38,840 bases of DNA, taken from NCBI GenBank assembly GCA_018712835.1, contig DVGF01000037.1:1-38840 (forward strand). Direction: 5' to 3'. This stretch comes from Candidatus Ventrenecus stercoripullorum. Its GTDB lineage: Bacteria; Bacillota_I; Bacilli_A; RF39; UBA660. Shown here piece by piece: positions 1 to 38,840 of this stretch (the first letter of the stretch is position 1; the number at the start of each line of letters is the position of its first letter). The position numbers and the translations under genes were made by a program. The notes beneath the pieces were generated by a model. That model worked only from the letters and a program-made list of their open reading frames with translations, did no database searches and was not told where the DNA came from.

Positions 1-31
1 ATTTAATGTCCTCCTTTCTACTATAAACTAC

Positions 32-52
32 ACTACTATATTTTATAGTAGT
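32..52. promoter_or_regulatory. Perfect dyad ACTACTATA-TTT-TATAGTAGT plus an extra half-site CTACTATA at 18-25; likely operator upstream of a minus-strand gene starting left of the window
   Basis: 9-bp perfect inverted repeat adjacent to AAGGAGGA (RBS-like, minus strand) at about 10-18. Confidence 0.45.
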
Positions 53-128
53 TATCGTTAAAAGTCAATATATAATAAAAAAATAGATTAGTTGCACTGA
101 ACTAATTTATTTGTATAACTGCCTGTCG

Positions 129-166
129 TACCAAAAAGACTGTCATTACTGACAATCTTTTTGGTA
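129..166. terminator. Strong hairpin, probable bidirectional terminator
   Basis: TACCAAAAAGAcTGTCA-TTAC-TGACAaTCTTTTTGGTA, ~16-bp stem with one mismatch. Confidence 0.65.
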
Positions 167-206
167 AATTACTATTTATCTGTTAATTACATTATACCAT
201 AATAAA

Positions 207-232
207 AGTAGATTTTTACATCTACTCTATAA
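207..232 (-). terminator. Rho-independent terminator of the XRE gene
   Basis: AGTAGAT...ATCTACT followed on the minus strand by TTTTATT, just past the stop at 261. Confidence 0.5.
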
Positions 233-260
233 ATTGTATTCTTTAATTTATATAACCATT

Positions 261-770
261 TTAATTTTTCTTTCTAGTTAAGAAAACTCCAATCAGTAAT
301 CCCATCAAAATAATTGGTCCTATCCTAACAAACAACCATTCAAATGAATGAAAAGCGACTCCTAGAACAGCATTTTCAGGTTTACTATAATCCCAATTAA
401 AGTATGGACTATTTAATAAGATTAAAGATAAAAACATAATTATTATAATGATGCATAACGAGATTAATGTCCAATGAATTATTTTTCTTTTCTCTTTTTT
501 TCTTTGAGATAATTGTAAATTTATTATCTCCAATTTTTCAGAAATTACTTTTAAATCGTCTTCTTTAGATTCAGAAAGATTTTCACCTAGCAAAGTACTT
601 ACTGGTGTATCAAAAACTTCTGATATTGAAATTAACATCTCCGCATCTGGTACTGATAATCCCTGTTCCCATTTAGAAATCGTTTGTCTAACTACATTTA
701 ATTTTATCGCAAGTTCTTCTTGAGAAAGTCCTTTTGATTTTCTTACTGATTTTAGATTATCTTTCAACAT
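261..770 (-). CDS. XRE-family HTH transcriptional regulator with C-terminal membrane segments
   Basis: MLKDNLKSVRKSKGLSQEELAIKLNVVRQTISKWEQG HTH followed by two hydrophobic helices; start at 770 preferred over 830 because of AAAGGAG upstream. Confidence 0.85.
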   Translation of the reverse strand: MLKDNLKSVRKSKGLSQEELAIKLNVVRQTISKWEQGLSVPDAEMLISISEVFDTPVSTLLGENLSESKEDDLKVISEKLEIINLQLSQRKKEKRKIIHWTLISLCIIIIIMFLSLILLNSPYFNWDYSKPENAVLGVAFHSFEWLFVRIGPIILMGLLIGVFLTRKKN

Positions 771-909
771 TTTACAACTTCTCCTTTCTTTACAAATATT
801 ATATAAAGAATAGTCCGTTGCTACAAGCAATGCATATTAACATTTAAAGTTAGAATCTATAAATCATAATATTTTGTTAGATTTTACTTTATAAAAAAAT
901 GAAAAGTAT

Positions 910-1851
910 TTAGCTTTCCATTAAATATAGTTTATTTAATTCATATTTAACATCGATAGCAACACACTTACTAATATTATAACTTTTTATAACATAAGGA
1001 ATAATAGTTTCTATATCATTTTTGTTAAATATTTTATATGTCATACATAAAGGTTCAGATCCTGTTTGATAAGTATAATTTAAAATATTTTGAGTATCTT
1101 CTACTTTTAATAATCTTACATATAATCCATAATTTCTTTTAGATATAGAAATAAAATTTCTTTTCGATTTAAATCTATAATCTCTATATAATTTATTACA
1201 AATAATATTATCTCCTAATTTCATAATTCTATTAGAGATATTTTTAAACAATAATTCACAAATAGGTTCTTGCGGTTTTATAAGATAATCATATAATTCT
1301 TTAGCTAATTTAAATGCATATTCTAAATTATTTATATCTTCTACTAACAAATAATAACACAAAGATGTATTTTCATAACCTTTTCTAATTTTTAATTTGT
1401 TTTGTAAATCAAATTGTTTAACATCTTTTAAAAAACATATATATAAATCATTTTGATTGATTCGAACTTCTATAAATCTCTTTTTTAATTTATATACAAC
1501 AGTTTTTAATAAATAATTTCTTATTATATCTTTTCCTATAGAAATAATATATTCATCAAGTTTATCAAATAATTTAATAGTTTCATCTTTCTTATTGTAA
1601 GTTATATCTTTATAATTACTGGTATCATTATTATAAATTACATTGTTAATATTATCATCTTCACTTTTAAGCTTACAATTTTCCACTTTAACTTTCCTTT
1701 CTAATTTTGGATACTCCTCATTTTTTGAATAAATAACATTGTTATAAATCAAATTGAATGTAGAATAGACTTCAATATTGGAATGACTTTTCTTATTTAT
1801 ATAAGCATCTTCGAACTCAAAAATGTTCCTGTGTAACCACCAAGATTGCAA
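910..1851 (-). CDS. Hypothetical protein with two apparent DUF5655-like repeats; N-terminus probably truncated or mis-started at the junction with the PBP gene
   Basis: LFDKLDEYIISIG...KKRFIEVRI..LYICFL and LLFKNISNRIMKLG...KRNFISISKRNYGLYVRLL read as two similar modules; the start codon lies inside the PBP fragment in another frame. Confidence 0.45.
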   Translation of the reverse strand: MQSWWLHRNIFEFEDAYINKKSHSNIEVYSTFNLIYNNVIYSKNEEYPKLERKVKVENCKLKSEDDNINNVIYNNDTSNYKDITYNKKDETIKLFDKLDEYIISIGKDIIRNYLLKTVVYKLKKRFIEVRINQNDLYICFLKDVKQFDLQNKLKIRKGYENTSLCYYLLVEDINNLEYAFKLAKELYDYLIKPQEPICELLFKNISNRIMKLGDNIICNKLYRDYRFKSKRNFISISKRNYGLYVRLLKVEDTQNILNYTYQTGSEPLCMTYKIFNKNDIETIIPYVIKSYNISKCVAIDVKYELNKLYLMES

Positions 1852-2891
1852 CTATTTTCTACCACTTCTAGAAATGTTTGGGCACCATGTCCGCCACTTT
1901 TCCAACAATGGATAGTGGCTCCGTCTACATTTACACTGCCATCATCATAATAGGTATCTTCAAACAGGTTCACCGTTTGTTCTTCTAGTGATGTCGCTAG
2001 AGTCATAATTTTAAAGGTACTTCCTGGTTCATAAGTCATCCAAATTGGTAAGTTTTGGTTGATTGTCTCTGTGGTATAGTCTTGATAATTATTTGGGTCA
2101 AAGTTCGGACGACTTGCCATTGCTAGAACCTCACCAGTATCGGGGTCCATAGCAAGGATTAAGGCATGTTCTGGGGTATATTTACTCATAATATTATCCA
2201 GTTCTCGTTCGGCGGCGAGTTGAATATCTAAGTCAATGGTTAGTTGTAAGTCAATACCATCTTGGGGTTCTTCGTAGACCTCTGATAGTTCTAGACGATT
2301 TCCTTTGCCGTCAGAAAAATATTTAATTGCCCCATTCTTGCCTGTTAGATAATCATCATATGTTAGTTCTAATCCAGAAAGTCCTTGATTATCAATTCCT
2401 ACGTAGCCAAGAACATGAGATAGCACACTACCATATGGATAGTACCGTTTACTTTCTTTTACTAAATAGACTCCATCGTATCCTAATTCATCGATTTTTG
2501 ATGCAACGTCATAGGAAAGTTGTCTTCCTTCTGGATGCACTCTTTCAATGCTCGTTTTTTTACTGACATGAGCAAGCATATCTTCATAATCACTATGTAG
2601 AATTTCACTTAGTTTCTCGGCAACTTCTTCTTTATTCTGAATTTGGTTTGGAATTAATACTAATGAAGTCGTTGTAATATTTGTTGCGAGGACTTTGCCA
2701 TTACGGTCATAGATAGTTCCGCGATCTGCACCGATTGGAAGTTCTCTACTCCATAAAGACTCTGCTAGTGTGCTTAATTTTTGATAATCAAACACTTGAA
2801 TATAAAATACACGAATCACAATAATAATTAAAAGACAAAAAATAAAAAGGAAAAAGAAACGTATTCTTGTATGAATATCTCTAAAAAACAT
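1797..2891 (-). pseudogene. SpoVD/PBP2-like penicillin-binding protein, 3' truncated
   Basis: N-terminal TM, dimerisation domain, active-site GSTFK and SxN region NSCN present; sequence diverges right after SCNLG and no KTG/KSG motif follows. Confidence 0.8.
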
Positions 2892-2971
2892 AGAATCACC
2901 TAATGCATCCTATGTGTTACGTTTTCATTTTATGTAAATTTACTAAATTTGTTTTAGGCATTTCATTAATA

Positions 2972-3086
2972 CTAGAAGTCAATGACAGTTGCACCTTTTT
3001 CTAACCACTTTTTGTAAATAATCGCACCTTTTTCTAACCACTTTTCACAAATAGTTGCACCTTTTTCTAAGGACTTTTTGACAAAA
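2972..3086 (-). repeat. Three tandem copies of a 33-bp unit (about 2988-3086), open on the minus strand as 11-residue repeats xKWLEKGATIx
   Basis: GTTGCACCTTTTTCTAACCACTTTTTGTAAATA-type units begin at 2988, 3021 and 3054; minus-strand frame reads KKSLEKGATIC EKWLEKGAIIY KKWLEKGATVIDF*. Confidence 0.8.
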
Positions 3087-3104
3087 TCATTATTTTCTCC
3101 CGAA

Positions 3105-3242
3105 TTATTCCCTGTTTTCGCTTGAATAAAAAGACTTTCTCATCCTATGTAGTTTTTCTTGACTTTCTTTTGCTTCAGTAATACAGTAAACAATATCTAA
3201 GATAAACGTGATTAAAATTAAAAATAAAAACACAAACAACAT
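3105..3242 (-). CDS. Small membrane protein (45 aa), possibly the 5' part of a frameshifted gene that continues into the 33-bp repeats
   Basis: AAGGTGG RBS then ATG; MLFVFLFLILITFILDIVYCITEAKESQEKLHRMRKSFYSSENRE*. Confidence 0.5.
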   Translation of the reverse strand: MLFVFLFLILITFILDIVYCITEAKESQEKLHRMRKSFYSSENRE

Positions 3243-3274
3243 CAATACCACCTTAAGAATATATATGTGGTTTT

Positions 3275-3718
3275 TTATTGTTTATGTTTGTTTTTTTGAA
3301 ATAAAAAGATTTGAAAATATGAAAGGATTCCTACTGCACTCCCACAAGAATCAATGGCAACATCCAATAGTCTTGGTGCTCTTCCGCCTATAAACATTTG
3401 ATGGAATTCATCGCTCGCAGCATAAAGAGCACAGAAAAGAAAAATCCAAATCAGGTTTTTGATTGTTAGCTTTTGATAGTTTTTTAAAAGATTGGCACAC
3501 AGTATTCCTAGAATTGCATATTCTGTAAAATGGGCTAGTTTACGAATAACAAATGATGCAACATTACTAGTTAACGGAATATGGATGATATCTTCTATTA
3601 TTTTTAATATTCCATTTGATACGTTAGAACTTTCAGGACCAGTTTGGTTGGAAAAAAGAAAGATAATCAAAAGCCAACTTATTAGTAAGACCCATGATAA
3701 TGCTTTCTTTTTATTCAT
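3275..3718 (-). CDS. VanZ-family membrane protein
   Basis: LIIFLFSNQTGPESS, RKLAHFTEYAILGIL, ALYAASDEFHQMFIGGRAPRLLDVAIDSCGSAVG are VanZ-like motifs. Confidence 0.85.
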   Translation of the reverse strand: MNKKKALSWVLLISWLLIIFLFSNQTGPESSNVSNGILKIIEDIIHIPLTSNVASFVIRKLAHFTEYAILGILCANLLKNYQKLTIKNLIWIFLFCALYAASDEFHQMFIGGRAPRLLDVAIDSCGSAVGILSYFQIFLFQKNKHKQ

Positions 3719-5189
3719 CTAAAACCTCATTTAATTTGTTTACTGCTTCGGTTACTGTTTCTAGTTTTGGTTGCATGACATATAGATTTTGATTTGGATA
3801 GCTATAGGTTGGTAGGTATGCTCCGGTACCATCGACATTGTAACTAGAAATGTTCCATGAAGCCATATCGTCTATTTGCATTTTTACTAAGCTTGTTATC
3901 TCATCCATTGTCATATTTGTTTCAAATGTTCCATCTAAAGCATTTAGGATATTTGTATAATTAGAAATAATCGTACTAGAGCTTGTTACTTTGTTAATGA
4001 TTAATTCGATTACTTGTTCTTGGTTTTCTCCACGATGTCTATCTCCAGTAGAATATGCATGACGTTCTCTTGCGAAAGCTAACGCACAATCTCCGTATAC
4101 ATAGTTATATCCTGGATTAAATGAACAATTTCGGTTGGTCCAGCAAGAGAAAGTATAATCAACATCTGAATAAATATTAATTCCACCAATGGCATCAACT
4201 AAATTTACAACGGCATTAAAGTTTACTCTTACATAGTAAGGGATATCTATTTCAAGTAAATCTTCAATAGTGGCCATTGTTAAATCTACTCCACCAATGG
4301 TTCCAGTATGAGTTAATTTATCACTGCTACTAGTACCATGCACTGTTACATAATAATCTCTTGGAATATGAACCATTAGCACTTTCTTAGTATTTGGATT
4401 CACAGCTAGAATAATGTTAACGTCACTTAAACTACGACTTGGTAATTTTCCGCTTCTCGTATCAATACCACTTAGATATACTACAAATGGTTCTTTTGTA
4501 ACATCTATTCCAGAAGAAGTATTCTCTACTTCTGTAGTGATTTCAATCGTATCTAATATTCTGACCTTTGACTCGTATTCTTCATCGTTTTGAACCATTG
4601 CATCGTAATTACCTGAGTTTACTAAGACAATTAATTCTGTGTTTTCTGTTACTTGTTCTAGTAAAGTTATAATATTTTCTTGGTATTCTATATTTACTGA
4701 TACTTTTTCTTTTAAAGCACTTTCTAGCGGGGACATATCTTCTTGGTCTTTATAAGAAGAAACGGTGTGGTCCGCAATATCGTTAATGCTCTGATATGAG
4801 GCATCTTTGTTTACGATAATGTTATAAATATTGGTTTCATAAGTTGCTCCTAAATTTGCTTTTAAAAAACTTATTGTCTCATTAATTTTTGTAACCGCAA
4901 ATCCTTCTAAACACATAAATGCAATTGCAAATATATTTAATATTACTAAGACCCATGTTCTAGTATTTTTCTTTAATATAAAGATACCGTGTAGTGATAA
5001 TAATATTACGAATACTACCACTACTATTAGGAAATATTTTAATGGTAGAACGTTTGCTGAGTATATGAAGTATCCTAGTACAATCATAAATAGAATGGAA
5101 ATAACCCATATTGCTATGCTAAACTTGTGCAATACTTTATTTTTCTTCTTTGTTTTTTTCTTTGCCATAATAAACCTCTTTCTCGTCAA
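3711..5189 (-). CDS. LytR-CpsA-Psr (LCP) family protein, cell-wall glycopolymer ligase
   Basis: YLSGIDTRSG, SDVNIILAVNPNTKKVLMVHIPRDYYV, FARERHAYSTGDRHRGENQEQVI. Confidence 0.92.
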   Translation of the reverse strand: MTRKRFIMAKKKTKKKNKVLHKFSIAIWVISILFMIVLGYFIYSANVLPLKYFLIVVVVFVILLSLHGIFILKKNTRTWVLVILNIFAIAFMCLEGFAVTKINETISFLKANLGATYETNIYNIIVNKDASYQSINDIADHTVSSYKDQEDMSPLESALKEKVSVNIEYQENIITLLEQVTENTELIVLVNSGNYDAMVQNDEEYESKVRILDTIEITTEVENTSSGIDVTKEPFVVYLSGIDTRSGKLPSRSLSDVNIILAVNPNTKKVLMVHIPRDYYVTVHGTSSSDKLTHTGTIGGVDLTMATIEDLLEIDIPYYVRVNFNAVVNLVDAIGGINIYSDVDYTFSCWTNRNCSFNPGYNYVYGDCALAFARERHAYSTGDRHRGENQEQVIELIINKVTSSSTIISNYTNILNALDGTFETNMTMDEITSLVKMQIDDMASWNISSYNVDGTGAYLPTYSYPNQNLYVMQPKLETVTEAVNKLNEVLDE

Positions 5190-5267
5190 TTTCTTTTTCT
5201 ATTATACTATAAATAAGGTTATTTTTCACAATATATTTTTGTAGAGTGTCAAGTAATAATACATTTT

Positions 5268-6434
5268 CTAATCTCTACTAAATAAGTCTCTTGTATATAC
5301 TTTATCTGATACATCGTTTAAACTATCATCATATCGATTCACTAGTATCACATCAGAAAGAGTTTTAAATTCATTAAAATCTTGAATTACTTTACTATTA
5401 TAAAATTCTCTTTCTTTTAAAGTTGGTTCATAAATGATGACTTCTACACCATTTGCTTTAATTTGTTTCATAACTCCTTGAATGGCACTTGCTCTAAAAT
5501 TATCTGAACCACTTTTCATCGTTAAACGATATATCCCCACTACTTTTGGATTCCTTTTTAATATCATTTCAGCAATGTGATCTTTTCTGGTTCGATTTGA
5601 TTCTACAATTGCGCTAATAAGATTTTCTGGAACATCTTTGTAATTAGCTTTTAATTGTTTGGTATCTTTTGGTAGACAATATCCACCATAGCCAAAAGAA
5701 GGATTATTATAATGAGTTCCTATTCTCGGGTCTAAACATACTCCTTCAATGATATCTTTCGTATTCAATCCTTTTAACTCCGCATAAGTATCTAATTCAT
5801 TAAAATAAGCCACTCTAAGTGCTAAATAAGTATTAGCAAATAACTTTACTGCTTCTGCTTCAGTATTATTCATATAAAGTACTGGAATATCTTCTTTCAT
5901 AGCACAAGATTGTAGCATTTCTACAAACACTTTCGCTCTTTCAGATTTTTCTCCCGCAATAATTCTAGATGGGTACAAATTATCATATAAAGCTTTTCCT
6001 TCTCTTAAAAATTCTGGAGAAAAGAAAATATTGTCGATTTGATATTTCTTTTTTACATTATCAATAAATCCCACTGGTATAGTAGATTTTACAACTATCG
6101 TAGTATCAATATTCATAGAAATTACTTTCGTAATAATATCTTCTACAGAAGATGTATCAAAAAAATTTTTCTCATCATCATAATTGGTTGGTGTACTAAT
6201 TATAATATAATCAGTATCACAAAAAGCTTCTTGATAATCCATCGTTGCTTTTAAATTCAACTCTTTTTCTCTAAAAAACTTTTCAATATATTCATCCTTT
6301 ATAGGACTAATTCTCTTATTTATTTTTTCTACTTTTTCTGGAACGATATCTAATGCTATTACTTCATATTTTTGACTTAGTAATGTTGCAAGTGATAAAC
6401 CTACATATCCTGTTCCTGCTACTGCTATTTTCAT
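5268..6434 (-). CDS. ugd: UDP-glucose 6-dehydrogenase / nucleotide-sugar dehydrogenase
   Basis: [20 protein letters not shown] Rossmann motif; [28 protein letters not shown]. Confidence 0.93.
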
Positions 6435-7909
6435 AAACTCTCTCTCTTTCTTGCATTTTTTTTCAAAAACATATCTATTTTAGGCTGTATTATTTCTAGA
6501 TAAAAATTACTTTTTAATAAAAGATGAATGCAAAAATAACCACCGATTGATAAAACTATTGCTACAAACGTCTTTAGGTACAATTGAGGAATCAAATAAG
6601 TACTCAACCCGCAGATAACGACAATCCAAAGACACCCAACAATAGAGCAAATAACGTTTTTGGAATCTAAATGAAATGGCACAATTTGTTTTGCTTTTAA
6701 CCAACAAATTATACACATTAAGATCTCAGATAATAATGTTGTTATAGCTGCTCCACAAATACCTAAAACAGGCAATAAAGCGAAATTGAGTAAGATATTC
6801 ATAGCCGAAGAAATTATTGACACAATTAATACGATTTTTTCTTTTTTATAATTAACTAAAATGGCATTTGCAAAAAAATAAGCGCAAGTAGCAAAAAGAA
6901 GTGATATGGACAATATCGCTAAAGGCTGATATGCACTGAGATATTCCTTGCCAGCAGCAATAAGGACAACTGGCTTACTTATCATAAACAAACCCATTGA
7001 TAAAGGCAAAATAAACACCATCACGACATTTAATACTTTATTCATAAATTCTGCAGAATCTTTTTGTTTGCTACCAATATAATAAGAAATTCTAGGTATT
7101 GATACTGCGATAATAGCGTTGACAAGTTGTTTAGCAATTGTATATATTTTTGCCGCAGCACTATAAAGTCCTACTGCATCATCTCCGTTCATAATCCCTA
7201 ATAAAGTAATATCTGAATTAATGTAAATTTGTTGCGAGAGCACACTGAAAAATAAAATTAAAATAGGTGTAATATGTTTTTTTAAATTCATATGAGGCGT
7301 AAAGTGAATTTTCAAATTTTTACGAGTTTTAAAATAATTTAATATATTTGCTCCACTACTAGATAGAACAACAATAAAAACATAGAAAGGTAAATCATTA
7401 GGAGTGTGCACAAATAAAAACATTAGAATAATAGATATTATTTGAAATATAATTGTCCGAAATGTAATATATTTAAATTCTTCATAAATAGACAATAACC
7501 AATCCATACCAATGGTATTAAAAATAATTGTAAAACTTAAGATAAATAAAAGTGCACGATACTCATGTAGTCCTGGTATAAAAAAAATAGTTGCCATTAA
7601 CACCCCAAATGCAATAAAAGTAGAAAAAAGATTAATAGAAAATACTTCACTTGCAAATTGACTCATTTTTTTACGATCCGATTTATACTGACTACCTTCA
7701 CGAATAGCGTAGCTTGAAATGCCCAAAGCTGCTAGCAAAACGAAGTAATTGACAATTGAATTACTAAATTGATATTTTCCATAATAATCTACTCCTAAAG
7801 TTCTTGAAATATATGGAAAGGTAATAAGCGGAAAAAGAATGTTTAGTACTGCTCTAATACCATTCATTATAGCATTCTTTGTTAATGATTTTTTTTTCAA
7901 TACAATCAC
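6431..7909 (-). CDS. Polysaccharide flippase (MATE/Wzx-like)
   Basis: Multi-TM protein; [35 protein letters not shown]. Confidence 0.9.
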
Positions 7910-7911
7910 TC

Positions 7912-8640
7912 CTATTTAATTTTGTATAATTTTAATTTACTTAATATTATTTTAGCATAATATTTTATTTTTGAGTCATGATATCTTTTACCAGTAGATC
8001 CAGAAATTCCTCTCACTTTAGGCAAAATAGGGAACATTTTATATACAATCTTTTGTTTTAAAATGATATTTTTAAAAATATGTTCCAACCATATATCTTT
8101 TTTGTCATTTACTTTAAGATAACAATTAATAAAATTTCTTTCATAGACTGACTTTTGAATCATATAAAAGCGTGTTTCACACCTTCTAGTTTTAGTCATA
8201 TCAAAATAATTGCAATGATTAGAGCAAAGTTTTAAAAGTGTGTTAATATTGGTAACATAGAGGCGCCCTGTTATTTTAATTAGATAATCCATATTTTTAA
8301 TCAATTTACTATTATTTAAAATATATTTTATAATCTCTCCTTCTCCGTATCCTTTTCCATGACGAACTGTTTCAGATGTATTTCCGTGAAAAGACAGGTA
8401 TTCGAATTGTTTTTTATATTTCGTTGCTAATTTTTCTAAATAAGAAAGATTAGATATTATGGTATTAGAATTATCACAATAAATTATATTCTTAAGTTTA
8501 GTTTTTGCGATATAGAAAAGTAAAGCGTCAAAATATTGTTTTTCTCTCTCTGTTTTACCTTTCAAAGCTAGTGAAAACACTTTTTCATTAGGTTTTATAG
8601 TACTGGTTATTAATAAAACTGTTTTCTCTAATTTTAGCAT
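7912..8640 (-). CDS. Hypothetical glycosyltransferase-like protein of the polysaccharide locus
   Basis: GKGYGEGEIIKYILNNS...YLIKITGRLYV; start at 8640 (MLKLEKTVLL) more plausible than 8730. Confidence 0.6.
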   Translation of the reverse strand: MLKLEKTVLLITSTIKPNEKVFSLALKGKTEREKQYFDALLFYIAKTKLKNIIYCDNSNTIISNLSYLEKLATKYKKQFEYLSFHGNTSETVRHGKGYGEGEIIKYILNNSKLIKNMDYLIKITGRLYVTNINTLLKLCSNHCNYFDMTKTRRCETRFYMIQKSVYERNFINCYLKVNDKKDIWLEHIFKNIILKQKIVYKMFPILPKVRGISGSTGKRYHDSKIKYYAKIILSKLKLYKIK

Positions 8641-8644
8641 ATGA

Positions 8645-9586
8645 TTAATTCCTTTCATTTGAATTATCGACAATAATCCATTTTTTTCTAACAGGGAATA
8701 ATCGATATTGTTTTCCGTCCCAAGAGGCATATCTTGGCGCTACAACTTCTTGGCTTTTTATAGTTGATAAATATGCTCCCCAAAAAGAAAAGGTGCTATT
8801 TGAAATAACTATACTCTTAGCTTTGCTCATCATATACATATCGATTTTACTTTGGGTAATATCATGTGAGATAATTGCGTCAATTGTGTAGTTTTTAAAA
8901 AAATTTTTGGCATATTCAACATCATCTGTAAAAATAACTAACGGTAAATTATTAGGATTAATAATATCTAGAGCCTTTTTATAGTAGCTTATATCACATA
9001 AGTTATATTTAGCGTTTAAAAAGTCTCCACCTCTAACATGTACAGCCACTACTTCCTTAGAAGACAATTTTTTTAATAACTTTTTATCAAAATCTGAAAG
9101 TTTACTTTCTAATGAAAAAATATTTATTAGTTCATCTCGATAAGGTTCGAAATAATCAGTCCTTTGCCAAAATCCCCTTAAATACCAATCTCCATTTTGT
9201 AGTTCATCAATTTTATCTACATAATTATTTTGAGAATCATCATATATTGTTTTTTTGGCTTTTTTACGAAATATTCTATTCATTATTGATAAGTATTTAT
9301 TTTGAAAATTATGTAGTATAAAACGTTTTATGTTTTTTGGGAGTTTTTGACATTTTTTACTATAAATTAAGCCATTGTATACTTTTCTAAAATCTGCTTT
9401 TGATGCGAGTTTTATTTTTATTTTAAATACATTATCCAACTCAAATCCATTATGTTCATGCTCAATATTATAATGAAAATTTTCTCCTTTGATAACTTGG
9501 CTAGGATATTTCCTTGTTAAAGAATACTGCATTGCGTACTGAAACATTTGGTTTCCTAAGCCACCACAATATCTTATTACAATCAT
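8645..9586 (-). CDS. Glycosyltransferase family 11, alpha-1,2-fucosyltransferase-like
   Basis: IRYCGGLGNQMFQYA, VAVHVRGGDFLN, FTDDVEYAKNFF, SNSTFSFWGAYLS. Confidence 0.88.
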   Translation of the reverse strand: MIVIRYCGGLGNQMFQYAMQYSLTRKYPSQVIKGENFHYNIEHEHNGFELDNVFKIKIKLASKADFRKVYNGLIYSKKCQKLPKNIKRFILHNFQNKYLSIMNRIFRKKAKKTIYDDSQNNYVDKIDELQNGDWYLRGFWQRTDYFEPYRDELINIFSLESKLSDFDKKLLKKLSSKEVVAVHVRGGDFLNAKYNLCDISYYKKALDIINPNNLPLVIFTDDVEYAKNFFKNYTIDAIISHDITQSKIDMYMMSKAKSIVISNSTFSFWGAYLSTIKSQEVVAPRYASWDGKQYRLFPVRKKWIIVDNSNERN

Positions 9587-9604
9587 TATTTATTCTCCTT
9601 TCTT

Positions 9605-10399
9605 TTAACGAAAAATGCTAAAAACATGTTTGATTATTTGCTTTATGAGTTTCCATAACGTTAATTTTTCAAATTTATGTAAGTATAGTATTAGTGGTAG
9701 TTTTGGTGTATTATGCCTAGTTTTTTTGTATATATAATTTTTATCGTTTTTATACGATTTTGGAAAAAGACGCCGTTGCGAAATATCTTTAAATACTGGT
9801 ATTTCATATTTTTTGCATAATAAACTAAATACTGATTGATCTTCTCTATGAGAAATAAAGTATGATTTTTCTTTATCATTGTCAGCTGGACTAATCACAG
9901 CATAATCGCAGCAATACATCAACCATTCTTTCATAAACTTTCTAACTGCAGGAGTATTTTTGACGCAAAAATAGGTAGCTATCACTTGATTTGACTCGTA
10001 ATATCTTTTTTCAGTGCATTTCATTTTAAAGAAGGCTTCACTTTTCGTGAATTGCTTTTCTATTAATGGAATATCGAAAACTATCATATCATATTTTTCT
10101 GTATAACTTGTTACTTTTTTTATATTTCCTATAAAAAAAGCTCCTGAGTCACAATACATCAAAATGTCATTTTCTTCTAATTCATTTAAAACACGATTTA
10201 TAATATATGGTTTCCACAACCATAACCCGTTTCCTCTTTTTATATCTAATATTTTTTTGTGCTTTTCGTAAAATGATTTTTCTATATTTTCTGGCCCAAA
10301 AGATAGGACTTTATCTGCCCCAAATTTATAGGCTGTTTTAGTATTCAACTTCTGAACACTTTTATATTTATCATTTGCGTAGTTAACAACATAAACCAT
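9605..10399 (-). CDS. Putative glycosyltransferase-like/capsule biosynthesis protein
   Basis: GNGLWLWKPYIINRVLNELEENDILMYCDSG pattern; position in the GT cluster. Confidence 0.5.
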   Translation of the reverse strand: MVYVVNYANDKYKSVQKLNTKTAYKFGADKVLSFGPENIEKSFYEKHKKILDIKRGNGLWLWKPYIINRVLNELEENDILMYCDSGAFFIGNIKKVTSYTEKYDMIVFDIPLIEKQFTKSEAFFKMKCTEKRYYESNQVIATYFCVKNTPAVRKFMKEWLMYCCDYAVISPADNDKEKSYFISHREDQSVFSLLCKKYEIPVFKDISQRRLFPKSYKNDKNYIYKKTRHNTPKLPLILYLHKFEKLTLWKLIKQIIKHVFSIFR

Positions 10400-10408
10400 T
10401 TTCGTTTC

Positions 10409-11227
10409 CTACTTTCTTAAAAAAATCCGGATATAGGGTGATAAACTACATTTAAAAGCCACTAAAATATTAAAGTTCTTTTTATAATAATAGAAAGACT
10501 GGTGAAATGGAAGGCCTTTCGGAGAGTTCAACAAAAATAATCTTTTTTTAAAAGAAAGTTTTTTATCTTCCCATGTATTGGCTTTAGAATTTCGATTACA
10601 TTTTCCTACAAATTCATTGTAAACAAGTAATTTATACTTTTTTCTTGAGTATTCAAGTCCATAATCAAAGTCACCAAAAGAATGAACATAATGATTATCC
10701 ATTGCCCCGACAATTTTAAACCATTTATATGGAATTAAGACGCAGTTTCCATTAAAGGTATTACAAAGAATGTGTTTTTTTTCGGGGCCTATGCGTTCAA
10801 AGTCCGATGAAAACTTGGAGTGAAATAAGATCCCACCATAAGATAATTTACCCTTTTCATCTTCGCAAGCACCTATTGTAATGCAATTATGGAGTATTTG
10901 AAAGTCTATCATTTTTTCTAAAAAGCCATGATAAAAATCAACATCATCATTTACCATCAATAAATAGTCATATTGTTTTTTTAAATTCAATAAATAACTC
11001 ATTCCGTAATTCATGCTTTTAGAATAGTAATAGTTTCCTTTTGTTTGTAAAATATGAAGATTTTTTTTATTTAATTTTTTTAATTCTTGCAATGTATTAT
11101 CAGTACTTTTATCATCGATCACAAAAAAATCAATTTTTACACCTTTTTCATTGTCAATTTCCTGGACCGCTCGTTTAGTCGTATTGCATCGATTGAAACA
11201 TGTGAATAAAACTGCTATTTTTTTCAT
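10409..11227 (-). CDS. Family 2 glycosyltransferase
   Basis: IAVLFTCFNRCNTT, FFVIDDKSTDNTL, LLMVNDDVDF. Confidence 0.85.
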   Translation of the reverse strand: MKKIAVLFTCFNRCNTTKRAVQEIDNEKGVKIDFFVIDDKSTDNTLQELKKLNKKNLHILQTKGNYYYSKSMNYGMSYLLNLKKQYDYLLMVNDDVDFYHGFLEKMIDFQILHNCITIGACEDEKGKLSYGGILFHSKFSSDFERIGPEKKHILCNTFNGNCVLIPYKWFKIVGAMDNHYVHSFGDFDYGLEYSRKKYKLLVYNEFVGKCNRNSKANTWEDKKLSFKKRLFLLNSPKGLPFHQSFYYYKKNFNILVAFKCSLSPYIRIFLRK

Positions 11228-11230
11228 AAC

Positions 11231-12274
11231 TTACTCCTGTTCTCTATTCTTTAGAAAATTAAAAACTTTTATCATTATATAAACGATTAAAAACATTTGA
11301 TGTCTTGCAGACCAAACAAAGGCTTTTAGTGGAATACTTAAATCACAATACTTCACATTATAAAATCCTTTTTGAATCTGTTTTAACTGATAGGCTTTTT
11401 TTAACTCTTTTATTTTGGCAAATAATCCTGAAGGATTGTCTTTATGTACAATCCCAATGCGACTGCCCTCAATATATAATAAAACGGTTTTTAAGAAAAT
11501 GGCTTCTTCCAACTCATGTTTCTCATCAAATTTATACATCTCTTCTAAAACATTCGAAAATGTTATAAAAATGTTTTTATTAAATTTAATAGTTGAAGAA
11601 TTATAATTGATTCTGTAATGATATAAGAAGTTATTTTGATATACAACTTTTTTGGCTAATGACATTGCATAAAGATTAAAAATAACATCTTGCATTCTTT
11701 GAAGTCCTACTTTGAAAGTCAATTGATTCTTTATCAAAAATTCACGATTATACATTTTTGCCCATGGTCCTCCTGCTCCTATATATGTCTTTTTAGCACT
11801 ATGATATTGGCGGCAAATAATATTCAGTAGTAACTTTCGTTTATTTTTTTTAGTAAATGTTATTTTCTTACCAAAAATACTGGCAGGTATTTTTTGCTTA
11901 CGAAACTCCATGATTGGTGGAGTTATAGCGATTTCACAACCTTCATTTTTAATTATAGAATATAGGGTTGATAGCATCTTACTATCAACGTAATCATCAG
12001 AATCGACAAAACAAATCCATTTTCCATTTGAAAGTTCTATTCCTTTATTTCTAGCAACTGAAACTCCCTGATTTTTTTGTTTATATGTTCTCACATTTTG
12101 ATATTTTCTGCTATATTGCTGGCATATTTTGTAAGATGAGTCTGTTGACCCGTCATCGATTAATAAGATTTCATAATTTTCATAATCTTGGGAAACTAAA
12201 CTTTTAATACATTCTTCTAAGTATTTTTCAACATTATAAACGGGAACAATAATTGATATCTTCTCATTTTTCAT
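11231..12274 (-). CDS. Family 2 glycosyltransferase
   Basis: ISIIVPVYNVEKYLEECIKSLVSQDYENYEILLIDDGSTDSS, WICFVDSDDYV. Confidence 0.93.
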   Translation of the reverse strand: MKNEKISIIVPVYNVEKYLEECIKSLVSQDYENYEILLIDDGSTDSSYKICQQYSRKYQNVRTYKQKNQGVSVARNKGIELSNGKWICFVDSDDYVDSKMLSTLYSIIKNEGCEIAITPPIMEFRKQKIPASIFGKKITFTKKNKRKLLLNIICRQYHSAKKTYIGAGGPWAKMYNREFLIKNQLTFKVGLQRMQDVIFNLYAMSLAKKVVYQNNFLYHYRINYNSSTIKFNKNIFITFSNVLEEMYKFDEKHELEEAIFLKTVLLYIEGSRIGIVHKDNPSGLFAKIKELKKAYQLKQIQKGFYNVKYCDLSIPLKAFVWSARHQMFLIVYIMIKVFNFLKNREQE

Positions 12275-12286
12275 GCAAATTCCTCC

Positions 12287-13384
12287 TTAATCCTGAAAAA
12301 AAGTTGTGTATATATCATATCCGGCTCGAACAGCCCCTGAAGATGATTGATAATATACACCTTGATAAACGAGCATGCCACATATAAAAAGAGTAATCCA
12401 TAAAGTTTTATACTTCTGTTTTTTTAAAAATTCGTTTAGTAAAGGTGGTATTAATAAAACATAATAAATATATAAGTAAGTGGTTAATCTCGCTAAAATA
12501 TAGGAGCGAACAACAAGTAGCTGCAATAATGTGCAGAAAAAAACTAAATTATATAAATAAATATTTTCCTTATTATTTTTTGTGATTTTTCGGTAAAAAT
12601 AATAAGATACACCAAACATTAAAATCCTAATAACAAGGTTATATATAGAACTCAGTTCGGTCACATCAAAGCTACTACCAAAATAAATTCTTCCATAATA
12701 AGTATTAGAAATAAGTTCTTTTAACCAGTCAAAGCCTAAAAATACTGCAAGCGCAATTCCACTATATATTCCCAAAGCTTTTATATTTAATTCTTTTCCT
12801 ACAAAAAAGTACAATGGCAACATTATAAAGGCCGAAGTATGAATTAGTCCAGCCATACTCACAAAAATGAAATATATCCAGAATTGCCGTTTTTTTATAT
12901 ATTTAAAAGCATAAAAAGTGAGAGCGATAGCAAGCATCTGCCGAAATTGATTAAATATTTGAAACGGTAAACAAAAGCAAAATAAAATAAAAAGTGATAA
13001 CGCCGGGTTTTTGCTATTATCCCAAATTCCTTTGTACAGCAAGAATAAAGTAGCTAAATTAATGACTGCGAAAACTCCATAATAATTTCTTCCAAATACA
13101 AAACTTAAAAGATAACATATTGCTTTAAATCCTACAGACCACCACTCTTCTTGTCTAGCATCTAGAGTATTATCTAAAAATGACAAATAGGTTTGTGCAT
13201 ATGTTTCATAGTCTTGTCCAACTTTAATTCCACGAAAAATAAGCAGTAGTGCAAATGGTAAAAATGATAATATCAAAAAGATATACATTCTTTTCTTGCT
13301 TTTTTGTTCATTCTTTTTAGCTATGAACATTGATCCAATAGCAATAATTTCACAAATAATATATATTATAATGGTATATATCAT
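12287..13384 (-). CDS. EpsG-family/Wzy-like polysaccharide polymerase
   Basis: Multi-TM; FRGIKVGQDYETYAQTYLSF, FNQFRQMLAIALTFYAFKYIKKR, LIHTSAFIMLPLYF. Confidence 0.85.
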   Translation of the reverse strand: MIYTIIIYIICEIIAIGSMFIAKKNEQKSKKRMYIFLILSFLPFALLLIFRGIKVGQDYETYAQTYLSFLDNTLDARQEEWWSVGFKAICYLLSFVFGRNYYGVFAVINLATLFLLYKGIWDNSKNPALSLFILFCFCLPFQIFNQFRQMLAIALTFYAFKYIKKRQFWIYFIFVSMAGLIHTSAFIMLPLYFFVGKELNIKALGIYSGIALAVFLGFDWLKELISNTYYGRIYFGSSFDVTELSSIYNLVIRILMFGVSYYFYRKITKNNKENIYLYNLVFFCTLLQLLVVRSYILARLTTYLYIYYVLLIPPLLNEFLKKQKYKTLWITLFICGMLVYQGVYYQSSSGAVRAGYDIYTTFFQD

Positions 13385-14238
13385 CTTCTTCCCACCTTCA
13401 TTCCAATATATCTTGCGGCCATATCAAACGGAAACCTCACCAGCACTTTTATATTACCTTCTTTTATGGCTCTTTTTAGTACGTATTTTGCAAGGCCACC
13501 ACCAGACTTGGTTGTACCAAACTCATCTAAATAACTATTTTGTTTCATGAATTCTCCTGTTAATTTATAACGATTGTATAATTCTTTCAAAGTAAAATTA
13601 TGAGAATGATAGACAACGCTATCGCTTTCATAACTGATTTTGTAACCATTCATAATGAGTTTATAAGCGATGTACATATCTTCATTTGTTGGAAGTTTTT
13701 TTCCGTCGTATCCCTTTAACTTTTTATAAACACTTGTTTTTATTGCACTAGAAGCATCGCTAAAAAAGAATGTATTTAGTCCAAGACGTTTGATATCACT
13801 TTTTGAAACTATTCTAGAAGTTGCTGGATAGTTTTTCTCACGTGTATATTTTTCGATATTGTTATATTTTGTAATTTGCCTAGAAAAAGCCGCGGCTACT
13901 TTGCCACTTGCAATATTTTTAGTAAGCTCATATAACCACTCATCGCTTTCGATTACAATATCTTGGGTAATAAATACTAAGATATCACTTTTACTTTTCA
14001 TGGCAGCAGTCTCTCTAGTAAGACTATGAGAAAACTCACTTTTTTTAATTTTTGTATATTTTATCTTATTTTTCTTTAATATTTCTTCTGTATGATCTTT
14101 GCTTTCAGTCATTAAATAAAAAATATTTTTTATTGCGACTTTCTTTTGCTTTTTTATAGACTCATTTAGCTTTAAAATATAGTCTTCTGCATTATACAAA
14201 GGACAAATAATATCTATTTGCATGGTATCACCTATCAA
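13381..14238 (-). CDS. Family 2 glycosyltransferase (rhamnosyltransferase-like)
   Basis: IDIICPLYNAEDYILKLNESIKKQ, FITQDIVIESDEWLYEL, DASSAIKTSVYKKLKGYD. Confidence 0.85.
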   Translation of the reverse strand: MIGDTMQIDIICPLYNAEDYILKLNESIKKQKKVAIKNIFYLMTESKDHTEEILKKNKIKYTKIKKSEFSHSLTRETAAMKSKSDILVFITQDIVIESDEWLYELTKNIASGKVAAAFSRQITKYNNIEKYTREKNYPATSRIVSKSDIKRLGLNTFFFSDASSAIKTSVYKKLKGYDGKKLPTNEDMYIAYKLIMNGYKISYESDSVVYHSHNFTLKELYNRYKLTGEFMKQNSYLDEFGTTKSGGGLAKYVLKRAIKEGNIKVLVRFPFDMAARYIGMKVGRR

Positions 14239-14362
14239 TTTCTAAAAGTATTGTATCATTTATTTGGCGTCTTGTAAAAACAATTGTCAAGTTCTTTACT
14301 CTCTTGTTTTTGGTGTATTTTAACTACTCTATGCTATAATAAGTTTAGAAAGAAGGGTTTTT

Positions 14363-15844
14363 ATGGTTCAAAGAGTTCAAAATGAGGTTTATGACTTTGG
14401 AAATTCTTGCAAACATTTTTGGAAAAAGTATCGAACACCACTTCTTGTGTTGTCTTTATTATTACTTTTATCCATTAGCTCTATTTTAAGGGCAAATTTT
14501 AAATACGTTGATGATATTGGAAGAACCGTGAATGGATATCGCGGTTGGTCTAACTTTAGTCGTTATTTATCTAGCTTTTTCAGTATCTTTTTGCATGGAG
14601 ATACTTACTTAACTGATATTTCTCCCCTCCCACAAGTGCTTGCTATTTTTGTGATGGGTATTAGTAGTATTCTTCTTCTTCATTTATTTTCTAACGGGAA
14701 AAAGATTACTTTTTGGAATATTCTTGCTATTATTCCACTTACTATTAATCCTTATTTTTTAGAGTGTTTATCTTATAAGTATGATGCTCCTTATATGGCA
14801 ATTAGTATTCTTTCAAGCATCGTTCCATTTTTATTTTATAAAAAGAATAAAGTATTATTTGGTATCTCTTCTTTTTGTGGGCTACTTATCATGTGTCTTA
14901 CTTATCAAGCATCTTCTGGGATTTATTTACTCTTGATACTCTTCTATGCGTTTTTGTTATACAAAGAGGATACGAATTGGAAGAAAATTGCTTCTTTTAT
15001 CCTTTATGCAGGAGTTCTTTATCTTGGTAGTCTTCTTGTTTATAAACTGTTTTTTATGCAACCGGTAGAGGATTATGTCAGCAATACTATCTTTCCTCTT
15101 TTGGAGTTACCTGGGGGATTTCTTCGGAATTTAAGTACTTATTATGATTTGTTATTTCATGATTTTAAAGTGGAATGGCTTATTCTCATTGGAATTTTAG
15201 TCATTGGTTTTCTTGTTGCTACTACACTGACAGCTAAGAAACATAAAGCACTTACATTTCTTGTTACATTATTCGTTCTTGCTTGTTCTGGTCTTGTTTT
15301 GTTTGGTATTTATCCAGCATTTACTAGTCCATTATTTTCACCACGTGCTATGTATGGATTTGGGGTATTTTTAAGTCTTGTCATGATTCAAATTTCTAAT
15401 TTCAAACAGTGTTACATACTAAAAATAATTAGTTTCGCACTATGTTGGTGTTTCTTTGCCTTTTCATTTACTTATGGAAATGCTCTTTCTGAACAAAAGG
15501 ACTATACGGAGTACCGCATGTATTTGGTAGCCAATGATTTAAATCATTTAGAAATTATGAACAGCCAGCAAATAAAACAAGTAAAGATTGTTGGGGATAT
15601 AGGACAAGCTCCTGTGATCCGTAATATGCCACAGGATTATCAATTATTAAATCGGCTTATTCCCTCTACTTTTGGTGGTGGAAATGTTTGGAGTAGCGCT
15701 TATTTCTTTAGTTATCTTGACTTAAAAAACTTGACGATTTCGACAGATGATAGTTTATTAGAACTTGATTTACCGGTGCTAGTCGATACGATGTATCATG
15801 AAATTAGAGGCGATGATGCACATATCATCATCACTTTAAAATAA
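14363..15844 (+). CDS. GtrII-like multi-TM glucosyltransferase family protein
   Basis: NFKYVDDIGRTVNGYRGWSNFSRYLSSFFSIFLHG, many TM segments; AAGAAGGG upstream. Confidence 0.75.
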   Translation: MVQRVQNEVYDFGNSCKHFWKKYRTPLLVLSLLLLLSISSILRANFKYVDDIGRTVNGYRGWSNFSRYLSSFFSIFLHGDTYLTDISPLPQVLAIFVMGISSILLLHLFSNGKKITFWNILAIIPLTINPYFLECLSYKYDAPYMAISILSSIVPFLFYKKNKVLFGISSFCGLLIMCLTYQASSGIYLLLILFYAFLLYKEDTNWKKIASFILYAGVLYLGSLLVYKLFFMQPVEDYVSNTIFPLLELPGGFLRNLSTYYDLLFHDFKVEWLILIGILVIGFLVATTLTAKKHKALTFLVTLFVLACSGLVLFGIYPAFTSPLFSPRAMYGFGVFLSLVMIQISNFKQCYILKIISFALCWCFFAFSFTYGNALSEQKDYTEYRMYLVANDLNHLEIMNSQQIKQVKIVGDIGQAPVIRNMPQDYQLLNRLIPSTFGGGNVWSSAYFFSYLDLKNLTISTDDSLLELDLPVLVDTMYHEIRGDDAHIIITLK

Positions 15845-15873
15845 GGATGGAACTATTTTGCTCCATCCTTTTT
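15845..15873. terminator. Bidirectional terminator between convergent genes
   Basis: GGATGGA-actattttgc-TCCATCC-TTTTT; its left arm begins directly after the GtrII stop and the hairpin overlaps the last codons of the sugar transferase. Confidence 0.8.
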
Positions 15874-16524
15874 AAATACTGCTATAAATGTTTTAAACAT
15901 AATTTTTAAATCTAGAAGAATTCCACAGTGGTCAATATAATATAATTCCATTTTGATTCTTTCTTTATAGGTTGTGTTACTTCTACCATGACTAGCCCAG
16001 TATCCAGTAAGTCCCGGTCTTAAAGATAAGAATTTATTTTTTTGTTTTCCATATTTTTTTACTTCATCTGGGACAACTGGTCTTGGACCTATTAATGACA
16101 TATCGCCAAGAAAAATATTTAGAAATTGTGGAAACTCATCTAAACTTGTTTTTCTTAAGATATTCCCTACTTTGGTAATTCTTGGGTCATTATCAATTTT
16201 GCGGTCTCTTAAATACTCTTTTCTTTTTTCTGGATTATTTTTCAGCCAATCTTCTAATATTTCTTCGGCATTCACAACCATAGTTCTAAATTTAAAGATG
16301 CGAATTTCTTTACCATGCTTTCCTAATCTCTTTTGACGATAGAAAATACTATGAAAATCTCCACTAAGAAGATATAGAACCTTTACAAATATCATTAGAG
16401 GTACTAAAAAGAGAATTCCTATGAAACTTATTAAGACATCAGCGACTCTTTTTAATACAAAATATAAATATTTTACTTGGAATGGCTCTACTACATCTGA
16501 AGTTATCGCTATTTCTTTATCCAT
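15853..16524 (-). CDS. Initiating undecaprenyl-phosphate sugar transferase (WcaJ/EpsL-like)
   Basis: KRVADVLISFIGILFLVPLMIFVKVLY, FYRQKRLGKHGKEIRIFKFRTM, LRKTSLDEFPQFLNIFLGDMSLIGPRPVVPDEV, LRPGLTGYWASHGRS. Confidence 0.93.
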   Translation of the reverse strand: MDKEIAITSDVVEPFQVKYLYFVLKRVADVLISFIGILFLVPLMIFVKVLYLLSGDFHSIFYRQKRLGKHGKEIRIFKFRTMVVNAEEILEDWLKNNPEKRKEYLRDRKIDNDPRITKVGNILRKTSLDEFPQFLNIFLGDMSLIGPRPVVPDEVKKYGKQKNKFLSLRPGLTGYWASHGRSNTTYKERIKMELYYIDHCGILLDLKIMFKTFIAVFKKDGAK

Positions 16525-16603
16525 ATGATATCACCTATACAATTCTTTTTTGCATGTCCATTGTACCATTAAAGAGAGGAAAAAACAATTCAATCTCCTT
16601 TAT

Positions 16604-16640
16604 TTGACAATACTTTACTGTGAATAGTATTGTCTTTTTT
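16604..16640 (+). promoter_or_regulatory. Inverted repeat GACAATACT-N11-AGTATTGTC + T6 in the divergent intergenic region; attenuator/terminator or operator
   Basis: 9-bp perfect arms at 16606-16614 and 16626-16634 followed by TTTTTT; TTGACA overlaps the left arm. Confidence 0.5.
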
Positions 16641-16738
16641 CTGGCTTAATATGTAAAAAATTTGTCGAACGCTTTTTTGTAAGAAAAAAAGGAAACTGGT
16701 ATTTTTTCTGGAATAGTTATAGTAGGAGGTTAAAAAAA

Positions 16739-18844
16739 ATGAAAAAAATATTATTTGTTTTAAGCATGGCATTTCTTTTACTATTCAGTAAGAATTGTAA
16801 TGCTGCAGAAATTTCTTCGTCTTTTGATCGAACGTTTATTGGTAATTACCACTATGTTTCGCAAAATGGACGATTTGGAGATTTCGAATTGTTTCAAAGA
16901 AGGGAAGATGATCGAGTTGCTTATTGCATTGAACCCAATTCTTCTTTTACTTCTTCGGAATATCAAGGGGCTTATGACTTATCAAATCAAGAACTAGCAA
17001 ATAAAGTTGGAATTACGGAAAATCAATTGCAAAGAATTAGTTTGATTGCTTACTTTGCATATGGCTATGAGGGACATAATAGTTCTCAATGGATCGTGGC
17101 AGCACAAGCTAAAATTTGGGAAGTGTTAGGACATTCATTTCAATTTACTAGTCGTAATTCTTCAGTAAATCCTTGGGCTTATGTGATTCCAACTCCGCCT
17201 GAAATACAAGAGAAGATGGATATTTTAGAAGGGCTTGTTCAAAGTTACTATTCTACCCCGGCAATTAATGGAGCAAATCTTACTATTCCTGTAGGAGAAA
17301 GATACACAATTAGTGATAGCTCTTTGCCATTGTATCAATTACAAGGAGATTTTCCTGGCGTTAGTAAAAGTGGTAATACTTTATTTATTACGCCAAAGGA
17401 GGAAGGAAATGTCACAGTTACATTAAAACAAGAGCTTTATATTTATAGTACTCCTTTCATGGTTTACTATCATAACAGTAGTCAAAACTTATTGTTAACA
17501 GGGAATGTTCCGGGTCAAGAAATTTCGTTTTCTTATCAAGCTGTTTCTGGAAGAGCAGAAATTTTAAAACACGATAAGGATACTAAGAGTTGTTACTCTT
17601 CTATTGGCAAAACGATGGGAAATGCCATTTACGGGCTTTATAAAAGCGATGGAACTCTAGTTCAAAAAGTTACCGTTTCTAATTGTATGGGAATAGCAGA
17701 TCAGTTGGCTTTAGGAGAATATTATTGGCAAGAAATAGAACCACCAGAAGGATATCTTTTGGATACACAGAAATATTATTTTGCGATTACAAGAGAAAAT
17801 ATTATGGATACTCAAAGAATTCAAGTATATGATGAGGAAGACATAAAAACTATCTCTATTCACAAAGAATATCTCAAAGAAAACGAAACTTTGATGCCAG
17901 AAGAGAATGTGAAGTTTGAAATTATCAACAAAGAAACCAATCAAATTGTAGCTACTTTAATTACGGATAAAAATGGCTTTGCCAGTACAACTCTTCGATA
18001 TGGGACGTATATCATTCGTCAAGTAAGTGGAACACCAGGATATCACTATATCGAGCCAGAGGAGTTTGTCGTTGATAAAAATACCCAAAAGGAATTTACC
18101 TACTCCTTTGTTAACAAACCGATTTTAAAAAATATCAAGGTTCTAAAAAAAGATGATAATCTTAAAAATCCGATTTTACAAAGTGGTATAAAGTTTAAGT
18201 TATATGACGTTGTTAATCAAAAATATATCTGTCGGAATGAGGATTGTACTTTTGAAACAAATGAGTATGGAGAACTTATCATAGAAGACTTGTACTACTC
18301 TACTTATCGTTTGGAGGAAATCAATCAAGAGTTGCCTGGATATCTTTGGAACCAAGAGGGATTGGAATTTATTATTGATGATAATAGTCCCGAAGAAATT
18401 CTTTTAGAATTTTATAATCAACCTGTTCAAGGGGAAATTGTTATTTCTAAGAATGATGGAAACGGCTTACCTTTATCCGACGTCGTATTTCAAGTCTTTG
18501 CCAAAGATGATATTTATCAAAACGAGGTGCTACTCTATCACAAGGGTGAACTTGTAGCAGAAGTAACTACGAATAAGGATGGAAAAGCTTCATTAAGTGG
18601 ACTTCCTTTAGGCATTTATACTGTCACAGAAATTAGAACGCAAGATGGATATCAGTTAGATACACGTTCTTATGAGGTTATACTAGAATATCTTGACAAT
18701 CAGACATCTATTGTTTATGGAAATCTAGAGCTTGTAAACTATAAAATACCGGAAACAAAAAGGAATCGATTTGATGTTTCTTTCACTATGTTCTTGTTAG
18801 GAATAGGTTTTTACTTGTATGAAAAAAAGTATTTTTGTTTGTAG
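16739..18844 (+). CDS. Secreted surface protein: N-terminal thioester (TQXA-like) domain plus four SpaA/Cna-B-type repeats and atypical C-terminal sorting signal
   Basis: Signal peptide; YCIEPN and AAQAKIW thioester-type Cys/Gln motifs; repeats ending YYWQEIEPPEGY, YIIRQVSGTPGY, YRLEEINQELPGY, YTVTEIRTQDGY; C-term IPETKRNRFDVSFTMFLLGIGFYLYEKKYF. Confidence 0.82.
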   Translation: MKKILFVLSMAFLLLFSKNCNAAEISSSFDRTFIGNYHYVSQNGRFGDFELFQRREDDRVAYCIEPNSSFTSSEYQGAYDLSNQELANKVGITENQLQRISLIAYFAYGYEGHNSSQWIVAAQAKIWEVLGHSFQFTSRNSSVNPWAYVIPTPPEIQEKMDILEGLVQSYYSTPAINGANLTIPVGERYTISDSSLPLYQLQGDFPGVSKSGNTLFITPKEEGNVTVTLKQELYIYSTPFMVYYHNSSQNLLLTGNVPGQEISFSYQAVSGRAEILKHDKDTKSCYSSIGKTMGNAIYGLYKSDGTLVQKVTVSNCMGIADQLALGEYYWQEIEPPEGYLLDTQKYYFAITRENIMDTQRIQVYDEEDIKTISIHKEYLKENETLMPEENVKFEIINKETNQIVATLITDKNGFASTTLRYGTYIIRQVSGTPGYHYIEPEEFVVDKNTQKEFTYSFVNKPILKNIKVLKKDDNLKNPILQSGIKFKLYDVVNQKYICRNEDCTFETNEYGELIIEDLYYSTYRLEEINQELPGYLWNQEGLEFIIDDNSPEEILLEFYNQPVQGEIVISKNDGNGLPLSDVVFQVFAKDDIYQNEVLLYHKGELVAEVTTNKDGKASLSGLPLGIYTVTEIRTQDGYQLDTRSYEVILEYLDNQTSIVYGNLELVNYKIPETKRNRFDVSFTMFLLGIGFYLYEKKYFCL

Positions 18845-19361
18845 TTTCTTCTTTCTTTGTTTTATGCTTTGTAGTTTTGATAAAATTGAAACGAAAATCA
18901 TAGAGCAAGAAAATCAAGAGCTAGTTCAAAATTATTTTACTAATGATCTAAGTGCTACAATCCAAAAAGAGCAGTATTTAGGTGTACTAGAAATTCCAAA
19001 GATTTCTTTGAAAAGAGGTTTTTACTCTTACTCTTCTGACAACAATACGGTAGAAAAAAATATTCAAGTTATTTCTCAGAGTTGTCTACCAAATGATACT
19101 TGTGATTTCATATTGGCAAGTCATTCAGGTACTAGTAACATTTCCTTTTTCAAGCATCTACATCAATTAGAAGAAAATGATACGGCTTTTCTTTATTATA
19201 ATAACCAAAAGTATGTTTATCGACTTATTGATATTAAACACGTGATGAAAAACGGAACAATTCAAATAATTAGTACCAATGAACCAAGACTTATTTTAAC
19301 CACTTGTAATCTGGATGATGACAATTTACAAGATGTCTATTATTTTGAACGAGCTTCATAA
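18819..19361 (+). CDS. Sortase
   Basis: Membrane anchor; LGVLEIPKISLKRG; LASHSG (His), LILTTC (Cys), DVYYFER (Arg). Confidence 0.88.
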   Translation: MKKSIFVCSFFFLCFMLCSFDKIETKIIEQENQELVQNYFTNDLSATIQKEQYLGVLEIPKISLKRGFYSYSSDNNTVEKNIQVISQSCLPNDTCDFILASHSGTSNISFFKHLHQLEENDTAFLYYNNQKYVYRLIDIKHVMKNGTIQIISTNEPRLILTTCNLDDDNLQDVYYFERAS

Positions 19362-19366
19362 GAAAA

Positions 19367-19400
19367 GGAACTGTCATGTTTGTGATAGTTCCTTGTTTTT
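19367..19400. terminator. Terminator between convergent genes
   Basis: GGAACTGTCA-tgtttg-TGATAGTTCC then TTGTTTTT. Confidence 0.75.
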
Positions 19401-19401
19401 A

Positions 19402-20562
19402 TCATAAACTTAACGTATATGGGTCGCTTGATGTGCCTGTTCCTTCTGTGATTTTGACACTAGATAAAAGATATAAAGTAGGTTTCACATCAAACGATGC
19501 ATCTACATATCTAGATTCTATATTTCCATTATACGTATTCACATAATATGCCTTCATTGATGACATCGTACTCATTGTCCAATAATGGCTTCCTGCATAT
19601 AACCAATCGTTATTATAACAATTAGCATAATTACTCCAATTATCTAATGGATATGATAAACACTCTGTTCTATTTATAGTAGAATCTCCTGAAGTCGCAA
19701 ATCCATAATCCGAAGGATATACTAACCCAACCTTTCCAGTCCAGGTAGAAGGATTATCTCCGAATACTGTAGATAACCTTTCTTGCGTATAAAACACAGC
19801 CGGGGTATTAGAAGTATTAGAAATTCCACCTAAATTCCATAACACGGTATCTATCATTTCTTGATATAAGCTTGTAATAGTATTAACATAAGTATCATTT
19901 AGTTCTTTTTCTATCTCTGAAATATTCCAGTTTGAAGTTTCATATTCCCAACGATATGACCCTATGGATTCGTTTCTGATAATTTTTAGTCTTGTTTCCT
20001 TTGTACCACTTCCATTATCTATGTTATTCATGACTCCAATAATTCGCCATAGTTCTCCATTGAATGATACATAATTATTAGGATTAGCACCGATATATCT
20101 TAGGTTGTTATCGGAAGTTTCATCATATACTAAATCGTTTGTATTATCTGCCAAATCTTTTATAAAATCTACCGCTGTTGAGTCTTTTTTAAAATACATC
20201 GTACACTTTGTTCTACTCATGTTCGTTGCTTGGTAATTGGTAAAATTAATTGCGGCACTCCAACTCTCATTATCCCAAGACACTGTTGCCCCATTCGTAC
20301 AGCTACTTTGTGATGCATCAAAACTATATCCGTCCTCTTTTTTTGGGAATGTATTGGTAATCTCACCATCCACATACACTGCAAAGTATAAATCTCCGGG
20401 GTCTTGATACATTCCGTTAATTATATTAAATTCTTTTTCTTCTGTGAATACAGCAAATGATGTATACAAGAATGCGCCTGCTAGTAATATCACACAACAG
20501 ACTGTAAAAATTATCATAAATCTTTTTTTCTGGTTTTTCTCTTTAAATTTCTCTAATTTCAT
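19402..20562 (-). CDS. Secreted/membrane-anchored hypothetical surface protein
   Basis: KRFMIIFTVCCVILLAGAFLYTSFAVF anchor; YVSFNGELWRIIGVM; C-terminal STMSSMKAYYVNTYNGNIESRYVDASFDVKPTLYL. Confidence 0.65.
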   Translation of the reverse strand: MKLEKFKEKNQKKRFMIIFTVCCVILLAGAFLYTSFAVFTEEKEFNIINGMYQDPGDLYFAVYVDGEITNTFPKKEDGYSFDASQSSCTNGATVSWDNESWSAAINFTNYQATNMSRTKCTMYFKKDSTAVDFIKDLADNTNDLVYDETSDNNLRYIGANPNNYVSFNGELWRIIGVMNNIDNGSGTKETRLKIIRNESIGSYRWEYETSNWNISEIEKELNDTYVNTITSLYQEMIDTVLWNLGGISNTSNTPAVFYTQERLSTVFGDNPSTWTGKVGLVYPSDYGFATSGDSTINRTECLSYPLDNWSNYANCYNNDWLYAGSHYWTMSTMSSMKAYYVNTYNGNIESRYVDASFDVKPTLYLLSSVKITEGTGTSSDPYTLSL

Positions 20563-20695
20563 GTTTTTCCCTCACATTATTATTTTGATTTTCTACCCTA
20601 TTTTTATACCCAATATTATACTAGGCAACTATAGGTAATGCAAGTTTCTTATTTTCAAATTTTATCTTCGATACAATAAATTTGTAGGTGATAAA

Positions 20696-20917
20696 ATGAT
20701 CCGTTTAGCAATAGAACCTCTTTTAAAGAAAAACAATCGTTCTAAATATTGGTTGTGTCAACAAATGAACATGACCTCAAGAAATTTAAATCGAATTATT
20801 CGTGGAGAAACAACTTCTATCTCATTTAAATATATTGAAGAATTTTGTAAACACTTAAATTGTCAGCCTGGAGAACTCATTGAAATCGTTTCTAATAATA
20901 AAAAAATTCAAATTTAG
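20696..20917 (+). CDS. Small XRE-family HTH protein
   Basis: MIRLAIEPLLKKNNRSKYWLCQQMNMTSRNLNRIIRGETTSISFKYIEEFCKHLNCQPGELIEI. Confidence 0.85.
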   Translation: MIRLAIEPLLKKNNRSKYWLCQQMNMTSRNLNRIIRGETTSISFKYIEEFCKHLNCQPGELIEIVSNNKKIQI

Positions 20918-21008
20918 CATGTTTCTATTGAAAAATTGAATATTTATTTGACTTTAACCATATATTTTGTTAAAATTTTTAAAGAAATGAAAACGTGGAG
21001 GTGATATC

Positions 21009-21167
21009 ATGGCTAAAAAAGTATCTAACAAAAAACCTTTAACTGTAAATTCTAGAAGTAAAGCAATGAATGCTACGAAAAGAGTTCAAAAACCAAATTT
21101 ACAAAAGAAAACAATTAACGGAGAAAAAGTAATTATCAGTGCACGTGAAGCAAAGAAAGTTGCTTAA
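21009..21167 (+). CDS. rpmB: Ribosomal protein L28, short Cys-less form (52 aa), absent from the supplied ORF track
   Basis: MAKKVSNKKPLTVNSRSKAMNATKRVQKPNLQKKTINGEKVIISAREAKKVA*; GGAGGTGAT RBS; TTGACT-N17-TAAAAT promoter upstream. Confidence 0.78.
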   Translation: MAKKVSNKKPLTVNSRSKAMNATKRVQKPNLQKKTINGEKVIISAREAKKVA

Positions 21168-21176
21168 TAAAAAAGG

Positions 21177-21203
21177 CCTATCGTATATGTGATAGGTTTT
21201 TTT
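21177..21203 (+). terminator. Terminator of rpmB
   Basis: CCTATC-gtatatgt-GATAGG-TTTTTTT. Confidence 0.75.
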
Positions 21204-21214
21204 GTTATTAAGCA

Positions 21215-21736
21215 TTAACGCATTCTCACACTATTTTGAATTAAATATTTTTCCAGTGAAAAATATGTTTTTTCTTGTAAAAATGAATTTAAGTATTCAT
21301 TAAAAATTTCTTCGGTCATCTCTATAACACCTGTATCTAAAAGTTGAGATACCAAAATCGGCGACAGTTTATTTCCTGGCCATTCCGCATATCCCGTTAA
21401 TTTTCTATTCTTTTGTTCAGTAAATTGAATAAAAGTAGGATCTATTAATAATTGTTCTTTTTGTCCATTGTAAAAATATTCTACAATTAGTATAGCATGG
21501 TCAACAATTTCATCTGTCAAGGTATTTAAATCTATATAATAAACCAACAGACTTGAATCTGTTTTCTTTAATTCATATTCTATCTGCGAAGCTATATATT
21601 TACAAAAGCCTTCTAAAGAATCTACTTTCTCAAGTAATTTTTTCTTTTCTTGTTCTACAATTCGAATGATTTTTCCCTTTTTATTTTCGTTTGTAATATT
21701 AACAAGCGAATTAGCAAACGTATTAAAGTCTGTCAT
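21215..21736 (-). CDS. Hypothetical protein with possible Cys-His-Asp (papain/transglutaminase-like) triad
   Basis: EGFCKYIASQIEYEL ... DHAILIVEYFYNGQKEQLLIDPTFIQF; starts 4 nt after scpB. Confidence 0.5.
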   Translation of the reverse strand: MTDFNTFANSLVNITNENKKGKIIRIVEQEKKKLLEKVDSLEGFCKYIASQIEYELKKTDSSLLVYYIDLNTLTDEIVDHAILIVEYFYNGQKEQLLIDPTFIQFTEQKNRKLTGYAEWPGNKLSPILVSQLLDTGVIEMTEEIFNEYLNSFLQEKTYFSLEKYLIQNSVRMR

Positions 21737-21740
21737 TTTT

Positions 21741-22313
21741 TTAGCTTCCTACCTCTTCTTTTTCTTTATAGATAGATGTAAATAATTCTGTTTGTCTTCC
21801 ATAATCATTTTCTTTTTCTAGTTTTGGTAAATCATCTAGTGTTGCTAGTCCAAAATAATCTAAGAATTCATGGGTTGTTTTATAAAGATTAGGACGACCT
21901 GGCATTGTGCTTTTTCCAGCTTCTTTAATAAATCCTTTGGCTAGTAATTTTCGTATTGTATAGTCAGAAGAAACTCCTCTTAACTCATCGATTTCTACTC
22001 TTGTTACTGGTTCATTGTATGCGATGATGGCTAGTACTTCTAAAGCAGATGGACTAAGAGTATTGTTTTCTTCTGTTAGTACTAGTTTTTGATAATATGG
22101 TTTATGTTCTTCTTTGGTTGTTAATTTAAATGCATTTCCTAAAAAACGAATTCTCATTCCCCTATTTTCTTGTTCGTAGGACTCTCTTAATTTCATTAAG
22201 AGTTCTTTGGCTTGTTCTTTATCGATTTCTAAAATATCACAGATAGACTCTAGAGTGACTCCTTCATCTCCTTGAACAAACAATAATCCTTCTAATACTC
22301 CTTCTAAATTCAT
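21741..22313 (-). CDS. scpB: Segregation and condensation protein B
   Basis: EGLLFVQGDEGVTLESICDILEI, SALEVLAIIAYNEPVTRVEIDELRGVSSDYTIRKLLAKGFIKEAGKSTMPGRPNLYKTTHEFLDYFGL. Confidence 0.95.
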   Translation of the reverse strand: MNLEGVLEGLLFVQGDEGVTLESICDILEIDKEQAKELLMKLRESYEQENRGMRIRFLGNAFKLTTKEEHKPYYQKLVLTEENNTLSPSALEVLAIIAYNEPVTRVEIDELRGVSSDYTIRKLLAKGFIKEAGKSTMPGRPNLYKTTHEFLDYFGLATLDDLPKLEKENDYGRQTELFTSIYKEKEEVGS

Positions 22314-23038
22314 ATAATCGCCTCCACTGTAATTGAATTAAAGCTACTTTCTTGCGTCAGTTTTAATTCTTTTGCTTTGCACATTTCTAAAATTGCTAAA
22401 AAGGTAGCTATGATATAATCTTTTGTTCCGTATTCAAACAATTCGGTAAAATCACATTTTCTTTTTGTTTTTAGAATATCTCTAATAAATATTGTGCGTT
22501 CTTTTACACTTATTTCTTTGGTTGTAATTCTTGTTTCTACTGGTTCTTTATAGTGTAGTCTTGCTTCTACATTTTTTAGGGCATTTACTAGATCTTCTAC
22601 GGTTAGATTGTTTTCATTAAATAGTTCTGGTACAGTCATGTACTCTTTTAAATTCTCAGGAAGTTTGGTATAGACTTCTTTTCTTTTTTCTTCTAGTGCT
22701 TTTAGTTCTTGGGTAATGTTTTTATATTTTTCATATTCAATAATCCGTTCTTTTAAATCTTCTTCACTTTCAATGGCGTATTCGTCTTCAGATTTTTCTG
22801 TTTCTGTTGTTTTGCCAATGAGCATTTTACTTTTTAAATGCAGAAGACTTGATGCCATTAAAAGGAATTCACTACCAACATCGATATTTAAAGTTTGTAA
22901 ATCGGAAATATATTTTAAATAACTTTCAATAATGGAAGACATGTTAATTTCATAGATATCTAATTTTGTTTCTTTTACTAGATGAAGTAATAAATCTAGT
23001 GGTCCATCAAAATTTTCTAAATGAATTTCGTAATTCAT
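22310..23038 (-). CDS. scpA: Segregation and condensation protein A
   Basis: YEIHLENFDGPLDLLLHLVKETKLDIYEINMSSIIESYLKYI; overlaps scpB by 4 bp. Confidence 0.95.
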   Translation of the reverse strand: MNYEIHLENFDGPLDLLLHLVKETKLDIYEINMSSIIESYLKYISDLQTLNIDVGSEFLLMASSLLHLKSKMLIGKTTETEKSEDEYAIESEEDLKERIIEYEKYKNITQELKALEEKRKEVYTKLPENLKEYMTVPELFNENNLTVEDLVNALKNVEARLHYKEPVETRITTKEISVKERTIFIRDILKTKRKCDFTELFEYGTKDYIIATFLAILEMCKAKELKLTQESSFNSITVEAII

Positions 23039-23105
23039 AAAAGCTCACCCTCCTTTGTATTATACTAAAAAAAACGCAAAGAAAAAAGACCAAAAGGTCT
23101 TACTG

Positions 23106-24480
23106 CAGGATAAACGCATGAAAATTTAAATCATGTGTTTTTTTCTAATAATTTGGCAATATCATTTGTATTTAGTAATTTAAACACATTTTCTATTTCT
23201 TTTTCAAAATCTATAGATAATAAAAATCTAATTTTATTTAAACTCAAATTATAATATGTTTGTACAAACTTTAAAACCGCTAAACAAATTCTCTTCAATA
23301 TTCCTAAATTTTTTGCACCATTTTTTTCTAATGTTCTATTAGCATCTTCTTTAAATACTATATCTAATGGGGCATGTAAATTATTTTCTACTCCCCAATG
23401 CTTTCTTACCGCATCTGCAAATGAATGAATATCATCTTTAAAACTAATTATAAAGTATCTATTTTCTTCAGTTACTTCACCAGTTTGTATTGATTCAATT
23501 GTTTTTTTCTCAACTCCTATAGATTTTAACTTTTCCCACTTTTCTTTATTTTCTAACCAGGATATTTTACTTGTCATATAATATTTTCTTGTGATAATTT
23601 TACTATGTGATTTTTCAACATCTTCAGCATAATTTTCTTTTTTTATCTCTTTTAATATATCGATATCATCTAAATAATCTTTTACATCATCATAAAATGT
23701 TTTCTGATTCTTCTTTAATGCTAAAACATAATCTCCATGTGCTTCTTTGATTGCTGAAACCGTCTCTTTTTGAGTATTTAGGGCATCTGCTGTTAATATA
23801 CAATTTGTTAAATCTAACTTTTTTATTAGTTCTGGTCCCATAGGTATTTCATTACTTTTATCTTCTATATAATCTTGTACTAAGGATACTCCATAATTAT
23901 GGGAATAGATACTCATTGTATTTAATGCTTTTATTTCTTCGGTATTTTCTTTATTTCTACCACTCCCTTTGGTAACTTTTCCATCCATAGATAATACATC
24001 TTTTAAAGATTCGTCTTTTGTTAATTCATCTATTTTTTCTATTAAAAATTTTATACAACTACTATATAAAGTTTCTGGATTTAATAATGAAATTACTCTT
24101 TGCATTGTATCGTGAGAAGGTATACCATTTGGAAGTTCAAGGAATTTATTTAGCCATTCTTCTTTTGATTTTGCAAACATTGCAATTTCATCCCAGCCAT
24201 CACATCTTGCTAGGATTGCTAAAAAACAAATCATTATGATATCACTCATCAAGTGTTTTACTTTGCCTTGCATTCTTGTGTCATTTTGATCTTTAAATAT
24301 AATCATAAAATTTTGCAGTTCATTTGTTTCTATTTGGTTTAAATCTATTTCTGTGTCTTTAAACATTGCTTTTATTTCCTCCAACTTTTTACACTTCTTA
24401 GCCATACTTCACCAACTTTATTCTTTGCATTTATTATACATGAAAAAAACGCATTTTCAAAATTTCATGCGTTTATCCTG
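23106..24480 (-). mobile_element. Complete ISAs1-family insertion sequence, 1375 bp, with 9-bp TSD GTCTTACTG (23097-23105 and 24481-24489)
   Basis: Terminal IRs CAGGATAAACGCATGAAA at both ends (right end inverted); exact 9-bp direct repeats flank it. Confidence 0.92.
23131..24405 (-). CDS. ISAs1-family (H-repeat-type) transposase
   Basis: VLSMDGKVTKGS, ILTADALNTQKETVSAI, YVLALKKNQKTFYDDV, HWGVENNLHAPLDIVFKEDANR (DDE residues present). Confidence 0.92.
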   Translation of the reverse strand: MAKKCKKLEEIKAMFKDTEIDLNQIETNELQNFMIIFKDQNDTRMQGKVKHLMSDIIMICFLAILARCDGWDEIAMFAKSKEEWLNKFLELPNGIPSHDTMQRVISLLNPETLYSSCIKFLIEKIDELTKDESLKDVLSMDGKVTKGSGRNKENTEEIKALNTMSIYSHNYGVSLVQDYIEDKSNEIPMGPELIKKLDLTNCILTADALNTQKETVSAIKEAHGDYVLALKKNQKTFYDDVKDYLDDIDILKEIKKENYAEDVEKSHSKIITRKYYMTSKISWLENKEKWEKLKSIGVEKKTIESIQTGEVTEENRYFIISFKDDIHSFADAVRKHWGVENNLHAPLDIVFKEDANRTLEKNGAKNLGILKRICLAVLKFVQTYYNLSLNKIRFLLSIDFEKEIENVFKLLNTNDIAKLLEKNT

Positions 24481-24483
24481 GTC

Positions 24484-25443
24484 TTACTGGCAAGTATAAT
24501 CTTCACTTTCTAGTTCAAATGCTACTACTTTTGCTTCGGTATTTGCCGCGTAGTAGATGAAATCTTTAAAATAACGGTTCATTGTTGCATTTGTAACACT
24601 TCCTAAGTGTAAGGTTAGTTCGAAAGTAAAGCCACTAGTTGTTGGTACTAAATCAGTAGTTACACCGGCCACATTATTTAATGATGCTACTAAGGTAGTA
24701 TAGTTTTCTAGTGTTGTGTTATAATCTTGAGCAGTATTTTGGAAAGTTATTCTTTCTCGTAGTTGATTTAACTCGTAAGTTCCTTCTTGTTCTGTGAAAT
24801 AGTATGTTAGAGTTTGGTTATCTTTAGTACAAGTTAAATAAGGTGTTCCTGTTGTATCGTTAGAAAGAGATACGTTTGGATAATCACTTGTCGCGATATT
24901 ACTTAATGTTAATTTGTTAATTGTCCCGTTACTAAAAGCGGTACTAGCATCGTAGGAATATGTAGATGAAGTTACAATATTTTCTTTTTCTAGTTTTATT
25001 CTTTGTAATAATTTATTATCACTAGAATACAGTTCCATGAAATAGTTGCTTGTTTCAAAGAAATCTTCTTTGCCACTTACATTTGTTAAGGTAAAGTTTA
25101 ACGTTTGATTTGTAGAATTTACAGCAAAGGAAGAAAATTGAAATCCTTCTAAATCAATGGTTAAGCCATTTGATATTGTATAATAAGTTACATCATCGGT
25201 TGGTTCATCTACATTTGGCTCATCATCAGAAGGAGTTGTTGTACTTGGAGGTGGCGTTGTAATTTGATCTGGTTCTTGGAGCCATTCATTTACGTATGGT
25301 AGCAAGAAAATACATACCACAAATAACACAATTAAAACGATCGCGACAATAGGTCCATTTTCTTTTTGGTCTAGAGTACCAATCGTTGTTGGCATTAACT
25401 CTGTTTTATTTAAAACGATTTGTTCTTTCTTTTTTTTTGCCAT
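24484..25443 (-). CDS. Membrane-anchored hypothetical protein with extracellular domain
   Basis: GPIVAIVLIVLFVVCIFLLPYVNEWL anchor followed by Pro/Thr linker TTPPPSTTTPSDDEPNVDEP. Confidence 0.7.
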   Translation of the reverse strand: MAKKKKEQIVLNKTELMPTTIGTLDQKENGPIVAIVLIVLFVVCIFLLPYVNEWLQEPDQITTPPPSTTTPSDDEPNVDEPTDDVTYYTISNGLTIDLEGFQFSSFAVNSTNQTLNFTLTNVSGKEDFFETSNYFMELYSSDNKLLQRIKLEKENIVTSSTYSYDASTAFSNGTINKLTLSNIATSDYPNVSLSNDTTGTPYLTCTKDNQTLTYYFTEQEGTYELNQLRERITFQNTAQDYNTTLENYTTLVASLNNVAGVTTDLVPTTSGFTFELTLHLGSVTNATMNRYFKDFIYYAANTEAKVVAFELESEDYTCQ

Positions 25444-25526
25444 ATTTCTTCACCATTTTCTATTCTACCTCTATTATAGCAAAAAACAAAAAAAAGAAAA
25501 AGTGTTTTTCCTCTTCCTTATGATTT

Positions 25527-25877
25527 TTAATTTTTCGGTTTAAATAATAATGCAAAGATAAAAGCAAAGACTACGGCTGCGACAATAGCGGTTGAGCTTT
25601 TTACAAGAAGTCCACTAGCAAAACCAATGACTCCCATTTCTTTAAAGCCCTCTACTCCACCCATGTAAAGTAAATGACCAAAGTTTGAAATTTGCACGGT
25701 TGCGCCAGCTCCAGCAAATTCTATTAATTTTGGATAAATGCCAAGAAATGAAAGAATTGCTCCTAATACGGTAAACATAGATGTAATATGTCCGGGAGTT
25801 AATTTGGTATTATCTAGTATTACTTGAGCGACTAAGCAAAAGAGTCCGGATACTAAAAATGATGTAAGGAAAATCAT
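25527..25877 (-). CDS. spoVAE: Stage V sporulation protein AE
   Basis: LVSGLFCLVAQVILDNTKLTPGHITSMFTVLGAILSFLGIYPKLIEFAGAGATVQISNFGHLL. Confidence 0.92.
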   Translation of the reverse strand: MIFLTSFLVSGLFCLVAQVILDNTKLTPGHITSMFTVLGAILSFLGIYPKLIEFAGAGATVQISNFGHLLYMGGVEGFKEMGVIGFASGLLVKSSTAIVAAVVFAFIFALLFKPKN

Positions 25878-26854
25878 TATATCACCTCCAATGATACGGC
25901 ATGTGCGACTGCTGGAATACTTAATTTTTGATTGACGAAGAATGGATTATGTAAGGAACCTGTTCCTATTAATAAAATTTTTTTATATTTTTTTTCTTTT
26001 AATATTTTATTAAATAAGTATAATGGTAAGGCCACCGGTCCACTTGCACCGGCATAGGTTTCTTCTTGGCTCTTTAAGTACAGTTCACAACCAGAATCTA
26101 AATGTCTTTTTATTTTTAAGTTGTATGCCCTTTTTAAATATTCTTTTAATATTTTAGAACCAATACACCCTAAATCACCCGTCAAAATCAAATCGTAATA
26201 ATCTATGTTACGTTTTAGTTCTGTTAGGTGGGTTACTAGAACACTTGCGGCTGCTGGTGTCATCACAGCCCCCATATGACTGGCATCTTTGCATCCCATG
26301 TCTTCTACTTTCCCGATGGTGTAGCTTTCAACTTTTATTTTGCTTGGTTCTTTTGTGAGTAATGTAGCAACTGCGCCGGTCGCAGTAAATGTTGTTGTAG
26401 CTGGTTTTGGAGCACCATACTCGATAGGAAAGCGAAACTGTTTTTCAGCATGAAGATTATGAGATGATGTCACACAGATGGCATAAGCTTTTCTTTTGCT
26501 TTCAATTAATTCCGATGCTGTAATTAGTCCTTCTATAAAAGAAGCACAGGCGGAATAGACTCCAAAAAATGGAATGTTATAATTACTCGCAGCATAGCAA
26601 GAGACACTAATTTGATTGGATAAATCTCCTCCTACTAGAACATCAATCTCACTATTCATTAATTTGTTTTTTAGTAGCAAGTTATCAATTACTTCTCGTT
26701 GCATTTTGATTTCTGCTTGTTCAAAAGTTTTTTCTCCGTAGTAATAATCATCCATTTCTAAATCATAATTTTTGATAGCCCCTTTTTTTTCTACAGGACC
26801 CGCAATGGAAAATGCATCTTTGATGTAGATGTTATTTAGTTTTTTACTGGCCAT
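25877..26854 (-). CDS. spoVAD: Stage V sporulation protein AD
   Basis: Thiolase-like; LLLKNKLMNSEIDVLVGGDLSNQI, FFGVYSACASFIEGLITASELI, TSSHNLHAEKQFRFPIEYG, LTGDLGCIGSKIL. Confidence 0.95.
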   Translation of the reverse strand: MASKKLNNIYIKDAFSIAGPVEKKGAIKNYDLEMDDYYYGEKTFEQAEIKMQREVIDNLLLKNKLMNSEIDVLVGGDLSNQISVSCYAASNYNIPFFGVYSACASFIEGLITASELIESKRKAYAICVTSSHNLHAEKQFRFPIEYGAPKPATTTFTATGAVATLLTKEPSKIKVESYTIGKVEDMGCKDASHMGAVMTPAAASVLVTHLTELKRNIDYYDLILTGDLGCIGSKILKEYLKRAYNLKIKRHLDSGCELYLKSQEETYAGASGPVALPLYLFNKILKEKKYKKILLIGTGSLHNPFFVNQKLSIPAVAHAVSLEVI

Positions 26855-27284
26855 GGATTATCACCCCTAGAATGCTTAAGAAAAAGCCACTGATAATTCC
26901 ATAAAGAATAACGCTTCCAGCAAGTTTAAAGAAGCTAGAACCTAACCCGGTAATCAGTCCATCTTTTCTGTAGTCTAAAGCGGCACTTGTCACGGAATGA
27001 GCAAATCCTGTTGTTGGTAAAAATAAACCCGCTTTGCATTTGCTTACCCAATTATCAAAGAACCCTAAAGCGGTAAAGAAACTAGCTATAAAAATTACGA
27101 TAACACAAAGCCAGATGTAAGACTCTTGCACTTCCATTCCAAATGAATTTTGTAAAATCATGGCAACTACTTCGCCTAGAAATCCAACCAGTCCCCCAAC
27201 ACAAAAAGCAATTAAAGCGTTTTTTCCCTTTTTTTCTTTCGGTGTAAAATCTTTCACCAATTTTTGATATTCATCTTTATTCAT
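26844..27284 (-). CDS. spoVAC: Stage V sporulation protein AC
   Basis: AFCVGGLVGFLGEVVAMIL, LFLPTTGFAHSVTSAALDYRKDGLITGLGSSFFKLAGSVILYG. Confidence 0.94.
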   Translation of the reverse strand: MNKDEYQKLVKDFTPKEKKGKNALIAFCVGGLVGFLGEVVAMILQNSFGMEVQESYIWLCVIVIFIASFFTALGFFDNWVSKCKAGLFLPTTGFAHSVTSAALDYRKDGLITGLGSSFFKLAGSVILYGIISGFFLSILGVIIHGQ

Positions 27285-27481
27285 CGCTAACCTCCATTAT
27301 TAATATGAATAAAGAAATTTCATTTTATACAAAAAAGTTGTTTTAATCTTGATCTATTCTAATTGTTCTAACTCTTTGATACACTTGTTGGAGTTCTTTT
27401 TCTTTCTTTGAAGAGTCATTGTTTTTGTTATTATATTTTCTTAGTACGTTATTTCAAAATAATTACATAGAAAAAGAAAGA

Positions 27482-27649
27482 CTATTTCATCTTTCTTTTC
27501 ATCGTGTCCATTGCTGTCGTGGCACTGTCAAGGGCTGTATTTAACATTTTATCAGCATTTTGTTTTGTTTTTGGATTTGTTAAGGCGTAAGTGGCTAATG
27601 TAATTCCCCCGGCCATTCCTATACCAAGCCCAATTAACATATTTTTCAT
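27482..27649 (-). CDS. Small (55 aa) membrane-associated hypothetical protein, overlapping the recD2 stop codon (ATGA)
   Basis: MKNMLIGLGIGMAGGITLATYALTNPKTKQNADKMLNTALDSATTAMDTMKRKMK*; 4-bp overlap suggests translational coupling. Confidence 0.65.
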   Translation of the reverse strand: MKNMLIGLGIGMAGGITLATYALTNPKTKQNADKMLNTALDSATTAMDTMKRKMK

Positions 27650-29874
27650 TTTATCACCTCATGATTAGTATGGTGTTTTTTATCGAATGTATACCATAAC
27701 TTCTCTTTTAAAGATGTTTTTCTATCGGTAGAATAATCATTGGAAATAGCCATCTGAAAGGCAGTGACTTCCCCAATTAATATTAAGCTTTTTTTGGCTC
27801 TAGAAACACCTGTATAAATGAGTTTATTGTATAGCATTTTATAATAGTTTTTGCTGATTGGAAGGATAACATGAGGAAATTCGCTTCCTTGACTTTTATG
27901 AATGGTAATCGCATAGGCATGTTTAATACTGTTTAAATCTTCTTTTGTATAGACTACTCGATTGCCATCAAAATCTATTACTATTTCTAAATGTTTTTTT
28001 GGTAGTGCTTTTTCTTTAATAGACTCGATATATCCAATATCTCCATTATATACATTGCAATCTGGGTTATTTACTAGTTGTAATACTTTGTCTTGTTCAC
28101 GATACACAACATCGTAATATGGAAATTCATTTTTTTCTTCATTTGGAGGATTTAGTAAATCTTGCAGTAAGACGTTTAAATTATCAATTCCATTCTCGCC
28201 TTTATACATCGGGGCTAGTACTTGAACGTCGTCTACTTTTAGACCTTTTTCAATACTTTTTTCTACAATTTTTTTAAGCATTCCTTTTAGTTGTTTGGAG
28301 TCGCATTCAATGAAATTGTAATCGTCTTTTTTTTCTTCAAAATCTTGTCCCAGCTGATGCTCTTTGATTTCTTTGGCAAGAATTGGAATATAAGAGTTAT
28401 CACTTTGCCGGTAAATGGACTCTAGATAGGTATAAGGAAACAGGTTGGAGGATACAAGGTCATTTAGTACTAAACCTGCTCCGACACTAGGAAGTTGGAA
28501 GGTATCGCCAACAAAAACGATTTGAGCTTCTTCTAATATTCCTTTTAGTAACGAAGAAAATAGGTATTCATCAATCATACTTGTTTCATCGACAATAATT
28601 AATTTTTGACGGTTTTTATTTTGTTCGTTTATGGCAAAATCATTGGTATCTTTATTCCATTTTAAATAGCGATGGATTGTCATGGCAGGCAAGTTTGTAC
28701 TGGCAGATAGTTTTTTTGCTGCTCTTCCTGTTGGAGCTAACAGAGCGATTTGGGATAATACATCAATTGGCGAGAGTTTGTATATGTCTATATATAGTTT
28801 TGTAATTGCATTGATGATGGTCGTTTTTCCGGTTCCTGGACCTCCTGATATAATAGAAACAGGATGAATTAAGGCTTCGATAATCGCTGTTTTTTGGTCT
28901 TTGTTGTAAGTTACACCAAGTAACTCTTCTAAATAACTCAATTTTTCTTTTAAATTTTTGATTTCTTTATCTGGATAAGACATTTTTTTCTGTAAATAAT
29001 ATGCGATATCTTCTTCCATTTCATAGTATTTTGTTAAATAAATCCGGTCATGCTCTATTATCACTCTGTTTTGGTCTTCTAATCGTGTTAAGATTGGGTC
29101 GCAGGATGCTTCATCTAAAAATACTTTAAAGTAGCTTTTCATTGCATCCAATATTTCTTCTTTTTGGTAGTAGACATCGCCACTTGTGTTACTTATTCTT
29201 TCCATTGCTTCAACGAGGCATTCTTGTAATCTTACTGGGTCTTCTAACTCATGACTTCCTAAAAAGATACGGTCTAATTTATCAAATGACACATATTCTT
29301 TTAAATAATAAATATTTTCTTCGACAATTCTTAGGGTTTGATCATGAAACTTTTTGACAATTTTGGTAGCTTCTGCAATGGAAAAGCCTAGACTCTTTAG
29401 TTTGACTAATATATCGTCTGTTTCGCTATACTGTAATAGGCTTAAATATATATTTGCTGCTTTTTTGGGAGTCATACCAGGAACTATCATTAAATTACTT
29501 TCACTTTCTTTGATAATATTTAGAGCTTCATCTCCTAAAGTATCCACTATTGCTTGGGCTGTTTTTTTACCACAGCCTTTAATTAATGGACTAGATAGAA
29601 ATTCAACTACAGCATCTTTGCCTTCTGGTATCACTTTTTGATATTCGCTAAATTGAAATTGAAAGCCATATCTTTCATGTTTTTGATAGGTTCCTGTTAG
29701 AATATAGGTATCTTCTTCGTTTGGGTCAATGATTAGACCAGTAATTGTAATTACTTTGTTTAATAGTTCTTTTAATTCATCGCTCGCCTCTTTTATTTTA
29801 AATGTTCCGACAAAAAAGCCATTTTCGCTCATATAAATCGTTGTTCTAATATTTCCTTTTATTGTTTGCATCAT
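27646..29874 (-). CDS. recD2: ATP-dependent RecD2-like DNA helicase
   Basis: SGGPGTGKTTIINAI Walker A, VDETSMID, FVGDTFQLPSVGAGLVL, HAYAITIHKSQGSEFPHVILP; RBS GAGGTGAC favours start 29874. Confidence 0.94.
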   Translation of the reverse strand: MMQTIKGNIRTTIYMSENGFFVGTFKIKEASDELKELLNKVITITGLIIDPNEEDTYILTGTYQKHERYGFQFQFSEYQKVIPEGKDAVVEFLSSPLIKGCGKKTAQAIVDTLGDEALNIIKESESNLMIVPGMTPKKAANIYLSLLQYSETDDILVKLKSLGFSIAEATKIVKKFHDQTLRIVEENIYYLKEYVSFDKLDRIFLGSHELEDPVRLQECLVEAMERISNTSGDVYYQKEEILDAMKSYFKVFLDEASCDPILTRLEDQNRVIIEHDRIYLTKYYEMEEDIAYYLQKKMSYPDKEIKNLKEKLSYLEELLGVTYNKDQKTAIIEALIHPVSIISGGPGTGKTTIINAITKLYIDIYKLSPIDVLSQIALLAPTGRAAKKLSASTNLPAMTIHRYLKWNKDTNDFAINEQNKNRQKLIIVDETSMIDEYLFSSLLKGILEEAQIVFVGDTFQLPSVGAGLVLNDLVSSNLFPYTYLESIYRQSDNSYIPILAKEIKEHQLGQDFEEKKDDYNFIECDSKQLKGMLKKIVEKSIEKGLKVDDVQVLAPMYKGENGIDNLNVLLQDLLNPPNEEKNEFPYYDVVYREQDKVLQLVNNPDCNVYNGDIGYIESIKEKALPKKHLEIVIDFDGNRVVYTKEDLNSIKHAYAITIHKSQGSEFPHVILPISKNYYKMLYNKLIYTGVSRAKKSLILIGEVTAFQMAISNDYSTDRKTSLKEKLWYTFDKKHHTNHEVIK

Positions 29875-29918
29875 GTCACCTCGTATAGAACTTTTGTTCA
29901 ATATTTGATTTTTTTAAA

Positions 29919-29935
29919 ATGCCTGTTCGGCATTA
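29919..29935 (-). terminator. Short hairpin after the 29933 gene
   Basis: AATGCC-gaaca-GGCATTTT (minus strand). Confidence 0.45.
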
Positions 29936-30316
29936 ATTTCGATATCCTCTTAAATATAATTGGTAGACAACATCATCATAATAACTATTTAGATTTATGT
30001 CACCTGATTGTTTGGCTTGCATTACTTTTTGCCATAAATAGTATAAATTTTGATATTCGTTAATTTGTTTTGTGCGTTCTTCTGCATCTTTTATTGTGCT
30101 GATTTTTTGATAAAAATCGGTTAAAGACGAAACTACAAATTGATCTAATAAGGCATAGTTCACACGTCCGTCTGACTTGATTACCATTTTTTGGTTTCTG
30201 ACAAATGGTCTTGCTTTTTCTTTGGCAAACGGAAAATTTCCATTATAATATACTTTTCCAACTATTTGTCCATGATCTAAAAATTGTAATTGTTGAAATC
30301 CTGTTAATTGAAACAT
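29933..30316 (-). CDS. Hypothetical protein
   Basis: Open frame of 127 aa between recD2 and ppa; no family recognised. Confidence 0.6.
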   Translation of the reverse strand: MFQLTGFQQLQFLDHGQIVGKVYYNGNFPFAKEKARPFVRNQKMVIKSDGRVNYALLDQFVVSSLTDFYQKISTIKDAEERTKQINEYQNLYYLWQKVMQAKQSGDINLNSYYDDVVYQLYLRGYRN

Positions 30317-30357
30317 TTTTATCGCCCCATTTTGTATTCCAAAAAAATTATATCAAA

Positions 30358-30382
30358 AAACATCTTGATAATCTAGATGTTT
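30358..30382 (-). terminator. Probable terminator downstream of ppa
   Basis: AAACATCT-agattatca-AGATGTTTTTT on the minus strand. Confidence 0.5.
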
Positions 30383-30443
30383 CTAAATTTTTTTATTAAA
30401 AATATTTATTGTGTATTTTGTTCTGTCAAAGTCATTTCTTTTT

Positions 30444-30788
30444 TTATCTAATTATTATAGATTCAAAAAATCTCTCTTGAAATTCAGTCAATGCTCTAAT
30501 CGCGTCATTTGAATAATCAACTCCTTCTTTTGTCACGACCAATTTATCGTCATCATCATTTGTTCTATGAATTACTGCTATCACATACCCTTCAAAATTC
30601 TTTACTGGAGCAAATTCTCCTAAAACATAAGCATCTAATTCTTCGCCATCTCCGCTCACTGTATTTGGAATAAATCCATAATTTAACATATATATGAATC
30701 CATGTTTAGGATGCTTTGAACCCAGCTGCCTATCGATCTTTACAATCACTTTTTTTCCTAAAAAATCTTTCGCATTTGCCTTTTTCAT
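30444..30788 (-). CDS. ppa: Inorganic pyrophosphatase-like protein
   Basis: GKKVIVKIDRQLGSKHPKHGFIYMLNYGFIPNTVSGDGEELDAYVLG; AGAGGGAAAA RBS favours start 30788. Confidence 0.8.
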   Translation of the reverse strand: MKKANAKDFLGKKVIVKIDRQLGSKHPKHGFIYMLNYGFIPNTVSGDGEELDAYVLGEFAPVKNFEGYVIAVIHRTNDDDDKLVVTKEGVDYSNDAIRALTEFQERFFESIIIR

Positions 30789-30848
30789 TTTTCCCTCTTT
30801 CTTACAAATTTTAAAGCTTTCTATTAAGCGAATCATCAGTTTGTTCTT

Positions 30849-31319
30849 CTATTTTACCTTCATTAAAAGTTTTTCTGTATCAATATTAAGTAACTCTGTG
30901 ATACTTTGTATAATATAGCTATCGCGACTTAGATAATAAAAAGAGTCACCTTTCTCTATCCCTACATATGGAGAGTAGAAAACGTTAACCAGTAAATTTT
31001 CATTTTCATCAAGCGCATGAACTACCAAAGCTGCTCCTTCCATAGTTGATGTGCCAGTGGATACATCTAACGGCATGATGAAAGAAACAATTTGCTCAAT
31101 TTTACTTTTATCTGTAATGCTTTCAATGATATCCTCGTCAGAACAAACCTCATAAGGATTATGAACATCATATAGACATATCACCATCGTTTCTGTTTGT
31201 TTTAGTAAGTTTTTCAGTTCATCTAAAGTATATGTTTCTTTCGGTTTTTTCACAAAAATCAGGGTAAGCGTTATACAACAGCCAATGATTATAAGTATGA
31301 ATACTATCTTTTTATACAT
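30849..31319 (-). CDS. Membrane-anchored hypothetical protein
   Basis: MYKKIVFILIIIGCCITLTLIFV N-terminal anchor; no family recognised. Confidence 0.6.
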   Translation of the reverse strand: MYKKIVFILIIIGCCITLTLIFVKKPKETYTLDELKNLLKQTETMVICLYDVHNPYEVCSDEDIIESITDKSKIEQIVSFIMPLDVSTGTSTMEGAALVVHALDENENLLVNVFYSPYVGIEKGDSFYYLSRDSYIIQSITELLNIDTEKLLMKVK

Positions 31320-31415
31320 TCAAAACTCCTTTCTTTCCTGCAAATTTCTAAATAACTATTGCTACTCTAAACTTAATCTTGAACCCATTATACCATAATT
31401 AATTATTTTATAATA

Positions 31416-31440
31416 TAAAAACTAACTATTTCTAGTTAGT
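31416..31440 (-). terminator. Terminator after tRNA-Arg
   Basis: ACTAACTA-gaaa-TAGTTAGT-TTTTATA on the minus strand. Confidence 0.7.
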
Positions 31441-31450
31441 CAATTCCTTA

Positions 31451-31527
31451 TGGCGTCCCTGAGGTGACTCGAACACCCAATCTTTCGCTTAGGAGGCGAA
31501 GGCATTTTCCTATTATGCTACAGGGAC
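31451..31527 (-). tRNA. tRNA-Arg(CCT), CCA encoded
   Basis: Acceptor GTCCCTG/CAGGGAC, anticodon stem TTCGC-CTCCTAA-GCGAA, T arm GGGTG-TTCGAGT-CACCT, 3' GCCA. Confidence 0.93.
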
Positions 31528-31664
31528 ATATACCTTAATCTTAACAAATAAATATCAAAATTAAGGTAATTTTTTCAAAACTTTATTGTTTTTTTTAAAG
31601 ATAAAGACAAATTTTCGCGACTATTTTGCGACTATCTTATTTCTTTAAATTCTGTCCTTCCTCG

Positions 31665-31725
31665 TAAAATAAAGGTTTCTAATACATTTTCCTTTATTTT
31701 AAACAACCCCTTAGGAGGGGCTTGT
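31665..31725. other. Two contiguous hairpins in the sigma-tRNA intergenic region
   Basis: TAAAATAAAGG-N15-CCTTTATTTTA (31665-31701) followed by ACAACCCCT-TAGG-AGGGGCTTGT (31703-31725, one bulge). Confidence 0.6.
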
Positions 31726-31788
31726 AATATCCATTTTACTAATGGGACATATCTATATTTTAGCAAAAACTTCAAAAAAAAGAAAGTG

Positions 31789-32433
31789 CTATTCATAGTA
31801 CTTTCTTAATTGCCTTAGGCCTTTCGTTTCGTATCTTGATACCTTTACTTGGGATAAGCCTAAAAGTCCCGCGGTTTCACTTTGCGTCAAATCTCCATAG
31901 TAACGGTATTTGATAATACTTTGTTCTGGTTCTGGAAGGGTGCTGATACTATCTAATAGAGTAAGCTTATCCTCTATAGAGAACCGTTCTTTTTGAGGAA
32001 TTGTTTCATAGAAATCTCTTTGTTCCTCTTCTTTTTTATCTAAACTAATCACTGCACTCGTTAGATAAATTGCTTCCAAAACATCAGATAACCTAAGTTC
32101 TAGAAATTGGGCAACTTCCTCGTACGATGGAATTTTACCTAATTTTAAACTTAGGGTGTTGCGAGTTACTTCGATTTGTTTGGCTAGTCTCAAAATTTCC
32201 TTGCTTACTTTTATTTTACGTTCCTTATTTACAAAATCATACATTTCTCCGTAAATATATTTGTAAGCATAGGTAGAAAATTTGCATGTTCCATTTTTTT
32301 GATAATTTAAATAAGCTTTTTGTACTCCCATGGCGCCTGCTTGCATTAAATCTTCTAGTGGAACACCATAAAAGCCTTTGGCAATGTGTTTTATTAGAGG
32401 TGTTAAATCATTTAGTAAGGTTTCCGCTTTCAA
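31789..32433 (-). CDS. Sigma-70 family factor of the SigF/SigG (sporulation/SigB) type
   Basis: VPLEDLMQAGAMGVQKAYLNYQKNGTCKFSTYAYKYIYGEM, KIKVSKEI, GDLTQSETAGLLGLSQVKVSRYETKGLRQLRK. Confidence 0.88.
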   Translation of the reverse strand: MKAETLLNDLTPLIKHIAKGFYGVPLEDLMQAGAMGVQKAYLNYQKNGTCKFSTYAYKYIYGEMYDFVNKERKIKVSKEILRLAKQIEVTRNTLSLKLGKIPSYEEVAQFLELRLSDVLEAIYLTSAVISLDKKEEEQRDFYETIPQKERFSIEDKLTLLDSISTLPEPEQSIIKYRYYGDLTQSETAGLLGLSQVKVSRYETKGLRQLRKYYE

Positions 32434-32449
32434 AACTCATGTCCTTTCT

Positions 32450-32746
32450 TTATTGTATGCGCATACGGTATCCTATCAAATCTTTTTTTAAGTCTTCCCT
32501 CACGCCAGATAAAATTAAACTTCCGTTGTAGCGTTTTAATATCACTTTTACTCGAAACAAGGAATGTCTTCCTTCGGCATCCATTTTCTTTAGTTTTTCA
32601 CAGTTGCAATAGAAATTTTTTACTTTTCCTAGTTTTAAATATGGAATAATGTACCCCTCTAGTTTGTAGGTTTCTTTCCTTGTTAATTTACCAACTAATT
32701 TTGCATAAAGATTTTCTTCTTTATACTCTAAATTGAGACTTAGCAC
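32450..32746 (-). CDS. STAS-domain (SpoIIAA-like anti-sigma-factor antagonist-like) protein, non-canonical phosphosite
   Basis: NFYCNCEKLKKMDAEGRHSLFRVKVILKRYNGSLILSGV aligns by eye with the FMDSSGLGVLLGRYK region of SpoIIAA; directly upstream of the sigma gene. Confidence 0.7.
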   Translation of the reverse strand: MLSLNLEYKEENLYAKLVGKLTRKETYKLEGYIIPYLKLGKVKNFYCNCEKLKKMDAEGRHSLFRVKVILKRYNGSLILSGVREDLKKDLIGYRMRIQ

Positions 32747-32821
32747 GTAATCACCCCGCCCTATTCTAATATAGAGGAAAAAAGATGGTTTTGAAACTGT
32801 TTCGACAAAAAAAGAGAAAAA

Positions 32822-34594
32822 TTATTTTTCCTCTTTTCTAGAACGCAGGTAATCTTGTAAGGATAAAGCGACTTGCTCTGGTAGAATGCTTGTTAGTTCT
32901 TCTAAAGTGGCGCTTTCCATTTTGGTGACACTTCCAAATTTTTTTATTAGTTCTTTTTTTCTTTTGGCACCAATTCCTGGAATATTATCTAAGACACTGC
33001 TGATGGAACCTTTGCTTCTTATTTGACGGTGGTAATTAATGGTATAGCGATGGACTTCATCTTGCATTCTCGTAAGGTAGTGAAATACTAAAGAGTCTTT
33101 TGGAATGTCTACCAGTTCTAAGGTATCTCCGTCTACTAAATCATTGGTTCTATGCTTATCGTTTTTCTTAAGTCCACAGACTTTGATAGGAAGGTTTAGG
33201 GCATCCAATATTTCTTTACAAGCATGGATTTGGCCAATTCCACCATCGACAATGATTAAATCAGGTAGTTCTGTTTTTTCGACTAAGGCTCTTTGGTAAC
33301 GACGGTAAATGACTTCTTTCATCATGCCATAGTCATCATTTTTATCAAAACTAATTTTATATTTTCGGTATTCGTTTTTGGCTGGGCGGCCATTTTTAAA
33401 GACAACCATTCCGGAAACACTCCAATCGCCAAAAAGGTTTGAGTTATCAAATAAATCAATTCGGTCTAATACTTCTAGATGTAGTAGTTTTCTTAATTCT
33501 TCGTTGGCACCATCGGTCTGGCTTTCTTTTTTCTTAATTAATTCGAATTCATTCGTTAGGTTGATTTTGGCATTGTCACGTGCCATTCCTAAAAGCTTTT
33601 TCTTTTGGCCTTTTTGAGGGACAACAAAAATATGATTAAAATATTCTTGTAACACATCAGTGCAAATGCTTTCATCAATTAGTATTTCTTTTGGTATTTC
33701 ATGTCTTTGGTAAAAGGAAACGATATAATGCTCCATATCTTCTTTAATATCGCTCACGATTGGGAAAATATCGGTGTGTCCTCCGACTAATTTTCCGTTT
33801 CTTAAAAATAAGATTTGTACGGATACATAGCCGTTGTTAAAATAGTAGCCAATGCAATCACGGTTGGTTAGGTCTTGTAATGTAATCTTTTGTTTATCGA
33901 GTACGATATTCATATAATCGAGTTCTTTTTTTAATTCTAGGGCCAGTTCAAAGTTTAAAGACTCACTATAGGTTTTTATTTTTTCCATGATTTTGTCTTT
34001 TAGTATTTTGTCATTGCCATTTAAGAAGGATAGAATTTCTGTTTCCATTTTTGCTAAGTCTTCTTCTTTATAGCTTTTTTCACAATAGCCTAGACACTCA
34101 CCGATGTGGTAATAAAGGCAAACTTTTTTAGGATTTCCTTCGCATTTTTTTAAAGGATATAAGCGGTTTAATAAGGCTACGATCCTTCTTGCTGCATAAG
34201 CATTAGGATAAGGGCCAAACAACTTTTTATGGTCCTTCTTTTTGATACTTAAATAACGGGATACTTTAAGGCGTGGATAAGGTTTTGAAATATACTCGAT
34301 ATATGGATAACTTTTATCGTCTTTTAGTAGCACGTTGTATTTTGGGTCATATTGTTTGATTAGATTAATTTCTAGTAAGAATGCTTCTAGTTCACTTGAT
34401 GTTACAATATAAGAAAAATCGGATATTTCACTTACCATCTTTGCTGTTTTTCCTGTTTGTGTTCGATTAAAATAAGAATTGACCCGGCGATGAAGATTTT
34501 TGGCTTTTCCAACATAAATAATCACACCATGTTTGTTTTTCATCTGATAACTTCCCGGCAAATTAGGAACTTGAGCAAGTTTTTCTTTGAGCAT
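32822..34594 (-). CDS. uvrC: Excinuclease ABC subunit C
   Basis: LPGSYQMKNKHGVIIYVGKAKNLHRRVNSYF GIY-YIG domain; LIIVDGGIGQIHA; DNIPGIGAKRKKELIKKFGS; AGGAGGTGATAGTATG start. Confidence 0.96.
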   Translation of the reverse strand: MLKEKLAQVPNLPGSYQMKNKHGVIIYVGKAKNLHRRVNSYFNRTQTGKTAKMVSEISDFSYIVTSSELEAFLLEINLIKQYDPKYNVLLKDDKSYPYIEYISKPYPRLKVSRYLSIKKKDHKKLFGPYPNAYAARRIVALLNRLYPLKKCEGNPKKVCLYYHIGECLGYCEKSYKEEDLAKMETEILSFLNGNDKILKDKIMEKIKTYSESLNFELALELKKELDYMNIVLDKQKITLQDLTNRDCIGYYFNNGYVSVQILFLRNGKLVGGHTDIFPIVSDIKEDMEHYIVSFYQRHEIPKEILIDESICTDVLQEYFNHIFVVPQKGQKKKLLGMARDNAKINLTNEFELIKKKESQTDGANEELRKLLHLEVLDRIDLFDNSNLFGDWSVSGMVVFKNGRPAKNEYRKYKISFDKNDDYGMMKEVIYRRYQRALVEKTELPDLIIVDGGIGQIHACKEILDALNLPIKVCGLKKNDKHRTNDLVDGDTLELVDIPKDSLVFHYLTRMQDEVHRYTINYHRQIRSKGSISSVLDNIPGIGAKRKKELIKKFGSVTKMESATLEELTSILPEQVALSLQDYLRSRKEEK

Positions 34595-34605
34595 ACTATC
34601 ACCTC

Positions 34606-35031
34606 CTACTTTTTTTCTAAAATCCTTTTGCACCCCTTCAAAATACTTTGATAAGCCGTTTCAAAATCTCTTGTAAACCACGGTTCTTCGATATTTCTAT
34701 TCTCTAGTAATAAGTGAATTTTATGGTCTTTATCTGTGCCAAAAATTTTTAATAAATCACAGATATTTTTTTCTTCCATGGCATAAATTTCATCATATGT
34801 TTCATAATCTTCTTTTGTCACTTGAGATGCTACATGAGGTAGAACTGGAATTCCTTTTTCTTCTAGTTTTTTCCTAGCATCAGGATAGATACCACTACCT
34901 AGTTCTTCTGTGCTGGTTGCTTTTGAGTCACAAAAGTATTCTTTATTGCTGGCCAGTGATTTAAAAATCATCTCTGCCATAGGACTTCTACAAATGTTTC
35001 CGTAGCAGACAAATAGAATTTTTCTCATAAA
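34606..35031 (-). CDS. Low-molecular-weight protein tyrosine phosphatase-like
   Basis: MRKILFVCYGNICRSPMAEMIF (CX5RS P-loop), EEPWFTRDFETAYQSILKGCKRIL. Confidence 0.88.
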   Translation of the reverse strand, partial: FMRKILFVCYGNICRSPMAEMIFKSLASNKEYFCDSKATSTEELGSGIYPDARKKLEEKGIPVLPHVASQVTKEDYETYDEIYAMEEKNICDLLKIFGTDKDHKIHLLLENRNIEEPWFTRDFETAYQSILKGCKRILEKK

Positions 35032-35117
35032 ATCCCTTTCTTTCTTTTTTAGTATACTATATTTTTCTTTAGAAAACACATATTTATGATACAATATTAC
35101 AAGAAATGAGGTTTTCA

Positions 35118-35471
35118 ATGAAACTATTAAATACATATACTTATGAAATTAAAAAATCAAAGTTTATTGCTTATTATTATGAAGTAACGACCAGAGATGA
35201 AGCTACCACAGTATGGAAACAATTAAAAGAGGAACATAAAAAGAGTCGTCACATTCCTTATGCATATTTTTTAGAAAATACAGCAGGAAAAAGTGACGAT
35301 AAGGAACCAAGCGGGACAAGTGCAGCCCCTATTTATCAAACTCTAGAAAGAAATCATCTTGTTAATCGAGCTATTTACGTTGTCCGGTATTTTGGTGGCG
35401 TCAAACTTGGTGCTGGAGGGCTTATCAGAGCTTATAAAACAGCTGCACAAGGTGTTATAGAATTTCTATAA
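35118..35471 (+). CDS. YigZ/IMPACT-family protein, N-terminal domain only
   Basis: KKSKFIAYYYEV, HIPYAYFLENTAGKSDDKEPSGTSAAPIYQTLE, YVVRYFGGVKLGAGGLIRAYKTAA; ends at 121 aa. Confidence 0.85.
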   Translation: MKLLNTYTYEIKKSKFIAYYYEVTTRDEATTVWKQLKEEHKKSRHIPYAYFLENTAGKSDDKEPSGTSAAPIYQTLERNHLVNRAIYVVRYFGGVKLGAGGLIRAYKTAAQGVIEFL

Positions 35472-35664
35472 CCTGATACCCTAAATTTTCAATTGTACTT
35501 GTTAGTACTTGATTCTCTACTGAAGCATCAAGGATTACGATCGCTTCTTTCTTTTTTAGATGTACTTTTACTTTTTTTACTTCGGCTATGCTTTTTAGGG
35601 CAAGCTCTACTTTTTTAGCACAATGCTCACATGACATTCCGTCAATTTTTATTGTTTTTTTCAA
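35455..35664 (-). CDS. copZ: Copper chaperone (HMA domain)
   Basis: MKKTIKIDGMSCEHCAKKVELALKSIAEVKKVKVHLKKKEAIV. Confidence 0.88.
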   Translation of the reverse strand: MKKTIKIDGMSCEHCAKKVELALKSIAEVKKVKVHLKKKEAIVILDASVENQVLTSTIENLGYQVIEIL

Positions 35665-37858
35665 ATTCTATTTTCCTTTCTTTTTTTAATCTTAAGGCGT
35701 TTATGATTACAGTGAGGCTACTTAGGGTCATGGCAAGAGATGCAAACATCGGGTTCATCGTAATACCCCATGGTTTTAGCAAGCCAATTGCTATTGGTAT
35801 CATCACTATGTTATAGAAAAACGCCCAGAATAAGTTTTGTTTGATATTCTTGATTGTTCTTTTACTCAATTTGATGAATTCTGGTATTTTTTCTAAGTTT
35901 TCGTTCATTAAAATGACTTCTGCAGAGTCGGTGGCAATATCAGAAGCACCGGCAACAGAAACGCCAACATGGGCCGTGGCAAGGGACGGAGCATCGTTTA
36001 TTCCATCTCCGACCATCATGACTGTTTTGTCTTTCATTAAGTTTTTTATTGTCGCTGTTTTTTCTTGAGGGGAAACTTTTGCGATGACCGTATCAATATT
36101 ACATTCTTTAGCAATTAGGTGTGAAGTTACTTCGTTATCTCCAGAGAGCATGTAAACATCGATATGATGACGACGTAAGTAAGATACAACTGACTTTGCT
36201 TCTTTTCTTACAACATCTCTTATTCCGATGAGACCAATCGCTTTTTTATCTTCTATTATATACACTAGGCTGTTTTGGGATTGTAGCAATTTTTTTTCTT
36301 CCTTTTGAAATGGATTTTCTATGGATAATAAAGAAAATAGTTTGTCACTTCCTATAAAGATTTCTTTTGATTTTATCTTACCAGTCATCCCTACTCCTGG
36401 AATATTTTTAAAATCTGTTATTTCTTCTTCCTCATTAAAATAGTGCTTAAATGCTTGGGCAATTGGATGAGTTGATTTTTTTTCAAACATTCCTACTTTG
36501 GTTAGTAAGGATTTTTCAGTAATGTCTTTGGCATGATATACTTTTGAAATTTGTAAGTTTCCATAAGTTAAGGTTCCTGTTTTATCAAAGACGACGGTAT
36601 TAACAGTTGAAGCTACTTCTAATACTGTGCTGTTTTTTACTAATATCCCATGTTTCGCACAGAGTCCATTTGCAACGACAATTGCTAGTGGTGTTGCTAG
36701 GCCTAACGCACAAGGACATGCCACGACGAGGACTGTCACGAATGATATCATTGCTTCACTTACGGAGTATCCAAGAAGTAAATATCCAATTAAGGTAACT
36801 ATAGATAGCACCATAATTGTTGGAACAAATATACCACTTACTTTGTCAGCAATCCTAGCAATCGGAGCTTTGGTATTTACTGACTCTATTACTAAACGAA
36901 CAATTTCACTGATTGTAGAGTCTCTGCCAATTTTCTCAGCTTTATATTCTAAGTATCCATCTACATTCATACTACCCGCGATGACTTTATCCCCTACTGC
37001 TTTTTTTACTAAAGCACTTTCACCAGTAATAAATGCTTCGTTTAAATAAGACTCGCCTTTGGTTACTGTGCCATCTACGGCAATTTTCATTCCTGGTTTT
37101 GCTATTAAGATATCGCCTTTTTTTACTTCGTCTATTGTTGTTTCTATTCCTTCTTTGCCTTTTTTTAGTAATGCTTTTTCTGGAGTTATTTGTACTAGGC
37201 TTTTAATCGCATCTTTGGTTTTTTCTTTGCTATTTGAGTCAATGACTCGCCCTAATTTCACAAAGAAGATGATCATTACACAAGATTCGAAATAAAGATG
37301 TTCTACCATAGTTGGTTCACCAAGAAACATTTTAATGAGATTATAAAGGCTATATAAAAAGCAAGAAATTGCGCCAATCGTTACTAAGGTATCCATGTTT
37401 GGCGATTTGTGCATGAAACTTTTTAGTCCTTTTTTTAAAATATCTCTGCCATAATACAGGTATAACATTGCAAAAAGAAGTAGGATTACTCCATAGTTAT
37501 ATGGATGTTTTTGCATACTAAATAATGGTATTTCTGGCAATCCCAACATATGGGCCATAGAAATATAAAATACGAATAATGCTAGAATGCCATAGATGAT
37601 TAAGTTTTTCGTTTTCTTTTGTTCTTGCATGGACTCTACTTTCTCATCGTACACTCCGGGGCTATCATATCCGCATTCCCTTACAAAACGTATCAAATCT
37701 TCTACGGTGTAAGGATTTTCGTAAGTAATCGTAGCTAATGAAAGAACAAGGTTTACGCTAGCATCATAAATATGTTCTTGTTTTTTTAAGTATTTTTCTA
37801 GTGAAGAAGAACAAGCACTACAACTCATTCCTTCAATTTTTAAAATCACTTTTTTCAT
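35642..37858 (-). CDS. copA: Copper-translocating P1B-type ATPase
   Basis: GMSCSACSSSLEKYLKK HMA; CPCALGLATP; FDKTGTLT; MVGDGINDAPSLATAHVGVSV. Confidence 0.95.
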   Translation of the reverse strand: MKKVILKIEGMSCSACSSSLEKYLKKQEHIYDASVNLVLSLATITYENPYTVEDLIRFVRECGYDSPGVYDEKVESMQEQKKTKNLIIYGILALFVFYISMAHMLGLPEIPLFSMQKHPYNYGVILLLFAMLYLYYGRDILKKGLKSFMHKSPNMDTLVTIGAISCFLYSLYNLIKMFLGEPTMVEHLYFESCVMIIFFVKLGRVIDSNSKEKTKDAIKSLVQITPEKALLKKGKEGIETTIDEVKKGDILIAKPGMKIAVDGTVTKGESYLNEAFITGESALVKKAVGDKVIAGSMNVDGYLEYKAEKIGRDSTISEIVRLVIESVNTKAPIARIADKVSGIFVPTIMVLSIVTLIGYLLLGYSVSEAMISFVTVLVVACPCALGLATPLAIVVANGLCAKHGILVKNSTVLEVASTVNTVVFDKTGTLTYGNLQISKVYHAKDITEKSLLTKVGMFEKKSTHPIAQAFKHYFNEEEEITDFKNIPGVGMTGKIKSKEIFIGSDKLFSLLSIENPFQKEEKKLLQSQNSLVYIIEDKKAIGLIGIRDVVRKEAKSVVSYLRRHHIDVYMLSGDNEVTSHLIAKECNIDTVIAKVSPQEKTATIKNLMKDKTVMMVGDGINDAPSLATAHVGVSVAGASDIATDSAEVILMNENLEKIPEFIKLSKRTIKNIKQNLFWAFFYNIVMIPIAIGLLKPWGITMNPMFASLAMTLSSLTVIINALRLKKERKIEFEKNNKN

Positions 37859-37867
37859 AGAAACCTA

Positions 37868-38164
37868 CTACTTTAATATTTTGAATAAATTCATAATTTC
37901 ATCAACGGCTTCTGGATTTCCTTTTTTCATTTCCTCTGTAATACATGTAGATAGATGTTCTTTTAAAATTTGTGTTCCTAAACTTCTTAAGGAATTTACT
38001 ACCGCAGCCATTTGCATAAGAATGTCATCGCAATAACGATCCGTTAAAATCATTTCTTTCACTCCTCTTATTTGGCCTTCAATGACACTAAGGCGATTGG
38101 TGTATCTTTTTTTCTCCTCCACCGTTCTTGGTTTTTCTTTTTTCTTGGTATTTTCTTTTTCCAT
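37868..38164 (-). CDS. csoR: CsoR-family copper-sensing repressor
   Basis: RLSVIEGQIRGVKEMILTDRYCDDILMQMAAVVNSLRSLGTQILKEHLSTCI; Cys/His/Cys ligands present; next to copA. Confidence 0.93.
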   Translation of the reverse strand: MEKENTKKKEKPRTVEEKKRYTNRLSVIEGQIRGVKEMILTDRYCDDILMQMAAVVNSLRSLGTQILKEHLSTCITEEMKKGNPEAVDEIMNLFKILK

Positions 38165-38184
38165 ATTTTTTTCCTCCTAGTCTC

Positions 38185-38213
38185 ATTTTATACCCCTACC
38201 CAGTATTTGTCAA
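38185..38213 (-). promoter_or_regulatory. csoR-copA-copZ promoter with CsoR-type operator between -35 and -10
   Basis: Minus strand TTGACA-AATACTGGGTAGGGGTA-TAAAAT (17-bp spacer); pseudo-palindromic ATACcccta..GTAT operator at 38190-38206. Confidence 0.75.
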
Positions 38214-38317
38214 TACAAATATTTTAAAAAACATACGAAAAATACGTGGTTTAGACTTGTCGAAATAGAAAAGTTCTGTTAAAATTGTAGATGACTTAAT
38301 GAAGAAAGGAGATATTT

Positions 38318-38581
38318 ATGGCGAATATTAAAAGTTCAAAGAAAGCAATTAAAGTAATTGCTAAGAAAACAGAAAATAATCACGAATTAAAAGCTCGTGT
38401 AAAAAACTGTATCAGACTATGTGATAAAGCTATCGAAGCTGGAGATAAAGAAAATGCTCAAAAACTCCTTGCAGATACTCAAAAATATATTGATAGAGCT
38501 GTAAGTAAAGGTCTTGTAAAAAGAAATACCGCAGATCGTCAAAAATCAAGATTATCAAACAAAGTAAAAGAAATGGCTTAG
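38318..38581 (+). CDS. rpsT: 30S ribosomal protein S20
   Basis: MANIKSSKKAIKVIAKKTENNHELKARVKNCI ... GLVKRNTADRQKSRLSNKVKEMA. Confidence 0.96.
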   Translation: MANIKSSKKAIKVIAKKTENNHELKARVKNCIRLCDKAIEAGDKENAQKLLADTQKYIDRAVSKGLVKRNTADRQKSRLSNKVKEMA

Positions 38582-38597
38582 TTCCATTTCTTTTTTT
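38567..38597 (+). terminator. Terminator of rpsT; the stop codon lies in the loop
   Basis: AAAGAAATGG-cttagtt-CCATTTCTTT-TTTT. Confidence 0.85.
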
Positions 38598-38636
38598 ATG
38601 TAACAGAAAAGTAATACAATACCCCACGATTTACAA

Positions 38637-38665
38637 TTGACAAACGTGTGTTCGTGTTATATAAT
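38637..38665 (+). promoter_or_regulatory. Exact consensus sigma-A promoter TTGACA-N17-TATAAT upstream of the TnpB-like ORF
   Basis: TTGACA at 38637-38642, 17-bp spacer, TATAAT at 38660-38665. Confidence 0.75.
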
Positions 38666-38693
38666 TTTGTTAATCAACGAGGTGATGCAACAT

Positions 38694-38840
38694 ATGAAAA
38701 TTACAAAAGCTTATCAGTTTCGGCTTTATCCTACGAAAGAACAAGAAGTACTCATTCATAAAACGTTTGGATGTACAAGATTTCTATATAATCAAATGTT
38801 AGAGGAGAAAAAGAAAGATAAAATGCTTAGTAAATTTGAT
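38694..38840 (+). CDS. TnpB/IS200-IS605-type RNA-guided nuclease/transposon protein, 5' part only (runs off the window)
   Basis: MKITKAYQFRLYPTKEQEVLIHKTFGCTRFLYNQMLEEKKKDKMLSKFD... typical TnpB N-terminus; GAGGTG RBS. Confidence 0.85.
   Translation, partial: MKITKAYQFRLYPTKEQEVLIHKTFGCTRFLYNQMLEEKKKDKMLSKFD

Follow-up and report, generated by a model that had tools for sequence, protein, structure and literature searches.

The structures 6fwv (BaTIE) and 6fx6 (SaTIE) belong to class II TED proteins (PMC8092201, PMC9210967). For the thioester, Walden et al. assigned the reactive Cys to a [YFL]C motif and its Gln partner to a weak motif of a later strand, and found the Gln of the TQxxPhiW helix to be dispensable for the thioester (PMC4450167). 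The thioester pair of TIEpLS20 is Cys68-Gln256 (PMC8092201). The motif list of a large adhesin survey omits [VI]PxT sorting signals except for IPxTG (PMC9210967). The catalytic triad of sortases is described as ubiquitous and includes an Arg; whether this Arg stabilises the oxyanion or positions the substrate is a matter of debate (PMC9520033). In S. pyogenes SrtA, the carbonyls contacted by this Arg are those of P4 and P3 rather than P1, and the R216A variant is inactive; the Thr before the Cys is the likelier oxyanion helper (PMC9520033). An evolved S. aureus SrtA, in which Arg is changed to Ser, works on LMVGG; the study that cites this enzyme prefers to see Arg as a substrate-binding residue (PMC9520033).

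Here, we analysed a stretch of 38,840 nucleotides from Candidatus Ventrenecus stercoripullorum (the window), in which an adhesin gene overlaps a sortase-family gene. Sequences and structural models make it quite likely that both genes form a covalent-adhesion module, whose sortase comes from a clade that uses Gln171 in place of the catalytic Arg. As a whole, the module joins an adhesin of a known kind to a variant enzyme, and the Arg-to-Gln clade is its strongest point. The replacement across a clade is absent from a first-pass annotation of the same DNA and is now the main point. A large sortase group with Gln at the Arg position is apparently undescribed. A literature search, in which subscription journals were not covered, found nothing relevant on Arg-less or substrate-fused sortases, so the novelty is provisional.

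The adhesin and its overlapping sortase gene

The first-pass annotation described an adhesin and a sortase gene with a 26-bp overlap, which is borne out by the two open reading frames (Table 1); its interpretation of them holds in part. We infer that the overlapping genes are translationally coupled. The adhesin carries, in this order, a predicted signal peptide, a thioester domain, four SpaA domains, the IPETK motif, a membrane helix and a basic end. Upstream of it lies a polysaccharide cluster (3711-16524) with LytR-CpsA-Psr, flippase, glycosyltransferase, GtrII and sugar transferase genes, and a transposase is encoded at 23131-24405. On the reverse strand, 19402-20562 encodes a protein of 386 aa that starts with a membrane segment and lacks a Pfam match; a similar sequence on contig C34 (L242) makes this a small unknown family.

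Table 1. Positions of the module's features in the window
Feature	Position	Strand	Basis or remark
Thioester/SpaA adhesin gene, 701 aa	16739-18844	+	stop included in coordinates
Predicted signal peptide, residues 1-22	16739-16804	+	sequence and model helix 2-16
Thioester domain, approx. residues 24-260	16808-17518	+	Pfam and model fold match (6fwv, 6fx6)
Codon of thioester Cys63 (YCIE)	16925-16927	+	Cys invariant 23/23
Codon of candidate thioester Gln249 (SSQNLLL)	17483-17485	+	invariant 23/23; motif position per PMC4450167
SpaA repeat 1	17546-17833	+	Lys277, Glu332, Asp365; profile and alignment
SpaA repeat 2	17846-18118	+	Lys376, Gln428 for Glu, Asn459; alignment
SpaA repeat 3	18128-18418	+	Lys470, Glu527, Asn560; Cys498/Cys503; profile and alignment
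SpaA repeat 4	18431-18739	+	Lys571, Glu631, Asn667; profile and alignment
Sorting motif IPETK, residues 670-674	18746-18760	+	P and T invariant 23/23
Membrane helix of sorting signal, residues 680-699	18776-18835	+	model helix
Sortase-family gene, 180 aa, N-terminal membrane helix	18819-19361	+	profile match and model
Overlap of adhesin and sortase genes, 26 bp	18819-18844	+	ORF coordinates; overlap kept in relatives
Codon of catalytic His102	19122-19124	+	His 144/144
Codon of Lys144	19248-19250	+	Lys in 142/144 rows; near-invariant in Gln clade only
Codon of catalytic Cys163	19305-19307	+	Cys 143/143 complete rows
Codon CAA of Gln171 at catalytic Arg position	19329-19331	+	alignment

The TED profile (PF08341) matches the adhesin with 27.2 bits against a cut-off of 22 (Pfam). 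The AlphaFold model of the adhesin (mean pLDDT 88) has the Bacillus anthracis TIE protein 6fwv as its best fold match (E 1.5e-30) and also matches the SaTIE TED 6fx6 with a TM-score of 0.72 by target length. The thioester Cys is present in a [YFL]C motif (YCIE), and Cys63, Gln123, Trp127 and Gln249 are all invariant among 23 aligned adhesin homologues. Both thioester motifs named at first pass, YCIE with Cys63 and AAQAKIW with Gln123 and Trp127, are present. As thioester partner, however, Gln123 was ruled out, since it belongs to the structural TQxxPhiW helix motif (PMC4450167). The predicted bond Cys63-Gln249 is supported by the invariance of both residues in the 23 homologues and by the reactive positions described previously (PMC4450167). 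Its spacing of 186 resembles that of Cys68-Gln256 in TIEpLS20 (188). The residue before Gln249 is a Ser and not hydrophobic, although Gln249 itself is invariant and well spaced from Cys63.

As first annotated, the adhesin carries four SpaA-like repeats, which the Pfam profile PF17802 matches in four stretches with 149.5 bits. The Lys-Glu-Asn triad is complete in repeats 3 and 4. In the window adhesin, repeat 1 reads Lys-Glu-Asp and so also has the full Lys-Glu-Asn/Asp set, whereas 19 of 23 aligned sequences have Glu at the position of Asp365. Repeat 2 of the relatives shows Lys, Gln and then Asn or Asp, with Gln in all 21 sequences that have a residue there. The Gln noticed earlier at the E-box (YIIRQVSG) is thus real but not a one-off. 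Cys residues had also been pointed out in the repeats; the pair in repeat 3 is conserved (20/23 and 18/23), whereas that in repeat 1 is not (5/23 each). To judge from these residues, the four repeats may not all be cross-linked, because in relatives the last position of repeat 1 is mostly Glu, and Gln stands for Glu in repeat 2.

The C-terminus of the adhesin consists of KIPETKRNRFDV, a hydrophobic helix and EKKYF, as described before, and ends in EKKYFCL. The usual tail layout of motif, hydrophobic segment and basic end is present, with a modest tail hydropathy of 1.46. The pentapeptide LPXTG is absent from this C-terminus, and IPETK stands in its place. PxT was found in the tails of 132 partner proteins, preceded by V in 110 and by I in 13 of them. 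The residue after T in these tails is G (35), L (18), S (14), E (13), K (12), D (11) or another one. The first-pass description of the signal as non-canonical agrees with the absence of LPXTG; the new specificity suggested with it is putative. IPETK as a special motif was ruled out: it is one instance of a family signal [VI]PxT followed by a variable residue, of which Lys is an ordinary one. Since [VI]PxT, but for IPxTG, is outside the survey list (PMC9210967), wall anchoring of these gut-bacterial adhesins has probably been overlooked.

Among 291 sampled genomes from the same uncultured Bacilli family, 214 contain relatives of the adhesin and 209 relatives of the sortase. A co-directional upstream neighbour is present next to 140 of 144 clade sortases; 132 sortase genes overlap it, and 126 of these 132 overlapping partner genes lie in the same relative frame. 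TED was found by Pfam in most partners checked. The closest named relative, Candidatus Ventrenecus avicola, has the same gene order, with 71% identity for the adhesin, 74% for the sortase and the signal VPETK. Against this relative, the adhesin has a dN/dS of 0.13 and the sortase part one of 0.05; with dS above 1, only the purifying sense of these values is safe. In two different MAG contigs, L103 (1914-4868, minus strand, 984 aa; the same gene as in L032) and L165 (1713-5402, plus strand, 1229 aa), adhesin and sortase form one open reading frame, with assembly or frame errors being possible. The order in both is signal, helix, basic turn, helix and sortase. Two predicted membrane segments with a basic turn would fit, as expected, an outside-inside-outside hairpin. 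Separately, L101 and L105 contain TED adhesins without an adjacent sortase, beside single-strand-binding-like genes (compare TIEpLS20); L101 additionally has membrane proteins reminiscent of conjugation genes.

The own genome (82% complete) encodes three sortases and one TED, and SpaA is confined to the window. Following a suggestion of the first-pass annotation, other xPxT substrates were searched for in this genome with a tail profile. This gave a single matching tail (E 3.6e-13), and the next hit (E 0.06) lacks the motif; at 82% completeness, further substrates may be missing. The family-wide overlap, the two fusions and the single matching tail in this incomplete genome give good support to the earlier proposal of a dedicated one-substrate sortase. 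On contig C42 (L001:744-1902), a 174-aa secreted protein ending in RQTGAS, a helix and KKK overlaps an Arg-type sortase by 8 bp, possibly as another private substrate/sortase pair with a signal that lacks Pro. On contig C62 (L002:1480-3036), a protein of 518 aa has a long N-terminal region and ends in a class B-like sortase domain.

A sortase clade with Gln at the catalytic Arg position

Homology of the second gene product to the sortase superfamily is clear, with 47.5 bits for PF04203 (cut-off 26.6; Pfam) and 44.6 bits for TIGR01076 (cut-off 39.35). The NCBIfam cut-offs for individual sortase classes were missed (C, 50.1 vs 160 bits; D, 52.3 vs 165; E, 31.6 vs 160). The model (pLDDT 93) shows a sortase barrel behind a single N-terminal helix, and its top PDB matches are sortases, for example 4d70 (E 2.2e-10), with class C enzymes among the better ones. 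The standard Cys-His-Arg triad is absent.

Gln in place of Arg was recorded for the window gene and for the loci L068-L107 and L108-L187. The clade set comprises 144 unique sortases, 143 of which are complete; among these, the Arg column holds Gln in 141, Tyr in one and Phe in one. Thr162, before Cys163, is kept in nearly all aligned clade sortases. Strand beta6 ends with Lys144-x-Gly146, which is nearly invariant within the Gln clade but not beyond it, and Lys144 is without counterpart in the Arg-bearing sister group. By their clade-profile score, sequences separate into one group of at least 110 bits (clade) and another of at most 90 bits (outside). Complete sequences of the lower group carry Arg, read by eye; for low-scoring class C-type sequences, where the automatic alignment was off by at least one position at the Arg column, reading by eye replaced it. 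An alignment slip instead of a substitution was ruled out, as the V-x-x-A-x-L strand follows Gln and Arg at equal distance, with no gap in between. Arg is also present in the two other sortases of the own genome and in other class members.

In the tree, the Gln-bearing sortases form one clade of single origin (support 100/99), and the single origin stands in a tree built without everything after Cys. The sister group consists of six Arg-bearing sortases from the same bacterial family (joint support 99/95), five of which adjoin proteins with MPxTY, MPxTF, MPxTD or MPxTS tails. These Arg-bearing sister sortases beside MPxT[YFDS] proteins (L106, L107, L227, L228 and L232) form a natural comparison set. 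The idea that the variable residue after Thr is an effect of Arg loss was unsupported, since Tyr, Phe, Asp and Ser also occur in the Arg-bearing sister group. No clade-level match was found outside this one uncultured Bacilli family in the class and phylum genome samples.

Proposed mechanism and alternatives

After export, the adhesin would be held by its C-terminal helix. The sortase from the overlapping gene may then cut after Thr673 (IPET|K), and the acyl-enzyme on Cys163 would join the adhesin to an amine of the cell envelope, most likely of lipid II or peptidoglycan. The SpaA domains would serve as stalk, and a Cys63-Gln249 thioester of the N-terminal domain could form an amide bond with the target. 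In the sortase, Gln171 would replace Arg, probably by hydrogen bonding to substrate backbone carbonyls, perhaps with help from the clade-specific Lys144. Gln is able to donate hydrogen bonds of the kind that Arg gives to the carbonyls of P4 and P3. S. aureus SrtA reportedly tolerates citrulline well at the position of Arg197, which would fit a hydrogen-bonding role. Purifying selection and the invariant His and Cys argue for an active enzyme. On balance, we consider it likely that these proteins constitute a natural sortase class with a Cys-His-Gln site, each dedicated to one thioester adhesin and fused to it in some lineages.

Without Arg, the protein might have lost catalysis and only bind or escort the adhesin tail as a pseudo-sortase, with another sortase of the cell doing the anchoring. 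S. pyogenes SrtA cannot do without its Arg (PMC9520033), and two Arg-bearing sortases are encoded in the own genome. Unlike a decaying active site, however, His, Cys and the Thr before Cys are conserved in more than 140 diverged members. The purifying selection on the sortase (dN/dS), the intact sortase part of the fusions and the C42 sortase, whose own overlapping candidate substrate is another protein, also make such a loss of function quite improbable. It is rather unlikely, too, that the enzyme is active with Lys144 or a Lys/Arg of the beta7-beta8 loop in the role of Arg and that Gln is of minor importance. In its favour, Lys144 is kept almost throughout the clade but missing from its Arg-bearing sisters, and the two members without Gln carry Tyr or Phe. 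A neutral position should vary, yet Gln is retained in 141 of 143 sequences over deep divergence. Moreover, a takeover by Lys overlaps with the preferred reading, replacement of Arg by Gln171, which itself leaves room for Lys144 as a helper.

Pilins typically contain SpaA domains, and the better structural matches include class C sortases, so that the sortase could be a pilus-type polymerase linking adhesin molecules into a fibre. The C-terminal membrane segment usual in class C is, however, present in 0 of 141 clade members compared with 12 of 26 other sortases. Lid-like motifs are few (7/141) and no YPKN-type pilin motif was found in the adhesin, which renders polymerisation very unlikely. 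That the sortase processes canonical signals encoded elsewhere and lies beside the adhesin by chance seems hardly credible: the genome is incomplete and other substrates could be missing, but the overlap with PxT adhesins is family-wide, two adhesin-sortase fusions exist, and one tail matches in the own genome (82% complete).

Comparison with known systems

More than 100 natural Arg-less sequences, together with an Arg-bearing sister group beside related adhesins, make the role of Arg directly testable. The clade may also yield sortases with a relaxed need after Thr, useful in protein ligation. If the fused lineages are true, one polypeptide combines a sorting signal with the enzyme that reads it.

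The adhesin shares with the class II TIE adhesins (BaTIE 6fwv, SaTIE 6fx6, TIEpLS20) an N-terminal TED with YCxx, a central QxxPhiW helix, the Cys-Gln spacing and a CnaB/SpaA stalk, and with BaTIE also a C-terminal membrane helix. It differs in having IPETK instead of LPXTG, a private overlapping sortase gene and Gln for the catalytic Glu in repeat 2. Class D sortases (Clostridium perfringens SrtD 4d70, Bacillus anthracis SrtD 2ln7) are the best profile relatives of the enzyme, with the same sortase barrel, an N-terminal anchor only, and His and Cys. Gln for Arg, Lys144-x-Gly146, the [VI]PxT substrates and the missed NCBIfam class D cut-off set it apart from them. Class C pilus sortases are likewise encoded beside SpaA-domain substrates; here, in contrast, the C-terminal membrane segment and a pilin motif are absent, Gln replaces Arg and there is one substrate. 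The directed-evolution S. aureus SrtA (LMVGG; PMC9520033) is also a sortase without Arg. That enzyme, however, is a laboratory product with Ser and proven activity, whereas the sortases described here form a natural clade with Gln.
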